64,000 nt of DNA from the NCBI GenBank assembly GCA_900469445.1, contig UBXM01000006.1, positions 124,001-188,000 of the forward strand. The letters run 5' to 3'. Each line of letters starts with the position of its first letter. Position 1 is the first letter of the stretch. The translations under genes and the position numbers were made by a program. Of this stretch, positions 1 to 64,000 are shown piece after piece. The stretch is from Hyphomicrobiales bacterium. GTDB taxonomy: Bacteria > Pseudomonadota > Alphaproteobacteria > Rhizobiales > Rhizobiaceae. Under the pieces are notes generated by a model, which saw only the letters and a program-made list of their open reading frames with translations, ran no database searches and was not told the origin of the DNA.

Positions 1-1
1 G

Positions 2-1459
2 GCTTCGCAGCTCGACATGCGCGGCGATCCGGACAGCTGCGGCATCTGGGCGCCGTGCCTGACCTATTCCGATGGTCTGTTCTGGCTTGTCTACACGGAC
101 GTCAAGCGCAAGAGCGGCTCGTTCAAGGATGCGCATAATTACATGGTCACCGCGCCTTCGATCGAAGGTCTGTGGTCCGATCCGGTCTACATGAATTCCT
201 CCGGCTTCGATCCGTCGCTGTTCCATGACGATGATGGCCGCAAATACCATGTGAACCTGCTCTGGGATCACCGCGGCCGCCCGTCGCGTTTCGGCGGCAT
301 CGTGCTGCAGGAATATGATCCGGTAGAGAAGAAGCTGGTCGGGCCGATCTCCAACATCTTCAAGGGCTCGCCGCTCGGTCTTGCGGAAGGACCGCATCTC
401 TACAAGCGCGACGGCTGGTATTATCTGATCGTTGCCGAGGGTGGCACGGGTTACAGTCACGCGGTGACGATGGCGCGTTCACGCAATCTCACCGGGCCTT
501 ACGAACTGCATCCCGACACCCATGTCGTCACCTCGCGTTTCCACCCGGATGCGACCTTGCAACGCGGTGGGCATGGCGATTTCGTCGAGACGCCGGATGG
601 CGGCACCTACATGGTGCATCTGTGCAGCCGCCCGTTGCCGGGTCTCTACCGCTCTGTTCTGGGGCGCGAGACGTCCATCCAGAAATGTGTATGGGGTGAT
701 GACGGCTGGCTACGTCTGGAAGGCGAAAAATTTGTGCCGCAGGACGAGGTGCCGGCTCCTAACCTTCCGGCCCATCCTTTCCCGGTTGAGCCGGATCGGT
801 ATGAGTTCAACCCGGAAAACGGATTGCCGCTCGCCTTCCAATGGCTGCGCTCGCCCTATCCCGAACGGCTGTTCTCGCTGACGGAAAGGCCCGGTCACCT
901 GCGCCTCTTCGGGCGCGAGTCGGTCGGCTCGTGGTTCGAACAGTCGCTCGTGGCGCGGCGGCAGACGGATTTCGACTATGATGCGGAGACGGAAGTCGAT
1001 TGCGACCCGACCTCGCATCTGCAGATGGCCGGCCTGATCGCCTACTATAACCGCTTCGCCTACCACTATCTGTGCCTCAGCCATGACGAGAAGACCGGAC
1101 GCTCGCTGCAGATCTTCTACTGCAACGGTCAATGGCCGAACGGCATGACCATGCTCGGGCTGGACAATCCGATTTCGGTTGCGGATGGCCCGGTGCGCCT
1201 GCGGGTCGAGGTACGCGGGGCAGCTCTCCGCTTCTTCTACATGAAGGATGGTGCCTGGACGCGGATCGGGCCGGTTCTCGACAATTCCGTCCTTTCCGAC
1301 GAAAGCGGGGAAGGCGAGCAGAGCAAGATTACCGGCTCCTTCGTCGGCATCGGCAATTTCACCGGCGCCTTTGTCGGCATGGCGGCCCACGATCTCGGCG
1401 GGCTGGCGATGCCTGCCGACTTCTCACATTTCACCTATAAAAACCTTCCCAAGGAATGA
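2..1459 (+). CDS. Glycoside hydrolase family 43 beta-xylosidase/arabinofuranosidase, 5' end outside window
   Basis: The reading frame is open to the left edge, so only the C-terminal ~486 residues are present; the first in-window ATG at 17 is internal. The N-terminal part carries GH43 five-bladed propeller motifs: [16 protein letters not shown] (the Asp that modulates the acid) and [15 protein letters not shown], whose Glu is the general acid. The expected Asp base lies before the window. From about residue 290 the protein looks like the beta-sandwich C-terminal domain of GH43 xylosidases. It should remove xylose or arabinose from short plant-derived oligosaccharides. No signal peptide can be judged. 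The next gene, a sugar-ABC ATPase, starts 4 bp downstream, which suggests co-transcribed uptake and cleavage. Confidence 0.88.
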
Positions 1460-1463
1460 TCCG

Positions 1464-2465
<1,002 letters not shown>

Positions 2466-2487
2466 AGGCCTACATCCTGCGCGCCGT

Positions 2488-3879
2488 TCAGGCGCGCAGG
2501 GCTGTTGCCGGAGACTGGCGATAGGCGAGAAGCGCTGGAATTGCCGCAAGCACGGCGGCAAAGCCGAGGAATGCCAATGCCAGACGCAGATCCTCACGGA
2601 TGAAACCAACCGGCAGGATGACGCCGCTTTTGGCCGTGAACAGCTGCGCGCCGACCTGGGCGGCGCCGAGACCCAACAGGAAGCCGATGCCGATGCCAAG
2701 CGCCACGAGCAGGAAGAGTTCCAGCCAGACGATGGTGAACACGGAGGCGCGCAGTGCGCCGAAGGCACGCAAAGCCCCGATCTGACGGCGCCTTTGACCG
2801 ACATGGATGACCGTGACCAGAACCAGCGCCGCGGCAACCAGTCCCTGCGAACCTGCCGCGACTGCGCTCAACACCATCTTGGCGTCACCAAGCGTCGCAT
2901 AAAGGCGTGTCAGGACTTCACCCGGAAACACACCGAGCGTATTGCCGGTACGATATTCCTGGCGCAACCGGTAGGCATCGGCAATCGTCTTCGGCTTGAC
3001 GAGGATCGCCGGCAGGCCGGGAGTGGATGCACCGAAGGTTTCGACGATCGGCGCATCGGGATCTATGCTGCCGTGATGATCGCTTTCGACATGGGCGGAG
3101 GACGCGGCACCGAGCGCGAAGGCGTATTTCTGCGGCTGTGAAGCCGGCATCTCGGCTACGGGCTTGGCGTCATCCGCTTCAGCATCGGCATGGGCGGCCT
3201 CATCGTGCTCTTCGCCCTCATGCGCGTGATCGTGACCATCCTCGTCGTGATGTTCTTCCTCATGACCATGCTCCGCGCCGAGGCCATGGACATGCCAGAC
3301 GGCCTGGATCGGCACCAGAATGGCGCGGTCCCAGGGCGTACCGGTAGGCTGCAGCTTGCCGACGACCTTGTAGGGTGCGCCGGCATGGGTGTGGCCACCG
3401 GTCTCGGCGGTGCCATGCATGGGTTTGATCTCCGCGCCCAGCGGCAGGTCGACCGCCGCACCGAGAACCGCTTCACCCTCCAGCGCAAACATCTTGCCCT
3501 CGGCAAAGCCGGTCGTGGTGCTGTCGACGAGTTTCGTGGTGGTGCCGATGATCGGATAACCCGCAAAACTGTCGCCAAAGCCGACAGGGGCCGCCCAATC
3601 GACGCGGGGATCGGTGGAGAGCTTTGTCAGGACGGCACCTTCGACGAGAGGGAGAGGGGCCGGCTGAAGGAAAATAGAGGAAAGGACGAGCTGCGTTTCG
3701 CTGCCGGCGGCGCCGACGACGAGATCGAACTTGTCGGCGGCACGGGCGCTACCGAGGCGCAGCGACCGCTCCTGCAGCGTGACCGCCACTCCGAGCGCGG
3801 TTGCCAGCGCCACCAGCAGCACGACGACGGCTCCGCCGAGCCAGAGACGGCGCAGATCCGCGAGAATGAAGCCGATCAT
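2488..3879 (-). CDS. FtsX/MacB-type ABC permease with His-rich loop, putative metal system
   Basis: A 463-residue membrane protein with one N-terminal transmembrane helix, a large extracytoplasmic domain and three C-terminal helices, the layout of MacB/LolC-like permeases. Near the middle (about residues 190-250) is a loop very rich in His, Asp and Glu (repeats such as HGHEEEHHDEDGHDHAHEGEE), a likely divalent-metal binding segment. Its ATG overlaps the stop of the ATPase gene upstream (ATGA). With that ATPase and the periplasmic protein further upstream it resembles the zinc-starvation cluster of Pseudomonas (PA4063-PA4066). The zinc link is inferred from the His-rich loop and the gene set. 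Last gene of the leftward operon. Confidence 0.82.
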   Translation of the reverse strand: MIGFILADLRRLWLGGAVVVLLVALATALGVAVTLQERSLRLGSARAADKFDLVVGAAGSETQLVLSSIFLQPAPLPLVEGAVLTKLSTDPRVDWAAPVGFGDSFAGYPIIGTTTKLVDSTTTGFAEGKMFALEGEAVLGAAVDLPLGAEIKPMHGTAETGGHTHAGAPYKVVGKLQPTGTPWDRAILVPIQAVWHVHGLGAEHGHEEEHHDEDGHDHAHEGEEHDEAAHADAEADDAKPVAEMPASQPQKYAFALGAASSAHVESDHHGSIDPDAPIVETFGASTPGLPAILVKPKTIADAYRLRQEYRTGNTLGVFPGEVLTRLYATLGDAKMVLSAVAAGSQGLVAAALVLVTVIHVGQRRRQIGALRAFGALRASVFTIVWLELFLLVALGIGIGFLLGLGAAQVGAQLFTAKSGVILPVGFIREDLRLALAFLGFAAVLAAIPALLAYRQSPATALRA

Positions 3880-4565
3880 GCTGCAATGTCCTTGGCTTGC
3901 GTATCGCCGGTGATCCTGCCGCTTCGGAGTGACAGGCGGCGGTCAAGCCGTTCGATGAGGCGAGGGTCATGGGTGGCAATGATCAGCGTGCTGCCGGCAT
4001 CCGCGGCGACGGAAAGAAGAAGGTCTCCCACCGCTTCACCGCTTTCGAGATCGAGGCTTGCCGTCGGTTCATCGGCAATGATGACGCCGGGCTGGCGTAA
4101 AAGTGCCCGGGCGATCGCGACACGCTGCATCTCGCCGCGCGACATGGTCTCGACATGCTGTTCAGGACGCTTCAAGCTGACGGTCGAAAGCAGCGTATGA
4201 GCGCGCTGGACGAGATCGGCATTCGCGACGCGTGACAGACGTGCGGGCAGCAGGATGTTGTCGAGCGCCGAAAGGCCCGGAAAGAGATGAAAATCCTGCA
4301 TGACAAGGCCGATATTGGCGGCTCGCCAGCGGTCGCGGCGGCCTTCGGAGAAATCCGCGATATTGTCGGATCCCCAGACGACGCGGCCGGTTTTGACACG
4401 TTCCAGTCCGGCGATGACGTTGATGAGCGTGCTTTTGCCCGAGCCGGAGCCGCCCGTCAGTGCAACACGGCTGCCAGCGGCGATCTCTAGCTTTTCGATG
4501 GCAAGCACTGGTGTCGCCAGGCCGGGGAAGGAAACGGCCAGATTTTCGATTTTCAGCGAAAGCAT
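3876..4565 (-). CDS. LolD-type ABC transporter ATP-binding protein
   Basis: A 229-residue ATPase of the LolD/MacB class that would power the neighbouring FtsX-type permease. Walker A GGSGSGKS is at residues 38-45, the Q-loop is VMQDFHLFP, Walker B is VIIADEPT, and the H-loop is IIATHD. The signature motif is MSRGEMQR instead of LSGGQQQR, a common variant in this subfamily. I chose the ATG at 4565, which gives the canonical MLSLKIENL start; longer upstream versions would overlap the preceding gene. It overlaps the permease gene by 4 bp and follows the periplasmic protein gene by 4 bp, so the three genes are one transcription unit. Confidence 0.9.
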   Translation of the reverse strand: MLSLKIENLAVSFPGLATPVLAIEKLEIAAGSRVALTGGSGSGKSTLINVIAGLERVKTGRVVWGSDNIADFSEGRRDRWRAANIGLVMQDFHLFPGLSALDNILLPARLSRVANADLVQRAHTLLSTVSLKRPEQHVETMSRGEMQRVAIARALLRQPGVIIADEPTASLDLESGEAVGDLLLSVAADAGSTLIIATHDPRLIERLDRRLSLRSGRITGDTQAKDIAA

Positions 4566-4569
4566 GTCT

Positions 4570-5049
4570 TCAAACCGTCGCGTATTCGGCCTGGCGGATG
4601 CGCAGCAGGCTGACAAAGCCGGTTTCCGGATCGGTCCACGATCCCATTTCCAGCGTGCCGCGCACTTCGATCGTTTGACTGGGCTGGGTGAAGGTCTGCT
4701 TTTCGCCGAGATAAACGACGACGATATTGTCCGGCCAGTCGCTATCGGTAGAGCAGAAGGGGCAGATCGACATCGGGATTTCGGTCAGTACGAAGAACTG
4801 GGCTTCGGCCTTCAGCGGCGGCGCCATGAAACCGCGCATGGCGATGTCCTTGCCGCTCAGCTGCTTGACCTTTTCGGAAAATTCCAGCCCGAGAACGCTG
4901 ACCTTGCCGTACAGCTCATCGAATGTGATGTCGCTATTGGCCTGTGCGCGTGTTCCGGTGGCCAGCAGGGGCAGACCGGCGATAAGGCCCAAAGTCATGG
5001 TCTGAAGGGTCTGGCGGCGATTGAACCGCACCCGCTCAGGCTTGCTCAT
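4570..5049 (-). CDS. Periplasmic DUF3299-like protein with Tat-like signal
   Basis: First gene of the leftward three-gene metal cluster, 159 residues. The N-terminus has a twin-arginine-like motif (NRRQTLQ) followed by a hydrophobic stretch and a cleavage-like ATGTRAQA, so the product is probably exported. The mature part carries GFMAPPL and ICPFC, resembling the DUF3299 family found beside LolD/FtsX-type systems. The CPFC pair could bind a metal or form a disulfide. Of two in-frame ATGs, the second (5049) sits 7 nt after an AGGAGA ribosome site, while the first abuts it, so the second is preferred. Function unknown beyond association with this transporter. Confidence 0.72.
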   Translation of the reverse strand: MSKPERVRFNRRQTLQTMTLGLIAGLPLLATGTRAQANSDITFDELYGKVSVLGLEFSEKVKQLSGKDIAMRGFMAPPLKAEAQFFVLTEIPMSICPFCSTDSDWPDNIVVVYLGEKQTFTQPSQTIEVRGTLEMGSWTDPETGFVSLLRIRQAEYATV

Positions 5050-5100
5050 GACCATTCTCCTTCGTGAAAATGTCTGTTCATTTCATGCGTGCAGGCCCCA

Positions 5101-5116
5101 CATTACAACGGTTATG
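5101..5116. promoter_or_regulatory. Imperfect palindrome upstream of the metal-transport operon (possible Zur-type operator)
   Basis: The sequence CATTAC-AACG-GTTATG is a 6-4-6 inverted repeat with one mismatch, about 50 bp before the first gene of the DUF3299/LolD/FtsX operon. Fur-family zinc repressors (Zur) bind AT-rich palindromes of similar shape. The match to a Zur consensus is only partial, so this is a position-based guess. Confidence 0.25.
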
Positions 5117-5127
5117 CGAGAGGCCCG

Positions 5128-5168
5128 AAAAAAATCGTGAGGGCACGCCATAACGGCGTGCCCTCACG
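5128..5168 (-). terminator. Rho-independent terminator of the alkaline phosphatase gene
   Basis: A perfect 14-bp stem (CGTGAGGGCACGCC with its complement) has a 5-nt loop ATAAC, and on the minus strand it is followed by a run of seven U. It lies 12 bp past the stop of the leftward phosphatase gene, between it and the metal-transport operon. Confidence 0.9.
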
Positions 5169-5179
5169 GCATCCAAGTC

Positions 5180-6934
5180 TTAGTTGGTCTGCTTTGCTCC
5201 GAGAGCGAACGCTTCGGCGAGGCCCTTGTAGACATCGCTCTGTTCCATGTAGCCGCGGAAGCCTTCGGCGCCCGGGCCTTCGGCCTGAAGGACGACGTCG
5301 TCAACGGCATGAACGCCGCTGTCCGAGCTCTTCGGGATGATGCCCTCTACGAATACGGCGCCGGGAACGTCCTTGTACTGTTCGTTGGCGATATATTCCT
5401 TCTTTTCGTTCTGGATGGCCGGTGCGAACGGGGCATCGAGCTTCGGGCGGAAGGTTTCGTAGTGGTCAGGGCCGTTATTGGCGTTCAGGAACAGGCGACG
5501 CGTAACGTCGACCTTGTCCGGATAACCGTCGCCGTCCTTGTCTTCGTAGTTCGGGAAGCCGGCTTCGGCATAGGTGCCGACCTTTTCGCGCATGATATCG
5601 CCCGGCTTTTCGTCATCGACGGTGCCGATGATGGAAACGCCGTGGGTATGGTCACCGGTGACGACGATCAGCGTGTCGGGGTTCTTGGCTGCGAATTCGC
5701 GGGCAACGCCGATGGCCTTGTCGAATTCGATCGTGTCGATGACGGCACGATCCCAGTCGAGCGGGTGGGACATCTTGTCGACGTTTGCGGCTTCGACCAT
5801 GAGGAAGAAACCGTCAGGGTTTTTCGACAGGTTGTCGAGAGCAACCTTGGTCATTTCGACGAGACCAGGCTGTTCCGGAAACTTGGAAACGGTGCCCTTC
5901 TTGAGGAACTCGCGATCAAGCGTCGTGTCCATGTTGCCGGTGTGGAACAGGCCGAGGATCTTGCCGCTATTGCTGCCGGCAGCCGTTGCGAGCTCACCCT
6001 TGCTGGTTGCCAGCGTGTAGCCGGCTTCCTTGAACATGGCGACATAATCCTTGTCGTCCTTGCGCTTCGAACCGGGAGTTGCCTGCGGCAGGAAATAGGC
6101 CGAACCGCCGCCAAGCACGACTTCCGGCTTCATGTCGAACAGCATACCGTTGATCTCGGCCTTGTCGCCACGCTTGCGGGTATGGGCGACAACGGCAGCC
6201 GGCGTTGCGTCCTGCAGTTCGGCGGTCGAGACGATGCCGATCGACTTCTTGGTCTGGCGGCGCAGGGCTTCGGCGAGGGTTTCAACCTTCGGGTCATCCG
6301 TCGACGAAGAGGTTCGGTCGGCATAAACGCCGATGGCGTTCACGGCGGTCTTGTGACCGGTCATGTAGGCCGACATGGTGTTGGCGCTATCCGTGGCGAT
6401 CGCGTCGGTGGCGGAGGTGCCGATGAAGGCGACCGGCGGCACGTCATCCATGTTGAGGCGGCCGTTGGCCTTGCCCTCGGTCATGCCCTTGGACATGATA
6501 CGGGCAGCGGTGCGGTGGGCGACAGAAAGGCCATCGGCGATCAGGAAGATGACGTTCTTGGCTTTGGCCTGTTCCGGGGTGCCGTAAACCGTCCAGGTGA
6601 TGTTCTTGGTTTCGCTGCCAGCCGCAACTTCAACCTTGTAGTCGCCTGCATTGGCAAGCGTCACGCCGCGCAGAATGACGGCCGAACCGAGGACCTTGTC
6701 CTTGTTCTTTTCCTCGGCGACGAACTCGGCTTCCTTGCCGAGTGCAGCCTTGTAATCCTGGCCGTTGACGGTGATCTTGACGTCTTCCGGCTTCACGACG
6801 GTATCGAACTCGACTTTGAAATCAAACGGCGAACCGGTCAGGATCGTCGCGCGGTCAAGCGGATAAACTTCGGCAGCCTGAGCGGCGCCGGCAAGAATGG
6901 TCGTGGCGACCAAAGCGGAAAAAAGAGTGCGCAT
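5180..6934 (-). CDS. Secreted alkaline phosphatase (PhoA superfamily)
   Basis: A 584-residue phosphomonoesterase with an N-terminal signal peptide (MRTLF..., cleavage near AAQAA at 20-21). Residues ~22-115 form an extra N-terminal domain before the catalytic fold. LIADGLS supplies the first metal-binding Asp (about 134), TDSANTMSAYMTG supplies the Ser nucleophile (about 183), and NVDKMSHPLDWD and VVTGDHTHG supply later metal ligands. It releases phosphate from organic esters in the periplasm or outside the cell. The ATG at 6934 was chosen because it begins a clear signal peptide; an upstream in-frame extension to 7051 has no such logic. A Pho box lies 51 bp upstream and a strong terminator follows, so it is monocistronic and likely phosphate-regulated. 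Confidence 0.9.
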   Translation of the reverse strand: MRTLFSALVATTILAGAAQAAEVYPLDRATILTGSPFDFKVEFDTVVKPEDVKITVNGQDYKAALGKEAEFVAEEKNKDKVLGSAVILRGVTLANAGDYKVEVAAGSETKNITWTVYGTPEQAKAKNVIFLIADGLSVAHRTAARIMSKGMTEGKANGRLNMDDVPPVAFIGTSATDAIATDSANTMSAYMTGHKTAVNAIGVYADRTSSSTDDPKVETLAEALRRQTKKSIGIVSTAELQDATPAAVVAHTRKRGDKAEINGMLFDMKPEVVLGGGSAYFLPQATPGSKRKDDKDYVAMFKEAGYTLATSKGELATAAGSNSGKILGLFHTGNMDTTLDREFLKKGTVSKFPEQPGLVEMTKVALDNLSKNPDGFFLMVEAANVDKMSHPLDWDRAVIDTIEFDKAIGVAREFAAKNPDTLIVVTGDHTHGVSIIGTVDDEKPGDIMREKVGTYAEAGFPNYEDKDGDGYPDKVDVTRRLFLNANNGPDHYETFRPKLDAPFAPAIQNEKKEYIANEQYKDVPGAVFVEGIIPKSSDSGVHAVDDVVLQAEGPGAEGFRGYMEQSDVYKGLAEAFALGAKQTN

Positions 6935-6984
6935 ATTCCCCTCACGGATATGTGAAAACGACGCTACTTCCCTAGTCCCGCCAT

Positions 6985-7002
6985 GTGACAGTCGCATGAC
7001 TT
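6985..7002 (-). promoter_or_regulatory. Pho box (PhoB binding site)
   Basis: On the minus strand the site reads AAGTCAT-GCGA-CTGTCAC. This is two 7-bp direct half-sites separated by 4 bp, close to the PhoB consensus CTGTCAT-N4-CTGTCAT (5/7 and 6/7). It lies about 50 bp upstream of the phosphatase start. Confidence 0.65.
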
Positions 7003-7225
7003 GAGCGGCAAAATTGCTTGCGGCTTTTCGCCGGAAGGGACGATCCGACACGCGCCGTCGGGCATGAAAGGGCGCCCAAAAAACCTGTTCTCAACCTGAG
7101 CAGATCTCATGGTTGCGGGTAAATATGTGGGAATTTCTCCAGATTTGCGGTCGCCTTGGCTTGTTTCATCCGGACCTGTCACCTAGCCATCGGTACCGCA
7201 GAGAAATATCGACAGGAAGATTGGC

Positions 7226-8095
7226 ATGATCGACGGTACCGGAAACTACGCGATGCCCGGAACATGCTTTTTCGATCTGTCTCCGGCAGCAGGTGGCGAA
7301 CCTTATCGGATATTCCTTTCGGTCCCCGCCGGCGAGCCACCAGCCCAAGGTTGGCCGCTTCTTGTAACGACGGACGGCAATGCGACCTTCCCATTTGCAG
7401 TTGCCAGCCTCGTCACGCAGGCGCCCTATCCAGCGGCAACGAATGTCGGCTGGGGCGTCGTCGCAGCGATCGGTTATCCCGGCGACGAACCGTATAATGC
7501 GATGCGGCGAGCATGGGACCTAGGGCCGCCGCCGGTCAAATCCTATCCGCCTTACTTTGAGGGCGGTCCTCCGGTTCTGATCGGAGGGACAGGGGAATTG
7601 CTGCGTTTTATCGAGAGCGAGTTGCTGCCCAAAATTGCGGGCATGGTCCGCATTGACCCGGCGCGCCGATCGCTTTTCGGCCACTCGTTCGGCGGTCTTT
7701 TCACGCTTTTCGCCTTGTTCGAACGCCCGCAACTGTTCGTCAACTGGATTGCTGCCAGCCCCACCATCTACTGGGAAGGAAGCGAGATACTCAACAATGA
7801 AGCGAGGCGTCAGGCTGCGACCGGCAATGCGCCTTTCCTGCATCTCTCCGCCGGTGAGTACGAGGGTGATGAACTGGCTCCGTTTCAGTATCGCAACGAG
7901 GATGCCGCCTCGCGTCTGGAGAAGCGGAAGATGGAACGTACCGTCGCGCTTGCTCAGGAAATGGCCGAACGACTGAACGGAACGGCCGACGGGATCCGAA
8001 CCCAATTCGAGCTTTTTGCCGGTGAAACGCACATGTCGGTCGTCGGACCGGCCGTCAATCGCGCGATCAGCATCGCTTTCGCCGTCAAGACATGA
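7226..8095 (+). CDS. Alpha/beta hydrolase, siderophore-esterase type (Fes/IroE family)
   Basis: A 289-residue serine hydrolase of the esterase PF00756 family. The nucleophile elbow GHSFGG places the catalytic Ser at about residue 154, and ETHMSV near the C-terminus supplies the likely His. No signal peptide is visible, which suggests a cytoplasmic or IroE-like role. It lies 213 bp upstream of a TonB-dependent siderophore receptor and the fhu-type importer on the same strand, so the likely role is hydrolysis of an imported ferric siderophore to release iron. The substrate cannot be told from sequence. Confidence 0.82.
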   Translation: MIDGTGNYAMPGTCFFDLSPAAGGEPYRIFLSVPAGEPPAQGWPLLVTTDGNATFPFAVASLVTQAPYPAATNVGWGVVAAIGYPGDEPYNAMRRAWDLGPPPVKSYPPYFEGGPPVLIGGTGELLRFIESELLPKIAGMVRIDPARRSLFGHSFGGLFTLFALFERPQLFVNWIAASPTIYWEGSEILNNEARRQAATGNAPFLHLSAGEYEGDELAPFQYRNEDAASRLEKRKMERTVALAQEMAERLNGTADGIRTQFELFAGETHMSVVGPAVNRAISIAFAVKT

Positions 8096-8142
8096 TCCGT
8101 CAGCCGCGTAGTGTGGCAATTTTGTGACCCGAGCACAAAAGT

Positions 8143-8157
8143 TGATTTGTCCTGTCA
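8143..8157 (+). promoter_or_regulatory. Candidate iron-responsive operator (TGA-N9-TCA)
   Basis: TGATTTGTCCTGTCA fits the rhizobial IRO pattern TGA-N9-TCA bound by RirA, in the gap between the esterase and the TonB receptor, about 150 bp before the receptor start. The pattern is short and can occur by chance, so this rests on position as much as sequence. Confidence 0.35.
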
Positions 8158-8308
8158 TGTTTCATTGATCCTCCCTGAACCGGCTCCTATAGCTGCCCTC
8201 CAGTGAGTTCGCTCATCCGGCGAAGTTCTTCAATTCGCTTATCTTCTCATTCGTGATCCGTCCTGGATCGCGCCATCCCAGCTTGCCGCTTGCCAAAAGG
8301 ATCGGGCA

Positions 8309-10435
8309 ATGACATTCCCTTTTCATCAGTTTCCTGCCCGCCGCCGTCTTCTCGGTTCCACCATACTGGTCGGTGCCATGACTGCAGCACTCATGCCGAT
8401 CACGGCTTTTGCGCAGGATGCTGGTGGCGCGACGCAGCTTGCACCGATCGTCCTTCAAGGTGGCGCCCAGACGATCGGTGAAGATAACGACACGATCGTG
8501 CCTGAGCGCACCGTTTCAGCGACGAAGACGGATACACCGCTCGTCGAGACACCACGTTCGGTTTCCGTCGTGACCCGCGCCGAGATGGAACAGCGTGCCG
8601 TGACCGACATGATCCAGGCGACGCGCTACAGTTCCGGCGTTGCGACCGGTGGTTTCGGTTACGACCCGCGTTTCGATCAGATCACCATCCGCGGTATCGA
8701 GACGACGATGGACGGCGATTTTCGCGACGGGTTGCGCCAGCCGGTGATGACCTATGGCGCATTCATGACGGAAATCTACACACTTGACCGTGTGGAGGTT
8801 CTGAAAGGACCGGTCTCAGTAATGTACGGTGCGGCAAGCGCTGCCGGCATTGTCAACAAGATTTCCAAACTGCCTCAGAAGGAGGCTCACAACGAGGTCG
8901 AGCTTCAATACGGCACGATCGGCCGCAAGCAGGCAGCCTTCGATTTCGGTGGCCCGGTCGGCGAAAATGACGACCTATTCTATCGTGTGGTGGGCCTTGT
9001 CCGTGAGGGTGAGAGCAATTTCGACATTCAGGACGACCGGTATCTGCTGCAGCCGTCCTTCACCTGGGAGCCGACCGACAGCACCAGGCTCACCGTCTAC
9101 GGTCTGGCCCAAAAGAGTGAAGGCGAAGCAAGCGCCTGGACAAAGATAAACGACGGCGAAATCTTTCGCGTCAGCGACCCGGAATACGATTATCAGAAGG
9201 TCACTCAATATCAGCTGGGTTACCAGTTCGAACACGAGTTCGACAACGGCCTGACTTTCCGCCAGAACGCACGTGTGAGCGATCTCTCGCTCAAGGCGCG
9301 ATATGCCGACCGGTCGACGATGTTCAGTGATCCTACGGCCCGCTGGGATACTTCGGCGGTTACAGACGATGTACGGGCCTTCCAGATCGACAACCAGCTC
9401 CAAGCCAAGTTCGATACAGGAGCCATGTCCCACACCGCTCTCTTCGGGCTGGATTACACTGCGGTCAACTCCGATTATGCTGTTGGTTTTGCCGACACGC
9501 TGCCTTCCGACATCGGCAGCGCACCGACGCCTGAGCTGGCGAGCTTTACAAGCAACGATCTTCGCCAGACAGGTCTTTATGCCCAGGACCAGGTGGAGCT
9601 TGGAAACTGGCGCTTCGTAGGCGGCCTGCGATACGATTGGCTGCATCAGGAAACCTGGGACAAGACCAACGTCACGGGTGCGCAGAAGGATGACGGCGCA
9701 TTGTCGGGGCAGGTTGGCCTTCTCTACCTCTTCGACAACGGTATTGCGCCTTATGTGAGCTACGGAACCTCGTTCGTGCCGTCTTCGCAGCGCTCCGCTT
9801 CAGGTGGTTTGCTGGAGCCGACGAAAGGCCGCCAGATCGAAGCCGGTATCAAGTACCAACCGGAGGGCGGGGACGTCTCGCTCAGCACAAGCGTCTATCG
9901 TCTGGTGGAGACCGGAAAACCGCAATATGTCGGGGCGAACGGCCCAGTCTACATCTACGAGAACTCGGGTGAAAATACCTATACCGGGTTTGAAGTGGAG
10001 GGCCGCAAGACCTTCGAAAACGGTATCAGCCTGATTGCTGCCTACACTTACACGCACTCCGAAATTACTGACAATGTTACAGGCAGCCTCATCGGCAACA
10101 CGCCGACGACCACGCCCCGCCATATGGCTTCGCTCTGGGCAAATTACGCCGCACCCGAAGACATGGCGATCGGCGGTCTCAGCATCGGTGCCGGTATTCG
10201 CGCGGTGAGCAACTCCTATACCGACGACGCCAACACGGCCAAGAATGGCGGTGCTGTCTATTTCGACGCGTCTCTATCCTACGACTTCGGGGTGAAGTCG
10301 CTGGAACTGCAGGGACTGTCTCTGGCGGTCAGCGCAACGAACCTTGCCGATCGCGAGGAACAGGTCTGCAATGGCGGATACTGCTATTTCGGCCAGGGCC
10401 GCACGGTTCTGGGTTCGCTGAAGTATAAGTGGTAA
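8309..10435 (+). CDS. fhuA: TonB-dependent ferric siderophore receptor (ferrichrome/hydroxamate type)
   Basis: A 708-residue outer-membrane receptor. The N-terminus has a signal peptide ending near TAFAQDA. The plug domain contains TPRSVSVVTRAEM, the IRGIETTMDGDFRDG segment and DRVEVLKGPVSVMYG, typical of siderophore receptors. The remaining ~500 residues are the beta-barrel, ending in an aromatic-rich strand (LGSLKYKW) as outer-membrane barrels do. It brings a ferric siderophore into the periplasm using TonB energy. The fhuC, fhuD and fhuB genes follow with short gaps, so the four form an iron-uptake operon. The exact siderophore is inferred from neighbours. Confidence 0.9.
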   Translation: MTFPFHQFPARRRLLGSTILVGAMTAALMPITAFAQDAGGATQLAPIVLQGGAQTIGEDNDTIVPERTVSATKTDTPLVETPRSVSVVTRAEMEQRAVTDMIQATRYSSGVATGGFGYDPRFDQITIRGIETTMDGDFRDGLRQPVMTYGAFMTEIYTLDRVEVLKGPVSVMYGAASAAGIVNKISKLPQKEAHNEVELQYGTIGRKQAAFDFGGPVGENDDLFYRVVGLVREGESNFDIQDDRYLLQPSFTWEPTDSTRLTVYGLAQKSEGEASAWTKINDGEIFRVSDPEYDYQKVTQYQLGYQFEHEFDNGLTFRQNARVSDLSLKARYADRSTMFSDPTARWDTSAVTDDVRAFQIDNQLQAKFDTGAMSHTALFGLDYTAVNSDYAVGFADTLPSDIGSAPTPELASFTSNDLRQTGLYAQDQVELGNWRFVGGLRYDWLHQETWDKTNVTGAQKDDGALSGQVGLLYLFDNGIAPYVSYGTSFVPSSQRSASGGLLEPTKGRQIEAGIKYQPEGGDVSLSTSVYRLVETGKPQYVGANGPVYIYENSGENTYTGFEVEGRKTFENGISLIAAYTYTHSEITDNVTGSLIGNTPTTTPRHMASLWANYAAPEDMAIGGLSIGAGIRAVSNSYTDDANTAKNGGAVYFDASLSYDFGVKSLELQGLSLAVSATNLADREEQVCNGGYCYFGQGRTVLGSLKYKW

Positions 10436-10481
10436 GACTGGCAGCCGCCCACCGTATCTCATTCTTGACATAGGGGGCGGC

Positions 10482-11294
10482 ATGAGCTCGGCTCAGCTTA
10501 CGCAACACGCGCCGGAGATGATGGAAACCTTCACCGTCCACAATGTCGGTCTTGCGATCGATGGAAACGCGATCCTGTCGGATGTCAGTCTCGACTTTCC
10601 GGCAGGGGAGGTTGTGGCTCTGGTCGGTCACAACGGTTCGGGCAAATCCAGCCTGCTGAAAATCCTGGCCCGACAACTCGAACCCAGTTCTGGAGCGGTC
10701 GCTTATGGCGGCCGCGATCTCAACACCTATAACGGGCGCGATTTCGCCCGTTCTGTCGCCTATCTGCCACAGGACCTGAACACCGGATCGGACATGACGA
10801 TCCGCGAACTCGTGAGCTGTGGACGGTACCCCTGGCATGGCGCGCTCGGCCGGTTTTCGGCAATCGACCGGCAAAGGGTGGAGGAGGCGATCGACGCCAC
10901 TCACATCGGCAAGTTTGCCGATCGCATGGTGGGTACGCTGTCCGGCGGCGAGCGCCAGCGGGCGTGGATCGCCATGCTGATCGCGCAGGATGCCCGCTGC
11001 TTGCTGCTCGACGAGCCGACAGCGGCTCTCGACATTGCCCATCAGATCGAGGTCCTGTCGCTGGTGCGGCGGCTGGCTCATGAGGGTGGCAGAAGTGTCG
11101 TCATCGTTCTTCACGATATCAACATGGCGGCCCGCTTCTGCGACCGGATCCATGCGCTGAAGGGAGGGCGTGTGGTCGCGAGCGGTATTCCCGGAGATAT
11201 TCTCGTGCCCGAAAAGCTGCGTGCCATCTACGGAATAGACATGGATGTGATTGTCGCGTCGAGCCTGTCGCATCCGCTTGCCTATGCTCGGTGA
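10482..11294 (+). CDS. fhuC: Ferric hydroxamate ABC transporter ATP-binding protein
   Basis: A 270-residue ATPase of the FecE/FhuC class. Walker A GHNGSGKS lies at 49-56, the signature is LSGGERQRAWIA, Walker B is CLLLDEPT and the switch His is in VLHDIN. It drives the FhuB permease. It starts 46 bp after the receptor gene; an internal ATG at 10518 would give a shorter protein but still keep all motifs. The substrate-binding protein gene starts 14 bp downstream, supporting an operon. Confidence 0.92.
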   Translation: MSSAQLTQHAPEMMETFTVHNVGLAIDGNAILSDVSLDFPAGEVVALVGHNGSGKSSLLKILARQLEPSSGAVAYGGRDLNTYNGRDFARSVAYLPQDLNTGSDMTIRELVSCGRYPWHGALGRFSAIDRQRVEEAIDATHIGKFADRMVGTLSGGERQRAWIAMLIAQDARCLLLDEPTAALDIAHQIEVLSLVRRLAHEGGRSVVIVLHDINMAARFCDRIHALKGGRVVASGIPGDILVPEKLRAIYGIDMDVIVASSLSHPLAYAR

Positions 11295-11308
11295 GGCCCG
11301 GGGAATAG

Positions 11309-12190
11309 ATGGCGATCCCAAGACGATCCTTTCTACAATGCGCGGTGATGGCTAGTGTCATGCCGAGGCCAGCGTTTGCCGAGGTAGCCGGGCTTCGGAT
11401 CGTCAGTCTCGATTACGGGCTTTCATCGACGCTTTTGTCTCTCGGCTTGCCACCTCTCGGCATCTCCGATCTTGCCGACTGGGGCCGCTGGGTTGTCGAG
11501 CCGGTTCTGCCGTCCTCGGTGATCGATGTTGGCAGCGCCTATGAGATCAATTTCGAAATTCTCGTGCAGCTTAAGCCCGACATCATTCTGACGACACCCT
11601 ATCTCGATGAACTCCTGCCGAAGCTGCAGCCGATCGCCAAGGTTCTCCGTCTGGAAGTGTTCACGCCCGATGCCGGGCCGATCCTGCCGGCGGCGACTGC
11701 CGCGACACGCCGGCTCGCAGCCGAGATCGGACGGCAAGATGAGGCGGAGCAGTTTCTTGCGCGGGCCGATGCCCTCTTTGCAAATTGCCGCCAGCGTCTG
11801 GCCGGAAAAGATATCCCGCCACTGGCACTGGTGAATTTCGAGGATGCCCGTCATGCCCGCGTCTATTCGGCGCCCGGCCTGTTTCACAATGCGTTGGAAC
11901 GCATCGGTCTGCGCAATGCCTGGACACGGCAATCGAACTATTGGGGTTTCGAGACGATCGGCATCGAGCAACTGTCGACGATAACCGCTCCCGAGGCGCG
12001 GCTGATCGCCTTCGATCCGGTTCCGCCTGATGTTTTGCCGAAACTTGCCGAAAGTCCGCTCTGGCAGCGTCTTCCTTTTTCACGAGCAGGTCATTTTTCC
12101 GTTCTCCAGCCCGCGCTGATGTTCGGCATGGTGAACGAAGCGATGCGTTTTGCCGCTCTGCTGACCGACCTCCTGGAACAGGATGCATGA
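11309..12190 (+). CDS. fhuD: Ferric siderophore periplasmic binding protein
   Basis: A 293-residue class III binding protein. The N-terminus (PRRSFLQCAVMASVMPRPAFA) looks like a Tat-type signal with RRSFLQ. The body carries the periplasmic-binding-fold features seen in FhuD: RIVSLDYGLSSTLLSLG, the LKPDIILTTPY loop and a long linking helix near the middle. It passes the ferric siderophore from the periplasm to FhuB. The stop overlaps the fhuB start (ATGA), so the two are translationally coupled. Confidence 0.88.
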   Translation: MAIPRRSFLQCAVMASVMPRPAFAEVAGLRIVSLDYGLSSTLLSLGLPPLGISDLADWGRWVVEPVLPSSVIDVGSAYEINFEILVQLKPDIILTTPYLDELLPKLQPIAKVLRLEVFTPDAGPILPAATAATRRLAAEIGRQDEAEQFLARADALFANCRQRLAGKDIPPLALVNFEDARHARVYSAPGLFHNALERIGLRNAWTRQSNYWGFETIGIEQLSTITAPEARLIAFDPVPPDVLPKLAESPLWQRLPFSRAGHFSVLQPALMFGMVNEAMRFAALLTDLLEQDA

Positions 12191-14154
12191 TGCCGTCCAG
12201 TCGCCACAATCTCGGCCCGGCTGTTGCCGTCCTCTTCCTCCTTTGCGCTGGCGGGGCAGTCTCCTGGCTGCTTGCCGCGCCCGCCCTCTCCGGGCCTGCC
12301 GAGCCGGGCTACGATATTGCGCGGATGGTGTTCCATTATTCGACGCTTCCACGGCTTGCCACTGCGCTGCTTGCGGGTGCTGCCCTTGCTCTGTCCGGCG
12401 CGCTGTTTCAGCAGGTTTTGCGCAATCCGCTTGCGGATCCGACGACGCTCGGCGTTTCGGCCGGAGCAAATCTCGCATTGGTCGTCGCGTCGCTTTTCCT
12501 GCCCGGCCTGCTGGGAGCCGGCCGGGATGTCGTCGCTCTGGCGGGCAGTGCGGCTGCGGCTGCGGTCGTGGTCAGTCTCGGCGCGCGCCGCGGCTTTTCG
12601 CCGTATTCGCTGGTCCTTTCGGGCCTTGTCCTGAGCCTCTGGTGCGGCGGGCTGGCCGCGATCCTGACCTATCTGAACCAGAAATATCTGGCGAGCCTTT
12701 TCATCTGGGGCGCCGGTTCGTTGGCGCAGCAGAGCTGGGCCATTCCCCTGTCGCTGCTCTGGAAGGTGGCCGCTATCGCCATCATCTGCGCCCTGGTCAT
12801 CCGGCCACTCTCCCTGCTTGATCTGGGTGAAAGCACATCCTCCGCGCTCGGGGTGAAGCTGGTGCGCCTGCGTGTCATCGTCATCGCCTGCGCCGTTACG
12901 CTTGCCGCCTTTGTCACCAGTGCCGTGGGCGTCATCGGGTTCATTGGGTTGGTGGCGCCGACAATTGCCCGGCTTGCAGGCGCGCGACGTCCGGCGCAAT
13001 TGATCTTCTGGTCTCCTCTGATCGGCGCCGCGCTGCTGTTTTTTGCCGATGCCACCCTGCAGTTTGCCGCGGGAGGGCTTAGCAATTTCCTCCCGACCGG
13101 GGCCGTGACCGCGATCTTCGGTTCGCCGCTGCTTCTGGCGCTTCTGCCGCGCCTGAAAATCCGCCACAGGATCCAGCAGGCACCGCTTCGCAAGCGGTCA
13201 CGCCGATGGGATGCAAAAGTGTCGATCGCCATTGCGGCCGCTGTTCTGACCGTTTTGCTGCTGCTCAGCATCTCTTTAGGGCGAGCGGTCGGTGGTAGCT
13301 GGACGCTCGTCTTTGGCGATTATTTCCGAGATATTCTGGTGATCAGATTGCCAAAGATCTTCGCCGTACTGGCTTCCGGTGCCATGCTCGCTGTTGCGGG
13401 GGCGATCCTCCAGCGACTGACCGGCAACGAGATGGCCAGCCCCGAGGTGCTCGGCATCAGTGCCGGATCGACATTCGGTGTTGCAATCGCCCTTTTCGCA
13501 ATCGCACCGGGGTTTTCCGGACAGTTCGCCTTTGCGGTGATCGGCGCAACCCTCGTGCTCCTGGTCATCCTGCTCGGGGCTCGGCGTGCCGGATTTGCAC
13601 CGGAACGGGTATTGCTTGCCGGTATCGCGCTCAGTGCGATGGTCGATGCGGTTGTCGGCGTGCTGAGTTCGACGGGCGATCCGCGTGCGGTTCTGCTGAT
13701 GCGCTGGATGAGCGGCTCGACCTATCTGGTGGATGGCACGTCAGCTGCCCTGGAGGTTGCGATTGCTGCCGTCCTCATCACGCTGGCGCTTGCTGCACGA
13801 CGCTGGCTCGATATCCTGCCGTTAGGCCCCGCGCCGTCTGTTGCGGTCGGCATGCCGCTGGCAAAAGCCAGGCTGGCACTTTTCGGGCTTGCCGGATTGC
13901 TGACTGCGGCAGCGACGCTAACGGTCGGCCCCCTGTCCTTCGTCGGCCTCATGGGGCCGCATCTTGCGCGTGAAGCGGGCCTGACGCGCGCCATGCCGCA
14001 GATGATCGGTGCTGCCTTGATCGGCGGAGGTCTTATGGTTGCCGCCGATTTCGTCGGCCGGACAATCGTGTCGCCCTACCAGATTCCCGCCGGGCTCGTT
14101 TCGGCGCTCATCGGCGCACCATTCCTGATGTTGATGATGCGCCGAAGGGCCTGA
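12187..14154 (+). CDS. fhuB: Fused two-domain ferric siderophore permease
   Basis: A 655-residue membrane protein made of two FecCD-type permease halves (about 1-330 and 345-655). Each half has the diagnostic segments: LSGALFQQVLRNPLADPTTLGVSAGA in the first, and an equivalent LQRLTGNEMASPEVLGISAGS in the second. GFIGLVAP and SFVGLMGPH occur at matching places in the two halves. This double length is characteristic of FhuB rather than of two separate permeases. It is the last gene of the operon. A stem-loop-capable sequence (GATGCCCGCT with AGCAGGCATC) follows around 14170-14200 but lacks a U tract. Confidence 0.92.
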   Translation: MMPSSRHNLGPAVAVLFLLCAGGAVSWLLAAPALSGPAEPGYDIARMVFHYSTLPRLATALLAGAALALSGALFQQVLRNPLADPTTLGVSAGANLALVVASLFLPGLLGAGRDVVALAGSAAAAAVVVSLGARRGFSPYSLVLSGLVLSLWCGGLAAILTYLNQKYLASLFIWGAGSLAQQSWAIPLSLLWKVAAIAIICALVIRPLSLLDLGESTSSALGVKLVRLRVIVIACAVTLAAFVTSAVGVIGFIGLVAPTIARLAGARRPAQLIFWSPLIGAALLFFADATLQFAAGGLSNFLPTGAVTAIFGSPLLLALLPRLKIRHRIQQAPLRKRSRRWDAKVSIAIAAAVLTVLLLLSISLGRAVGGSWTLVFGDYFRDILVIRLPKIFAVLASGAMLAVAGAILQRLTGNEMASPEVLGISAGSTFGVAIALFAIAPGFSGQFAFAVIGATLVLLVILLGARRAGFAPERVLLAGIALSAMVDAVVGVLSSTGDPRAVLLMRWMSGSTYLVDGTSAALEVAIAAVLITLALAARRWLDILPLGPAPSVAVGMPLAKARLALFGLAGLLTAAATLTVGPLSFVGLMGPHLAREAGLTRAMPQMIGAALIGGGLMVAADFVGRTIVSPYQIPAGLVSALIGAPFLMLMMRRRA

Positions 14155-14235
14155 GCGTTTCCGAGTGGAATGATGCCCGCTGCTGAGCAAAGCAGGCATC
14201 ACAACAGAGCACACATGTCTTGAGCTACGGCTTGG

Positions 14236-15071
14236 CTAACGCACGGTCTGTCGCTGCTCGCCCAGGCCATCGATGCCGAGTGTCATCACGTCACCGCGCT
14301 TGAGATAGGTCGGCGGTTTCATGCCCATGCCGACGCCGGGCGGCGTGCCTGTGGTGATGATGTCACCGGGTTCCAGCCGCATGAAGCGTGACAGGTAAGA
14401 AACGATATGCGCGAGCGAGAAGATCATCGAGCTGGTTGAACCGGTCTGCCGGCGTTCGCCGTTGACGTCGAGCCAGAGGCCGAGATTCTGGACATCGGCA
14501 ATCTCGTCGCGGGTGACGAGCCAGGGGCCGACGGGGCCATAGGTCGGCAGGCTCTTGCCCTTGATCCACTGGCCGCCGCGCTCGATCTGGTAGGAGCGTT
14601 CGGAAACATCGTTGCAGATACAGAAACCGGCCACATGATCGAGCGCCTGCGCCTCGGAGATGTTGAAGGCGGCGGTGCCGATCACCATCGCGATTTCGAC
14701 TTCCCAGTCCGTTTCTCCGAGCCTTCCGGCATCATGACATCGTCAGCCGGCCCCGAGATGGAGGAGGGCGCTTTGCTGAACACGACGGGTTCGCTGGGGA
14801 TCGGCATGTTGGATTCATGCGCGTGATCGACATAGTTCAGGCCGATCGCGATGAAATGGCCCGGTTTGGCGACGCATGAGCCGAGGCGTACATCTGCTTC
14901 TACAAGCGGCAAGGCCGCGAGATCGGCTTTGCGGATACGCTCCAAGCTTGCAGGCGACAACGCCTCGCCGGCGAAATCGGCGACCAGGTTGCTCACGTCG
15001 CGGATGCAGCCGTCACCATCGAGAATGCCAGGGCGCTCCGCACCCGGCGCGCCATAACGAACCAGTTTCAT
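14236..15071 (-). pseudogene. Fumarylacetoacetate hydrolase family gene with a frameshift
   Basis: Two overlapping frames together encode one FAA-hydrolase-family protein of about 280 residues. The 5' part (14682-15071) starts MKLVRYG and ends after a normal MMPEGSEK. The 3' part (to 14236) resumes with the conserved MVIGTAAFNISE and holds the family segments GFCICNDVSER, KSLPTYGPVGPW and TGTPPGVGMG. One missing base near 14711-14716 would restore EKTDWEVEIAMVIG across the junction. It is either a recent single-base deletion or a sequencing error. The family cleaves C-C bonds in acylpyruvates or acts as ureidoglycolate lyase-like enzymes. It is the last gene of the amino-acid ABC operon. Confidence 0.85.
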
Positions 15072-15147
15072 AGTCTCTCCTGAAATGTAGGGGATTGGAG
15101 GCAGGCCGCGTCACGGCCCGCCTTGGATGATCAGCAGCCCATCCGGC

Positions 15148-15960
15148 TTACTGGTTGAGCATTTCTTCCGGCAGCGACTGCTTGAAGTAATGTTCGTAGA
15201 CCTTGTTCAGCTCGCCATTCTTCAGGTTGGCGGTGATCCATTCATTGACCCAGGCTTCGAGCTCCGGCTCCTTCTGGCGCATGCCGATGGCCATGGGATA
15301 GGCGGCGAGTTCGACCTTGATGGCAAGGTCGCGACCCGGGTTCTGGTCGGCAACGGCCTGGGCGGTGGAAAGTGCTGCCGACATGTAATCCTGCTGGCCG
15401 GTGCCGACTGCCGTATTGGTGGTCGCCTCGTCCTCGTAACGGACGATATTGGCACTCACGCCCTTTTCCTTCGCCGCCTTGGTCAGCTCGATGTCGGCCG
15501 TCGTTCCGCGAGCAACCGCGACGCTCTTGCCATCGAGACCGGAGGCATCCTTCAGATCTTCGGCCTTGGGGCCGAGAATGACGACCGGAATGACGCCATA
15601 GGGTTTCGAGAAGGTGATGACCTTCTTGCGTTCCTCGGTGATCGAGAACGAGGCGATGACGAGATCGACCTTGTTGGAGATCAGGAACGGCACGCGGTTG
15701 GCGCCCGAAACCGGCACGACTTCAAGCGTCACGCCGAGATCCTTTGCCAGCAGCTTGGCCGTGTCGATATCGAGACCGGTCTGCTGCGCCTTGTCGTCCA
15801 GCATGCCGTAAGGCGGATGGCCGACATCGACGGCGATCTGGATACGGCCGCGCTGCTTGATGGTTTCGAGTGCGTTGGCGAATGCTCCTCCAGCACCGCC
15901 GAGCAGAACAGTCATGGCAAGGCCGCAGGACAGGACGCGGCGAGACAGTTTGATATTCAT
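15148..15960 (-). CDS. Polar amino-acid ABC transporter substrate-binding protein
   Basis: A 270-residue periplasmic binding protein of the solute-binding family 3. A signal peptide ends near GGAFA-NALETI. The ligand-binding fold shows RGRIQIAVDVGHPPYGMLD, GLDIDTAKLLAKDLG and the lobe-2 segment KVDLVIASFSITEERKKVITFSKPY, the usual signature for glutamine/polar amino-acid binders. It lies 56 bp after the ATPase gene and upstream of the FAA hydrolase gene on the same strand, so the imported compound may be the precursor of that enzyme's substrate. Confidence 0.88.
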   Translation of the reverse strand: MNIKLSRRVLSCGLAMTVLLGGAGGAFANALETIKQRGRIQIAVDVGHPPYGMLDDKAQQTGLDIDTAKLLAKDLGVTLEVVPVSGANRVPFLISNKVDLVIASFSITEERKKVITFSKPYGVIPVVILGPKAEDLKDASGLDGKSVAVARGTTADIELTKAAKEKGVSANIVRYEDEATTNTAVGTGQQDYMSAALSTAQAVADQNPGRDLAIKVELAAYPMAIGMRQKEPELEAWVNEWITANLKNGELNKVYEHYFKQSLPEEMLNQ

Positions 15961-16016
15961 GCTTTCTCCTCCTCCATCCGCCGTCCCATGACGGCGGCAA
16001 AATCAATCCCGATCCG

Positions 16017-16799
16017 TTAAAGACCGCTGCCGACGAACTGCCTCAGTTCGACGGTTTGCGGATCGTCGAGCATCGTGCCCTTGCCGGCCTCCCAGACACG
16101 GCCCTGATGCATGTAGACGACGAGATCCGCGACCTGCCGGGCAAAGGCCATTTCGTGGGTGACGAGCACCATGGTCATGCCACCGGCGGCAAGCTTGCCG
16201 ATGACGCGCAGCACCTCGCCGGTCAGTTCCGGATCGAGCGCCGACGTCACTTCGTCGAACAGCATCAGCTTTGGTCGCATCGCAAGCGAACGGGCGATCG
16301 CCACACGCTGCTGCTGGCCGCCGGAAAGCTGTTCGGGATAGCTTGATGCCTTGTCCGACAATCCGACCTGTTCCAGCACTTCTGCCGCCAAGGCTCGGCT
16401 TTCGGCAGCATCGAGACCGTTCACCTTTCGCGGTGCGAGGGTGACGTTCTGCTCCACCGTCAGATGCGGAAAGAGATTGTAGCTTTGGAAGACGATGCCG
16501 ACTTCCTTGCGCAGTTCCCGCAATTCGAAGTCGCGGGCGCGCAGATTGCGGCCGCAGACGGTCAATTCGCCGCCATTGATCTTTTCCAGTCCGTTGATAC
16601 AGCGCAGCGCCGTGCTCTTGCCTGATCCGCTTCGGCCGATCAGCGCCGCGACCTGGCCGGGCATGACGTCGAGATCGATGCCCTTCAGGACTTCCAGCGC
16701 GCCGAAGCTTTTGCGGACATCGCGAAAGGAAACCATCGGCTGGACGCCGTCTTGTGGTGCGGCCGGGGTGTGGACGGAGTTCATCGAAATGACGGTCAT
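16017..16799 (-). CDS. Polar amino-acid ABC transporter ATP-binding protein (GlnQ/HisP type)
   Basis: A 260-residue ATPase. Walker A GRSGSGKS lies at about 55-62, the Q-loop is VFQSYNLFPHLTV, the signature is LSGGQQQR, Walker B is LMLFDEVTSALDPE, and the switch is LVTHEMAFA, all typical of GlnQ-type proteins. Its ATG overlaps the stop of the second permease gene (ATGA at 16796-16799). It powers uptake through the two HisM/GlnP-like permeases encoded upstream. Confidence 0.93.
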   Translation of the reverse strand: MTVISMNSVHTPAAPQDGVQPMVSFRDVRKSFGALEVLKGIDLDVMPGQVAALIGRSGSGKSTALRCINGLEKINGGELTVCGRNLRARDFELRELRKEVGIVFQSYNLFPHLTVEQNVTLAPRKVNGLDAAESRALAAEVLEQVGLSDKASSYPEQLSGGQQQRVAIARSLAMRPKLMLFDEVTSALDPELTGEVLRVIGKLAAGGMTMVLVTHEMAFARQVADLVVYMHQGRVWEAGKGTMLDDPQTVELRQFVGSGL

Positions 16800-17446
16800 G
16801 CATTTCTCCTGTGAAGGCGCAGCTCAAACCGGCGGGCATAGCGCGACAGCGGGAAGCAGATGGCGAAATAGATCAGCGCCGCGGCGGTGAAGATGACGAA
16901 GGGCTTGAACGTGGCGTTGTTCAGGATCTTGGCCGAGTAGGTGAGATCGAAGAAACCGATCACCACCGAATAGGATGTGTTCTTGACGATCTGCACCAGG
17001 AAACCGACCGTCGGCGGCACGGCAATGCGCAATGCCTGCGGCAGGATGATGTAGATGAAACGCTGCAGGTTGGTGAGCGCCAGGCATTCGCCGGCTTCCC
17101 ACTGTGTTTTCGGCACCGCCTGAATGCAGCCTTTCCAGATTTCGCCCAGATAGGCGCTGGAATAGAGCGTCATGGCGATTGCGGCTGCGACCAGTGCATT
17201 GACGTCGAAACCATAAATGCTGACGCCGAAATAGACGACGAACATGATGACCGGCAGGGGAATGCCCTGCACGAACTGCACATAGAGGCTTGAGGCGCGA
17301 CAGAGGAACCAGCCGCGTGATATGCGGGCAAGGGCGACCGGCAGGCCGACAATGGTGCCGCCGACAAAGCCCATCAGCGAGAGAACGACAGTCCAGAAGG
17401 CGCCCTGAACCAGAAAGCCGTATTGATCGAGGCTCACACCAAGCAT
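16796..17446 (-). CDS. Amino-acid ABC transporter permease (HisM/GlnP family)
   Basis: A 216-residue inner-membrane protein with about five hydrophobic segments. It has the cytoplasmic coupling loop of the family (AYLGEIWKGCIQAVPKTQWEAGECLALT), where EAG...GL-like residues contact the ATPase. It pairs with the other permease encoded 46 bp upstream to form the translocation pore for a polar amino acid. The four-base overlap with the ATPase gene indicates coupled translation. Confidence 0.9.
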   Translation of the reverse strand: MLGVSLDQYGFLVQGAFWTVVLSLMGFVGGTIVGLPVALARISRGWFLCRASSLYVQFVQGIPLPVIMFVVYFGVSIYGFDVNALVAAAIAMTLYSSAYLGEIWKGCIQAVPKTQWEAGECLALTNLQRFIYIILPQALRIAVPPTVGFLVQIVKNTSYSVVIGFFDLTYSAKILNNATFKPFVIFTAAALIYFAICFPLSRYARRFELRLHRRNA

Positions 17447-17492
17447 GGGTGGTCTCCTTTCAGCTGCGGGGAAATGCAGGTGGGACAGTGGC

Positions 17493-18176
17493 TCATAGCG
17501 GCGTCCTCAGCTTGCGCAGGCGGGTGAAGGCGAGCTGGGCCGCGCCGTGCAGACAGAGCCTGAGCATGGTGGCGAGCGCGAGATAAAGCACCGCAATCAC
17601 CAGATAGACGTCAAAGCCGCGGAAGGTGATCGACTGGACCTGGTAGCCGACGCCCGTCAGCTCCTCGACCGAGATTTGCGACATGATCGAGGTGGCGAGC
17701 ATCATCAGGATGAACTGGCTGACCAGAGCCGGATAGACCAGTTCGGCGGCTTGTGGCAGCTGGATGTTCCAGAAGATCTGGCGGCGCGTCATGGCAAGAC
17801 AGTTGGCTGCTTCCAGCTGCCCTTTGGGGATGGCCTGAAAGCCGGCGCGCATGATCTCCGCCGAATAGGCCCCGGTATTGATGACCAGCGCGATGACCGC
17901 CGCATTGAAAGGCCCGATGCGGGCGCCGAGCACGGTCAGGCCGAAAAACAGCCAGAAGACCTGGATGATCAGCGGCGTATTGCGGATCGCCTCGATATAG
18001 ATGGTAATCGCGGTCTGCAGCCAGCGCGGGCCGTAAAGCCGTCCGACGGCGCAGGCCGTGCCGAGCGCAAAACCCGGCAGGATCGAGACCACCGTGAGCA
18101 TGACGGTCAGGCGCACGCCGTTGATGATTTCGGATCGAAAGCTCTCGAGAAAGCTGAAATCGAACACATAGTCCAA
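17493..18176 (-). CDS. Amino-acid ABC transporter permease, TTG start
   Basis: A 227-residue permease of the HisMQ/GlnP family, with the coupling loop AYSAEIMRAGFQAIPKGQLEAANCLAMT. I place the start at TTG 18176, because a strong GGAGGAGG ribosome site ends 6-7 nt upstream and the resulting N-terminus (LDYVFDFSFLESF) matches the normal beginning of such permeases. ATG options at 18197 and 18290 would place this purine-rich site inside the coding region. It is the first gene of the leftward amino-acid ABC operon. Confidence 0.88.
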   Translation of the reverse strand: MDYVFDFSFLESFRSEIINGVRLTVMLTVVSILPGFALGTACAVGRLYGPRWLQTAITIYIEAIRNTPLIIQVFWLFFGLTVLGARIGPFNAAVIALVINTGAYSAEIMRAGFQAIPKGQLEAANCLAMTRRQIFWNIQLPQAAELVYPALVSQFILMMLATSIMSQISVEELTGVGYQVQSITFRGFDVYLVIAVLYLALATMLRLCLHGAAQLAFTRLRKLRTPL

Positions 18177-18392
18177 GCTGTTCCTCCTCCTCACCATCAG
18201 GTCGGCTGCAGCATGTTTCGTGTCGCCCTCCTCGACGACGCGAAACCGGAAATCCTGCTCCGATTGATTGCGCTCCGTTGGTTTGTCCACGCAGTGCGGT
18301 AACCCTTTGATTTCCCTATAGCTGAATCCAATTTCGTCGGGCGGTCACGTAAAAACGCTCCGATAGCTCTGTCCTGATTTTCGATACGAAAT
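18177..18392. other. Intergenic boundary between amino-acid operon and transposition module
   Basis: About 216 bp between the first gene of the amino-acid ABC operon and the terminator behind tniQ. It should hold the operon promoter and probably the left edge of the Tn7-like element. I could not find a convincing terminal inverted repeat or repeated TnsB-binding sites here. Confidence 0.4.
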
Positions 18393-18421
18393 AAAAAAAC
18401 ACCCGGCGAAGCGGGTGTTTT
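18393..18421 (-). terminator. Rho-independent terminator after tniQ
   Basis: The stem AAAACACCCG / CGGGTGTTTT has a 6-nt loop GCGAAG, and seven A on its left give a U tract on the minus strand. It lies 74 bp past the tniQ stop, so it ends the leftward transposition operon. Confidence 0.85.
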
Positions 18422-18494
18422 GGGAGGATCGTCCGATAAAATAGTTAGCTGGCTACGTTATGTCGTGATGTGATTTAGTGAGACGGAAATCGTA

Positions 18495-19955
18495 TCAATG
18501 AAGGCGAGCTAGGTCGCTACGGCTAACCCAGAGGTTTGTGAAATAGCTACCACCGTAGCGAACGACTTTAAGTTCCCCAGTGACAACCGCTTGTAGGATT
18601 GCTTCCAGGTTCCCGTTCCTATTCGTTGCAGCCTCGCGAAGTGGGACGTGATCTGTGAGCTCTGAGGCTGCAACGACGTCCCCGTCGATTTTGCGCTTCA
18701 GATCCTCGAACACTTCCCTATTGACGACAATCCGGGATCCTGCGCGTCCGCCGCTTCCTTCTACTTTTGGGAGAAAGCCATTGAGCACGAGCGCACGAAT
18801 TTGGGATTGAGGTAGCCGCCACTCTCTGTGGATGTCCCGGATCGACATCCCCGTCTGTTGCTTGCCGAAAATAGCATTTGCAGATGCGGCGTCGAAAAGG
18901 ACGTTGTTGTGAGGCAGGTCGCTCCTTTCGATCACGCCAGCGTCTTCGAGCATTGTCCGAACAATCTTTTCAGTCAGACCCCACTGGCTGCTCGCGGTCG
19001 TGATCGAGTGAAGCACTCTCTTCTTTGTCGGGAAAATGAACACTTCATCGACACCCAACGGAAATGATCTCTCGGCAATGCTTTGGAATAGCTCGGCCAC
19101 CTCTCCAAAATTCGGTTCGCTTCGGTGGAGGGCCAACCATGATCGCAACGATCCGAAGAAAGTTCGGAAATCTCGCGTTGATAGTTTGGTAGATGCCAGG
19201 ATACTCGTGACGAAGTCCTCGATGGCTCTCGGGCCCTGAGAGGCAATGTTGAAACCGAGCGTGACGTCATTGTTGGCGTCCAACACTTCTTGGGGCGCAG
19301 CCTTGTGACGTCTGACGACCTCACCTAGTCTGTCGCAGAGCTCGAAAGCTACCATCGACTCAAGTCCGTCCAAGAAAATATTCGAGAGATCGCCGCGAAT
19401 TCGCGCAATGACGTATCGAGCGAGATCAGCGCCGGCAGCATTGGTCGTGCTTTCCGCCTCCTTTCGTAACTGGGCAAGATTACTAACAACGAAGCTAGAG
19501 AAGTCGCTCGCATCAGTTTTGCTAGCCTCGACTTCAGTAAGGGGGCATTCGTGCACCTCGCATGTGTTCACCAATCGGACGCACCAGTATGCCCGAACGT
19601 AAGGCGCGGCGTTTGGTCTCCCAGCTGTCTGCGAGTAGTCATCCATAACGCACTGGGGGCAGAAACGGTGACGGTTCCCTGGGCGCATTTTCTTCGTGAG
19701 GGTAGCATCGCCTAGCCGCCAAGAGCCTGTGCCGCCCAGGATTTGGTGGCGGACGAGCCGGGATTTGGGAATCCCGGACCAAGTTGAAAGCTGCTCGATA
19801 GCACCCTCTTCGCATTGCCGGATAGCTGCCGCTCGCACATCAGTGCACGACAGAAATTCCGCCAAAGAACGGTATCCGTTTGCGATCGCGAGACGGGACG
19901 CCAAACTGAGTGGCGTCTCGTCATCGTGGAAGGGAACTGTGACTGGAAGCTGCAT
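18495..19955 (-). CDS. tniQ: TniQ family target-selection protein
   Basis: A 486-residue protein whose N-terminus (VPFHDDETPLSLASRLA) and zinc-finger region (HRFCPQCVMDDY at about 97-107, then CEVHECPL at about 132-139) identify the TniQ/TnsD family. These proteins select or license the target site for Tn7- and Tn5053-type transposons, working with the AAA+ protein encoded next to it. The C-terminal ~250 residues probably carry DNA-binding domains (for example SIRDIHREWRLPQSQIRALVL, helix-turn-helix-like). At 486 residues it is longer than Tn5053 TniQ, which is compatible with a TnsD-like site-specific role. It is the last gene of the operon; its start overlaps the TniB stop. Confidence 0.88.
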   Translation of the reverse strand: MQLPVTVPFHDDETPLSLASRLAIANGYRSLAEFLSCTDVRAAAIRQCEEGAIEQLSTWSGIPKSRLVRHQILGGTGSWRLGDATLTKKMRPGNRHRFCPQCVMDDYSQTAGRPNAAPYVRAYWCVRLVNTCEVHECPLTEVEASKTDASDFSSFVVSNLAQLRKEAESTTNAAGADLARYVIARIRGDLSNIFLDGLESMVAFELCDRLGEVVRRHKAAPQEVLDANNDVTLGFNIASQGPRAIEDFVTSILASTKLSTRDFRTFFGSLRSWLALHRSEPNFGEVAELFQSIAERSFPLGVDEVFIFPTKKRVLHSITTASSQWGLTEKIVRTMLEDAGVIERSDLPHNNVLFDAASANAIFGKQQTGMSIRDIHREWRLPQSQIRALVLNGFLPKVEGSGGRAGSRIVVNREVFEDLKRKIDGDVVAASELTDHVPLREAATNRNGNLEAILQAVVTGELKVVRYGGSYFTNLWVSRSDLARLH

Positions 19956-20935
19956 TAGTTGGCGCTCCTCCGACGGCTAATTGGCATGGCAGGAGCGAGG
20001 TCGGCCAAAGCGTTTGCCCTGTCGATGTCGCGCCAAGCCTTGGCTTTAAAGATATTGTCTGCAGGCCTGCAGCCCGAGTAGCGTTCGTAGACGCGTGCGA
20101 AAGCGCCTGGCTCCAGCTTCTTCTTACTTACCGCAAGGGCGGTGAAGCAGGCTTCCCTGATCATCTCAATCATGGTCCCATACGAGCCCTGGGTGGCTGA
20201 GCAGAGGCGGCCCAAAAAGTCATCAGTGTCCAGTTCAGGTGATAACGAGAGCCCGCAATGGGTTTCAGCAATCTCCTTCAACACGCCGCGCATGATGTGT
20301 TCATCCCCCGGGCACGCGAGTGCTGAGAAACGCATTACCTCGGCTCTGTTCGGTAGTTGCTGATCACCACTGAATAGGGCCGCAAGTTCCGGCACACCGC
20401 TGTAGATGGTGTGAAGCGGCCAGTCAGGCACGGACAGCAGGCTTTTCAAGCGTTCCTGAAGTTCGAACACGGCGTTGCGGGTCTTTGCGCGCAAAAGAGT
20501 TTGTGCCTCATCAAGGTGTAGGAACAGAACGCCACGCGCTTTGAACTGCTGTTTTGCAATAGCGAATAGTTCATGCTCATTCTGACGGCGGTTCACAGGA
20601 AGCTGCATCTTTTCTAACACCTCGATTACGAGATCTTTTGTGGAGCTCGGGCGCGGCACTTCCAAGCTGATAAGGGGTTGGATCATTTCACCGTACTTGT
20701 TTACGTACGGCTGGAACGCATCGATCTGAGCGAATGCTTGCTCGAGCGACGTCGACTTTCCAGAGCCGGACGCTCCGATAACGGCAAAGGTGCGGTGGCG
20801 AGTGCCGCCTCCTTTCAGGCAGTCGTGGGCGTTCTGAGCGAATTCCCGGAGCCGTTTTTGCAATTCGGCGCACCGGGCGCTCTCGACGTAACGGCTGGCT
20901 TCGCGGACACGCAGTTCGGATAGTTCTTCAGTCAT
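19955..20935 (-). CDS. tniB: TniB/TnsC-like AAA+ transposition ATPase
   Basis: A 326-residue AAA+ ATPase that would bridge the target complex (TniQ) and the transposase (TniA). Walker A GASGSGKS is at 54-61, Walker B GVLFLHLDEAQ is near 135-145, and a sensor-like TIYSGVPELA follows. I chose the ATG at 20935, which begins MTEELSEL and sits directly behind the TniA stop (20937). A longer in-frame extension upstream reads as unlikely low-complexity sequence inside tniA. It shares its end with the TniQ start (1-bp overlap), so the two are coupled. Confidence 0.88.
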   Translation of the reverse strand: MTEELSELRVREASRYVESARCAELQKRLREFAQNAHDCLKGGGTRHRTFAVIGASGSGKSTSLEQAFAQIDAFQPYVNKYGEMIQPLISLEVPRPSSTKDLVIEVLEKMQLPVNRRQNEHELFAIAKQQFKARGVLFLHLDEAQTLLRAKTRNAVFELQERLKSLLSVPDWPLHTIYSGVPELAALFSGDQQLPNRAEVMRFSALACPGDEHIMRGVLKEIAETHCGLSLSPELDTDDFLGRLCSATQGSYGTMIEMIREACFTALAVSKKKLEPGAFARVYERYSGCRPADNIFKAKAWRDIDRANALADLAPAMPISRRRSAN

Positions 20936-20936
20936 C

Positions 20937-23156
20937 TTAATACTCCTGATCAAAATCGAAGGCGGACGTGGCTGCTTCGGTGGTAGTTGCGGTGGTTTCT
21001 TCATCGTCTGAAAGGGCTGCTGCCGCCTTCTCGGCCGCGATGGCTGCCTTTCTGTTTTGGGTGAAGAGCATCGCCAGATCTGCGACGTTTCCATCCCGAA
21101 GGGGGTTCTCCGGCAGAATCCCACTAGTGTTCAGTGCCGGCTTATTTTCAGAAGCAATCGCCGCCCAAGCGCCGTACAATTCGGCGTCCCAACGATCGTA
21201 ATCTTTGGCGGTTGGTGCGCTCGGTGTGAGGCCGGCTCGCAGCGTAGCTGCTTCGCCAATGCTACGAAGACGGTTGATCGCGTCGTACATGACGTTGAGA
21301 CCCTGTTGGTTGGCGGTCTCGTAGTGGTCCTTCAGCTCTTTGCGGGCCGCCATCCATTCGGCAATAGTGATGTTCTCGTCGAGATCGATGGTGTTGCGGA
21401 CTACGAACCAACCCTTGTCGCCTTTGACAGAGATGTGGGCGACGCACTCCGGGTCGTACTTGATTTCAACTTCTGCGAAGCTGGGCTTCGTGCGAAGACG
21501 CTGGAGCTCTTCTTTGCAGTAGGTGATGCCAAATACGGTGATCCCGTAATCCGACATCGGGCGTTTGGATTTCACACCGAAGATGTGCAGCATCTCTTCC
21601 GGCCCTGGCGGATACAAGATCGGGAAGTCGCGGCTAGCCTGAACCCACTCGTTGTGGGGTGTATTCCCGCCAAGACCGGAGTGCGGTTTGTTGTGATAGA
21701 TGTCGCAGATCGCGAAGATGTAGATTTGGATCAGCTCGTCGACCAACAGTGACGCGTGTAGCTTAGGGTCGTAGTCGCCCTTTTCCGAAACCGACGAGAA
21801 CGTCCTGCCTTCGAAGTAGGGAGCGACCAGATGACCAATTGAATGGAAGAGGCTCTCGATAAAAGGCCGAGCGTCAGGTTCCCCTGCCGGCGGTTTCGTG
21901 CCGTCTACACGAGCAGCGCGAAGGACGCCGTTCACGAGCTCATTTGCGAACTCCGGACCGTTATCGGTGTAGATAGCCAGAGGGCGAAGTTTGCCGATCC
22001 AAGGGGTCTGTGCGCTGACATAGGTCGACAAGTGACGCTTGTCCGACATGATCATACGAATGCACGCAACCGCAGAAGCAGCGTTGGGATTCGTACTGGC
22101 TTTGAAGCCTAAAATGTACCGGGTCGCGACGTCGATCGCTGCACAGAAAGTGATGCGAACGGTCGGGATCTTCGTCTGGATGTAATCGGGTAGCGAGGCC
22201 CAAACGCCACTCTCTACAAGGTGCGACATCAGATCGACCGTGACGAAGTCCATCTCGAGGCGTTGCCCTGGAGCGCGGATGGGGAAGCTCTTCCGGATGT
22301 TCTTGAACTTGTCCAAGGCCTGCTTCTCGCCGAAGCGGCTCGCATGGACGTGGTAGCGATCAAACCTGCCGATGATGGATTCGAATTTCTTGCGAGAGAC
22401 TTTCGAAATCTTCAGAGGAGTAATGGCGGTCGTGTTGTGTGCCTGTAGTGCGGCAAGGTAATTACGGTAAACAAGCGCCATCGTTGGACGCTTGCGGTCC
22501 ATGTATCCCATGGCCTGCTCGAACGCGAAAGTGAGGGCTTGCGGGGAGATCGAAGACATCTTCTTTCCCGGGCCATGATGACGCGGAAGGAGTGCCATGA
22601 CATCGCGGTCAGCGCCTTCGTAGTCATCGTAGTCACGCTTGAAGGTACGGGCACTAGGGCAGGGGTAAAGCGACACCTGTGTAACTTGATCTGCGCGATT
22701 TTCGTCAATGCTTGCGAACAGTTCCTCGTTGCATTTCTTCGTCCATGTACGAAGAAGGCCGCCGATCTTGTCTTCAGACATAGGGATCCGCTTGCCACGA
22801 CGCATGGCCTCTTCGTCGTAGAGCAAGATGAGCTTCTCCTTATGGAGAGCTAGGCCACGAGCATCCTCGGGAAAGTCGTCCCAGGTTTTATCTCCGAAAA
22901 CGGCACGCATCTTGGCGCGGGCAGGGGCGTCGAAGTTGTAATCAATCGTGGCCTGCCGGCTATCTAACGCGTCGTAGATTTCCTGATGGCTCAGGAAGAC
23001 CTTGTTTTCCTTGTCGCCTTCAGCTTGGACGACGTAGCCTTCCGCGGTGCTTTCCACAGGCTTGAAATTCACGCCCTTGTAGATGAAGCGATCGGCGCGG
23101 CGGAGGCCGATAATTGAATGCATGAATGCGCGGGCTGGGATCGGACGGGCTTCCAA
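20937..23156 (-). CDS. tniA: TniA/TnsB-like DDE transposase
   Basis: A 739-residue transposase of the Mu/Tn7 TnsB type. The retroviral-integrase core carries the catalytic triad: D303 (EMDFVTVDL), D398 (IYTDNGPEF) and E434 (PFIESLFHS), with 35 residues between the last two as in DDE(35) enzymes. The N-terminal ~290 residues should bind the transposon ends, and the C-terminal part after ~560 resembles the Mu-type beta-barrel and TniB-contact tail. The start is a TTG at 23156 preceded by AAAGGA; an internal ATG 11 codons later is possible. It cuts and joins the 3' transposon ends. Confidence 0.9.
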   Translation of the reverse strand: MEARPIPARAFMHSIIGLRRADRFIYKGVNFKPVESTAEGYVVQAEGDKENKVFLSHQEIYDALDSRQATIDYNFDAPARAKMRAVFGDKTWDDFPEDARGLALHKEKLILLYDEEAMRRGKRIPMSEDKIGGLLRTWTKKCNEELFASIDENRADQVTQVSLYPCPSARTFKRDYDDYEGADRDVMALLPRHHGPGKKMSSISPQALTFAFEQAMGYMDRKRPTMALVYRNYLAALQAHNTTAITPLKISKVSRKKFESIIGRFDRYHVHASRFGEKQALDKFKNIRKSFPIRAPGQRLEMDFVTVDLMSHLVESGVWASLPDYIQTKIPTVRITFCAAIDVATRYILGFKASTNPNAASAVACIRMIMSDKRHLSTYVSAQTPWIGKLRPLAIYTDNGPEFANELVNGVLRAARVDGTKPPAGEPDARPFIESLFHSIGHLVAPYFEGRTFSSVSEKGDYDPKLHASLLVDELIQIYIFAICDIYHNKPHSGLGGNTPHNEWVQASRDFPILYPPGPEEMLHIFGVKSKRPMSDYGITVFGITYCKEELQRLRTKPSFAEVEIKYDPECVAHISVKGDKGWFVVRNTIDLDENITIAEWMAARKELKDHYETANQQGLNVMYDAINRLRSIGEAATLRAGLTPSAPTAKDYDRWDAELYGAWAAIASENKPALNTSGILPENPLRDGNVADLAMLFTQNRKAAIAAEKAAAALSDDEETTATTTEAATSAFDFDQEY

Positions 23157-23208
23157 TGTTTTTCCTTTCTGTCGTTCGGATGGTTTTAGAGGTGATGAAG
23201 CTCGAGGA

Positions 23209-23379
23209 TCAGCGCGACGAGCGCCGCGTTAAGTTTGAGCCGCAAAAGAGCCTCATCCCCAAAACCATTGCTGGTGATGTTGGCTTCCAAGCTGCAAGAG
23301 TTGCGGCTGACTGCGGAAGGCCAGGGAGCGGCGGCGCGGGCAGGTCGCGCATCATTTCTGTGAGGGAGCGATTATCCAT
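23209..23379 (-). CDS. Small hypothetical protein between tnsA and tniA
   Basis: A 56-residue reading frame (MDNRSLTEMMRDLPAPPLPG...) fills the gap between the TnsA-like and TniA genes. Its AAGGA ribosome site overlaps the last codons of the TnsA-like gene, and its ATG lies 2 bp past that stop. The sequence is Pro-, Ala- and Ser-rich at first and Arg/Ser-rich at the end. I do not recognise it. It may be a real accessory peptide of the transposition operon or just a translational bridge. Confidence 0.5.
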   Translation of the reverse strand: MDNRSLTEMMRDLPAPPLPGLPQSAATLAAWKPTSPAMVLGMRLFCGSNLTRRSSR

Positions 23380-23380
23380 G

Positions 23381-24142
23381 TTAAAATCCTTTCAGGTGAT
23401 TGATAGAGTCGTGAGGGAATGCGGGACGGCTGACACGCAGCAATGACAGTTCGTCGACCCTGCCATCATTGACGGGTTCGATTAGGCGCAGGTCGATGAG
23501 ACGCCAGATTGCTGTCCGGCGTTTAGCTGGCGTGGATACGTTGAGGAGAAGCTGCCCGAAGCGAAAGCTGCCCGGCATACGCTGGACGAGTTTTGCGACT
23601 ACGGCGCATTCGGCATCATCATGATGCGGTCGGGACGCAACGATAGCTGTCGCGTTCTCGAAGCAGGCAAATGAGGCTTCGAGATTCGTGGCTACGAAGA
23701 CAGCATCGGCAATGGAAGGAACGAGCGTTCCATCTTTTTCGATACCCGTGATGCCATTCGCAACGATGCGACCCATAAGGTCATCCATCGCCGCCTTCTT
23801 ACGAGCTTGTTTGACAGCGATCGCGATGCGTGTCCCGTCACGGTTGACGATGAAGAAGTCAAACGTATGCGTGCGCAGAACGCCATCGGCATCTACGTAT
23901 TCTACCTTCGGATACTGCGAGTGGATTTCGACAATATCACAGTACGCGCTGAGGATCGTGCTTACGCGATGCTCGAGTTCGCTCTCGTGATATACGACGA
24001 CGTCGCCGAAGAACGTGTGACCACGGGCCGTCTTCGCCTGTTTGGTCGGAGGGGCTCGTTGTGCGAGACCAGCATCGGGTTCATGCCAATAGGTGCTGGC
24101 GGCAGAACTCTGCTTGGAATTAGGTGATGCGCAATATTTCAA
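23381..24142 (-). CDS. TnsA-like transposon endonuclease
   Basis: A 253-residue protein of the TnsA type (N-terminal restriction-like nuclease, C-terminal winged helix). The nuclease core shows ESELEHR (candidate Glu 53-57), HTFDFFIV (D95) and IAIAVK (K111). This spacing fits the Glu-Asp-X-Lys site of TnsA, although the residue two before the Lys is Ala where Gln or Glu is usual. The C-terminal end (RRTAIWRLIDLRLIEPV) resembles a winged-helix tail that would contact TniB/TnsC. It should cut the 5' ends so the element moves by cut-and-paste. It starts at TTG 24142, overlapping a small ORF by 23 bp, which suggests coupled translation. Confidence 0.75.
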   Translation of the reverse strand: MKYCASPNSKQSSAASTYWHEPDAGLAQRAPPTKQAKTARGHTFFGDVVVYHESELEHRVSTILSAYCDIVEIHSQYPKVEYVDADGVLRTHTFDFFIVNRDGTRIAIAVKQARKKAAMDDLMGRIVANGITGIEKDGTLVPSIADAVFVATNLEASFACFENATAIVASRPHHDDAECAVVAKLVQRMPGSFRFGQLLLNVSTPAKRRTAIWRLIDLRLIEPVNDGRVDELSLLRVSRPAFPHDSINHLKGF

Positions 24143-24263
24143 AGCCCCCGATCAAGGTCGCGATGTGAGCGTCCTTGTCGAATGTGGAATGGGGCCGAGT
24201 AAGGGTGGCGAGGCCGGCTTTCTTAAGCCGCAAATGTAAGCTGACTTGCTGTGAAAAAATCAT
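24120..24263 (-). CDS. Small leader-like protein coupled to the TnsA-like gene
   Basis: A 47-residue reading frame (MIFSQQVSLHLRLKKAG...) with a strong AGGAGAAGG ribosome site. Its end (GGFEILRIT) overlaps the TTG start of the TnsA-like gene, so ribosomes finishing it could restart there. A hairpin-forming inverted repeat lies directly before its ribosome site. A second small ORF in the same position before another TnsA-like gene (36562-36672) also ends in GFEI, which supports both being genuine. Function unknown; it may be a regulatory leader peptide of the transposition operon. Confidence 0.6.
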   Translation of the reverse strand: MIFSQQVSLHLRLKKAGLATLTRPHSTFDKDAHIATLIGGFEILRIT

Positions 24264-24273
24264 TGCCTTCTCC

Positions 24274-24314
24274 TGATTGCTTTGTGTTCTTGGACGCAGC
24301 CAGGAAAGCAATCA
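24274..24314 (-). promoter_or_regulatory. 10-bp inverted repeat directly upstream of the transposition operon
   Basis: TGATTGCTTT and AAAGCAATCA form a perfect 10-bp inverted repeat with a 21-nt spacer. On the minus strand the second arm abuts the AGGAGAAGG ribosome site of the first ORF. It could be an operator for a repressor of transposition or an mRNA hairpin that limits translation. Confidence 0.5.
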
Positions 24315-24811
24315 AAGAGAGCTCACCTGACCAATGTTGTATTGTTGTCGGCTATCATCATCTAAATTCCGCTCGAGCGAATATGGTCTTGCCTTGCTGC
24401 AGGTGACAGCTTGGTAAGCACTCGAATTTTATGTGGAGGATATTGACCGTACGCGTGACCGGCAGCTCTTAAAAGCTGCGGGATGTCATATTATGGTGCG
24501 TATCGTTTTGATCATGCGAAGGCAGATAGCCTGAGTCGGTATCAGAGTCGATCGCTTATCAGATTTATAGTTAATTTCGGCACCGGCACCGGCACCGGCA
24601 CCGGCATTTTGGACTGTCGGCGCGGCGGAAAATATGGCGTCCGCATTCTGACTCACCGGCAGCGGTCCGAGAGCTTCTGGGATACGTTTGTTGTGAGAGC
24701 CCGCACTGAGGGGGTCTCATGCTGCCGCCGCCACGCTCGATGAGGTGTTGATGTTCAGTCCCCCGAAGATCTGCCATTCTCGAGCGAGGCTGGGGCAACT
24801 GATGATTCGAT
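24315..24811. other. Non-coding interval right of the transposition operon
   Basis: About 500 bp without a supportable gene. If the layout is Tn7-like, the right end with TnsB-binding sites could lie here, but I saw no clear series of ~20-bp repeats. It holds a small inverted repeat GCAGCT/AGCTGC around 24463-24480 and a GGCACC tandem repeat. An 86-codon open frame at 24483 spans that repeat but has no ribosome site. Confidence 0.4.
24578..24606. repeat. GGCACC hexanucleotide tandem repeat
   Basis: Four full copies of GGCACC plus a partial fifth (GGCA) in non-coding DNA between the TnsA module and the first cargo gene. Such a repeat is prone to slippage. Confidence 0.9.
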
Positions 24812-25840
24812 ATGACGGTCAGTATTGAACAACTCGAAGAACGCGCGAAAGCGATGGAAGCGCGCTGCCAATATTTAGAAGAAATGGCGACTCGACAGAA
24901 TGGCAGCCTGAAGCGCCATGAAATTTGGCGACATGAGTACGCTTGCTTTCCCTATCTCCTGGGTGCCCCTGACGATCGATTGGCTGCCCGTTTCAAAGAC
25001 GTTTTTATCAATCAGCACGAGTTAAATCCGTACGCGCAAATTGAGCCTCGCCCGATCCTTGGTGACGAACATGCCTTCATGGTGAAGTTCACCCATCTAT
25101 TGGAGGAATACGCCCTTAGGACAGGTGGCCCGCCTGTGTCGGTGATCAGCGCTGCCAGGCTTCCGATGTTGAAATATTTTGAGAACGGCGAGCCGATTGC
25201 CACAAAAATCTTTGAGGGATACACCCCGCCTTCGACACCTTTCACAGTGAAATATGGCCGCAGAGAATTTTTAGAACCCATGTTGCACACGGGCCGACTG
25301 CGCATTTGTCCTGCCTCTTTTTACAACGACACCTCACACAATGCGGCCGTCAAAGATGACGAGATCCATCGGACTTTTTTTATTCCAACGTTTCGAGACC
25401 GGCTCAAAGGCATTCGTCACACGATGGTTCAAGGGCACCGGCTCGAATTCGGTGACGACGATATTGTCCTTCCGGTGCAGGCGCAGGACTACTTTCTCTT
25501 GAGCCTATGTGACAGCATCTACTATCGGATGCCTACTGATTTTGACGCGGACGCTGCTCTCATTATCCGTGACCCGATGAGGTTTGCACAGCGAGTGATT
25601 TCGAGCTTTCTAGCGAGGTATCCAGGCTGGAAACCTCTCTATGGTCCGGTCACCTATTATGATCCTTACCGTGACTACAAGAAGATGCGTGTCCATCAAA
25701 TGTCCAAGCCTTTCGGCTACGCTTATCAGCGGGAAGTGAGGATTGTGATGGAAGCGCCGTATGGTCGGCCCCGAGCATTAGCTCCAGAGTTTTTCGATAT
25801 TGGCCCCATGGACGACTATGCGGAACTGCTCTGTGCTTGA
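24812..25840 (+). CDS. Hypothetical protein, possible DUF2971-like domain
   Basis: A 342-residue soluble protein. Residues 1-45 look like a short coiled coil (EQLEERAKAMEARCQYLEEM). The middle (FLEPMLHTGRLRICPASFYNDTSHN) and the late segment (KPFGYAYQREVRIVME) resemble the two hallmarks of DUF2971 proteins, a fN-D motif and an E-R near a predicted active site. DUF2971 proteins are frequent in mobile elements and defence islands. The assignment is weak. It is the first gene right of the transposition module, on the opposite strand, so it is probable cargo. No obvious ribosome site before the ATG. Confidence 0.6.
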   Translation: MTVSIEQLEERAKAMEARCQYLEEMATRQNGSLKRHEIWRHEYACFPYLLGAPDDRLAARFKDVFINQHELNPYAQIEPRPILGDEHAFMVKFTHLLEEYALRTGGPPVSVISAARLPMLKYFENGEPIATKIFEGYTPPSTPFTVKYGRREFLEPMLHTGRLRICPASFYNDTSHNAAVKDDEIHRTFFIPTFRDRLKGIRHTMVQGHRLEFGDDDIVLPVQAQDYFLLSLCDSIYYRMPTDFDADAALIIRDPMRFAQRVISSFLARYPGWKPLYGPVTYYDPYRDYKKMRVHQMSKPFGYAYQREVRIVMEAPYGRPRALAPEFFDIGPMDDYAELLCA

Positions 25841-25999
25841 CTTACCGATGCGCTGACGAAAGCGATGCGTAGAGCAAAACCCTAATCGAAATAAAATTTA
25901 CGTTTTAAGTATCTCAATTCGATATTGTGTTCCCGCTTATACGAAATGTCATCACTGACACGTAGACGGCTTACCGCCCACGAGCACAGGAGAACTTTA

Positions 26000-26389
26000 A
26001 TGGCTGATGAAATCGATGTCACGACCGCTAAAAGCGTCGAGACTACTGAGACCGCACCGGCAGTCAAGAAGACACGCAAACCACGCCGTCCTAGAGCGTC
26101 CGCTGAGGCTACTGTCGGCGAAGTAGTAGCTGCCGAAGCTCCAGCAAAGAAAACCAGAGCCAAGCGTACCCAGAAAGCTGCTGTCGTGAATGCGCCGAAG
26201 GGCGTGCGGAAGTATGCTGCCAAGTCCGTGTCGACAGCAGAAGCAAACTCTGTTGCTACTGCTGTAGCCGCTATTGACGACATCGCCGACCTGATCAAGC
26301 TTGAGGAAGAGAACAAGAGCCTGCGTATGCAGCTTTCCGATAAGCTGCGGGCAGAGAACGCTGAACTGCGCAAGAAGCTTGGCCAGTAA
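26000..26389 (+). CDS. SyrB-like regulatory protein
   Basis: A 129-residue protein with the layout of Sinorhizobium SyrB: an N-terminal low-complexity region with Lys/Arg-Pro patches (KKTRKPRRPR, KKTRAKRTQK) that look like AT-hook-type DNA contacts, and a C-terminal leucine-rich coiled coil (LIKLEEENKSLRMQLSDKLRAENAELRKKLG). SyrB of S. meliloti is a negative regulator of exopolysaccharide genes through SyrM. I chose ATG 26000 because ACAGGAG lies 8 nt upstream. A second, related gene follows 125 bp downstream. SyrB-like genes are often found on mobile DNA of rhizobia. Confidence 0.72.
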   Translation: MADEIDVTTAKSVETTETAPAVKKTRKPRRPRASAEATVGEVVAAEAPAKKTRAKRTQKAAVVNAPKGVRKYAAKSVSTAEANSVATAVAAIDDIADLIKLEEENKSLRMQLSDKLRAENAELRKKLGQ

Positions 26390-26514
26390 ATTACCGCAGC
26401 ATCTTGTTGCCTCATCACCCAACACGACAAGATCTGTATAATATCCATGCCGGACCATTCTGCCGTCCGGCATCTCGCTTGGATGTTGTGAACGCCTGTT
26501 GGGGAGCGAACGTT

Positions 26515-27132
26515 ATGAAGACACCGTGGAGGTTCCTTACCGACCTGGTTTCACGCAAGTCTGACGTTCCAGACGTTAGCCCGGCCGCGAGAGATGAAAT
26601 CAAAGCGGTTAACCACGTCGAAACTTCGGTCACGGCGGTGAAGGAGCCCGAAGATGGCCCATCTGACAGGCATGGCGAAGAATCCGTCGCCGTTGCAGTA
26701 GAAACGCTACCTGAAGAATTGGCCGATCAGGGCGCGCCTGACGAAATCGATACCGGTAGCGCGATCGACATGGTGCCGGAAGATGACAATGGCGCTATTG
26801 CGGAATCTCCTAGTGAAGAGCAGCTCGACACTGGACATGTAGATGTCCCGGACCGCATCCCGTCCGAAATCTCGGCAGATGAGAGCGTCGCTTCAGGGAA
26901 AGAAAGCTATTCGAAGAGAAAAGCGAGAGCGAAATCGTCGAATGACGGTGCGGGCGGAGAGCGGCAGGCTGAGGTGCTCGAACCCGTCGTTTCGGCGACC
27001 TCGCCAGAAAAGTCCGCTTTCGACGAGCTAGTCGCTTTGGACACCGAAATCTCGGTTTTGAGAGCTGCTTTGGCCAAAAAGCTTTCGGTTCAGAACGAGC
27101 AGCTGAGACGCATGCTTGCTCGCTATGACTAG
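26515..27132 (+). CDS. Acidic protein with SyrB-like C-terminal coiled coil
   Basis: A 205-residue protein. Most of it is acidic and low complexity (rich in Glu, Asp, Val, Ser), with one basic patch (SKRKARAKSS, about 140-150). The last ~35 residues (LDTEISVLRAALAKKLSVQNEQLRRMLARYD) match the end of the SyrB-like protein encoded just upstream. The start at 26515 follows GGGGAGCGAACGTT. It is probably a diverged paralogue sharing the dimerisation coil, and the two might form mixed dimers. Function not known. Confidence 0.6.
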   Translation: MKTPWRFLTDLVSRKSDVPDVSPAARDEIKAVNHVETSVTAVKEPEDGPSDRHGEESVAVAVETLPEELADQGAPDEIDTGSAIDMVPEDDNGAIAESPSEEQLDTGHVDVPDRIPSEISADESVASGKESYSKRKARAKSSNDGAGGERQAEVLEPVVSATSPEKSAFDELVALDTEISVLRAALAKKLSVQNEQLRRMLARYD

Positions 27133-27253
27133 CGATCGCTGACCATTGCCAGTGGTCGTAGTGCGTTCCCTCTTGGGAAGAGAGGCACTGCTTGAGGAAA
27201 GCAGCATTTTTTGGCATGGCTACATTTGTCAGGTTCGATTGCGGTTAAGGACT

Positions 27254-28690
27254 ATGAGCTCGCAGATCTGCAATTTCATCTGGCTTGGTATCTGCTTTGA
27301 GCCTGCTACGAGTGGCGCTTTCGACCAGATCTTTGGTATCGCGGACTTCCTTGCGACGGTCGCAATTTTCGTTGTCGCATACAGCCTGTCGGAGCCTCGC
27401 TACAAATTTCGTGCTGCGGCCTCCACGTTTGCCGACACTTATCTTCTCTTTGGCGCGACATTGGTGAGTGGCGTAGGCCTTCTTGTTTCGAGCGTTTGGT
27501 TCTCGCTCGAACTTCCCATTCCGGTGACGCTGAACAGTCCCATCATCTTCCAAGCGACGATTGCAGGATTGCTCATCGCGGTCTTGGCGTTTTGGATGTA
27601 CCGAACCTTCGTCAAGCCTCCGAGATTCTCCCGCCGAAACGCGATCCCATTTTCGAGACAGGTTTACCTTAGCATCACTGATGGCGACGAAGCGAAGCTG
27701 TTAGCTGCTGTGCACGAGATAGGTCGTTCTGCGGAGATCCTGGTTAGAGAAGCCTCGAAGTTTGATGTCCGAAGAAATCTCATAAAAGGTGGCTTCGAAG
27801 ACTACCGTCCAGAAACCTCTCAAATCGCTTACGACATCCTACGCCTCCTCGGCGACCGGCGTTTCTGCAGGATAGTGGCCCAGAAGAGTCCTTGGGTTGC
27901 CGCCAAGATTTTCCGCACGGCTGCTGAGGACGGCATAGATGTTCGGCCTCTTGTACCATTTGCGCGGAATGTTTCCGATGAATTCTTCCTCGACGAAAAT
28001 TCCGCAATTCATCATGAGGGCGATGGCTATTATTCGGGGCTTATCGGGCACTTGAAGCCGGTCACGACAGCTTTCTTTGGGAACTCTGATTTGATCGACC
28101 GGCTCGCCCACCACAATGGCTCGCCTCTTGAGCTTATGTGGCTCACGAGTAAGCGTTGGAAGATCGCTAGCTGGGAGACGTATAATAGAGTTGCGCTCCT
28201 CTATGTCCGCGATGGCTTGACGAAGGGGCAGGGGGCCTACCTAAATTTTGGCCTTAGCCAAATCTTCTCCGGCTATGAGCACGTCTGCAGCGATATTTAC
28301 CGGGTCAACGAGATGACGGACCGGGATTACTATGAGTCCCTCGAGTTCCAAAAGTTTCGGAATACGGTCGACTTCGTTCGAGAGATCATCGCTTTGCTGG
28401 ACAAAAGCAAAGTGTTTGGTGCGCGGCAGCCGGAGATGAGACATGACCGTCCGGATATGGACGACATCTACAATCAGCTTGCGAAAATTGCGCTTTCGCT
28501 AACGGTAGGCGCAGGTTCTGTTGATACTCCCGACTTCCGCGGCTGGACTGTTCAGCACAATACGCTGTGGGTCAACCTCGCGGGAATACGACGGACCACC
28601 GGCACGCGCTGTCTTGCGAGCGCGATTGCAGCGCTTGATCTGGAACGAGGTTTCCCAAATGGAAACGATGCCCAACTACGTAGGCGCTAG
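27254..28690 (+). CDS. Hypothetical membrane protein
   Basis: A 478-residue protein of unknown function. Three hydrophobic segments lie in the first ~130 residues (around IADFLATVAIFVVAYSL, YLLFGATLVSGVGLLVSSVWF and IIFQATIAGLLIAVLAFWMY). A cytoplasmic domain of about 340 residues follows, with no motif I recognise. The start is set at ATG 27254 preceded by AAGGA; a TTG at 27146 would add 36 residues. The 3' end overlaps the next frame by 32 bp, so the two may be separate coupled genes or one gene split by a frameshift near 28600-28660. Confidence 0.6.
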   Translation: MSSQICNFIWLGICFEPATSGAFDQIFGIADFLATVAIFVVAYSLSEPRYKFRAAASTFADTYLLFGATLVSGVGLLVSSVWFSLELPIPVTLNSPIIFQATIAGLLIAVLAFWMYRTFVKPPRFSRRNAIPFSRQVYLSITDGDEAKLLAAVHEIGRSAEILVREASKFDVRRNLIKGGFEDYRPETSQIAYDILRLLGDRRFCRIVAQKSPWVAAKIFRTAAEDGIDVRPLVPFARNVSDEFFLDENSAIHHEGDGYYSGLIGHLKPVTTAFFGNSDLIDRLAHHNGSPLELMWLTSKRWKIASWETYNRVALLYVRDGLTKGQGAYLNFGLSQIFSGYEHVCSDIYRVNEMTDRDYYESLEFQKFRNTVDFVREIIALLDKSKVFGARQPEMRHDRPDMDDIYNQLAKIALSLTVGAGSVDTPDFRGWTVQHNTLWVNLAGIRRTTGTRCLASAIAALDLERGFPNGNDAQLRRR

Positions 28691-28991
28691 AGTTCTCGCC
28701 GTCTGCTTGAATACGATGGGATTCCGTCTCGATCACAAGGTGCACAAACCAGCCGCGACGCGTGCCCTTAAGCGCTTGGTGTTGATATGGGTCAGGAAGA
28801 ATTTCCTCGCATTGCATCGTGATTATCCGGACGTGGCGCGAGCATGCTTAGGTGGGACGATTTCGTTCGATCAAGAGAACAGCCGCCTCATAAAGACGTA
28901 CAGAGGCAGTCTTGGGAATGAACCCATCCGAGAGTTTCTGGAGCTCGAAGCTGTGGCACCGGAGCAGCACTCGAACGGGAAGGGGGCTTGA
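28659..28991 (+). CDS. Hypothetical protein, possibly the C-terminal part of the preceding gene
   Basis: A 110-residue reading frame starting at ATG 28659 with GAGG 8 nt upstream. The segment KPAATRALKRLVLIWVRKNFLALHRDYPDV is helical and basic; no family recognised. The same frame is open further upstream (from 28521) with protein-like sequence, so a one-base shift could join it to the membrane protein before it. Both readings remain possible. Confidence 0.5.
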   Translation: METMPNYVGARVLAVCLNTMGFRLDHKVHKPAATRALKRLVLIWVRKNFLALHRDYPDVARACLGGTISFDQENSRLIKTYRGSLGNEPIREFLELEAVAPEQHSNGKGA

Positions 28992-29102
28992 AGTCGACTG
29001 CGGACTTCGAGGATCCCCAAGCATCTCGACGTTCGCGACTGATAGCGCAATAATGAGTAACGTCGTATAGCTTACGGTAGTGAAGCACCGCAAGGAAGTT
29101 CC

Positions 29103-30413
29103 GTGGATACTACCGCCAAGGGCAATCGGCTCGAAGACGCTTTCTATGAATATCTTCTGGATCAGCAGCGACGTGGTGTATTGGTCTACGACAGCATCCC
29201 GCCAGATCATTGTAAGATCTTCAAAAAGAAGACGTACTTCTGCAAGGAGCGCGGATCAGAGGTCGAATTCGACATCGTAATTGAGCTTTACCGTCCTGGA
29301 CGGCCCTCACCACACTCTTATACCGTGTTTGAATGCAAAAACTATGAGGGCGGAATTCCCGAAACACAAGCAGTCGACTTCTCTGACAAACTAAGTCGCT
29401 TGTTCAGGCACGCGGCAAAAGGTGTCCTTGTCGTTTCCTCGCGGCTTCAGTCCGGTGCAGAAAATTTGGCTCGAAGCCGAATGCTTGCGATAGTGAAATA
29501 CGATGAGCACGGATTGGAAGTCGTGGCGGACCGGAAGGGTGGCCTGCGCCTGGAAAGCCGCTTTTTGGAATCGCAGCTATTCACTAGCATGCGGCGATCA
29601 AAATCGCTCAAGTTTTCGGCTTATCACGACGGAAGAACATATGGGGCGCTCAATCAACTACTGAGAGACATTAATCCCGAGCTGTTTAGAGATCATCCGG
29701 ATGAAGGCCGGGTGGATTCTGTGCCATTTGTAACGTTGGGTGCGCTGAGAAAGTCGGCGTTGAGGCTTTTGGAAAGGATCGACTACAGGAGCGGAGCTGT
29801 CGATCTGCACAAGGTTTGCGCGCTGCTCAGTATCGACCTCGTGTTTTTCGGAGGCTCTGTTTACGACGAGGACGGAAACCCTGTTTTGGGATCTGCTAAC
29901 TTCGACGCGCGATCTATACAGCTGAACGTACACGCAAATGAGCTGAGACGGCGGTTCACACTCGCTCACGAAATCGGGCACTTCGAGCTCGACCACGGAA
30001 AGTACCTTAGGTCGGACACATTCGTGCAAGATGATCTCTTAATGGGAATAGATAGTAAAGCAAAATTCGAGTACGAGCGGCTAGAGGTCCAGGCGAACGC
30101 TTTTGCCTCCGAACTTATCCTTCCTGAGCACATATTTCGGAAAGCTGTTCAAGTCGCACGAGAAAGGGCTGATATCCGAGACCGTAGCCACGGATACATC
30201 TACGTCGATAACCAGCCGTGCAACATCGAGCCTTATGATCACCTGCTAACGGATATCTCGGATTATTTCGAGGTCTCGAAGCAAGCAATTGAAATCAAGT
30301 TGCTAAGAATGGGTCTGCTTACGGACGCTCGGCAGAATGTCCGTGGCGAGGTTAACGCTCAGCATTTGGGAGCATTCGTGCCTCGGCTGCCAATCTTGCG
30401 TCACCGGCAGTAG
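29103..30413 (+). CDS. PD-(D/E)XK nuclease fused to ImmA/IrrE metallopeptidase
   Basis: A 436-residue fusion. The N-terminal ~150 residues have a restriction-like core: EDAFYEYL, VEFDIVIEL (D57) and YTVFECKNY (E77-x-K79), the full PD-(D/E)XK set. The C-terminal half carries the COG2856 zinc peptidase motif LAHEIGHFELDH (H289, E290, H293) and the downstream EVQANAFASELILPE with the third ligand, as in ImmA and IrrE. ImmA-type peptidases cleave repressors of mobile elements and IrrE/DdrO-type ones cleave repressors of DNA-repair genes. A DNA-end or virus sensor linked to repressor cleavage would fit. The start is GTG 29103 with AAGGAAG upstream. It lies within the accessory block. Confidence 0.78.
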   Translation: MDTTAKGNRLEDAFYEYLLDQQRRGVLVYDSIPPDHCKIFKKKTYFCKERGSEVEFDIVIELYRPGRPSPHSYTVFECKNYEGGIPETQAVDFSDKLSRLFRHAAKGVLVVSSRLQSGAENLARSRMLAIVKYDEHGLEVVADRKGGLRLESRFLESQLFTSMRRSKSLKFSAYHDGRTYGALNQLLRDINPELFRDHPDEGRVDSVPFVTLGALRKSALRLLERIDYRSGAVDLHKVCALLSIDLVFFGGSVYDEDGNPVLGSANFDARSIQLNVHANELRRRFTLAHEIGHFELDHGKYLRSDTFVQDDLLMGIDSKAKFEYERLEVQANAFASELILPEHIFRKAVQVARERADIRDRSHGYIYVDNQPCNIEPYDHLLTDISDYFEVSKQAIEIKLLRMGLLTDARQNVRGEVNAQHLGAFVPRLPILRHRQ

Positions 30414-30449
30414 TCGCGTTGAGAAGCTCGAAACTGGTTCCGATTCTGA

Positions 30450-31250
30450 TTAGGTACCGGCAGCAAGGTTTCTTGCTGCGTTTTCTTCGACCACCGCAGA
30501 CCACGCGTCCCAAGGTTCGTCAAGGGGAGGAAGAGAGCGCATGGTATCTAGTGTTCCGACCAACTCGCGCTGGTTTGCAAGATACTCACTATAGACGCAC
30601 ATCGCCCGTTTGAACGCCGTAGTGACCGATGGATCGCTGACCATAAGAGCCTCACCATCGTCAATTGACAGTTCCTCATTCTGGATTTCGCCGATCACCA
30701 TCGCACTCGCATTAAGATACAGTTTTTCGATCTTGTCCGTTGCACGTGACTTACCGCCCCGACGGCATACGGCAATCAGCGTGATTGGCGGCATATCGTC
30801 ATCGTTCTGAGGTCTCGTTGGATTGACATAGACGCCGTCGATGAATTCGCCCGGCAATTCAGCAAGCGCAAGACCATGTTCGCGGCCGAAATGGACGAAG
30901 ATGGGCGGGCAGAATTCGCTCGTTAATTCAGGTGCCGCGAGATCGAATTCGTCGTTCGCCAAGTTCGTATTCTTGGAAATGTCGACGATGATGCGTCCTT
31001 GCTTTCCCCACCATGTGTGTAGTTCAGAAAACTGCGCCATTACGCTGAGGCGATAGTCCAGATCGGCACTCGAAATGGAGCCGAATTCCACGTCCAGTTT
31101 CCTTTCGTGCTTCTCTTTTGCACGCCTGTAGACGCGTCCGCTCAGTCGTTCGATCTCGTCGCCTTCACGATCGAGCCTGTTATTTCTGATGGTCGCAGCC
31201 TTTAAATCTTCAAAATAATAAACCGGATGGAAGGTATTGTTTTCGCTCAT
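30450..31250 (-). CDS. Hypothetical protein
   Basis: A 266-residue soluble, acidic protein with a good ribosome site (CGGAGTAATTAA before ATG). Visible segments are a basic-helical stretch near 30-50 (DEIERLSGRVYRRAKEKHERK) and an alpha/beta-looking middle (PPITLIAVCRRGGKSRATDKIEKLYLNAS). No known family recognised. It faces the nuclease-peptidase fusion gene tail to tail, 37 bp apart. Confidence 0.6.
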   Translation of the reverse strand: MSENNTFHPVYYFEDLKAATIRNNRLDREGDEIERLSGRVYRRAKEKHERKLDVEFGSISSADLDYRLSVMAQFSELHTWWGKQGRIIVDISKNTNLANDEFDLAAPELTSEFCPPIFVHFGREHGLALAELPGEFIDGVYVNPTRPQNDDDMPPITLIAVCRRGGKSRATDKIEKLYLNASAMVIGEIQNEELSIDDGEALMVSDPSVTTAFKRAMCVYSEYLANQRELVGTLDTMRSLPPLDEPWDAWSAVVEENAARNLAAGT

Positions 31251-31486
31251 TTAATTACTCCGAGAAAAATGCAAGTCGCTAGCTATCCATTAAAATGGTC
31301 ATCCGGATTTCCACGACCGTCAATTGGGTTCGCGACAAAAGAGTGGTTGGCGGGGTGAGTTCGCGTCAACAATGTTGCCGAGATCGGTGCGCGATACGGA
31401 AAAAATCGAGCGTCGGACTTTTTGTGGTTGACGGCATCCGAAAACCGCCGGCCAACTACCTCTATCGGTGAAAGAGGAAACGAATA

Positions 31487-32002
31487 TTGGACGACATTTT
31501 TTTGATAGTGATTGGCGACGAGATTTTAGAATGGGGAAAGCACGAATGCTCCGAGGATGTTTTGGATGCGCTTTTTCGGTATGACGCGGATCGCCTCGGT
31601 AAAGACTATTGCAATAATGCTTTCGACTACCATGCGGTCCTTGGAGAAGCGCGTGGCGCGCCACACGGTCAGAGCTACGACGTCATTCACGCACCGTTTG
31701 CCGCCACTCCGGTCGTTGAGAACACCCGGAGCTTAAAGGCTGTCGCGAGTAAGTTTCTTTGTCAGAAATATTATCGGCTGGTTAGGTCCGGAAAGAAGCA
31801 TGACTTCTTGGAACGCGATTGTGCCGCTAACGGCTCAGGCATTGATGACGCCGAGGTCTCTCGTTCCGATCCTAGCAGCGATCTGCTCGACGTGAAGTGG
31901 GGGAGCGGCGACTACATCGGGACGCAGACGAAGCCGTTTCTGATGGGCGCTATCGGCTCATACGCATGTTTCGTCGATAGTGACAGGACATTGGTGCATT
32001 GA
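31487..32002 (+). CDS. Hypothetical protein, coupled to the transglutaminase-like gene
   Basis: A 171-residue protein starting at TTG 31487 with AGAGGA 9 nt upstream. No family recognised and no membrane segment. Its stop overlaps the TTG start of the next gene (TTGA), so the two are probably translated together and may work together. Confidence 0.5.
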   Translation: MDDIFLIVIGDEILEWGKHECSEDVLDALFRYDADRLGKDYCNNAFDYHAVLGEARGAPHGQSYDVIHAPFAATPVVENTRSLKAVASKFLCQKYYRLVRSGKKHDFLERDCAANGSGIDDAEVSRSDPSSDLLDVKWGSGDYIGTQTKPFLMGAIGSYACFVDSDRTLVH

Positions 32003-32517
32003 CCGTGGTTCGTGATGAGGTGAGTTGGGGCGTTGAGGTAATCCAAGACCATCTGCGCTTTCTTGCGGAGTGCGAGCGGCGTTTCGGTCCAGCTCAGGCG
32101 TTGTTGCAATTCGGAAGGGGTTTCGGTGTCGGAATCGGGCTTCCTATCGGCCTAGAGCTCGGACGTCGAAAAGAATGTTTCAAGAATGCTACCCACGTTA
32201 TGCTGAACCGTGAGAACCTCTTCTACGTGGAAGGCTACGCCATCAACGTAGTCGATCTCCCGATACCGATTGAACATGCTTGGGTAGTCGATGGAGACGG
32301 CACGGTAGTCGACCCGACATGGCCGAACGCCGGCGACCACGTCTACTATGGTGTTGCCTTCAAGCGTGAAGTGGTTGAGCAAGCGATAATCGCGACAAAC
32401 GGCGACGCCGGCATTCTGAGCGATCCGGAGCTATCAAGGCGGCTTTGCGCGTCGCCCGAGCGATTTGGGGAGTGTCTGGTTCCGTCGCTTACCAGCCAGG
32501 TTTGCCGACCGGGATGA
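31999..32517 (+). CDS. Transglutaminase-like/papain-fold protein
   Basis: A 172-residue protein with a recognisable Cys-His-Asp order: C60 in RRKECFKNATHVM, H93 in IEHAWVVDGDG, and D105 in VVDPTW. This is the pattern of transglutaminase-like cysteine enzymes (EHAW...DPTW). These can act as peptidases, deamidases or acyltransferases; the substrate here is unknown. It starts at a TTG overlapping the stop of the previous gene, so the pair forms a small unit of accessory origin. Confidence 0.6.
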   Translation: MTVVRDEVSWGVEVIQDHLRFLAECERRFGPAQALLQFGRGFGVGIGLPIGLELGRRKECFKNATHVMLNRENLFYVEGYAINVVDLPIPIEHAWVVDGDGTVVDPTWPNAGDHVYYGVAFKREVVEQAIIATNGDAGILSDPELSRRLCASPERFGECLVPSLTSQVCRPG

Positions 32518-32788
32518 GGTTGTCGGGTTCCGGTCCGAAGCGATCCTCCTCGTCCTTGCGGATCGCTGCCTTCCATTCGTCAATTTCGATGCCGTTGTAA
32601 TCCGATGAGGTCGGCGGCTGGCATGGCGGCGGCAAATGGTCGGATGGCTCCAAGGCTTACGTAGTAGGATAACCCAGAAGGCGAACGACAACAACGCGAC
32701 GCCAGATGGAGGTCTGCCAGAAGTCCAACTGCGCAGGATAGGTGTGCGTAGTTAGACTTCGATCGTGCCGCCCACATAGGCTGACGGT

Positions 32789-34720
32789 TCAGCAGGCACA
32801 GAAAGGTGCGGACGCCACCGTTGGTCCTTTTCGCTTGCGTTTCAAGGTTAGCTGCAGTTCCTGAAGGCGCTCGGGGGAAACCCGTTTTTCTTGCAGGAGT
32901 TCTTCGATGACCAAGTCTCCTAGTTTCCTTCGTGTGGTAATGAGATCTTTGGCGCGATTGAACTGGTGCTCCAAGATTTCTTCGACGCGCTTTCTCAGGT
33001 CAGGGTCGCTCTGCCGTAAGGCTTCCAGCTCCTTGTCAGTCTCTGCCACGCTGTAGCGGTAGGTCGACCCCATTCCCAACGAGGTTTCCATCAAGGTTGC
33101 GAAACGTGTTGCTGTCCCTAAGTCAGACGTAGAACTGCCGCCTGCTCCGTCACAGAAGGTGCCGAGCCAAAGTTCCTCGGCAGCGATCCCGCCGAGCAAT
33201 ACTGCAATTTTGTCTAGGATGGCCTGCCGATTTTGGATCGTGAACACGGACAGTGCGAATTGGGCTAACCCGCCCTTGAACCCTGCATCAGAGATGGGCA
33301 ATCGGTCGAAAATCATGGTGCCGCCGAAATCACCACAACGGAGAGCCACCCCAACTAGTGTATGTCCTGTTTCGTGGATGGCGACTAACCTGAGAAATTC
33401 CGGTGTCGGCGTAAGCAGCTTCGGTAGCGAAGCGATTACATCTTCCGGCTGCAACGCCCGCCGCTTGGCGCGGGCAAGTCGACGCCCATCGCGAACTGCC
33501 TTGGAAATGTCGGCACCGGTCATTTCAAGCGTGGATAGCAGGAAATCATGACGGTTCTGACCTTCGAACGTGAGCTCCGTCATCGACTCTACGATAGCAA
33601 TGCGGTCGAGTGGGCTGGGTTTCGCGATGGCAACATGCTTGTCCAGCCGTCCGGCTCGCAGTAGGGCCGGATCGATGCCTGCGATATTGTTGGTAGCTCC
33701 CACAACGATCACACCCTGTCTGTCACCGAGACCATCCAGGGCTTCTAATAGCCCGTTGACGACCTGGAGGGAGTAATTGTTATCGTCTTTGCTGAACCTT
33801 GCTCGGTCACCCACGGAGTCGAGCTCATCGATGAAGAGGATCGATGGTGCCGCATTCCGAGCATCGGCGAATGCCTTACGCATGGACTTTAAGAGGTCAC
33901 CGAGATGACCTGCTGCTTGCCACTGTGCAAGGGAGGTGGCCACGAGCTTAACATTACATTCTTGAGCGAGCGCTCTGGCAAAAATTGTCTTTCCAACGCC
34001 AGGCGGTCCACTCAAGACGATTCCGCGGTCGACGTCGCACCAGTCGATCTCACGACGTTGCCAGGCCTTGATGTCCGCGGCCAGTTGGAGCCCCCAAGTC
34101 TTCGCCTCACCGTAACCATGCATTTCGCTAAGAGCAGGGGAGTCGGCCGGACGAGGCGCGATCGCTTCGAAAGTGTCTTGAGATTCAAGACGCTTGAGGA
34201 TGTTCGAGATATCTCGGCCGGGACGCACAGCGGCCCATAAGAGGTTCCTTGGATAGGCGAGTGCTTCGCGAGCCTGAATAGGGTGGACCTTGATGCCCAG
34301 TGCGTTCTGGCAAGCAAAGATGAAGTCGGATGCGTCGATGATCGGTAACTCGATAACCCTGTCGGCAGCAACACTCAGTACCGGCGGCAAATACGCTCCA
34401 TGTTCCGCGACAACCAGAATTCGATCATTGTTCTGCAAATCTTCTCTGAAGTTTTTCCGAGATCGTGGGCTTTTGTCATTGGCACGGACGTAAATGAGCG
34501 CGCCTTCACGGTCCCCCCATTTGCCGCCCGTGCGTTCCGCCAGAGCCATCATGATCTCCAGATAGTCATCGATTTCATAGCCATCCGGGGCGGTTAGGAT
34601 GACCACGCCGGGCGCTCCTGCCGCGAATTCTGGAGCGTCCTCCATGGCGCGGGTTACGCTTCTCGCTAGCGCAACCCGGTAGCAGTCGAGCTTGGTATTG
34701 TCCTTATCGAGGTCAATCAT
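32789..34720 (-). CDS. Soluble FtsH-like AAA+ zinc metalloprotease
   Basis: A 643-residue protein. Residues 1-200 are a novel N-terminal region without transmembrane helices. The AAA+ module has Walker A GPPGVGKT (238-245), Walker B ILFIDELD (294-301) and the second region of homology with LLRAGRLDKH (about 353-362). The M41 peptidase domain has HETGH (449-453) and the third ligand candidate in TSDLGTATRFATLM (D533). FtsH proper is membrane-anchored; here the anchor is absent, so it would act in the cytosol. It is the last gene of a leftward cluster with a DUF6634-like protein and two TnsA-like proteins, which suggests a shared process in the mobile element. The target is unknown. Confidence 0.82.
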   Translation of the reverse strand: MIDLDKDNTKLDCYRVALARSVTRAMEDAPEFAAGAPGVVILTAPDGYEIDDYLEIMMALAERTGGKWGDREGALIYVRANDKSPRSRKNFREDLQNNDRILVVAEHGAYLPPVLSVAADRVIELPIIDASDFIFACQNALGIKVHPIQAREALAYPRNLLWAAVRPGRDISNILKRLESQDTFEAIAPRPADSPALSEMHGYGEAKTWGLQLAADIKAWQRREIDWCDVDRGIVLSGPPGVGKTIFARALAQECNVKLVATSLAQWQAAGHLGDLLKSMRKAFADARNAAPSILFIDELDSVGDRARFSKDDNNYSLQVVNGLLEALDGLGDRQGVIVVGATNNIAGIDPALLRAGRLDKHVAIAKPSPLDRIAIVESMTELTFEGQNRHDFLLSTLEMTGADISKAVRDGRRLARAKRRALQPEDVIASLPKLLTPTPEFLRLVAIHETGHTLVGVALRCGDFGGTMIFDRLPISDAGFKGGLAQFALSVFTIQNRQAILDKIAVLLGGIAAEELWLGTFCDGAGGSSTSDLGTATRFATLMETSLGMGSTYRYSVAETDKELEALRQSDPDLRKRVEEILEHQFNRAKDLITTRRKLGDLVIEELLQEKRVSPERLQELQLTLKRKRKGPTVASAPFCAC

Positions 34721-34752
34721 CTTAGATCTCCAATCTCTGAGCTAACGAGGGA

Positions 34753-35073
34753 TCACTCTTTGGGGGCAGGTTGGCCGAGCGCGTAGAACCGCGATCTGGT
34801 CCGTGCGAAACCGCGTCCGACATCAATGGCGATCAATTCGCTTGTGACGCCGATGTACCCGCTCGGGATCGTCGGGTGGTCGAGATACACGCCCGCCAAG
34901 CAGGGCACGGGGCGCGTCGACAGCTTCCAGCCCTCTAGCGTTGGGCTTTTCTTCAGGATCGCGGGGCTCGGCGCTTGGTCCCGTTGAAGAGTTTTGAGGT
35001 CTTCGAGAAGCTTCGAAAGACGTGCAATCTCGCGATCGAGGCGGGCAGAATCCCAGTGTGCATATTCGAACAT
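34753..35073 (-). CDS. DUF6634-like small protein
   Basis: A 106-residue protein. The N-terminal half is a helix (LDREIARLSKLLEDLKTLQ). The second half, with LEGWKLSTRPVPCLAGVYLDHP and GFARTRSRFYALG, matches my memory of the DUF6634 family, common in Rhizobiaceae and of unknown function. It sits 32 bp upstream of the FtsH-like gene on the same strand, so it is probably co-transcribed. It could be an adaptor or substrate of the protease, but that is speculation. Confidence 0.6.
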   Translation of the reverse strand: MFEYAHWDSARLDREIARLSKLLEDLKTLQRDQAPSPAILKKSPTLEGWKLSTRPVPCLAGVYLDHPTIPSGYIGVTSELIAIDVGRGFARTRSRFYALGQPAPKE

Positions 35074-35149
35074 GGCATGACTCCTTGAGCGGTGGCTCGC
35101 TGCGACCGCTGATGAATGGGTAAGACTAATGGTTTGAGGGAGAGAGGCA

Positions 35150-35752
35150 TCAGACCCGGCTTATGCGGGTGTCGGGACCGATAGGTTCATCGTCGAGGTC
35201 CATTTCGACAATTCGTCGAAGCACCATCGAGGCAATGCTCCCGATCGGATCCGATGTGTTTTGAATGCTCGGTGCGCAGTCCTTGATGGACATCGGACCG
35301 TATTCATCGAGGAGCGACAGGAGACGGATTTTGTCGCCCAGGCTCACGTTGTATGTTGCGTATCTGAGTAGGTCTCGAGCGTTGGCGAGGCGTTGCGAAA
35401 GGATTCCCAGATCGTAGGGATTTGACCGATAGTCGTAGCCGACAGACGAAGCTGCTTCACCTGCCCAAACAGGCGGGTGGTCGACATCCAACAAATAGCT
35501 GGTGTCCCCGCAAATGACTTCAAAGTCCGGAACGTGACGTAGGCTTCCGGCCTGAAGCTCAAGCGGTAGGCAATACCAGGACGTGACCTCAGGGTCGACG
35601 TCTAGGAGGCAAGCTACATCACGCGCGACCGCACTACGGAAGAGCGGGGAGTTGGCGCAACGGACAGTTCCCCGCGGATAGTAATTGTGCGTGCAAGCGG
35701 TAAGGCGTGTTTCTTCAAGATAGGACCTTAGCATTCTCGAGCTTTGGCTCAT
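35150..35752 (-). CDS. Degenerate TnsA-like protein
   Basis: A 200-residue protein with a TnsA-type layout. The segment LLDVDPEVTSWYCLPLEL, then HVPDFEVICGDTSYLLDVD, copies the nuclease core where a Glu helix, PDF and EVK normally occur. Here PDF keeps its Asp (about 76), but the first Glu is not evident and the EVK is LLDVD, so catalysis is doubtful. The C-terminus (DKIRLLSLLDEYGPMSIKDC) looks like a winged helix. ATG 35752 with AGGTG before it was preferred over an ATG at 35845 that lacks a ribosome site. It lies between a second TnsA paralogue and the DUF6634/FtsH-like genes. Confidence 0.6.
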   Translation of the reverse strand: MSQSSRMLRSYLEETRLTACTHNYYPRGTVRCANSPLFRSAVARDVACLLDVDPEVTSWYCLPLELQAGSLRHVPDFEVICGDTSYLLDVDHPPVWAGEAASSVGYDYRSNPYDLGILSQRLANARDLLRYATYNVSLGDKIRLLSLLDEYGPMSIKDCAPSIQNTSDPIGSIASMVLRRIVEMDLDDEPIGPDTRISRV

Positions 35753-35987
35753 GGTACACCTGACTTCGACGCCGACGTTTTGTCGGCAGATGAACGCGTG
35801 GGGTTCGGTGAGTTCAGAAGACGGATATTCGCAAATCGCCTGCATAGTTGTGGCAATTTTTCAGTCTCGGACGTCGTGGCTCGGCTAGCAATTCTCTCAT
35901 GACGCGATACCCGTTGCGCTGGAGTTGAGATGTACCCTGCATGCATGTCTGCTGCTGCGGACGTTCGGTCCGCAGCAGTTGTCCGGT

Positions 35988-36572
35988 TTAAGCTCGAAGG
36001 ATTGTGATGTGGTCGATATCGCCGATATCGACCGGGAAGACCTTCAGATAGCCTTCATCAACTAAACGCCAAACAGAATGTCGTCGCACCTGCGGGCGGT
36101 CAGCATACCGAAGAACCTGCGACAGCCGCACGGGCAGCCGCATAATGTCGATATACGATCTCGTTTTCTCGACATCTGCTGGCTCGGCTTCTGTGCGGGA
36201 AAGCAGAATCTCGTCGGCAACTTGAAGCTGCTTGTGAGACACGTCTCTCTCCGTCCAAATCCGAGCGAAGTCAGCAAGTCGCTCGGTGGAGCGACCGCCT
36301 CCGATCCCGCGGAGGCCGCGGCGATTGAGAAGGTCCATGAGGGGAGAAAGACGTTTCTCGGCCTCGTCATCGCTAGCAACCGATACTGCCACGCGATGTC
36401 CGTATTGGCTGACGGAACTGAAATCGAACGTGTGCTGACGGAGGATCCCATCGCTATCGTAGTAGTCAACAGTGGGATAGCCGAGGAGCACCTCCCGGAC
36501 ACCCGGAAAGGTTTTTACGACGAGTGACGCCCGTTCGATGAGATTGGCGGTCGCGGCAGCCTCATATTTCAA
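35988..36572 (-). CDS. TnsA paralogue lacking the catalytic lysine
   Basis: A 194-residue protein clearly related to the TnsA-like protein at 23381-24142. YPTVDYYDSDGILRQHTFDF aligns with YPKVEYVDADGVLRTHTFDF, and RRHSVWRLVDEGYL aligns with RRTAIWRLIDLRLI near the end. The Asp of HTFDF is kept, but the AVK segment is SVASDDE, so the metal-site Lys is lost and nuclease activity is unlikely. The start is placed at TTG 36572, where GGCTTTGAAATAT is identical to the start region of the other paralogue; a GTG at 36602 is the alternative. It may retain only DNA or TniB binding. Confidence 0.65.
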   Translation of the reverse strand: MKYEAAATANLIERASLVVKTFPGVREVLLGYPTVDYYDSDGILRQHTFDFSSVSQYGHRVAVSVASDDEAEKRLSPLMDLLNRRGLRGIGGGRSTERLADFARIWTERDVSHKQLQVADEILLSRTEAEPADVEKTRSYIDIMRLPVRLSQVLRYADRPQVRRHSVWRLVDEGYLKVFPVDIGDIDHITILRA

Positions 36573-36672
36573 AGCCTCGTGCCGAATTATCGCCGTGACC
36601 ACCGTTGGCCAAATGCGACGAGGCGTCCGTAGCAGAAACGAGGGATGAGGAAAGGGTCGTGATCTTGGTCAT
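36562..36672 (-). CDS. Small leader-like protein coupled to the TnsA paralogue
   Basis: A 36-residue reading frame (MTKITTLSSSLVSATDASSH...) with AGGAG 8 nt before its ATG. Its last codons (GFEI, stop) overlap the TTG start of the following TnsA paralogue by 11 bp. This repeats the arrangement before the active-type TnsA gene at 24120-24263, which also ends with GFEI at the same overlap. Function unknown, perhaps translational control. Confidence 0.5.
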   Translation of the reverse strand: MTKITTLSSSLVSATDASSHLANGGHGDNSARGFEI

Positions 36673-37040
36673 TTTTGCGCTCCTAGCGTTTTGCGATCTT
36701 AACTTTAAGGTCGCTAGCCGAGCGTGTAGTCCGCATCGGCTCAGCGAATTCGAAATCCTATTCGTATAGATATGAGCATTGCGGTTGACCTCATTAGGCA
36801 GCGAAGGACATCTCCGGTGCGGACGCGGCTTATACACACGATGATTGCCGCAAAAGTTAACGAAATCGTTAAAGGTTTAACGACTGGAACATTTTCCCAC
36901 CAGCCGCCGCTTTCGATGAGCGTCAGTTCGGATCAGCCGTACAGCGTCCTGATATGTGCACTTGATCGTCGTGGGCTCCGGCGAAACAGTCGGAGCCCAG
37001 ATGATTTTGCTTGGAAGCAGGCTACCTAATGTTATCGACC
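36673..37040. other. Intergenic region, possible promoter and repeat cluster
   Basis: 368 bp between the TnsA-paralogue cluster and the methyltransferase gene. It should hold the promoter of the leftward cluster. Around 36855-36882 there are three GTTAA-type units (GTTAACG, CGTTAA, TTTAACG) in mixed orientation, possibly a protein-binding site. An open frame on the plus strand from 36772 has no ribosome site and was not accepted. Confidence 0.4.
36973..36998 (-). terminator. Hairpin downstream of the methyltransferase gene
   Basis: GGGCTCCG and CGGAGCCC form an 8-bp perfect stem with a 10-nt loop, 43 bp past the stop of the leftward methyltransferase gene. There is no U tract on that strand, so termination may be weak. 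Confidence 0.45.
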
Positions 37041-38084
37041 CTAAGCCCTCTTCCGGAGAATGCTGTAGATGATGTTGCGATTGCCGCCATACCAGACTGC
37101 GGTATCCACCGTATCGGCTGTGGCACAGGAATTGGTTATCCGCCACATATCGGCTTCAGATCTCTGCAACAGCTCCCAATTCATGTAGGATTCCATGTAG
37201 CCATCGTCGGCCATTTCATCGGAGAAATTTGCGAACAAAAAAGTACCGCCGGGTTTCAACATCTCCATACAAAGCTGTGTCAGTCGGATCGCTACTTTGT
37301 CGCTGAGATAGTCATAAAGACCGGCTGCATAGATTAGATCGAATGAGCCGACTTGGTGCTTCCTCGCGAGAAGGCCGCGTACCGACCCATCGATAGGCTC
37401 GACACGAGTTCCGCTGAATTGGGTTGCGATGGACCCGATGCTGAGAGGATCTTGATCGAGAGCAATCCAGCGCTTGAGGCGGCTCTCATGCAATGCCTTA
37501 GATGTCTCCGCCTCACGAAGGTGACCGGCAGCAATTGCGAGAATTTCCGCATCAGGGCCGACTCGGTCCGCGGTTTCATCGACGAATTTCGTCAGAATAT
37601 CGCGCCGTTCTCTCACCGCAACCGGACCTGGAGCATTGATGGTGTATTCGAAGATGTCACGGCCGAGCGGTGTGGTTTTTGCGACCTCTTCGGCTATCGC
37701 AGGATGCTGATAGATAAAATCGATGAGCGTCGCGTCTCCGGAGTAGCCACGTGGCTTGTCGAAAGACCACTTGGTAAAAGGGCACTGCTGCATGATCTCG
37801 GCAGAAGAATGGGACCTAATTATCGGTGCCAGCTTCTGCCATACGGCTGGCCCATATTTCAGGCGAACATCGTGAAGTTGAGCAATAAGCCACTTCACGG
37901 CATCCGCGCGGTTCTGTGTAGACGATAGTCGCTGCATCGCGACGTTGATGATAATCGCGAACTCGGCCGCAGCGGTTTGCACCACATCGGCTAGTTGCGC
38001 GTCGGTTTGCGGATTCAGATGCTCGCTGACGGATTGTGGAGTGATCAAGCTTCGGCCGTCGAGTGAAAATGCGGGCTTTGCCAC
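37041..38084 (-). CDS. SAM-dependent methyltransferase (class I), PhcB-like
   Basis: A 347-residue protein. The motif KPRGYSGDATLIDFIYQHP at about 110-128 is the hallmark of methyltransferases annotated as extracellular-factor (3-OH-palmitate methyl ester) biosynthesis proteins. The Rossmann core includes AEILAIAAGHLREAE (SAM loop, with AAGHLRE in place of the common GCGxG), ALDQDP (acidic ribose contact) and FDLIYAAGLYDYL. PhcB in Ralstonia makes a signalling ester; whether this copy makes a fatty-acid ester is inferred only from the motif. It stands alone, divergent from the GGDEF-EAL gene. Confidence 0.72.
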   Translation of the reverse strand: MAKPAFSLDGRSLITPQSVSEHLNPQTDAQLADVVQTAAAEFAIIINVAMQRLSSTQNRADAVKWLIAQLHDVRLKYGPAVWQKLAPIIRSHSSAEIMQQCPFTKWSFDKPRGYSGDATLIDFIYQHPAIAEEVAKTTPLGRDIFEYTINAPGPVAVRERRDILTKFVDETADRVGPDAEILAIAAGHLREAETSKALHESRLKRWIALDQDPLSIGSIATQFSGTRVEPIDGSVRGLLARKHQVGSFDLIYAAGLYDYLSDKVAIRLTQLCMEMLKPGGTFLFANFSDEMADDGYMESYMNWELLQRSEADMWRITNSCATADTVDTAVWYGGNRNIIYSILRKRA

Positions 38085-38342
38085 GTGCGCCTCTTAAGTA
38101 AATGAATAATAGAAGAAATCGCTAAAATCTTCGGGATGTGTGCCAAAGACAAGCACCTAAAGGATCGCACGCCTTCATTAAAGCCCGTCTAAGATTCAGA
38201 GAATGTTAGCGAAGTCGGAACAATTCCGTGCGGTTTTAGCGACGCCTCACCGTTCTTAATTGATGTGAAGTGAACGCGAAGCTATCCAACCTACGCGAGC
38301 GGTCCATGTGTAGTGGCTGCGCCAGATGTTGGGTAACAGGGC

Positions 38343-40325
38343 ATGATGCACGTGTTGGCCGAAACTGCAGCTTCAAAACCCAGTTCGAATATGTCGGCGA
38401 GGGAGCTGCGTGGCTTATTTGATCTGCAGACCGAGATTGAGCGAAAGAGTGCCACGCGAAGAGGACTCTGGATCGCTGTTGGCGCGTACCTTGCGTATTC
38501 GTTGACGGACTACCTATTCATCGCCGACGTCGCGCAAAGCACAATCATCGGGCGATTTATTGTCGGTATCAGTGCTCTGAGCATCTTAGAATTTTTGCTT
38601 CACCGCAAAGCAAGAGCAAACACGATTGACGTGGTCTCAGCTATCTCCGTCTCGACAGGCTATCTTGTGTGGCTCATCATAGCGCAGATGACTGCGGATC
38701 GGGTTGTATTTTCATACTATATGGTCTTCGGCGCGATCTTCATGATGAGCGTCAATCTGTTTTTCCGTTTTCGGTTCAACGTAGCTCTAGCTTCGTCCGC
38801 AGCTAATATGGGCATTTTCGTAGGTGCTCTTTGTGTTTTTGAATCGATGCCTCTCACTCATAAGTTGATAATGGGTGCCTTCTGTATCTCGTGTTTCGTT
38901 TTCACTGCGTACGTGAATCTTGAGCTCAATAGAGAGCGCTACAAGGTATTTCTGAACGCCCTTGAGGCCAGCCTACAGCAAGCTGCGGCCGACGAGAGAG
39001 GCAAGGCACTCCTGCATCTCTCGAACACTGACTCCTTGACCGGGCTGGACAATCGTCGAGCTATCGATCAACGTCTACGTGACTACTGGCAGCGCTGGCT
39101 CGACGATGGCGCATCGTTTGTAGTCCTGCTCATCGACGTCGATTACTTCAAACACTACAATGATTGCTATGGGCATCAGCAAGGCGACCAATGCCTGGTG
39201 ACGATTTCCGAACATCTCCAACAGACGGCGTCGTCTCATGGAGCAGTGATTGGGCGCTACGGCGGTGAAGAGTTCATCGTAATCAAATCGGCGTCCAGCT
39301 TCGACGAGGCGAGGGCGCTTGCAGAAGCGATACGTCGGGGAGTTGTGGAGATGGCTCTGCCGCACCAACATAGGCGCGATGGAACTCCGATAATCACTGT
39401 AAGCGTGGGCGTCTCGTATACTCGCAAGGAAATCAAGCAGGTCGACAAGGTTGTTCACGAGGCTGATCGGGCGCTTTATGCCGCCAAAGCAGGCGGACGC
39501 AATGTTGTGGCGGTCTTCGACGCTACGGATCCAAAGTATAACGTTGACCGCGAAGATGTTGCAGCAACCCTCAAAATTGCACTCGATCAAAAGCTAGTCT
39601 CTTTGGTCTATCAGCCGATCCGCAATATGCAGACAGGCATGCTTGATGGCGCAGAGGCACTGATGCGCTTGAAAATGCTTGATGGGACCGCTGTCGGGCC
39701 TGATGTCTTCATTCCGATCGCGGAAAGGACGGGCGCGATCGTCGCGCTTGGCCGTTGGGCAATCCGGACTACGTGTTGTGATCTACTGGTGACGGATTTG
39801 GTTCGTGTTGCTAGCGTTAATGTGTCCCCGATCGAACTGAAAATGCCCGGTTTCGCAGACTACGTCGCGGCGACCTTGGCGGAATTCGAGATAGATGGCG
39901 GGAGGCTCGCATTCGAGATTACCGAAGGTGTGGAGCTCGAACTCGATCAAGACCTTGTCCGCTGCATTAGCGACCTGCGAAAGCTGGGCGTCCAAGTTTG
40001 GCTCGATGATTTCGGTACAGGCTTCGCGGGTTTGTCGTGGCTTCGCCTGATAGATTTCGACATAGTGAAAATCGATCGCTCTTTCCTGCATGACTCCCAT
40101 ACGGACAGAGGCAGGAGAATGCTCCTTGATATCATCAACCTGCTGCGAAATCGCGGGGTAAGGATCTTGGTAGAAGGTGTGGAGACGATAGAACATCAGC
40201 GACTGATGCTGCAGTACGGCATCCACCATCTTCAGGGCTATTACATTGCACGACCCGCTCCGGCAGGTCGGCTTGCAACCGATAATGTCCTACCGTTTCA
40301 ACAAGCCAGAAACAGCGTAGGCTAA
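38343..40325 (+). CDS. GGDEF-EAL domain protein with N-terminal membrane sensor
   Basis: A 660-residue cyclic-di-GMP protein. Several hydrophobic segments from about 40 to 190 form a multi-helix membrane sensor. The GGDEF domain (about 225-390) has the active motif RYGGEEF at 305-311 and a proper DVDYFKHYND Mg2+ site, so synthase activity is expected. No RxxD inhibitory site is evident before it. The EAL domain (about 405-650) has EALMRL, NVSPIEL, FEITEGVE, LDDFGTGFAGLSWL and KIDRSF, so phosphodiesterase activity is plausible too. It would tune c-di-GMP and hence motility or biofilm. A methionine one codon later is equally possible as start. Confidence 0.9.
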   Translation: MMHVLAETAASKPSSNMSARELRGLFDLQTEIERKSATRRGLWIAVGAYLAYSLTDYLFIADVAQSTIIGRFIVGISALSILEFLLHRKARANTIDVVSAISVSTGYLVWLIIAQMTADRVVFSYYMVFGAIFMMSVNLFFRFRFNVALASSAANMGIFVGALCVFESMPLTHKLIMGAFCISCFVFTAYVNLELNRERYKVFLNALEASLQQAAADERGKALLHLSNTDSLTGLDNRRAIDQRLRDYWQRWLDDGASFVVLLIDVDYFKHYNDCYGHQQGDQCLVTISEHLQQTASSHGAVIGRYGGEEFIVIKSASSFDEARALAEAIRRGVVEMALPHQHRRDGTPIITVSVGVSYTRKEIKQVDKVVHEADRALYAAKAGGRNVVAVFDATDPKYNVDREDVAATLKIALDQKLVSLVYQPIRNMQTGMLDGAEALMRLKMLDGTAVGPDVFIPIAERTGAIVALGRWAIRTTCCDLLVTDLVRVASVNVSPIELKMPGFADYVAATLAEFEIDGGRLAFEITEGVELELDQDLVRCISDLRKLGVQVWLDDFGTGFAGLSWLRLIDFDIVKIDRSFLHDSHTDRGRRMLLDIINLLRNRGVRILVEGVETIEHQRLMLQYGIHHLQGYYIARPAPAGRLATDNVLPFQQARNSVG

Positions 40326-40359
40326 GGGCCGTCGGTCTTTGGGATAGCGAGGGAAAGAA

Positions 40360-40383
40360 AGGCCCGCTCTTTCGACCGGGCCT
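40360..40383 (+). terminator. Hairpin after the GGDEF-EAL gene
   Basis: AGGCCCG and CGGGCCT form a 7-bp GC-rich stem with a 10-nt loop, 35 bp past the stop. It is preceded by an A-rich stretch and lacks a clear U run on the plus strand, so it could also serve the leftward cold-shock remnant. Confidence 0.5.
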
Positions 40384-40390
40384 CATAACG

Positions 40391-40513
40391 CTACCTAATT
40401 ATGCTCACGTTCTCGGCTTTCGACTTGCCCGTCTTCCGGTCCTGGCCGATCTCGAAAGAGACCTTGGTTCCGTCCTGAAGCGACGCGCCGGGGGCGACTG
40501 CAGAAATGTGCAC
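40391..40513 (-). pseudogene. 3' remnant of a cold-shock protein (CspA family)
   Basis: On the minus strand this piece encodes VHISAV, then LQDGTKVSFEIGQDRKTGKS and KAENVSII: the last ~40 residues of a CspA-family protein. The first RNA-binding motifs (KGFGFI region) are absent, because similarity stops abruptly at VHISAV, where the sequence runs into a PRC-barrel gene fragment in the opposite direction. It has no start codon of its own and is probably non-functional. Confidence 0.75.
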
Positions 40514-40734
40514 CGGCAGCGCCCGCGACAACGCCGAAGGTTTCAGGCGAGACAACCGCGTCGACCACAACTGATACTACTGCCACACCTCCAGCCGCGA
40601 CCCAGTCTGCCGAGACCGCCGCAGCCGATACCGCTGTGGGCCCCGATGGACTTCCTGAACGTATCGCTCTGAACGTCACAAAGCAGCAGCTCGAAGAGGC
40701 TCCGGAATTTGAGGGCGTGAACGCGCAGCAGTAA
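40513..40734 (+). pseudogene. 3' remnant of a PRC-barrel domain gene
   Basis: The plus-strand frame encodes a Thr/Ala/Pro-rich linker (TTASTTTDTTATPPAATQ) and then GPDGLPERIALNVTKQQLEEAPEFEGVNAQQ, like the end of the PRC-barrel proteins common in Rhizobiaceae. The N-terminal signal peptide and most of the barrel are missing, and no in-frame start is present. Its 5' side abuts the cold-shock remnant, so the two broken ends meet at about 40513. Confidence 0.65.
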
Positions 40735-40774
40735 AATCAAAGAGCGTTCCTACTAAATGTAGGAGCGCTCACTT

Positions 40775-41074
40775 TTAATGAAGCGTGGCGCTAATGTTCG
40801 CCGTCCGAGTGGTACGGTTCCCTTGTGCGGTAAATTGACACGCAAGGTCGACCACTTGGGCAATCGAACAATGCGGAGAATCGTACGGATCTTGCTCGAA
40901 TAATCGCAAGATTTCTATAAGTTTGCGGGCGGATCCCGCCAGGCGACGTTTTGTCGTCGGGTCGAAGCCTTTAAAGGTCTTAACGACTTCCATACGCAAG
41001 GCCTCAAAAAACATCCGTTTTTCTTTTGTGCTTAGGCGAGTATCAAAACGCTCGTTGTCTAAAGCCCCAGTCAC
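40775..41074 (-). CDS. Small hypothetical protein
   Basis: A 99-residue reading frame starting at GTG 41074, with a GGGAGG site 5 nt upstream. The predicted product is mostly helical and basic (MFFEALRMEVVKTFKGFDPTTKRR), without cysteines that would suggest metal binding beyond two. No family recognised. It is followed by the PRC-barrel remnant on the other strand. Confidence 0.5.
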   Translation of the reverse strand: MTGALDNERFDTRLSTKEKRMFFEALRMEVVKTFKGFDPTTKRRLAGSARKLIEILRLFEQDPYDSPHCSIAQVVDLACQFTAQGNRTTRTANISATLH

Positions 41075-41234
41075 AGTCGCCTCCCAATATTGGTATCAAT
41101 TCCCGCCTTGTGAGATTGCCCTAACGTCGCACAACCTACCCAGCCCGAGGTCACCTTTGCCATCGCGACTTTGACTACGCGTCGGTCGGACGGTTCTGAG
41201 GGCTTTCTTTTAGGCATACACCAACAAAGTCCGC

Positions 41235-41555
41235 CTAAGGTCGATTCGTACTTCCCGAGGGCTGATTGCTTTCTGAAGGCCCCCCTGTACCACCGTCGGG
41301 GTGTGGCGTTTTATCGGTGGCAGTAGGTACCGCTGGCTCCACGCTCGGAGATTCAGTGGCCGTAGGATTATTGTCCCCAGCAGGTGGGGTAGCTGTTTGA
41401 GCAGCTGGCGCGTCAGTCGTTTCTCCCCAGATCTCTGCGCCTATCCAGGCAAGCAACGCAAGCGTCAAACCTGCGATCAAAACGATAAGCACTGGTCGGC
41501 CAGTGCGCCCCTGTCGAGCGTCCGTCGCATTTTCCGTGACTTTAGGATCGGTCAT
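41235..41555 (-). CDS. Small single-pass membrane protein with Pro/Thr-rich tail
   Basis: A 106-residue protein. A basic N-terminus (DARQGRTGR) precedes one transmembrane helix (VLIVLIAGLTLALLAWIGAEI), followed by a Thr/Ala/Pro/Ser-rich hydrophilic tail likely in the periplasm. Similar proteins of unknown function are common in Rhizobium. Its ATG overlaps the stop of the 47-residue gene upstream (ATGA), so they are co-translated. Confidence 0.65.
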   Translation of the reverse strand: MTDPKVTENATDARQGRTGRPVLIVLIAGLTLALLAWIGAEIWGETTDAPAAQTATPPAGDNNPTATESPSVEPAVPTATDKTPHPDGGTGGPSESNQPSGSTNRP

Positions 41556-41695
41556 AGCGCGTCGCCTTTTGGGTTGTTTCTCCGAGCCTCCTTAAGGCCC
41601 TTTTCGGCAGCCTTCGAAAGTTCTTCGCGGTTCTTGTCCGCATCGTCGCCGCTGCGAGCATCATCGCTTTCAGGGTTGGGCTTCTTCTCCGTCAT
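41552..41695 (-). CDS. Small charged protein upstream of the membrane protein
   Basis: A 47-residue frame (MTEKKPNPESDDARSGDDAD...) with GGAGAGCAAG before the ATG. The product is highly charged and hydrophilic, with a helix-forming middle (REELSKAAEKGLKEARRNN). Its TGA overlaps the ATG of the membrane protein gene. The ribosome site and four-base overlap support it being real. Confidence 0.6.
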   Translation of the reverse strand: MTEKKPNPESDDARSGDDADKNREELSKAAEKGLKEARRNNPKGDAL

Positions 41696-41952
41696 CTTGC
41701 TCTCCATTTGGGGATGCACGCAAAAGGAGCTCTGTAAGTCCAGACCATCCCTTGGAATGCGCTAACTCAAAAGGCTATCGATAGTCTCTTTGTTTGGCTC
41801 GGGTACAACGATGATGTCGACCACCGCTGAAGAATATCGACAAGATCGCGAATAATTTGTCAGAACGCCGAAGAATGTCCGACTAAAGCGAGAGAAGCTC
41901 GGCGGGATAATGAACGACTACGTTTAAGTACGCGTTGGTCCATCTTGAGTCA

Positions 41953-42270
41953 TCACGACGGAAACATCCCTGCAGACGCAGCAACTTCCTTGCGCATCGC
42001 GTCCAGTGACCCCCGAAGAACACGGATCTCTGCGCTGAGCGCAGGAGCCGCGTCTTGCTCCTCCCAGTAGAGAAGGGTGTTGTGCCAACCAGTGGTGGTC
42101 TCGATCAAACCGCGTACACGCTGCATCGTGCGCTCGTCTACCTGTGTTGCAGCTCGCTCCGCGTTGCAGGCCAATTCCACGAGATCGTTGGCTTCGACCC
42201 CCCAGATTGGCAGCGCCGTACGAAACTTCAGGATCTGCGCAGCGATGTCGTCGATCTGAGATTTTTCCAT
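41953..42270 (-). CDS. Small hypothetical protein
   Basis: A 105-residue predicted helical protein (for example DDIAAQILKFRTALPIWGVEANDLVELACNAE) with no family recognised. The ribosome site is distant (AAGG 12 nt before the ATG). It runs divergently from the FAD/NAD(P)-binding protein gene. Confidence 0.45.
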   Translation of the reverse strand: MEKSQIDDIAAQILKFRTALPIWGVEANDLVELACNAERAATQVDERTMQRVRGLIETTTGWHNTLLYWEEQDAAPALSAEIRVLRGSLDAMRKEVAASAGMFPS

Positions 42271-42392
42271 AAAAGTGATATGGCCTTAATCTTTGGACCT
42301 TCAATGGGTGTCCAAAACTAAAGGTTGAAACAGGCGTCCTGAGCTGCAGCAGAAAATTGCGTCCAGCGCTTGGTCCGCTAGCGTACGGGGAG

Positions 42393-42417
42393 GGAACGCG
42401 CGCTGGTTTGCTTCGTT
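42393..42417 (+). promoter_or_regulatory. EcfG-type general stress promoter
   Basis: GGAAC-N16-CGTT (GGAAC 42393-42397, CGTT 42414-42417), an exact match to the alphaproteobacterial EcfG consensus, 39 bp before the start of the FAD/NAD(P)-binding protein. Confidence 0.7.
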
Positions 42418-42455
42418 CAGGAGCAGCACAGCGCATGGCGGTGCGAGGAGTTCAA

Positions 42456-44153
42456 ATGAATAAACGCATCGCAATCGTCGGATCTGGCCCGACAGGCATT
42501 TATGCACTTCAAGAATTACTTACCTGTAGCGCTAAACTTCATATCACGATCTTCGAGCGGAGTGAAATCGCAGGAAAGGGAACTCCTTACCAGCGCGGCA
42601 TCAATGACCCGTCGATGTTATCGAATATTCCCAGCGTAGAAATCCCACCACTACCTCAGACTTTATACAGCTGGCTTCTTCTGCAGTCAGATAAGTACCT
42701 TGCCGATTATGACGTCACTCGAGATCAGATTTCCGATCGTGCCTTCTATCCACGTGTAGTTGTCGGCGACTATTTCAGATCGCAGTTTTCCACGCTGATT
42801 GATCGTGCCAGCTCTACTCGTCATGAAGTCCAGGTGTCGGAAAGCTGTGAAGTAGAGGATATCACGCCTGTCGACGATATGTTCAAACTGACGATCGCAG
42901 GGGGTAATCTCGAAGACAATTATGTTTTCGACTACGTCGTGGCGGCGACGGGCCACAGCTTTCCGAACAATCCTGAAACATCACCTGGCTTTTTCGAGGC
43001 TCCATGGCCTGCAACTGCCCTGAAAACCATCCCGAGCGGCGAGGTGGCTGTTCTCGGTACGTCACTGAGTGCGATCGATGCGATCATGACCGTGGCGACG
43101 ACGTATGGCAAATTTCGGCGGACGAAAAATGGGATTCTGGAATACAGAGCAAGCAAATCCAGCAGCCGCCTTCATATGACAATGATGTCTCGAAAAGGTT
43201 TGCTCCCAGAGGCCGACTTCTATTTTCCTATTCCCTATCTTGAGCCGCGTTTTTGTACAGAGCAGGCTGTGGGTGATCGGATCAGGCTAGGCTCTAGCGG
43301 GCTATTGGACGATCTCTTCGATCTGTTCAAACAAGAGGTTGCTATCGCCGATCCTGAATACGCTGCAGCCATCGGCCTGGACGAACTGACAGCCGACAAC
43401 TTCGCTGAAGCTTACTACGGCGTTCGGGATAAAATTGAGCCTTTTGAGTGGGCTAGGCAAAATCTTGTTGAGGCACGCCGAAACTATAGCGATAAGCGTA
43501 CCGTACAGTGGCGGTACGCCATCCTGATTACACATGAGATTATCGAAGCTGCGGTCGATTGTCTGAATGCCGACGATCTAGAGCGCTTCAACCGCTCATT
43601 CAAAAGTATCTTTGCAGATGACTATGCGACGGTGCCGCATCTTTCGATTGAGCGTCTTCTTGCTCTCCACGAGAGTGGCCATCTCGAAATCCTCGCTCTC
43701 GGAAACGATTCGGAGATTTCCAGTGACGGGCTCACACGTGGCGTGACTGTAAATTCGGCTTGCGGACGAAGGGTATTTGACACTTTCATAGATGCGACAG
43801 GGCAGAAAAATCGCTCAGCTGCCGACCTACCGTTTCGAGGGCTGGTAGAGCGTGGCCTCATTTCTGAGGGATGGACAATTACCACCACAGGTAACCAACG
43901 AAGAACTGGCGGCATAGATCTCGACGCACAATGTCGTCCGCTGATCTCAGGCACGCAGCCAATCCGACGCCTCTTCTTCCCCGCGGTAGCATACCTGCTT
44001 CACAAACGTCCCTTTATCCAAGGGATTACGAGTGCGGCCGAATTGGGCAAAGTGGTCGCGCACTCGATCATTGCGGACGTTGACAGGCCCCAGCGTAGCA
44101 GGCGACGGAGTGTTAAGAAGGTCCAAATCGTACCGTTGGAAGCGGCTGCCTGA
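42456..44153 (+). CDS. FAD/NAD(P)-binding protein (YdhS-like)
   Basis: A 565-residue flavoprotein-like enzyme. The N-terminal dinucleotide motif IVGSGPTGIYALQEL gives the FAD site, followed by the GKGTPYQRG and PSMLSNIPS segments typical of the YdhS/NAD_binding_9 family. A second site GEVAVLGTSLSAIDAI occurs near residue 195, and FIDATGQ appears late. The substrate is unknown. ATG 42456 follows GAGGAG. An EcfG-type promoter lies just upstream, so it is probably induced by general stress. Confidence 0.82.
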   Translation: MNKRIAIVGSGPTGIYALQELLTCSAKLHITIFERSEIAGKGTPYQRGINDPSMLSNIPSVEIPPLPQTLYSWLLLQSDKYLADYDVTRDQISDRAFYPRVVVGDYFRSQFSTLIDRASSTRHEVQVSESCEVEDITPVDDMFKLTIAGGNLEDNYVFDYVVAATGHSFPNNPETSPGFFEAPWPATALKTIPSGEVAVLGTSLSAIDAIMTVATTYGKFRRTKNGILEYRASKSSSRLHMTMMSRKGLLPEADFYFPIPYLEPRFCTEQAVGDRIRLGSSGLLDDLFDLFKQEVAIADPEYAAAIGLDELTADNFAEAYYGVRDKIEPFEWARQNLVEARRNYSDKRTVQWRYAILITHEIIEAAVDCLNADDLERFNRSFKSIFADDYATVPHLSIERLLALHESGHLEILALGNDSEISSDGLTRGVTVNSACGRRVFDTFIDATGQKNRSAADLPFRGLVERGLISEGWTITTTGNQRRTGGIDLDAQCRPLISGTQPIRRLFFPAVAYLLHKRPFIQGITSAAELGKVVAHSIIADVDRPQRSRRRSVKKVQIVPLEAAA

Positions 44154-44448
44154 CACACTACGGAATATGTGATCGTACCGCGAGCCCACTTTATATGGAA
44201 ACGCTATCAGCGAAGCCCAGCTAGTCGAGTTCTAGGTCAAGCTTTTCCTCTCGTTATCGGCGTTGGAGTCCCGCTCTGACTGCGTTGCTCCGTAGAGCGG
44301 TTTGTCTCATCACGAGTTCTACGACGGCCGCTTTACTGGCTCTTTTCGAGCGATCAGACGCATCGGAGCGTTGGCTCCGTCGTGTCCTCGCTTCGGCCTG
44401 CACCCTGGAAGTTATTTAAGCTCCCAGGGGTTTTGACGCGCGTCCCGG

Positions 44449-44685
44449 TCATTCGAAACGAACGACCGACTTCAGTGGCACTTTATCAAGGATTTCGCCC
44501 TGTTCGCTGGAGATCTCAAAAATCTGGCCATCAACAACTTCCCCTTGAAGTATTTTGCGCGCCAGTAACTCTCTCGCAGCGTGTTGAACTTCCTCGACGG
44601 CAAGGTCCAATGTCGCCAGCTCAGTTCCTTCTGGATCTCGATCTAGGCGGTCCCCGTCACGAAGATGGAAATAGTATCTTGGCAT
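44449..44685 (-). CDS. DUF6894-like small protein
   Basis: A 78-residue protein beginning MPRYYFHLRDGDRLDRDPEGTELATL, the recognisable opening of the DUF6894 family of Rhizobiales. The rest is a helix with AARELLARKI and a short strand end. Function unknown. An EcfG-like promoter lies 35 bp upstream on the same strand, consistent with a stress protein. Confidence 0.75.
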   Translation of the reverse strand: MPRYYFHLRDGDRLDRDPEGTELATLDLAVEEVQHAARELLARKILQGEVVDGQIFEISSEQGEILDKVPLKSVVRFE

Positions 44686-44719
44686 CTGTCACCCATGAAG
44701 TTTAGCATGTTGTGAGCGT

Positions 44720-44744
44720 AACCCGGCTGGCCCCCACTTGTTCC
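44720..44744 (-). promoter_or_regulatory. EcfG/RpoE2-like promoter
   Basis: On the minus strand GGAAC-N16-GGTT (GGAAC at 44744-44740, GGTT at 44723-44720), equal to GGAAC-N18-TT of rhizobial RpoE2, 35 bp before the DUF6894-like gene. Confidence 0.55.
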
Positions 44745-44807
44745 GGCCGCTCGGATGAGCAAGACGCCCATATTGCAATGCTGCTTTTCGTGAGGGGGAA
44801 CAGAGGG

Positions 44808-45524
44808 ATGCGGATTGATCTCAATTCGACGCGAGGCAATAAGTTGCTGGCGCTGTTGCCCAGTGATGACCTTGAGGACGTCGCAAACCGGTTAGAGCCA
44901 GTCAACCTCACCCATGGGTTGATGCTTGGTGAAGAAGGCCAGCCGATTGAGCATGTCTACTTTCTCACTGAAGGCATTTGCTCTGTGATTGCAAAAACAC
45001 CTGAGGGCGCGCGGGCGGAGGCAGGCATTTTTGGCTACGATGGATATATTCCAACTTCCGCCATAGCTGATGTCGATGTGTACACGTATGACGTTTACGT
45101 GCAGCTGGATGCGGCGGGCTATCGTATCCGGTACGATGACTTTCGCCATCTGATGGAAAATCGGCGCAATTTTCTCAAAGTTATAATCAGGGCGATTGAG
45201 GCATTCGCTGTTCAGCTTGCATATACGGCTGTCTCCAACGCTATCCATGATGTCAACGAGCGCCTCGCAAGATGGCTGCTTATGTGTGATGACAGAATTG
45301 ATGGAAACGAGCTGCCGCTCACCCATGATTTCATTTCCATGATGCTCGCTGTCCGTCGCCCAAGCGTGACCACCGCGCTTCACGTGCTAGAGGGAAACGG
45401 TTTCATCCGGGCAGACCGGGGACTCGTCACGATTAGAGATCGTGAGAGAATGGAGCAGTTCGCCGCCGATGCCTATGGGAAGCCGGAAAAGGCGTATGAA
45501 CGATTAATGAGCGGGCTTTTTTGA
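44808..45524 (+). CDS. Crp/Fnr family transcriptional regulator
   Basis: A 238-residue regulator. The N-terminal part has the cyclic-nucleotide-binding fold signature (LEPVNLTHGLMLGEEGQPIEHVYFLTEG), though the residues that bind cAMP are not conserved. The C-terminus carries the Crp-type helix-turn-helix (LTHDFISMMLAVRRPSVTTALHVLEGNGFI). ATG 44808 was chosen because a GGGGGAAC site lies just upstream; an ATG at 44712 adds a poor-quality extension. It may respond to redox or another small signal; targets unknown. Confidence 0.85.
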   Translation: MRIDLNSTRGNKLLALLPSDDLEDVANRLEPVNLTHGLMLGEEGQPIEHVYFLTEGICSVIAKTPEGARAEAGIFGYDGYIPTSAIADVDVYTYDVYVQLDAAGYRIRYDDFRHLMENRRNFLKVIIRAIEAFAVQLAYTAVSNAIHDVNERLARWLLMCDDRIDGNELPLTHDFISMMLAVRRPSVTTALHVLEGNGFIRADRGLVTIRDRERMEQFAADAYGKPEKAYERLMSGLF

Positions 45525-45665
45525 AAAGTCGCCGTGTCGTTGGCCCGGCCAGAGAAATCCAGGCACGATGCCGCCACCTAGCGAGTTGGCAGATATAAAA
45601 AGGGCGCTGTAGGGCTCACTCTCTAGACATGTTGGACGGCTGGAACTCCAATTGTGTGAGGTACT

Positions 45666-46112
45666 CTATTCCTGGACTGGTTTGATAGTGTCGAGACGAA
45701 CAAAACCTTCGAGGACTCCGCGCTGGATGTTTGTTCTTCCATGCTCGATTTCGATAACAGTGTAGAGTTTGTCGTCACGAAATGCGCTGGCATGCTCTGT
45801 CGTTACTCCCTCTGCCGGGGCGGCATCGATCTCCTTGAAATCTAGTTCCCGAGACGACGCTACGATCCGAGCGTCGCCTGATGTCCTGGCCGCCACGACC
45901 ACGACGCCGTGTGACGGCGAATTTTGCCAACGCGGATCGTCAGGGTTTGCGATGGGCTCAAGCCTATAAACATTTAGCGGCTCATCGCCCGTTTGCTCGA
46001 TCGCTGACGTATCGCGGATCTGAGCTAGACTTTCTTGCGATTGACCGAACGTTGTGTCGGATGTCGTGCTGCCTGAGAACTTCTCGCCGTGAATGTCTTC
46101 AATGCCTGCCAT
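45666..46112 (-). CDS. Hypothetical protein
   Basis: A 148-residue protein starting at ATG 46112 with a GGGAG site upstream. It is rich in Ser, Thr, Asp and Glu, with segments such as PLNVYRLEPIANPDDPRWQ and GVVVVAARTSGDARIVASSRE that suggest an extended beta-structured domain. Functionally unidentified. Confidence 0.6.
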   Translation of the reverse strand: MAGIEDIHGEKFSGSTTSDTTFGQSQESLAQIRDTSAIEQTGDEPLNVYRLEPIANPDDPRWQNSPSHGVVVVAARTSGDARIVASSRELDFKEIDAAPAEGVTTEHASAFRDDKLYTVIEIEHGRTNIQRGVLEGFVRLDTIKPVQE

Positions 46113-46322
46113 GTGTCTTGCTCCCGTCTGCTGAACCATATGTGCGCCTTGGGCTCTGTGACGCGCTAAGCCGATGAGGGGTCTACGCCTCACGATAAGT
46201 GAACGTCTTCTTGCTGAAGCGAACGAAGCCGCGATGTTTTGGTTGCGAAGCGGTTCGACAAAATACGATCACTGCACCATCGGGGGACGCATAATCTCAC
46301 TTACCGGAAAAGGTCGAGCCGC

Positions 46323-46347
46323 TGGAACTCTAGCCAAGCTGTTTGGT
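46323..46347 (+). promoter_or_regulatory. EcfG/RpoE2-like promoter
   Basis: GGAAC-N16-GGTT (46323-46347), equal to GGAAC-N18-TT of the rhizobial RpoE2 consensus, 27 bp before the ATG at 46374. Confidence 0.5.
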
Positions 46348-46373
46348 TTAGGCTGCCTCAGGGAGGATCACAA

Positions 46374-46694
46374 ATGACACACGAAATCGTTCGGAACGCA
46401 GCAGATGCGCGATGGGAAGCGGAAGGCCGCCCCGAGGCACAGCACGAGAAGCCCCGTCGCGAAGTTGAGCCAGAATTTCGAAAAGGATCAACGCAAACGT
46501 GGTTAGCTGATCATGGCGGTGGCATGTCACCTCCGACAAGTACCGGATCTATTGAGGAAGAACAGGTCCAAGAGCCGTCCAACGACTGGCCAGCCGCCGA
46601 CGGCGGAGGACAAACAGACGGTATCCCGTCGCCAAGCGGCAATCCTGCTGATCGCGATATGTCGAAAAAAGTAGCGACGGCAGTCAAGGTTTAA
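46374..46694 (+). CDS. Hydrophilic small protein
   Basis: A 106-residue, disordered-looking protein (rich in Glu, Pro, Gly, Ser, Asp) with a strong GGGAGGATCAC ribosome site. No transmembrane helix or known domain. It may be a stress-induced hydrophilic protein given the promoter at 46323; that is inference. The next gene begins 30 bp later. Confidence 0.6.
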   Translation: MTHEIVRNAADARWEAEGRPEAQHEKPRREVEPEFRKGSTQTWLADHGGGMSPPTSTGSIEEEQVQEPSNDWPAADGGGQTDGIPSPSGNPADRDMSKKVATAVKV

Positions 46695-46724
46695 GCGCCA
46701 CACTTGCTTAAAAAGGAAGTTTTC

Positions 46725-47201
46725 ATGCCACAGATCACTGACACCTTCGTAGACGCCATACACCTCTTGGAGAAGTCCGGAGACATTCAAGTCATTTCCG
46801 ATTTGTTTTCCGAAGATGCCGTACTTTCCAATCCGCTTGTGAAGAAGTCAGGCGGCAGTGGCAGCGCGGCTGAGGAGTTCTGGTCAAGCTATCGCAGTGC
46901 GTTTCAGGAGGTATCCTCTGAGTTCCTCAACATCCTGGATGCCGATGACGTATCAATGCTTGAGTGGCGCAGCGATGCCGTAATCGAGGGCCGAAGGGTT
47001 TCCTATGGTGGTGTGAGCGTTCTCGAAACATCAGGCGATAAAATAACCGGTTTCCGAACATATTTCGACCCCCGCCAACTCACTGCCCGCATCGGCAGCG
47101 ATAGTGACGGCGCAAAGGAGATGGAATCTGAACCAACCGAACCGTCTATCGACGCACAGCAAGAGGCCGGAGCGGCGCGATCTGAGGGAGGTTATAGCTG
47201 A
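46725..47201 (+). CDS. SnoaL-like/NTF2-fold protein
   Basis: A 158-residue protein. The first ~120 residues (FVDAIHLLEKSGDIQVISDLFSEDAVLSNP...WSSYRSAFQEVSSEF...ITGFRTYFDPRQL) match the cone-shaped NTF2/SnoaL fold. The ~35-residue tail is acidic and low complexity. Such proteins bind small molecules or act as isomerases or hydratases; no catalytic signature is obvious. AAGGAAG precedes the ATG. It follows the stress-type small gene and may share its transcript. Confidence 0.7.
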   Translation: MPQITDTFVDAIHLLEKSGDIQVISDLFSEDAVLSNPLVKKSGGSGSAAEEFWSSYRSAFQEVSSEFLNILDADDVSMLEWRSDAVIEGRRVSYGGVSVLETSGDKITGFRTYFDPRQLTARIGSDSDGAKEMESEPTEPSIDAQQEAGAARSEGGYS

Positions 47202-47335
47202 GGCTTTTAGCACCCGGGTTAGCGTCGCTCGCACTGACCTAGTCCGGTCCAAGTTAATCTCGTCGACTTGAGGTTGGGCCTACTGACGCTCAGATTTGAC
47301 GCCCTAGCTCATTTTGATCGCCACCTGGGAAACCT

Positions 47336-47995
47336 ATGATCCTCGAGCTCCGCAACGTCGGTAAGTCATATAGCACAGCCGAAGGACCAATCACTGTCCT
47401 CAAGGCTATCGATCTTAGGCTTGCTCGAGGAAAAAGCGTGGCGCTCACTGGAGAATCCGGCAGTGGCAAAAGTACCTTGCTTCACCTAGCTGGGGGCCTG
47501 GACAAACCTGATACGGGATCCGTCCGCGTGAACGGACGGGATATCGGGCAGCTCGATGATAGTGGGCGCGCTCGGTATCGAAGGCTCGAGGTCGGCCTAG
47601 TTTTTCAGCAGTTCAATCTGATCCCGTCGATCACCGTCGCGGCGAACATTTCATTTCATGCTCGACTTGCCGAACGATACGATCCGAACTGGGAAGCGGA
47701 ACTAGTGGAGATGCTAGGCGTAGCCCATCTACTGGGCCGCTACCCGGAGCAGTTATCCGGAGGGCAACAGCAGAGAGTGGCTATCGGACGGACCTTGGCC
47801 GCCCGTCCTACGCTCATCCTAGCGGACGAGCCCACCGGAAACCTGGACGAGGCAACAGGAGATTCAGTTCTCGACTTGATGCTCGCGCTTAGCCGTCGAG
47901 CCAATCTGGCCTTATTACTTGCCACCCACTCAGTTCGCCTTGCCAACAAGCTCGATGAAAAGGTTGTTCTTCGCGGCGGAATGATTTCTCAATGA
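47336..47995 (+). CDS. LolD-type ABC transporter ATP-binding protein
   Basis: A 219-residue ATPase. Walker A GESGSGKS lies at 39-46, the Q-loop is LVFQQFNLIP, the signature is LSGGQQQRVAIGR, and Walker B is LILADEPTGNLDE. It pairs with the FtsX-type permease encoded next (4-bp overlap, ATGA). With the following CrtC-like gene this forms a three-gene system. It probably moves a lipid or other hydrophobic molecule or substrate across the inner membrane; this is inferred from the LolD/MacB class. Confidence 0.9.
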   Translation: MILELRNVGKSYSTAEGPITVLKAIDLRLARGKSVALTGESGSGKSTLLHLAGGLDKPDTGSVRVNGRDIGQLDDSGRARYRRLEVGLVFQQFNLIPSITVAANISFHARLAERYDPNWEAELVEMLGVAHLLGRYPEQLSGGQQQRVAIGRTLAARPTLILADEPTGNLDEATGDSVLDLMLALSRRANLALLLATHSVRLANKLDEKVVLRGGMISQ

Positions 47996-50397
47996 CGGCT
48001 GCCGCGTTCAACGTATTGTTCTCGCATTGGCGCTATCGTCCCTTGCAGCTTGTCACCCTGATCATGGGCGTAGCTTTGGCCACGGGCTTGTGGTCAGGGG
48101 TGCAAGCAATTAATGCCGAGGCGCGGGCAAGCTACAGTCGTGCCGCTTCAATCTTGGAACAGGCTGATCTTTCCCAGTTAATTGCCAGAGATGGCGAAGG
48201 CATTCCCACTTCAGTATATGCACGACTTCGCAGGGCAGGCTGGCAGGTTTCCCCGGTCATAGAAGGCAACCACAGGTTTGGAACGACCTCCGTCAGACTC
48301 ATTGGGATCGATATCCTCACGATGCCTGAAGAGGGCAGGGGATTTGCTGTTTCAGGTTCGCCCGATCTTGTGGCCTTCGCGAGTGGACAGGGCCAATTGC
48401 TTGTTTCCATGAACACGGCGGCGCGATTACAGGGTGTGACACAGATCCCGTTACGGATATCGCCTGACCTTCCCGACGATGCCGCGTTTCTCGATATCGG
48501 CATGGCGGATCGGCTGCTTGCTCGCAACGGCGTCCTCAGCAGGTTGATCGTAGCGCCTCAGAACCCTGGTTTACCAGCGTTGGAAAGTGTTGCTCCGGAG
48601 CTTGTATTCAAATCGGGGGGGCAAGCCAACGACGTTGCCAGCCTTACGGATAGCTTTCATCTCAACCTCACGGCTTTCGGATTCCTCGCGTTTGTGGTCG
48701 GCCTATTCATCGTTTACTCTGCGACTGGGCTCTCGTTCGAGCAACGAAGATCCACCTTCCGAACGCTCAGATCGGTCGGGGTTTCACTCCAAAGCTTGAC
48801 CTTGATGCTGCTGGCTGAGTTGCTGATGTTGGCTCTCCTGTCGGGCGTTCTCGGGGTAGCTCTTGGGTATGTGCTGGCATCCACTCTTCTTCCAGGCGTT
48901 TCGGCGACCTTACGCGGGTTATATGGTACGTCAGTTCCCGGATCGCTCTCGCTGAGACCTGAATGGTGGGCAACCGGACTAGGCATGGCATTTTTTGGAA
49001 CGGCAGTGTCCGCATCGCAGAGCCTTCTGCGGCTCTGGCAGATGCCGATCCTAGCGTCTGCTCAGCATCGGGCTTGGGCAATGGCATCCAATGCCGCTAC
49101 GTTTATTCAGGCGGTTGGTGGCGCAGTCCTTTTAGGTGCTGCCATCTTGCTGGCGCTGCTGGGTCATGGGCTGGTGGCAGGGTTTGCTGTGCTTGGCTCA
49201 CTGCTGATCGGGGCGGCGCTTTTGCTGCCTTTGGCATTGTCAACGACAACCATGATCGCACAGTCTTTGAGCCGAGGGGCTTTCACCTCGTGGTTTTGGG
49301 CCGATACCCGTCAGCAGCTTCCCGGGCTATCGTTGGCGTTGATGGCTCTCCTATTGGCCCTCTCCGCAAACATCGGCGTCGGAACAATGGTTTCCAGTTT
49401 CCGACAGACTTTTCTAGGGTGGCTTGACCAGCGCTTGGCCGCCGAGCTCTATGTGACCGCTCGCACTGAGGAGGAAGCATCGCGACTGCGTGATTGGCTT
49501 CCAGGCAGAGTTCGTTCGGTATTGCCCGTTTGGAACAGCGAAGGCGAGGTTCTCGGGCAGCAAATTCAGATCTTCGGTGTCGCCGACGACGCAACCTACC
49601 GTGATCATTGGCCGATCCTTCTCGGAGCGCCTGATCTCTGGGATATGTTAGCCACCAAGGACGCGGCACTCATAAACGAGCAGCTCTGGCGCGGCAGCGA
49701 TGTGGGGCTCGGTAAGATGATAACTTTACCCGGGGGCTGGGAAGCACGTGTTGTGGGCGTCTATTCGGATTATGGAAACCCCAAGGGACAAGTAATCATC
49801 GGGCTGGGCTCTCTGATTGCTCACTATCCCGCAACAGCCAAGCTTCGTTACGGCTTGCGAGTTGAACCCGAGAGGGTCGATATGCTTAGACGCCAGCTCG
49901 TGGACGACTTCGGTTTGCCCGACGAGAATATTGTCGATCAGGCCTCTCTAAAAAGGCAGTCGCGTGTTGTGTTCGAGCAGACATTCGCGGTTACCGGAGC
50001 CTTGAACCTCCTAACGCTTGCGGTAGCAGGGTTCGCGATGTTTTCAAGCATGCTGACTTTATCAGGCCAACGTCTGCCTCAGCTCGCCCCACTATGGGCA
50101 ATGGGACTACGCCGCCGAGACCTTGCACTACTCGAAGTCATCCGAACGGTAGCGCTATGGTTTGCGACATTTCTCGCCGCCGTTCCAGTGGGACTTCTGC
50201 TCGCTTGGGTACTTCTCGCCATCGTGAACGTAGAAGCGTTCGGTTGGCGTCTTCCTATGACGGTGTTTCCATTCGATTGGTTAAAGCTAGGGGCGGTAGC
50301 GCTCGTGGCTGCGTTGTTGTCCGTTCTAGTTCCGGTACGACGGCTTGCGACCGTCAATCCTGCGGACCTGCTAAGGGTGTTTGCCAATGAAAGGTAG
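47992..50397 (+). CDS. FtsX-family ABC permease
   Basis: An 801-residue membrane protein. It has an N-terminal helix, a periplasmic domain, then groups of transmembrane helices around residues 225-300, 360-430 and the final FtsX domain (about 670-800), giving the duplicated FtsX layout of larger members of the family. It forms the channel or mechanotransmission part of the ABC system with the LolD-type ATPase just upstream. Its last codons overlap the start of the CrtC-like gene. Confidence 0.88.
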   Translation: MTAAAFNVLFSHWRYRPLQLVTLIMGVALATGLWSGVQAINAEARASYSRAASILEQADLSQLIARDGEGIPTSVYARLRRAGWQVSPVIEGNHRFGTTSVRLIGIDILTMPEEGRGFAVSGSPDLVAFASGQGQLLVSMNTAARLQGVTQIPLRISPDLPDDAAFLDIGMADRLLARNGVLSRLIVAPQNPGLPALESVAPELVFKSGGQANDVASLTDSFHLNLTAFGFLAFVVGLFIVYSATGLSFEQRRSTFRTLRSVGVSLQSLTLMLLAELLMLALLSGVLGVALGYVLASTLLPGVSATLRGLYGTSVPGSLSLRPEWWATGLGMAFFGTAVSASQSLLRLWQMPILASAQHRAWAMASNAATFIQAVGGAVLLGAAILLALLGHGLVAGFAVLGSLLIGAALLLPLALSTTTMIAQSLSRGAFTSWFWADTRQQLPGLSLALMALLLALSANIGVGTMVSSFRQTFLGWLDQRLAAELYVTARTEEEASRLRDWLPGRVRSVLPVWNSEGEVLGQQIQIFGVADDATYRDHWPILLGAPDLWDMLATKDAALINEQLWRGSDVGLGKMITLPGGWEARVVGVYSDYGNPKGQVIIGLGSLIAHYPATAKLRYGLRVEPERVDMLRRQLVDDFGLPDENIVDQASLKRQSRVVFEQTFAVTGALNLLTLAVAGFAMFSSMLTLSGQRLPQLAPLWAMGLRRRDLALLEVIRTVALWFATFLAAVPVGLLLAWVLLAIVNVEAFGWRLPMTVFPFDWLKLGAVALVAALLSVLVPVRRLATVNPADLLRVFANER

Positions 50398-51460
50398 CCG
50401 CATCGTTCATTCCATCGTCGCGTGTGTCATGGCTTTGACGCCGCTGAGCGAGGTGGCGTCTCAAGGTTTCGCAGGGTTGGCCTCGGGGGCAGAAGGATTC
50501 GATCAACCTCGAAGAGGGAATCAGCTATCGTTTCCGCAAGACCACGGAGCCCATTCTGACTTCAGGATTGAGTGGTGGTACGTGACCGCGAACCTGACCG
50601 CGCAAGACGGTCGGCGTTTTGGCGCTCAGTGGACCTTGTTTCGCTCGGCCCTTGCTCCCGGTGATAAGCCTGGTTGGTCAGATCCTCAGATCTGGATCGG
50701 CCATGCGGCCGTCACGAGCTCGGAAAGACACTATGTCTCCGAGAAATTGGCGAGAGGCGGAATTGGCCAAGCTGGCGTCACGACGACACCTTTCGAGGCA
50801 TGGATTGACGACTGGAATATCAAAGGGCGTCAAGGAACGAGCCAGGACGAGCTTGATCAACTTCAGCTCGAGGCCGACGGCGACGACTTCTCCTATAGCC
50901 TTGCGCTCGCGACCGCGAAGCCGCTCGTCCTTCAAGGTGACAATGGCTTCTCGCTAAAGTCTGCGTCCGGTCAGGCCAGCTACTACTATTCGCAGCCATT
51001 TTACGACGTCCAGGGAGACATCAAACTTGAGGGCATTGACGTCACTGTTAGCGGCAAAGCATGGCTTGACCGAGAATGGTCGTCGCAGCCCCTTGCGACA
51101 GATCAAACAGGTTGGGATTGGTTTTCCATCCATTTCGACGATGGATCGAAGCTGATGGCATTTCGACTGCGAGATAACGATGGTGGATTTGTTTCTGCAA
51201 ACTGGATATCGGCAGATGGGAAGACCGAGATTCTAAAACCGGAGGATGTCCGCATGTCTCCGTCGCGATCGGCGACGGTGGAGGGCAGAGCCATCCCGGT
51301 TGCTTGGCGCATAGAGATCCCAAGCAGGAAACTAAGCATCCAAACCGAGCCGCTCAACGAGCAAGCATGGATGAAGACAACGACACCCTACTGGGAGGGA
51401 CCGATCGCCGTTTCCGGGACTGCGTCCGGAGTCGGCTATCTTGAAATGACGGGCTATTAA
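50387..51460 (+). CDS. AttH/CrtC-like secreted hydrolase (lipocalin-like fold)
   Basis: A 357-residue protein with a signal peptide (MKGSRIVHSIVACVMALTPL). The mature part has FRIEWWYVTANL, GDKPGWSDPQIWIGHAAVT, KAWLDREWSSQPL and DWFSIHFDDGSKLMAFRLR, the diagnostic motifs of the AttH/carotenoid 1,2-hydratase family (COG5621). These proteins pair with LolD/FtsX ABC systems in many bacteria, which matches the operon here. The substrate is not known; the family is linked to hydrophobic or terpenoid molecules. The start at ATG 50387 overlaps the permease gene by 11 bp. Confidence 0.85.
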   Translation: MKGSRIVHSIVACVMALTPLSEVASQGFAGLASGAEGFDQPRRGNQLSFPQDHGAHSDFRIEWWYVTANLTAQDGRRFGAQWTLFRSALAPGDKPGWSDPQIWIGHAAVTSSERHYVSEKLARGGIGQAGVTTTPFEAWIDDWNIKGRQGTSQDELDQLQLEADGDDFSYSLALATAKPLVLQGDNGFSLKSASGQASYYYSQPFYDVQGDIKLEGIDVTVSGKAWLDREWSSQPLATDQTGWDWFSIHFDDGSKLMAFRLRDNDGGFVSANWISADGKTEILKPEDVRMSPSRSATVEGRAIPVAWRIEIPSRKLSIQTEPLNEQAWMKTTTPYWEGPIAVSGTASGVGYLEMTGY

Positions 51461-51495
51461 CCGAGCTTATGACGGATCGCGTAAGGTCGGCATGG

Positions 51496-51624
51496 CGCAG
51501 GGTAGTCTCATCAAATTTCTTCTACGGCATCGGCGCTTCAGGCGCGCAGTTGATGCCTCTCGCCACTTCATGGCGCTCAAGCCTGCTGGACAGCCGCTGT
51601 ATGCCCCTCGGGAGTCAGTCATAG
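51496..51624 (+). pseudogene. Remnant of an alpha/beta hydrolase gene
   Basis: The frame encodes YGIGASGAQLMPLATSWRSSL, matching HGIGASGAQMMPLASSWKAVL of the esterase at 61576. Only the oxyanion-loop region survives; the nucleophile and the rest of the fold are missing, and a stop follows within ~30 codons. It is a decayed duplicate. Confidence 0.7.
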
Positions 51625-51744
51625 CGCAGCCAGGTCTCAAATGATTGTCCGGCCACATCTAAGCCCTCGATAATTCCTAGTTCGTACATCCTGGAAGGCT
51701 GAGAAGGCGACTTCTGTCATAGAAAACTCGATTTGACATTGGCT

Positions 51745-52710
51745 TCACGTCTTGTGCTCGTTCTGATCAGACCGAAACGTCTGCAGCAGACGCAGCGCTC
51801 CTACCACTACCGCTCCGACAGCGATCCCGAGCAGGCCTTGGAGCACGGAAGTCGTCAACCATGCAACGATCGCGGGTAAGATTACCAATGCGTCGCGTAC
51901 ATGCTCCGCTGCGTGCTCAACAAAAAGCTCGGGACCATGCACACCCAGTTCGGCAAGCCCATGGATAATGATGCTGCCGCCCACCCATAGCATCGCCGCT
52001 GTTCCGACAACCGCCAGGATCTCGAGCACGACCGGTGTGCCAACGACAAGGCCGCGGCCGAGTGCCCGTGTTGCGCCGGATCCGCGCTTGACGAGATGAA
52101 GTCCTATGTCGTCCGCCTTCACGATGAGAGCGACAACCCCATATACAGCGACGGTGATCAAGACACCCACTGCCGCGAGAACAGCTGCCTGGGTGGGCAA
52201 GTTCGACGCGGCCACACCCGCAAGCGTCAGCGCCATGATTTCCGCCGAGAGAATGAAGTCCGTGCGGATCGCGCCTGCGACTTTCTGTTCCTCCAACTGC
52301 GCCGGGTCGACCCCGCGGCCACTTGCCTCAGTGTGCTCATCTCTGTGTGAGCTGAACATCCCGTGTAGTTTCTCCGCCCCTTCGAAACACAGGTAAGCTC
52401 CACCGATCATAAGCAGCGGCATAATGATCCATGGTGCGAAGTACCCAAGGAGAAGGCAGATCGGCAGGAGGAATATCAGCTTGTTCCTAAGCGACCCAAG
52501 GGCAATTCGCCCAATGATCGGAAGTTCGCGACTAGGGGAAAGGCCTACGACGTAGGTAGGTGTCACGGCCGTATCGTCGATAACAACGCCCGCCGCCTTG
52601 ACGCTGGCCTTGGCCGTCTGTGCTGCGACATCATCCAATGACGACGCTGCGAGTTTGGCTATGGCCGCCACATCGTCTAGAAGCGCAATCAGCCCTGTCG
52701 CCACGTTCAT
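51745..52710 (-). CDS. DUF808 family membrane protein (YedI-like)
   Basis: A 321-residue protein. The N-terminus (GLIALLDDVAAIAKLAASSLDDVAAQTAKASVKAAGVVIDDTAVTPTYV) is the typical DUF808 opening. Several transmembrane helices follow, with FEGAEKLHG and a charged loop between. It is a predicted inner-membrane protein of unknown function. Confidence 0.88.
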   Translation of the reverse strand: MNVATGLIALLDDVAAIAKLAASSLDDVAAQTAKASVKAAGVVIDDTAVTPTYVVGLSPSRELPIIGRIALGSLRNKLIFLLPICLLLGYFAPWIIMPLLMIGGAYLCFEGAEKLHGMFSSHRDEHTEASGRGVDPAQLEEQKVAGAIRTDFILSAEIMALTLAGVAASNLPTQAAVLAAVGVLITVAVYGVVALIVKADDIGLHLVKRGSGATRALGRGLVVGTPVVLEILAVVGTAAMLWVGGSIIIHGLAELGVHGPELFVEHAAEHVRDALVILPAIVAWLTTSVLQGLLGIAVGAVVVGALRLLQTFRSDQNEHKT

Positions 52711-53320
52711 CTCCTACTTTGGTAACGTTGCCGTATGTAGGCGTTGGGTAGGAGATGGGAAGGCGGACGATAGGTTTGCTTTTGGCATGTGCGCTCCCCC
52801 GCGTCACATGACACGATCGCCTCCTAGCCGACAGCGGTGGCAACCGAGCGGGGCACGGCGTCAACTGCAGCCGATGGTAGGAAGGTCTCGGTGGAAGGAG
52901 AGCCCAGTCCCGCGGTCTGACGAAGGCGTTACAGTTCTTCTCGCCCAGAGCGGGTGTTCGCAATGAGGTCACCGAAATGATCGGGCGGTTTCTGGCCATG
53001 CACCCAGTTTGTGACGTGGCGAGAGTTGGGGCCGCACAGCAAAAATCCGATGTGTTGCTCCGGCGTCACTTCACTCCGGTGTTTGGTAGTGCTTGATATA
53101 GGCAGCGATGTGTTGGAATTTTTTTATGCATTACGAATGGAATGTTAGCAAAGCTCGTCGGATCCACGTCGTTAAGATTCTCATGACTTGGTTCGCGGCG
53201 ATCGCGGCCTCAACTCTTCCCGTGATTATGGCAGTGAACGCCCTCACGTTTTAGGTTCGGAGAGTTGGGACGACTCCACTCTCGGCGTCGACACGCTGGC
53301 GGCCCGAACAGCTTCTTGAG
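52711..53320. other. Long intergenic region with one possible small membrane protein
   Basis: 610 bp between the DUF808 gene and the DNA-ligase gene. Longer open frames here have poor codon logic. The only candidate is a 42-codon frame at 53126. No repeat or terminator was recognised. Confidence 0.5.
53126..53254 (+). CDS. Possible small membrane protein (42 residues)
   Basis: A 42-residue frame starting MHYEWNVSKARRIHVVK with a hydrophobic stretch (MTWFAAIAASTLPVIMAV) that could span the membrane. The ribosome site (TTGGAA) is weak. Listed as uncertain. Confidence 0.35.
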   Translation: MHYEWNVSKARRIHVVKILMTWFAAIAASTLPVIMAVNALTF

Positions 53321-54352
53321 CTACCCAATCTTGTAGATGTCCGCGTTGTCCTGCCGCTCGCGAAGGCCCTTGTAAGAGGCGTGCCTCAAGCTGCGGTCGT
53401 TCGTCCAACCACGAAAGTTGATCTCAGCAATCATGGTAGGGGCCGAGAACACCAGATTTTTCCCCTTCAATGAGACCACTGGCTTCGTTACCTTTAGCTT
53501 GTCCAGCGTCGCTCTCAGTTCGACGGCATCTTTCTCCTTGAAGCCCGTGCCAACGGATCCGACCGACACCCACCCATCGCCTTGGCGCGCGGCGAGCAAT
53601 AGGCTCCCGATGCCACCCCGTGCGACCGGGGACTTCTCGTATCCGACAATGACGAAGCTCTCGCTCTGGACGCATTTGATCTTCAGCCAATCGCCGCCTC
53701 GGCCAGATCGATATTTGCTGTCTCGGTCTTTTGCGATGATGCCCTCGAGACCGAGCTCACAGGCCGCGTTCAATAAATCCGTGCCGCTGCCTCCGAGTTC
53801 CTCGGAGAACCTGATCGCGCCATCGCTTCCTTCGCCTACAAGGTCCGCTAGCAAATGTCTGCGAACTGAAAGTTCGGTCTCGGTCAACAGGTGTCCATCG
53901 AAATACAGGAGGTCGAAGGCATAGAACACTGCTTCTGAAGAGGCCCTTTCGCCGCCTCTGCCGCCAAGGGAGCGTTGCAGGGCACCGAAGTCAGGACGCC
54001 CTTCCTCATCTAGGACAACAGCTTCCCCATCTAGGATAGCGGTCCCGACGCCAAGGTCGTTAGCGGCCGATGCGATCTTCGGGAAGCGATGCGTCCAGTC
54101 GTGGCCCCCACGAGTGAGGATCCGGACGCCTTTCGGCTCGACATGTACCGCGAGGCGGTAGCCGTCAAATTTCAACTCGTAAAGGAAGTCGGTTCCGGTT
54201 GGAGCCGTTCCCTTTAAGAGCGCGAGCGCGGGCTCTATCCGGTCAGGCATTTCGTCGAATGGTAGCTGCGGTTGCGTCGGATCTCGTCGCTTGCGGGGCT
54301 TCGACTTTACCACGCTGTGATCTCTCAGGAGTGGTTTTGGCTTACTACGCAT
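53321..54352 (-). CDS. ATP-dependent DNA ligase (LigD ligase-domain type)
   Basis: A 343-residue ligase. The adenylation motif ELKFDGYR places the catalytic Lys at about residue 61. Further ligase motifs are FDLLYFDG, GLEGIIAKDRDSKYRSGR and WLKIKC. The OB-fold domain ends with INFRGWTNDRSLRHASYKGLR. It is the ligase module alone, without the polymerase or nuclease domains of full LigD, as in many Rhizobiales extra copies. It would seal breaks in the NHEJ pathway with Ku. The start at 54352 follows AGAAGGGC. No ku gene is in the window. Confidence 0.88.
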   Translation of the reverse strand: MRSKPKPLLRDHSVVKSKPRKRRDPTQPQLPFDEMPDRIEPALALLKGTAPTGTDFLYELKFDGYRLAVHVEPKGVRILTRGGHDWTHRFPKIASAANDLGVGTAILDGEAVVLDEEGRPDFGALQRSLGGRGGERASSEAVFYAFDLLYFDGHLLTETELSVRRHLLADLVGEGSDGAIRFSEELGGSGTDLLNAACELGLEGIIAKDRDSKYRSGRGGDWLKIKCVQSESFVIVGYEKSPVARGGIGSLLLAARQGDGWVSVGSVGTGFKEKDAVELRATLDKLKVTKPVVSLKGKNLVFSAPTMIAEINFRGWTNDRSLRHASYKGLRERQDNADIYKIG

Positions 54353-54461
54353 GACTTTGCCCTTCTCACTAAGGTCTACTGCTCCAGTCGTCATAGCCCT
54401 GCAGTTGGCTGCGTCACCTCGAGCTAACCCGCTTTCGCTCTACGAGGCGCATTATAGTCTA

Positions 54462-54947
54462 TCATCTTAGCGGGGAGACCCGTCGCATCGATGGCATCCT
54501 GGTCTGAGCCATCGCGTGCTCGGCTTTTCCCTGTGTCCTCTCACCTTTGTCGCCAGCGCGCTGCAACTCCTCCCAGCGGCGAAATTCCTCCGCTATCCTC
54601 TTGCGACGCTCTTCCTTGGCCGACTGCACGAGTTTCTTCTTTTGCGAAGCTGAGACGGCCTTTGGCGCTGCTCGACGTTTGTCCGATTTAGTTGCAGGCT
54701 TCGATACCGGTCTCTCAGCAAACCTTTGCTTCTTAAAATGCCACTCGACATTGCCGGGGACGATGCCCAGTGCCTTCTCTCGAGGCCCCAAGTATCTCGC
54801 CCCGATCCATTTAGGCGTCATGTCCAAGATGTCTTCGAAGAACCTTTCGAAGTCAGATCGCCATTCGGGCCAAAAAATCTGCCCTGACGTCAGAATCCGT
54901 TCGTGCTCGGCGAGGAGGAATTGACGCTTGTCCATCGATAGGACCAT
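54462..54947 (-). CDS. Hypothetical basic protein
   Basis: A 161-residue protein. The N-terminal ~70 residues (SGQIFWPEWRSDFERFFEDILDM...GPREKALGIVPGNVEWHFKKQ) vaguely recall homing-nuclease/AP2-associated segments ending in N-x-x-W. The C-terminal part is lysine- and arginine-rich (KRRAAPKAVSASQKKKLVQSAKEERRKR), suggesting nucleic-acid binding. No firm family. A GGGAG site precedes the ATG. Confidence 0.5.
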   Translation of the reverse strand: MVLSMDKRQFLLAEHERILTSGQIFWPEWRSDFERFFEDILDMTPKWIGARYLGPREKALGIVPGNVEWHFKKQRFAERPVSKPATKSDKRRAAPKAVSASQKKKLVQSAKEERRKRIAEEFRRWEELQRAGDKGERTQGKAEHAMAQTRMPSMRRVSPLR

Positions 54948-54962
54948 GGGTTCTCCCTGCGG

Positions 54963-55181
54963 TTAGGCGAGATTCTTAAATGCTTCGGCGATCTCAGCAG
55001 CGTCGCTTCGAGCTTGGTTTGGTTTATGAGGATAATGTTCCCAACACCACCATCGGGTTGGCTCGCGGCCTTTCGCGAAGCCGAAGCCGCCCCACTTTTC
55101 GCATCCCTGTATGCTGCACCAATGGTTCTCGAGGACGCTCTCACCGGGCTGGCGGCTTCTGCTGACTGTGTCCAAGCTCAT
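54963..55181 (-). CDS. Small putative zinc-binding protein
   Basis: A 72-residue protein with cysteines and a histidine in WCSIQGCEKWGGFGFAKGR and WWCWEHYPHK, a possible zinc site (C, C, C, H). ATG 55181 is preceded by GAGGATCACC. Very short rhizobial proteins of this type are common; function unknown. Confidence 0.6.
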   Translation of the reverse strand: MSLDTVSRSRQPGESVLENHWCSIQGCEKWGGFGFAKGREPTRWWCWEHYPHKPNQARSDAAEIAEAFKNLA

Positions 55182-55201
55182 GAGGTGATCCTCGGTAACA
55201 A

Positions 55202-55405
55202 TTAGAGGTCGGCCGATCCGCCTTCGATCTTGAGGCCAGCTGATAACAGGCACGGGAAACTTGCTTCGCATCCATCGGTTCCGCGTCTATCGCAGCCGAT
55301 GGCCAATATTCTTCGCAGCTCCAAGAACTCGATCGATAGCCCAAACTTTTTGACCAACTGCTTGCGTTCATACGAACCTGCCCGATCGCAGCGCTTGCAG
55401 ACCAT
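55202..55405 (-). CDS. Small putative zinc-ribbon protein
   Basis: A 67-residue frame with a CKRCDRAGSYERKQLVKKFG start and a later CDRRG...C...PC, the cysteine pattern of small Rhizobiaceae proteins that bind zinc. The ribosome site is weak (GAGAGATT). It precedes another small zinc-type gene 20 bp away. Confidence 0.5.
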   Translation of the reverse strand: MVCKRCDRAGSYERKQLVKKFGLSIEFLELRRILAIGCDRRGTDGCEASFPCLLSAGLKIEGGSADL

Positions 55406-55740
55406 GTCTACGGTCGTAATCTCTCAAGCTTGGAAGAGACATGCCTCAACTCTTTATCGTCGATATCTGTTCACTATATGTTCCATTTGTTGTTGCTCGA
55501 GTCAAGAGTGGGAGCGGCTCGGCCTGGTCCGAAAGTTTGCTTCACCGTACTAGCAATCTTGAACGCGGCGGCCTGAGCCCACATCTGTATGTAACAAATT
55601 TCTTTCCCACCCTGTGAATTTCACTATCGCTGTACTTCGACATTTGCCTTCTTGGAGTTTGGAGGCAGACTTGGGACGTGCCGATTCCTGTGGCTTTCGC
55701 AGGTCGGAAGGGCGAGAGTTGGTTTCGATACGGAGCAGCG
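55406..55740. other. Intergenic region without clear content
   Basis: 335 bp between divergent small genes. I see no gene, repeat or terminator that I can support. Confidence 0.5.
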
Positions 55741-56400
55741 ATGACTGATTTCTTCAGTACCACTCAAGGCATCATGACGTTAGGCGCACTGATAGGTGCG
55801 GGAGGCTTTGCAGCGGGTGCCAGCAGCCGTCACTGGCTAAAAGTCGGGAAGCATCTTCTGAAGCCGGGACAAAAGGCTAGAGATAGTCGGAACTTGGCAA
55901 TGCTGACGGTTCTAGCTTTGGATGACTTTGTCGGTGCCTGCTACGCAGCCGTCCACGATAGGCCAGAGTTCAATCCCGCAGACGAAATCGAGTTCGCGTT
56001 CCATGTACCGGAACCGGTTTTGGCGCTGCCGAAGGATGCCGATTGGCACCTGCTCGGGGAGGGCCTCGGCGATCAGGTGATGTGGCTTTCCAATCGTGCC
56101 CGAAATCTCGAAAACGCTTTGGATAGCCTGGATCTCTCGAAAGCTGATCACGACGGGTTTTTCGAACGGAGGGTCGAAGGGTACGCTAGGCTTGCAGCTT
56201 CCGCGTTGGATCTTATCGCCTGCATCAGCGACCAATTTCAGCTGACCTTACCTGAGAAGCCAGCATACTACCGACAGGCTGAGGGGCTTTCGAAGGTGCT
56301 GCACAACGTTGAAAGCGTCGCGCAGCGTAGGGCTGAAGCCTTGAAAGGCAGCGCTGGGCAGGAAACCAATGTGACGCCGCTATTTCCGAAGTCCTCGTGA
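55741..56400 (+). CDS. Hypothetical protein with N-terminal helix
   Basis: A 219-residue protein. Residues 8-25 (TQGIMTLGALIGAGGFAAGAS) form a Gly/Ala-rich hydrophobic segment, perhaps a membrane anchor. A helical soluble part follows (RNLENALDSLDLSKADHDGFFERRVEGYARLAASALDLI). ATG 55741 has a GGAGCAGC site. No family recognised. Confidence 0.6.
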   Translation: MTDFFSTTQGIMTLGALIGAGGFAAGASSRHWLKVGKHLLKPGQKARDSRNLAMLTVLALDDFVGACYAAVHDRPEFNPADEIEFAFHVPEPVLALPKDADWHLLGEGLGDQVMWLSNRARNLENALDSLDLSKADHDGFFERRVEGYARLAASALDLIACISDQFQLTLPEKPAYYRQAEGLSKVLHNVESVAQRRAEALKGSAGQETNVTPLFPKSS

Positions 56401-56509
56401 GACTTAACCGCCGTTTTCGGTGATGGCGTTCTAGCTCATTACTTTTTGCGATAGTGATGTCGGACTAATCGCCAACCATACGTCATCCTTGGATTGGAGG
56501 AGAGAACGT

Positions 56510-57004
56510 ATGTTGACAATGCCCAAAATTATCACCCGGGAACCACAGCGTTATGTGGCTGTGCGTCTCCCGGTGGTTATTCCATTTGATCGTGAGGTCG
56601 ACCCGGCCTTCGATGAACTTTTCGAAGCATTCGCTGGGGTGCAGGTAAAGCCGGATGGCGTTGAATTCATCAAATTCAATGTCGTCGACATGCCTCGGCT
56701 CGAGATAGAGATCGGTATGACAACGGACGCAGCCATTCCTTTGACCGGTCGACTGATTGAAAGCGTTCTCCCCGCGGGGCGCTTCGTAAGTATGACCTAC
56801 ACCGGATCATACGACGGCCTATACGACGCCACCGCTATGCTTGTCGGTTGGGCAAAGGAGAAGGAGCTTCGATGGGACTCCACCAAAACCCCAACGGGTG
56901 AGACCTTTGCTTGTCGTTTGGAAGTGCACGACAACAACCCCTCTATCGAGCCCGATCCAAGTAGGCTGGTGACGACCTTGCTCTTCAAACTGGCTGATGC
57001 TTAG
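56510..57004 (+). CDS. GyrI-like/effector-binding domain protein
   Basis: A 164-residue protein with the features of the SOUL/GyrI-like effector-binding fold: ITREPQRYVAVRLPVVIPF at the start, a central PAGRFVSMTYTGSYDGLYDA, and DNNPSIEPDPSRLVTTLLFKL at the end, as in stand-alone AraC-type effector-binding domains. Such proteins bind small hydrophobic ligands or DNA gyrase. The start ATG 56510 follows GGAGGAG by 8 nt. There is no helix-turn-helix domain. Confidence 0.72.
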   Translation: MLTMPKIITREPQRYVAVRLPVVIPFDREVDPAFDELFEAFAGVQVKPDGVEFIKFNVVDMPRLEIEIGMTTDAAIPLTGRLIESVLPAGRFVSMTYTGSYDGLYDATAMLVGWAKEKELRWDSTKTPTGETFACRLEVHDNNPSIEPDPSRLVTTLLFKLADA

Positions 57005-57029
57005 GTGTGTGGGCCTTTTTATGGTTTGA

Positions 57030-57659
57030 TCAGTCGCCCGCTAGCTGCTGCAGCCTCGTCTTGCTGAGTTTGACGACAAGGCATTGTCTACGAAGCTCTC
57101 CGATATCATGAGACATCCCAGAATGCAGGAGAGCAGCCCCTAACGTACTCATGCATGGTTCCTGACCAAGGGCACTGGCGACAGTTGCTTCGCCAAGCAG
57201 TGACCGAGCCGCATACGCTGCCAGCTTCGCATCTTCTGCGTGCCCGTCCGACACGCCTGTGGTGACGAACGCTTCAAACACCAAAATCTCGCCTGCGGAC
57301 CGTGGAAGACGGGTCCAGTCTTGCCAGGCGGTAGCACCCGGTACAGCGGCAGCAATCCGATCCAAGATGGCTGGAACGAGGGCAAGTGCCATAGCGGTTA
57401 CGCTTGCACCTGCGCCCGCGCTCCAAGGCCTACCTGCTTCACCGGGACGTTGTTGTATGGTGGCTTTTATATCTCGTTTGGCGGGCACATACATCGGGGC
57501 CTCGAATCCGAGAACCACGGGCCCGGTGCGAACAGCTTCACTTAGTGCCGCCATCATCTGCTCGGGTCCGGTGCCGCCATCTTCAATAAAGGGTCCTGTC
57601 ACCCACCACCCAAGATTTCCTTGTTTCGGTGAACCGATGTCAATTACGGCGTAGTGCAT
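57030..57659 (-). CDS. Hypothetical protein with RNase H-like (DUF429-type) opening
   Basis: A 209-residue protein. Its start (MHYAVIDIGSPKQGNLGWW) and GPVVLGFEAPMYVP recall DUF429-like predicted nucleases with an RNase H fold, in which the early Asp and a later Glu bind metal. Similarity is weak. The ATG was chosen as the sensible beginning of that fold; an upstream ATG at 57752 gives a longer N-terminus. The ribosome site is poor. Function unknown. Confidence 0.5.
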   Translation of the reverse strand: MHYAVIDIGSPKQGNLGWWVTGPFIEDGGTGPEQMMAALSEAVRTGPVVLGFEAPMYVPAKRDIKATIQQRPGEAGRPWSAGAGASVTAMALALVPAILDRIAAAVPGATAWQDWTRLPRSAGEILVFEAFVTTGVSDGHAEDAKLAAYAARSLLGEATVASALGQEPCMSTLGAALLHSGMSHDIGELRRQCLVVKLSKTRLQQLAGD

Positions 57660-58002
57660 CTCAACTTCAAAGGTCCTGTTCCCAAGATGACAAACGAGAG
57701 TACCGCGTACGCGGTGGGAAGCCAGTGCTTGACCGCGAACTGGCTGTATCAAACATTAACGAGTGTCTACTGCGTTCAGGGTTCCAAGGGGGTGAATCGG
57801 TATGGACGCCATGAAGATGCCCCGTGATCCCTGCCTACATCGACGCGTGTGGAGGCCTATGAGATTGCGTTGGCATCGAAAACACGCTTACCTTCGTGGC
57901 CGTCCTTCACATGTTGGAGTGGACATCAATGTATGTTCGGTGGATATCCACGTTTTATTCTGTGGACGTTCGCGCATTAACAGATATTTTTAATATCCAA
58001 CC
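57660..58002. other. Intergenic region without clear content
   Basis: 343 bp containing only short open frames of poor quality. It is bounded on the right by a terminator for the next leftward gene. Confidence 0.5.
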
Positions 58003-58033
58003 AAAAAAGAGCCCGACCGCACGGTCGGGCTCT
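58003..58033 (-). terminator. Rho-independent terminator
   Basis: The stem AGAGCCCGACC / GGTCGGGCTCT has a small GCAC loop and a run of A on its left that gives U on the minus strand, about 40 bp past the stop of the gene at 58071. Confidence 0.88.
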
Positions 58034-58070
58034 GTAGGGAATGCCACATCTCCCGGATCGAGTGCGTCAA

Positions 58071-58289
58071 TTAGCTAGCGAGGGGCAACTGATCAAGCAT
58101 AGCTTTCAGCTCGTGCGCGGACCTAAAGCCGGAAAGCCACAGATTTATGAGATCGTGAGCGACGGCTTCGGCGCTTTCGGTCTTAGCATCGATATGCTGT
58201 TCACGGCATATCTCGTCTAATACGGCGCGCAACAGCGTCAGATCTTTAGGCTCCAGCGCCTCATGCGCTGCGTGAGTTGAGAAATCCAT
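58071..58289 (-). CDS. Small hypothetical helical protein
   Basis: A 72-residue protein (DLTLLRAVLDEICREQHIDAKTESAEAVAHDLINLWLSGFRSAHELKAML) that looks all-helical. The pattern A..A..L...Y/W..G..S..EL..ML recurs in the small protein at 58758, hinting at a shared small family. A strong terminator follows. Function unknown. Confidence 0.6.
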   Translation of the reverse strand: MDFSTHAAHEALEPKDLTLLRAVLDEICREQHIDAKTESAEAVAHDLINLWLSGFRSAHELKAMLDQLPLAS

Positions 58290-58757
58290 TTAACAGCCCC
58301 CGCTCACATGGACGGTAACAGCGATTGGCGGACACGACTAGATGCGAGATTTCGCCACTACCTGCGTACCCGCTGGATCCACACTTTAGAGGAGTGAGTA
58401 CAAAAAGAGAACGCTATCGTCAAGTGCGCTGAATGATAGATCCAATCGATCGGAATTCGGTCGGGAAAGCCTGTTGTGATCCGCCAGTTCAGCGTGGTCT
58501 TGACCCTAGTTGGGAACTATCGCCTTAAGATCGGTGCGCTTTTTCCCGTCTGGACGAATTGCTTGTCGAAGTTATGACATCTAGCGCGCTCGAATCGCGC
58601 TGTGATCGTGCAGACGTTATCTGACTGTAGTTATATCCAGTGCGCTTGGAGGCGATGGTGGATTGGCTGGTAGATGGTGGGGGTATCGGTCGTGCTCACA
58701 CATCGTCGCATTGACGCTGCTGACTTCGCGCCTAAGTCCACCGTTGGAGGATGAGGA
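58290..58757. other. Intergenic region between divergent small genes
   Basis: 468 bp that should contain promoters for the genes on both sides. I saw no unambiguous promoter, repeat or RNA structure. Confidence 0.5.
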
Positions 58758-59003
58758 ATGATTTCTGCACGACGGTTTATTGATCCAGACGCGTCCATGC
58801 TCGCGGAAGCCGTGCAGAAGTGGTTCGAATTCTACGATGTTGAGCGAACTCGACCGGTCGACAAATTGCTATGTCAGGCTGCAATGCGGATCTACCAAGA
58901 AGGATACCATTCGGTGGATGAGATCTCGACCGTTCTCATCGCGACCTACGTAGGCATCCTTGCGACAAGGATAAACGCCCCATCGTCCGCCGCGGTCCAC
59001 TGA
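58758..59003 (+). CDS. Small hypothetical helical protein
   Basis: An 81-residue protein with a GGAGGATGAGGA ribosome site. The core (AVQKWFEFYDVERTRPVDKLLCQAAMRIYQEGYHSVDEISTVLIATYVGIL) is helical and shares the A..A..IY..G..S.DEI...L pattern with the 72-residue protein at 58071. Function unknown. Confidence 0.6.
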   Translation: MISARRFIDPDASMLAEAVQKWFEFYDVERTRPVDKLLCQAAMRIYQEGYHSVDEISTVLIATYVGILATRINAPSSAAVH

Positions 59004-59412
59004 GACCTGCGGCCATTTTGCATATCATCTTGATCATCGCAGGACGGACGTCTTAAACGCGAAGAGAGCCTCCGTCGCCGCGGGATCAGTGTCTGACGAC
59101 GCCATCGCGGTTGCGGTCTGCCCAAGGATTGCGCGGCCGAAATATGAGGATGCTCGCGCTCTATTCGCACTTCGAAATGACGCGTCGCCGGAGCCGCGGC
59201 GGGTCTCAATTGGTAGAAAGGCGAGTTCGCTTACAAGCTGTTCCAAATACACCATTCGAAACAGTCTTCGGCAGGAAAACCTGAAAGACAATCAGCGACA
59301 ATCCCCACCTTGATCGCAGACAGAGAAGCCGTAGCGTCGTACTGCTGTCCATCACCTCACCGCAGTCTTCCTCAGCCTCGCCTTCGAGAAAGTATAGGGT
59401 AGGGAGGTGGGG
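59004..59412. other. Intergenic region, no supportable gene
   Basis: 409 bp with overlapping open frames on both strands (59034-59313), neither with a ribosome site or recognisable product. Left unassigned. Confidence 0.45.
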
Positions 59413-59622
59413 TTATGTACCGCTCCGAAGCATCGCATAGTAACCATCGGTCCACGCGTTGAACCGTTCAGAATCGCCGTTCAAAAGAAATGGGTTCGAC
59501 AAAGCAGAAAGGCCCTGTCGCGCAGCATCGATGCCAGCATTGAAGATTGACTCTAGTTCAGACGCATCAGTCGTTGAAACACTTTCTAGAGTATCCACCA
59601 AAGAACTTTCACTGCTTCTCAT
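59413..59622 (-). CDS. Ribosome modulation factor/CrpP-like small protein
   Basis: A 69-residue protein. The segment GIDAARQGLSALSNPFLLNGDSERFNAWTDGYYAML matches the pattern G..AAR.G....NP......R..W..GY typical of RMF/CrpP-type proteins, which hibernate ribosomes in E. coli or modify ciprofloxacin in Pseudomonas. The start at 59622 is supported because an EcfG-like promoter would initiate near 59740, downstream of the alternative ATG at 59745. It is probably stress-induced; the biochemical role is unknown. Confidence 0.5.
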   Translation of the reverse strand: MRSSESSLVDTLESVSTTDASELESIFNAGIDAARQGLSALSNPFLLNGDSERFNAWTDGYYAMLRSGT

Positions 59623-59966
59623 GAGATCGATCCCGTTGATGGACTTCACATAGCACACTCGTAAAAAGCGAAAAGGGTCACATGGCGGATGTGAACCCTT
59701 TTCTCGGACGCTGTAACTTGCGGCGGAAACAGATGTCCTGATCACCTAAGCCGTTGTTTTTGATTCAGTTCCCGCCGCGAGCGGCCACGTCGAGAGTTAT
59801 CCACAATGATCTTTGAAATCTCGACCCTATTGGCGAGTGTCATCAACATGGCGACGACCATTGTTGAATCGGCTGCTTACGCTGCTTACGATGCCGCCTG
59901 TGCGGTAGCCTAAGCTCCTCATCAAGCCGATGCATTATCGCCAGGTCACAAAGAGACAGCTTCAAC
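59623..59966. other. Intergenic region containing a stress promoter
   Basis: 344 bp with the EcfG-like promoter of the RMF-like gene. A 34-codon Ala-rich frame near 59828 is too weak to call. Confidence 0.4.
59748..59772 (-). promoter_or_regulatory. EcfG/RpoE2-like promoter
   Basis: On the minus strand GGAAC (59772-59768), 18 nt, then TT (59749-59748), i.e. GGAAC-N18-TT as in rhizobial RpoE2 promoters. It lies upstream of the RMF/CrpP-like gene at 59413. Confidence 0.45.
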
Positions 59967-60131
59967 TTAAGTCTTGTCCTCGGAAGCTAGGCGTAGCTTT
60001 CGCAACCGCTCGGTCTTTGCCTCGCGCTTTCTTCGCTCCTCGTCGGCCGTCTCGCGTGCAACAGTGCTAGTGTGCTCGAACGCAGCCACCCGTTCACTTA
60101 CGGTCAGCGTTCTTCTGATCCTTGATACCAT
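59967..60131 (-). CDS. Small basic coiled-coil protein
   Basis: A 54-residue basic protein (MVSRIRRTLTVSERVAAFE, then ETADEERRKREAKTERLRKLRLASE). It looks like a charged helix that might bind nucleic acids. The start is uncertain; the ribosome site is weak. Function unknown. Confidence 0.4.
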   Translation of the reverse strand: MVSRIRRTLTVSERVAAFEHTSTVARETADEERRKREAKTERLRKLRLASEDKT

Positions 60132-60436
60132 CTTGGCTATCTCTGTGAGTATATGCAGATATATGGTGCTTGCCGCATGCTCATCAACTGAGTTCCTCCG
60201 TACAGTACCAGACTTACCGCAGCTAGCGCGACGGAGGCCCGACATGTGGGGCTTCGCCGCGCATGGGATGTCGGTTGCGGGACAGCCCGATGCTACGTGT
60301 AATGGGGCCGCCGCCGATAGGATGTAAGTGGTGACCTATTGCGGAGGCCGCCCGTTCGAAGCTGACATGCCGCCGTCTACAGGCATGTAGCCTCCCGCGT
60401 CGGCAACGGAAGGCCCCGTCGATTGTTATTCGAGCT
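60132..60436. other. Intergenic region without clear content
   Basis: 305 bp between two leftward genes. It holds only poor open frames, and no terminator was recognised. Confidence 0.45.
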
Positions 60437-60970
<534 letters not shown>

Positions 60971-61005
60971 TCACCGTACGATAGCGTACTATGACGCCTA
61001 TTCGT

Positions 61006-61030
61006 GGAACGTGCCGAGCCATCATGTCTT
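61006..61030 (+). promoter_or_regulatory. EcfG/RpoE2-like promoter
   Basis: GGAAC (61006-61010), 18 nt, then TT (61029-61030), fitting the rhizobial RpoE2 pattern GGAAC-N18-TT, 33 bp before the DUF2383 gene. The -10 lacks the C of CGTT, so it is a weak example. Confidence 0.4.
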
Positions 61031-61062
61031 TTCCCCTCCTTCAACATCCAAGGGAGAAAAAG

Positions 61063-61512
61063 ATGGTCACCATGGTCGGCAACGAGAGCGATTTCGGCAA
61101 GCTCGTGAAGGATCTCATCTACCTCGAACACGATGCCATTGCAGCTTACGAATCCACGATCGAACGCCTTGATGACAAGACGCTGAGCGCCAAGGTCGCT
61201 GAATTCCATCAGGATCATCTCCAGCATCTCTCGACCCTGAACGAGATCGCCGCCGAGGCAGGCATCGACGCCCCGCAGAAGGGCGATATGAAGCAGATGT
61301 TGACAACGGGCAAGATCGCGCTTGCCGATATGTTCGGCGACAAGACTATCCTGAAAGCGATGAAGACCAACGAGGACGATACCGTAACGGCCTACGAGCG
61401 TGCCTCGCGGCATGAAGAAGCGCGACCGGATACGAAGGCTTTTTTCATGAGGGCCCATCAGGACGAAGTTCGCCATCGCGCCTGGTTCGAGACGACTGCC
61501 GAGCAGCTCTGA
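61063..61512 (+). CDS. DUF2383 ferritin-like stress protein (PA2169 family)
   Basis: A 149-residue protein with a four-helix bundle. The segments LVKDLIYLEHDAIAAYESTIERL, FHQDHLQHLSTLNEIAAEAG, TVTAYERASRHEE and HQDEVRHRAWFE place Glu and His residues on each helix as in ferritin-like DUF2383 proteins. It may bind iron and protect against oxidative stress. ATG 61063 follows GGGAGAAAAAG. A candidate stress promoter precedes it. Confidence 0.8.
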   Translation: MVTMVGNESDFGKLVKDLIYLEHDAIAAYESTIERLDDKTLSAKVAEFHQDHLQHLSTLNEIAAEAGIDAPQKGDMKQMLTTGKIALADMFGDKTILKAMKTNEDDTVTAYERASRHEEARPDTKAFFMRAHQDEVRHRAWFETTAEQL

Positions 61513-61575
61513 TCTTGCAATCGGGACAAGCCGTCATCATCTAGGGTTCAAGCCCGTGATTGATGACGAGACGCC

Positions 61576-62280
61576 GTGACCTTGGTCGCGTTGCGTCGGT
61601 TGTCCGGGTTGAAGAGGGCGCTCCCCGATTGGGTTGAGCGCCCTCTGTCTTTCATCGATCATGAAGTGCGAGAGCGCGTGGCAACCAAGCGTAGTCTGAT
61701 CATTTGTTTCCATGGCATTGGCGCATCTGGTGCACAAATGATGCCGCTCGCTTCATCATGGAAAGCCGTACTACCAGAGACCCGCTTCGCTACCCCGAAC
61801 GCGCCGTTTCGCCGCCCGAGTCGACCAGGCCACCTCTGGTTCCAGGTCGACGGCAATCAGCTTCGACCCGAACGCCTTGCCGAGATCCGGAAAGCATTCG
61901 ATCAAACAGTCCAAGAGGTCATCAACCGTGAGGAATTCGACGGTCAGCTCAATCGCGTCGCTTTTGTTGGGGTATCGCAGGGCGCTATAGTGGCGATGGA
62001 TGCGGTCGCCTCGGGACGTTGGAAGATTGGGGCATTGGTGGGATTTTCGGGTTTGCTTCCCCCCATCCCGGTTTCCCCTGACAGCAAAGACACTCCCATC
62101 CTTTTAGTTCATGGCCAGAACGATCGAACCATCCCGCCCTTCGCGTCCACCTTGGCGGCCTCATAATTTCAAACCGCTGGTTTCATGGTTGAATTGAAGA
62201 TTGAACCAGGCGTCGGCCACACGATTTCGATGACTGGGGCCCGGCTCGGTCTCGATTTTCTCCGAACCCAGCTCGCCTGA
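61576..62280 (+). pseudogene. Alpha/beta hydrolase (carboxylesterase/phospholipase) with premature stop
   Basis: The frame encodes an esterase: the oxyanion loop HGIGASGAQMM, the nucleophile elbow GVSQGAI (catalytic Ser) and LVHGQNDRTIP (catalytic Asp). A TAA at 62164-62166 stops it there, but the same frame continues with FQTAGFMVELKIEPGVGHTIS to a TGA at 62280, and this part holds the catalytic His. A single change of TAA to GAA or CAA would restore the full protein. As it stands, the truncated product lacks the His and should be inactive. A GTG start at 61576 is used. Confidence 0.82.
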
Positions 62281-62299
62281 TCTCCAGCAGGAAAATCAT

Positions 62300-62932
62300 A
62301 TGCTCGAACTACTTCAGGCCAATGCCCCGATTGTCTCCGCTGCGGCCAGCATCGGCACCCTTTGCATCTGGGCCGTATATCTCCAAATCTTCGTCGGCGG
62401 GCATCGCAGGCAGATCAAGCCAATGCTTGTGATCAACCACGGGGAGGGGCGAGCACTCAATGCGCACTGCCTCGTTACCAACATGAGCAAGGACCCCGTT
62501 CATATCCAGAGCGTCGTCGCCAGGGTGCTTGCTGGCGGTAAAACCTATTCCGCCTACATCACAGATGCAGAAGACATCCGGCGATCAGGCATCGACACCG
62601 GTTGGCAACGAATGACTCGCCAAGGTCCTTTACAGGCCGGAACGATGGCTGACATGGGGACCTTCGATTGCATCATTGAATACGCGGAGGCGTCTGCTCT
62701 CGATGCAGGTGAACACTTGTCCGGGAGACTCGACGAGGCAGCCGAAGCGATCGAAATCACCATTCTTGGAATCTACGGTTCTGAAGACTTGCTGATCGGC
62801 GCAACGCGGAAGTTCGAGTTGGCGAAGTCCCATACGGGGACCGGGATCCGTGCGTCAGAGGCTCTAACCCGGCAGATCACCCGCAGGCACGAGCGCAAGA
62901 GGCTTCTCAAGGAGTTGAACGAGCAGCTTTAA
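62300..62932 (+). CDS. Hypothetical protein with N-terminal membrane helix
   Basis: A 210-residue protein. One transmembrane segment lies at about 10-32 (VSAAASIGTLCIWAVYLQIFV) and a soluble domain of ~170 residues follows, ending in a basic helix (RRHERKRLLKELNEQL). AGGAAAATC precedes the ATG. No family recognised. Confidence 0.65.
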   Translation: MLELLQANAPIVSAAASIGTLCIWAVYLQIFVGGHRRQIKPMLVINHGEGRALNAHCLVTNMSKDPVHIQSVVARVLAGGKTYSAYITDAEDIRRSGIDTGWQRMTRQGPLQAGTMADMGTFDCIIEYAEASALDAGEHLSGRLDEAAEAIEITILGIYGSEDLLIGATRKFELAKSHTGTGIRASEALTRQITRRHERKRLLKELNEQL

Positions 62933-62977
62933 GACCGTATCTCCGTTGGGAAACGGGCAGAGAGTGGGGAGATACGG

Positions 62978-63406
62978 ATGAGCACTACTCAAGAAGATGC
63001 AGACTACTCGATCGAGCGACAGACGCCCGACCTCGACGTCTACATGCATCTTCGAAAAACATCAGGCCTGACGCCATTCTCAAGACACGCCGCCGAAGTT
63101 GGGCTCAGGGGAACGATCTTCGCTGTCGTCGTCTTTCACGGTGGTCAAGCTGTCGGTATGGGGAGGCTGATCGGCGACGGCGGGTGCTTTTTCCAGGTGA
63201 CTGACATTGCTGTCCTCCCCGATCACCAAGGGCGTGGCCTCGGGAAGATGATCATGGACACAATCATGGTATATGTGAACAGCGAGTTGCCGAAGACGGC
63301 TTACGTGAGCCTTATCGCTGATGTCCCTGCCAACAAGCTGTACGAGAAGGTCGGTTTCAAAGAAACTGCCCCAAGATCCGTGGGAATGTCCTATATCGTG
63401 AGATAA
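62978..63406 (+). CDS. GNAT family N-acetyltransferase
   Basis: A 142-residue acetyltransferase. The acetyl-CoA binding motif IAVLPDHQGRGLGKMIMDTI matches the GNAT Q/RxxGxG/A signature, and the C-terminus (VPANKLYEKVGFKETAPRSVGM) is the usual end. The substrate is unknown. GGGGAG lies 8 nt before the ATG. It is just left of the IS element. Confidence 0.88.
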   Translation: MSTTQEDADYSIERQTPDLDVYMHLRKTSGLTPFSRHAAEVGLRGTIFAVVVFHGGQAVGMGRLIGDGGCFFQVTDIAVLPDHQGRGLGKMIMDTIMVYVNSELPKTAYVSLIADVPANKLYEKVGFKETAPRSVGMSYIVR

Positions 63407-63543
63407 CTCACACAAGGGACGAAAGCTTCAGCGGAACCATATGATCTCTCCGATTGTCCGACATCAGCGCCCTTGAGACAGAATTGGTTTAATTGAGAAG
63501 AGAGGATTTTCGGCTCATCGTAGCTCTATCAAAGGAAGCGAAG

Positions 63544-63918
63544 ATGAGACAGAAAACCGGGCCGCAGACATCGTCGGCCGAGAAGACGATCAAGGATATC
63601 CGCCGGGCGACGCGCAAGCACCATTCAGCCGAGGATAAAATCCGCATCGTGCTGGAAGGCCTGCGCGGTGAAGACAGCATTGCCGCGATATGCCGCCGCG
63701 AAGGGATCGCCGAGAGCCTGTATTATAGCTGGTCAAAGGAATTCCTCGAAGCGGGCAAGAAACGACTTGCGGGTGACACCGCCCGTTCGGCCACCAGCGA
63801 CGAGGTGAAAGCGCTGCGCCGTGAAAGCCGTGACCTGAAAGAGGCGCTGGCCGACCTCACCCTGGAAAACCGCCTGCTCAAAAAAAGCATGATCGCGGAT
63901 GGGGGCGACGACGAATGA
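63544..63918 (+). CDS. IS3-family transposase OrfA
   Basis: A 124-residue helix-turn-helix protein: HSAEDKIRIVLEGLRGEDSIAAICRREGIAESLYYSWSKEFLEAGKKRL, followed by the leucine-zipper part (ALADLTLENRLLKKSM), the standard OrfA of IS3-type elements. Its stop overlaps the OrfB start (ATGA), so the OrfAB fusion could arise by frameshifting nearby. No inverted repeat was identified upstream. Confidence 0.85.
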   Translation: MRQKTGPQTSSAEKTIKDIRRATRKHHSAEDKIRIVLEGLRGEDSIAAICRREGIAESLYYSWSKEFLEAGKKRLAGDTARSATSDEVKALRRESRDLKEALADLTLENRLLKKSMIADGGDDE

Positions 63919-64000
63919 GATACCCCACCACCGAGAAACTGGAAATCATTCGGCTTGTCGAACAGTCGCATCTGTCGGCCAGGCAAACCCTCGACAAGCT
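63915..64000 (+). CDS. IS3-family transposase OrfB, cut by window edge
   Basis: The start (MRYPTTEKLEIIRLVEQSHL...) is the beginning of an IS3 OrfB, whose catalytic rve domain lies outside the window. The ATG overlaps the OrfA stop. Confidence 0.75.
   Translation, partial: MRYPTTEKLEIIRLVEQSHLSARQTLDK

Follow-up and report, generated by a model that had tools for sequence, protein, structure and literature searches.

A TnsA homologue (TnsA2) that has probably lost the ability to cut DNA is encoded beside a TnsA-like protein and an AAA+ protease in a large Tn7-like element, and comparison of related tnsA genes strongly points to a +1 ribosomal frameshift in the expression of the clade to which the tnsA1 gene of the same element belongs. 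The window, i.e. the whole stretch of DNA that was analyzed, comprises 64,000 nucleotides and corresponds to positions 124001-188000 of contig C51; window coordinates are used throughout except for the right end of the element, which is given in contig numbering (Table 1). TnsA2 is the first gene of a putative operon that continues with P201, a DUF6634 protein and the AAA+/M41 protease, presumably on a single transcript.

Table 1. Position of the features discussed in the text (window coordinates unless indicated)
Feature	Position	Strand	Remark
Left terminal inverted repeat	18264..18290	+	Partner at the right end, same contig (C51), ~332,599-332,625
Subterminal repeat TCCGATAGCTCTGTCC	18359..18374	+	Possibly a TnsB-type end site; sole other perfect pattern match in the genome is at the right end
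TniQ/TnsD-like target selector	18495..19955	-	Pfam TniQ 1.2e-13
TnsC/TniB-like ATPase	19955..21124 (ORF as listed)	-	Pfam TniB 6.3e-14
TnsB-like DDE transposase	20937..23156	-	Pfam rve 1.3e-6 (under cut-off), Mu-transpos_C 8.6e-6
TnsA1	23381..24142	-	Active-site E, D, K present; Pfam TnsA-like_N 2.7e-4, under curated cut-off
Leader 1, probable N-terminal segment of TnsA1	24120..24263	-	Lies one base behind the tnsA frame; relatives keep it, with in-frame fusion in 7 rows
Predicted +1 frameshift box GGC TTT GAA ATA T, site 1	24134..24146	-	At TnsA1
AAA+ ATPase with M41 (FtsH-type) protease domain	32789..34720	-	HETGH; Pfam AAA 4.4e-32, M41 2.2e-16
DUF6634 protein	34753..35073	-	Pfam 1.1e-8
P201, divergent TnsA-like protein, 201 aa	35150..35755	-	Glu/Lys positions not conserved; two Asp in 57/57 relatives
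TnsA2, TnsA homologue without catalytic Glu and Lys	35988..36572	-	TTG start at 36572
Leader 2	36562..36672	-	Body unlike leader 1; SD-like sequence before ATG 36672
Predicted +1 frameshift box, same as site 1, site 2	36564..36576	-	At TnsA2; leader stop TGA right after ATA

The assignment of the element as Tn7-like relies on the presence of tnsABC and tniQ together with inverted ends, repeated sites and a short target duplication. tnsA1, tnsB, tnsC and tniQ are consecutive on the minus strand, the tnsA-B-C-tniQ order of Tn7; the true start of the TnsC-like ATPase is probably further in than that of the ORF, and 20938 was used. On the left flank, synteny with five relatives that are devoid of the insert runs to position 18265, where the sequences diverge, and in one of these relatives (L203) the sequence past the junction corresponds to C51:332626 in the source genome (94% identical). 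Both junctions carry the inverted ends (27 nt, 24/27 alike), a duplication of CCGA/CCGAT and a second repeat, TCCGATAGSTCTGTCC. The pattern TCCGWTRGNTYTGTCC gave two perfect matches in the genome, one per end, and one match with 1 mismatch on another contig; the places of these matches are striking, their count alone is not, because the reversed pattern also gave two genome matches at <=1 mismatch. With ends mapped at 18264 and ~332,625, the element is ~190.4 kb long, and all of the window to the right of 18264 is therefore inside it. It may be composite; the contig was read up to 207 kb and from 318 kb on. The transposons described in a survey of Tn7-like elements (PMC8649781) likewise carry cargo and the tns genes between inverted ends that bear repeated sites, the longest of them reaching 140 kb compared to the ~190 kb found here. 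Near the right end of the element, two short TnsC-like pieces were detected (L212:4326-4500, E 2.4e-6), perhaps a remnant of another element.

The original prediction, correct in its ORF coordinates, held TnsA2 to be a TnsA paralogue. The pairwise alignment that it suggested shows clear homology of TnsA1 and TnsA2 (31% identity over 189 aa, E 1e-25 for a single pair), with the motifs HTFDF and RR..WRL(I/V)D common to both as claimed, and a TnsA profile built without TnsA2 scores TnsA2 at 120.5 bits. Homology extends over the core and C-terminal part; ~45 aa that TnsA1 has near its start are missing from TnsA2. The absence of the catalytic lysine, also claimed, was found in an alignment of 24 TnsAs in which the Lys of TnsA2 is replaced by Ala and the Glu by Ile, the Asp being kept. 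Among the 23 other rows, Glu is present in all, and the Lys position is occupied by Lys in 17 and by Arg in 6. Because of these six Arg-bearing TnsAs, a missing Lys by itself does not clearly identify an inactive nuclease; the combined absence of Glu and Lys is a stronger indication. As both residues are replaced, TnsA2 was filed as TnsA-like and not as a TnsA nuclease. Its neighbour gene is P201, tnsB being ~12 kb away. The profile match to Tn7 TnsA (PDB 1F1Z, 1T0F) is weak and non-significant (E 0.29), with the motifs S-x-L-E, D-F and V-K in register; relative to Tn7 TnsA, TnsA2 lacks Glu and Lys and is remote from tnsB, and TnsA1 differs by an additional N-terminal segment that lies in a different frame. 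The TnsAs with Arg for the catalytic Lys come from loci L159, L126, L167, L140, L139 and L120 (6/24 rows); a TnsB match adjoins the tnsA gene in five of the six, L140 being at a contig end.

Both tnsA genes of the window are overlapped at their start by a small upstream ORF, and the 13-nt sequence GGCTTTGAAATAT is identical at the homologous point of the two genes (24146-24134 and 36576-36564), as had been predicted. The small ORFs start at ATG 24263 and ATG 36672, each with an SD-like sequence. They had been described as the same small leader ending in GFEI. The overlap is indeed alike and leader 2 ends in GFEI, but leader 1 has GFEI internally and ends in GFEILRIT, and the bodies are unlike: outside the overlap, the leader profile, trained on a set including leader 1, gives leader 1 37 bits and nothing at TnsA2. 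The overlap had been taken for a conserved leader structure that points to a duplicated cassette; a +1 frameshift site, through which the leader would become part of TnsA, accounts for it better.

This explanation comes from relatives. Upstream of tnsA, these carry a conserved segment that reads roughly M-x-F-x-R-Q-V-x-x-x-I-x-L-K-R-A-G-L-G-F. A leader (score >15, rows below 15 being counted as leaderless) was found in 22 of 50 TnsA rows: it is fused in frame with tnsA in 7, forms a separate ORF in the +1 relation (one base behind the tnsA frame) in 13 and is in the third relation, overlapping an ATG start of tnsA, in 2. A further fused case was recognized by eye on Sinorhizobium meliloti pSymB. 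Fifteen leaders of these same loci had served to train the leader profile, and the only independent finds are L118, L124, L135, L161 and L170, together with L234, which was recognized by eye. Ahead of the conserved first segment, ATG, GTG and TTG are all missing from the tnsA frame in 10 of the 13 rows with the +1 relation; a start codon is present in the other three, TnsA1 of the window (TTG), L170 (ATG) and L024 (ATG).

Substitution rates were estimated in seven pairs of sequences from three groups. Over the 40 codons past the leader stop, dN was 0.02-0.11 and dS 0.30-1.21 in the tnsA frame in 7/7 pairs, whilst the same 40 codons read in the leader frame gave dN of 0.14-0.25 and dS of 0.03-0.14 (dN not below dS). 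In the leader body read in the leader frame, dN (0.07-0.20) was lower than dS (0.17-1.60) in 7/7 pairs; for the pair L085/L118 the two frames are indistinguishable there (dS/dN of 0.28/0.14 and 0.27/0.13), so the leader side is telling in six of the seven pairs. Judged from these rates, the start-less stretch of the tnsA frame is under purifying selection in the pairs tested. Fused and +1 arrangements interchanged at least 4 times on a tree of the 20 labelled rows. The fused row L161 is nested in a +1 group, and its box reads TGT AAA TAC, one base fewer than the TGT AAAA TAC of its near relative L118.

As a candidate shift site, AUA is present in the leader frame in 13/13 of the +1 rows, preceded by a purine-rich codon in 13/13, and also at TnsA2, and AUA accounts for 17 of the 6901 codons in 13 genes of the window. 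A candidate stimulator, an SD-like run (GGGGG, GGAGG or GAGG), stands before the AUA in the window copies and in L066, L067, L085, L081, L118 and L170, and is clear in some lineages; in the groups of L074 and L073 this run is weak. In L074, L071, L068, L077 and L124 a stop in the tnsA frame is found at the box, and the slip must therefore fall slightly later. Combined, two overlapping frames under selection (7/7 pairs) and the lack of a second start codon (10/13 rows) lead us to infer strongly, from comparative data, that the shared box is the +1 ribosomal frameshift site of the tnsA of this clade, with a leader-TnsA fusion as the predicted product. By analogy, TnsA2 would be made by the same +1 frameshift.

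Initiation at unusual codons may offer an alternative for the start-less tnsA rows. At the box, TnsA1 and TnsA2 of the window each offer a TTG in frame, to which TnsA2 adds a GTG 30 nt upstream, so that direct initiation is possible for these two. It is quite unlikely that the small ORFs are genuine leader genes, with translation passing from them to tnsA by stop-and-restart at the TTG. Such coupling would fit the TTG of both window copies, the stop of leader 2 adjoining its TTG, and the ATG that overlaps the leader stop in the related rows L098 and L078; however, the usual start codon is missing in 10 of the 13 +1 rows, the same leader segment is fused in frame elsewhere, and at TnsA2 the SD-like GAGG is only 2 nt from the TTG. 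L098 and L078 themselves have a variant leader (MRPSKNVLHHVLVRR...) whose stop overlaps the tnsA ATG, which suggests ordinary translational coupling and not frameshifting at these two loci. At L159, a box GGC TGT CAA ATA lies upstream of a tnsA with no leader by profile, perhaps a further lineage with the site.

In +1 frameshifting of the RF2 type, the shift takes place near the end of the 5' ORF, as proposed here for tnsA. A case from a rhizobial mobile element is ICEMlSymR7A, the excision activator FseA being made by +1 frameshifting according to a review (PMC5009743). Compared to RF2 and FseA, the predicted tnsA site is followed by AUA, has an adjacent stop only in some loci and concerns a transposase subunit. 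The words Tn7 and tnsA are absent from the accessible part of that review (PMC5009743), and no report of TnsA frameshifting was found in the open-access literature searched. If the frameshift is real, ordinary gene calling would read the tnsA of a whole Tn7-like clade incompletely, and recoding would be a means of dose control, bearing on cut-and-paste versus copy-in transposition.

The origin of TnsA2 was approached with a tree of the 50 TnsA rows; TnsA2 is one of these rows, and one gene is represented by two of them (L049, L097). The 22 leader-bearing rows, TnsA2 and L027, in which no leader was found, form a group of 24 with support 99/99. TnsA1 falls in a group of five with the TnsAs of four other elements (98/99), from which TnsA2 is excluded. 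TnsA2 branches elsewhere in the leader-bearing clade, at a position that is unsure because its branch is so long (2.38 changes per column). The two genes had been interpreted as a duplicated cassette. This was not supported, as TnsA1 groups with other elements and the leader bodies show no likeness; an AU test does not reject TnsA1 and TnsA2 as sisters (p 0.36). A recent duplication of TnsA1 is thus disfavoured by the tree and the leader bodies in spite of that test. A fast-evolved duplicate of TnsA1 within this element, a reading to which we give little credence, would account for the 13-nt box identical in the two genes and is compatible with the AU result; against it, TnsA1 groups with other elements (98/99) and shares 58% identity with the TnsA of L135, compared to 31% with TnsA2. 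A derivation of TnsA2 from TnsA1 by duplication is therefore not clear.

No TnsA2 orthologue was found in the genomes of the genus, the family and the order, in the genome contigs or in the plasmid collection. With TnsA2 as query and the source genome counted each time, matches occurred in 16/57 genus genomes (E 0.01), 16/394 family genomes (E 1e-4) and 4/397 order genomes; the other places in the genus and family searches all have a TnsB match alongside. At the order level, where TnsA1 and TnsA2 each served as query in one search, the TnsA2 matches L237 and L238 are weak (1.2e-6 and 4.7e-5), and TnsA1 reaches the first of these places at 8.5e-16. The scan of genome contigs, sensitive to close relatives only, returned none, and the plasmid collection gave two matches at 28-29%. 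In the source genome, the TnsA2 query revealed no TnsA besides TnsA1 and TnsA2 (next match E 0.43). No same-strand TnsA is present upstream of P201 in 80 loci. The proposal that the paralogue be kept with its module across genomes therefore fails for TnsA2, for which neither an orthologue nor a counterpart upstream of P201 was seen, and is borne out for P201 with the protease (see below).

The lack of orthologues in the sets searched, together with the missing N-terminal part and active-site residues, is what would speak for TnsA2 being the functionless, decaying remnant of an older tnsA. We regard this as improbable: a frame of 194 codons is open despite the branch of 2.38 changes per column, GC content by codon position resembles that of TnsA1, and the SD-like sequence and the box are intact. 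A maintained TnsA-family protein that probably no longer cuts DNA, as suggested by the residues replaced, is the reading retained below.

P201, the neighbour of TnsA2, recurs in Rhizobiales. It is present in 22/57 genus genomes and at 99 loci of the genome-contig scan, of which 80 were kept, with hosts including Rhizobium, Agrobacterium, Mesorhizobium, Microvirga, Ensifer, Phyllobacterium and Shinella. Profile comparison of 57 P201 proteins with 23 TnsA rows (TnsA2 left out) revealed similarity across the length of the protein, with a score of 52.6 (P 4.1e-7, 171 columns) compared to 17.5 for the reversed profile and a maximum of 19.7 in 60 column shuffles. NCBIfam TnsA_like matches P201 at 5.2e-5, under its cut-off, and Pfam TnsA_N matches 3/57 members. 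A smaller alignment of 28 sequences scored no higher than 23.8 (P 0.01), a plain HMM search for the relation gave nothing, and the one match of P201 in the PDB was not significant (E 0.62); for these reasons the relation is considered remote, and P201 is described as TnsA-like on the strength of the profiles. Of the 57 proteins, 51 have Ala and none has Glu at the Glu position, and Lys is absent from the Lys column in every row. Arg40, Trp60, Asp77 and Asp90 are invariant (57/57), and because two Asp are among them P201 may not be dead.

The protease follows P201 in 73/80 loci; among the seven misses, L168 is at a contig end, the protease ORF of L141 opens before P201, and in L108 fragments of the protease are encoded on the opposite strand. 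HExxH is found in 69/69 protease ORFs above 500 bits. Hydropathy gave no clear membrane segment for the AAA+/M41 protein of the window. It shares AAA and M41 domains with FtsH and the AAA domain with IetA, scores 163.5 bits against an FtsH cut-off of 600, and has partner genes different from those of FtsH and IetA.

Flanks of up to 10 kb, some of them short, were then compared with 20 control stretches picked at round coordinates and not at random. tnsB and another tns gene are present in the flanks of 31/80 P201 loci and 0/20 controls; any of TnsA, TnsB or TniQ is found in 36/80 (0/20 controls), leaving 44/80 P201 loci with none of them. In the 31 loci with TnsB, the distances of P201 and of the protease are correlated (Spearman 0.53, permutation p 0.0005), and neither correlates with those of TnsB (0.02, p 0.30 for P201; 0.00, p 0.47 for the protease). 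As their distances agree with each other and not with those of TnsB, P201 and the protease move together between differing tns sets, and no co-evolution of this module with TnsB was seen. A shared gene upstream of P201 was also looked for and discarded: 128 ORFs formed clusters of at most 8 and 7, many of these ORFs were put down to chance since they run into or adjoin the beginning of P201, and one cluster of four looks PIN-like. At L103, L117, L119, L121, L129, L130, L145, L150, L157 and L178, P201 stands beside tnsB-tnsC-tniQ with no TnsA by profile.

A role for the module can be proposed along the following lines. Ribosomes would start at the small upstream ORF and reach the box (GGC TTT GAA AUA here), where some would slip +1 into the tnsA frame, so that the leader would form the first part of TnsA2 as in the TnsAs of the clade. 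In Tn7, the C-terminal part of TnsA binds TnsC. The non-cutting TnsA-like proteins, TnsA2 and P201, might bind partners of TnsA, either TnsC or the TnsAB end complex, and as adaptors bring them to the AAA+/M41 protease, which would then limit transposition, take apart transpososomes or attack competing Tn7-like elements. An adaptor and a protease acting on transposition proteins would be the simplest joint reading because TnsA look-alikes adjoin a protease with conserved ATPase and Zn-site motifs. The joint claim, that TnsA2 is non-cutting, made by frameshifting and working as an adaptor, is put forward tentatively, as close to evenly balanced with a slight lean to doubt. The broader model, in which rhizobial Tn7-like elements set TnsA dose by a +1 frameshift and some carry P201/TnsA2 and the protease as a counter-system that dismantles their own complexes or excludes rivals, is speculative and, taken as a whole, unlikely.

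The lack of correlation of P201 or the protease with TnsB argues against co-evolution with one transpososome and for mobile cargo, and, with the 44/80 loci that have no TnsA, TnsB or TniQ nearby, leaves room for a cargo or defence role. P201 and the protease would in that case be cargo, e.g. for defence against phages or plasmids, and TnsA2 would be a captured TnsA that works with the module, with no part in the transposition of the element described here. This is a real possibility, if a doubtful one. The module is found beside tns sets with TnsA and sets without a detected TnsA, its ATPase domain resembles IetA of PADLOC (5.7e-21), and Tn7-like elements carry much defence cargo according to the accessible part of the survey (PMC8649781). 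On the other hand, P201 and TnsA2 are both of the TnsA family, an odd choice for phage defence, the AAA similarity is generic, and no PADLOC family matches TnsA2, P201 or the DUF6634 protein at E 0.01. PHROGs likewise gave nothing for these three proteins.

An adaptor-protease system would have a parallel in ClpX, an AAA+ unfoldase that acts on the Mu transpososome. According to another report (PMC12326709), integration by a Tn7-like CAST in human cells increased with ClpX, for which the hypothesis given is that it takes the complex apart after transposition. Unlike ClpX, the ATPase described here has an M41 protease domain, and its gene lies next to those of TnsA-like proteins. In the open-access literature searched, no link between TnsA and FtsH or another protease and no inactive or paralogous TnsA was found to be reported (accessible parts of PMC8649781 and PMC10293859); the words FtsH, protease, paralog and frameshift are absent from the main text of PMC8649781. 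If the link between pseudo-TnsA proteins and the protease is real, the element would encode its own equivalent of the ClpX step, or the link would represent a new form of exclusion between transposons. Elsewhere in the element, the protein encoded at window positions 29103-30413 contains an M78 peptidase domain of the IrrE-like type (6.9e-18), matches Mrr_cat weakly (0.088) and also matches the PADLOC capP (1.1e-19) and RmrA models.
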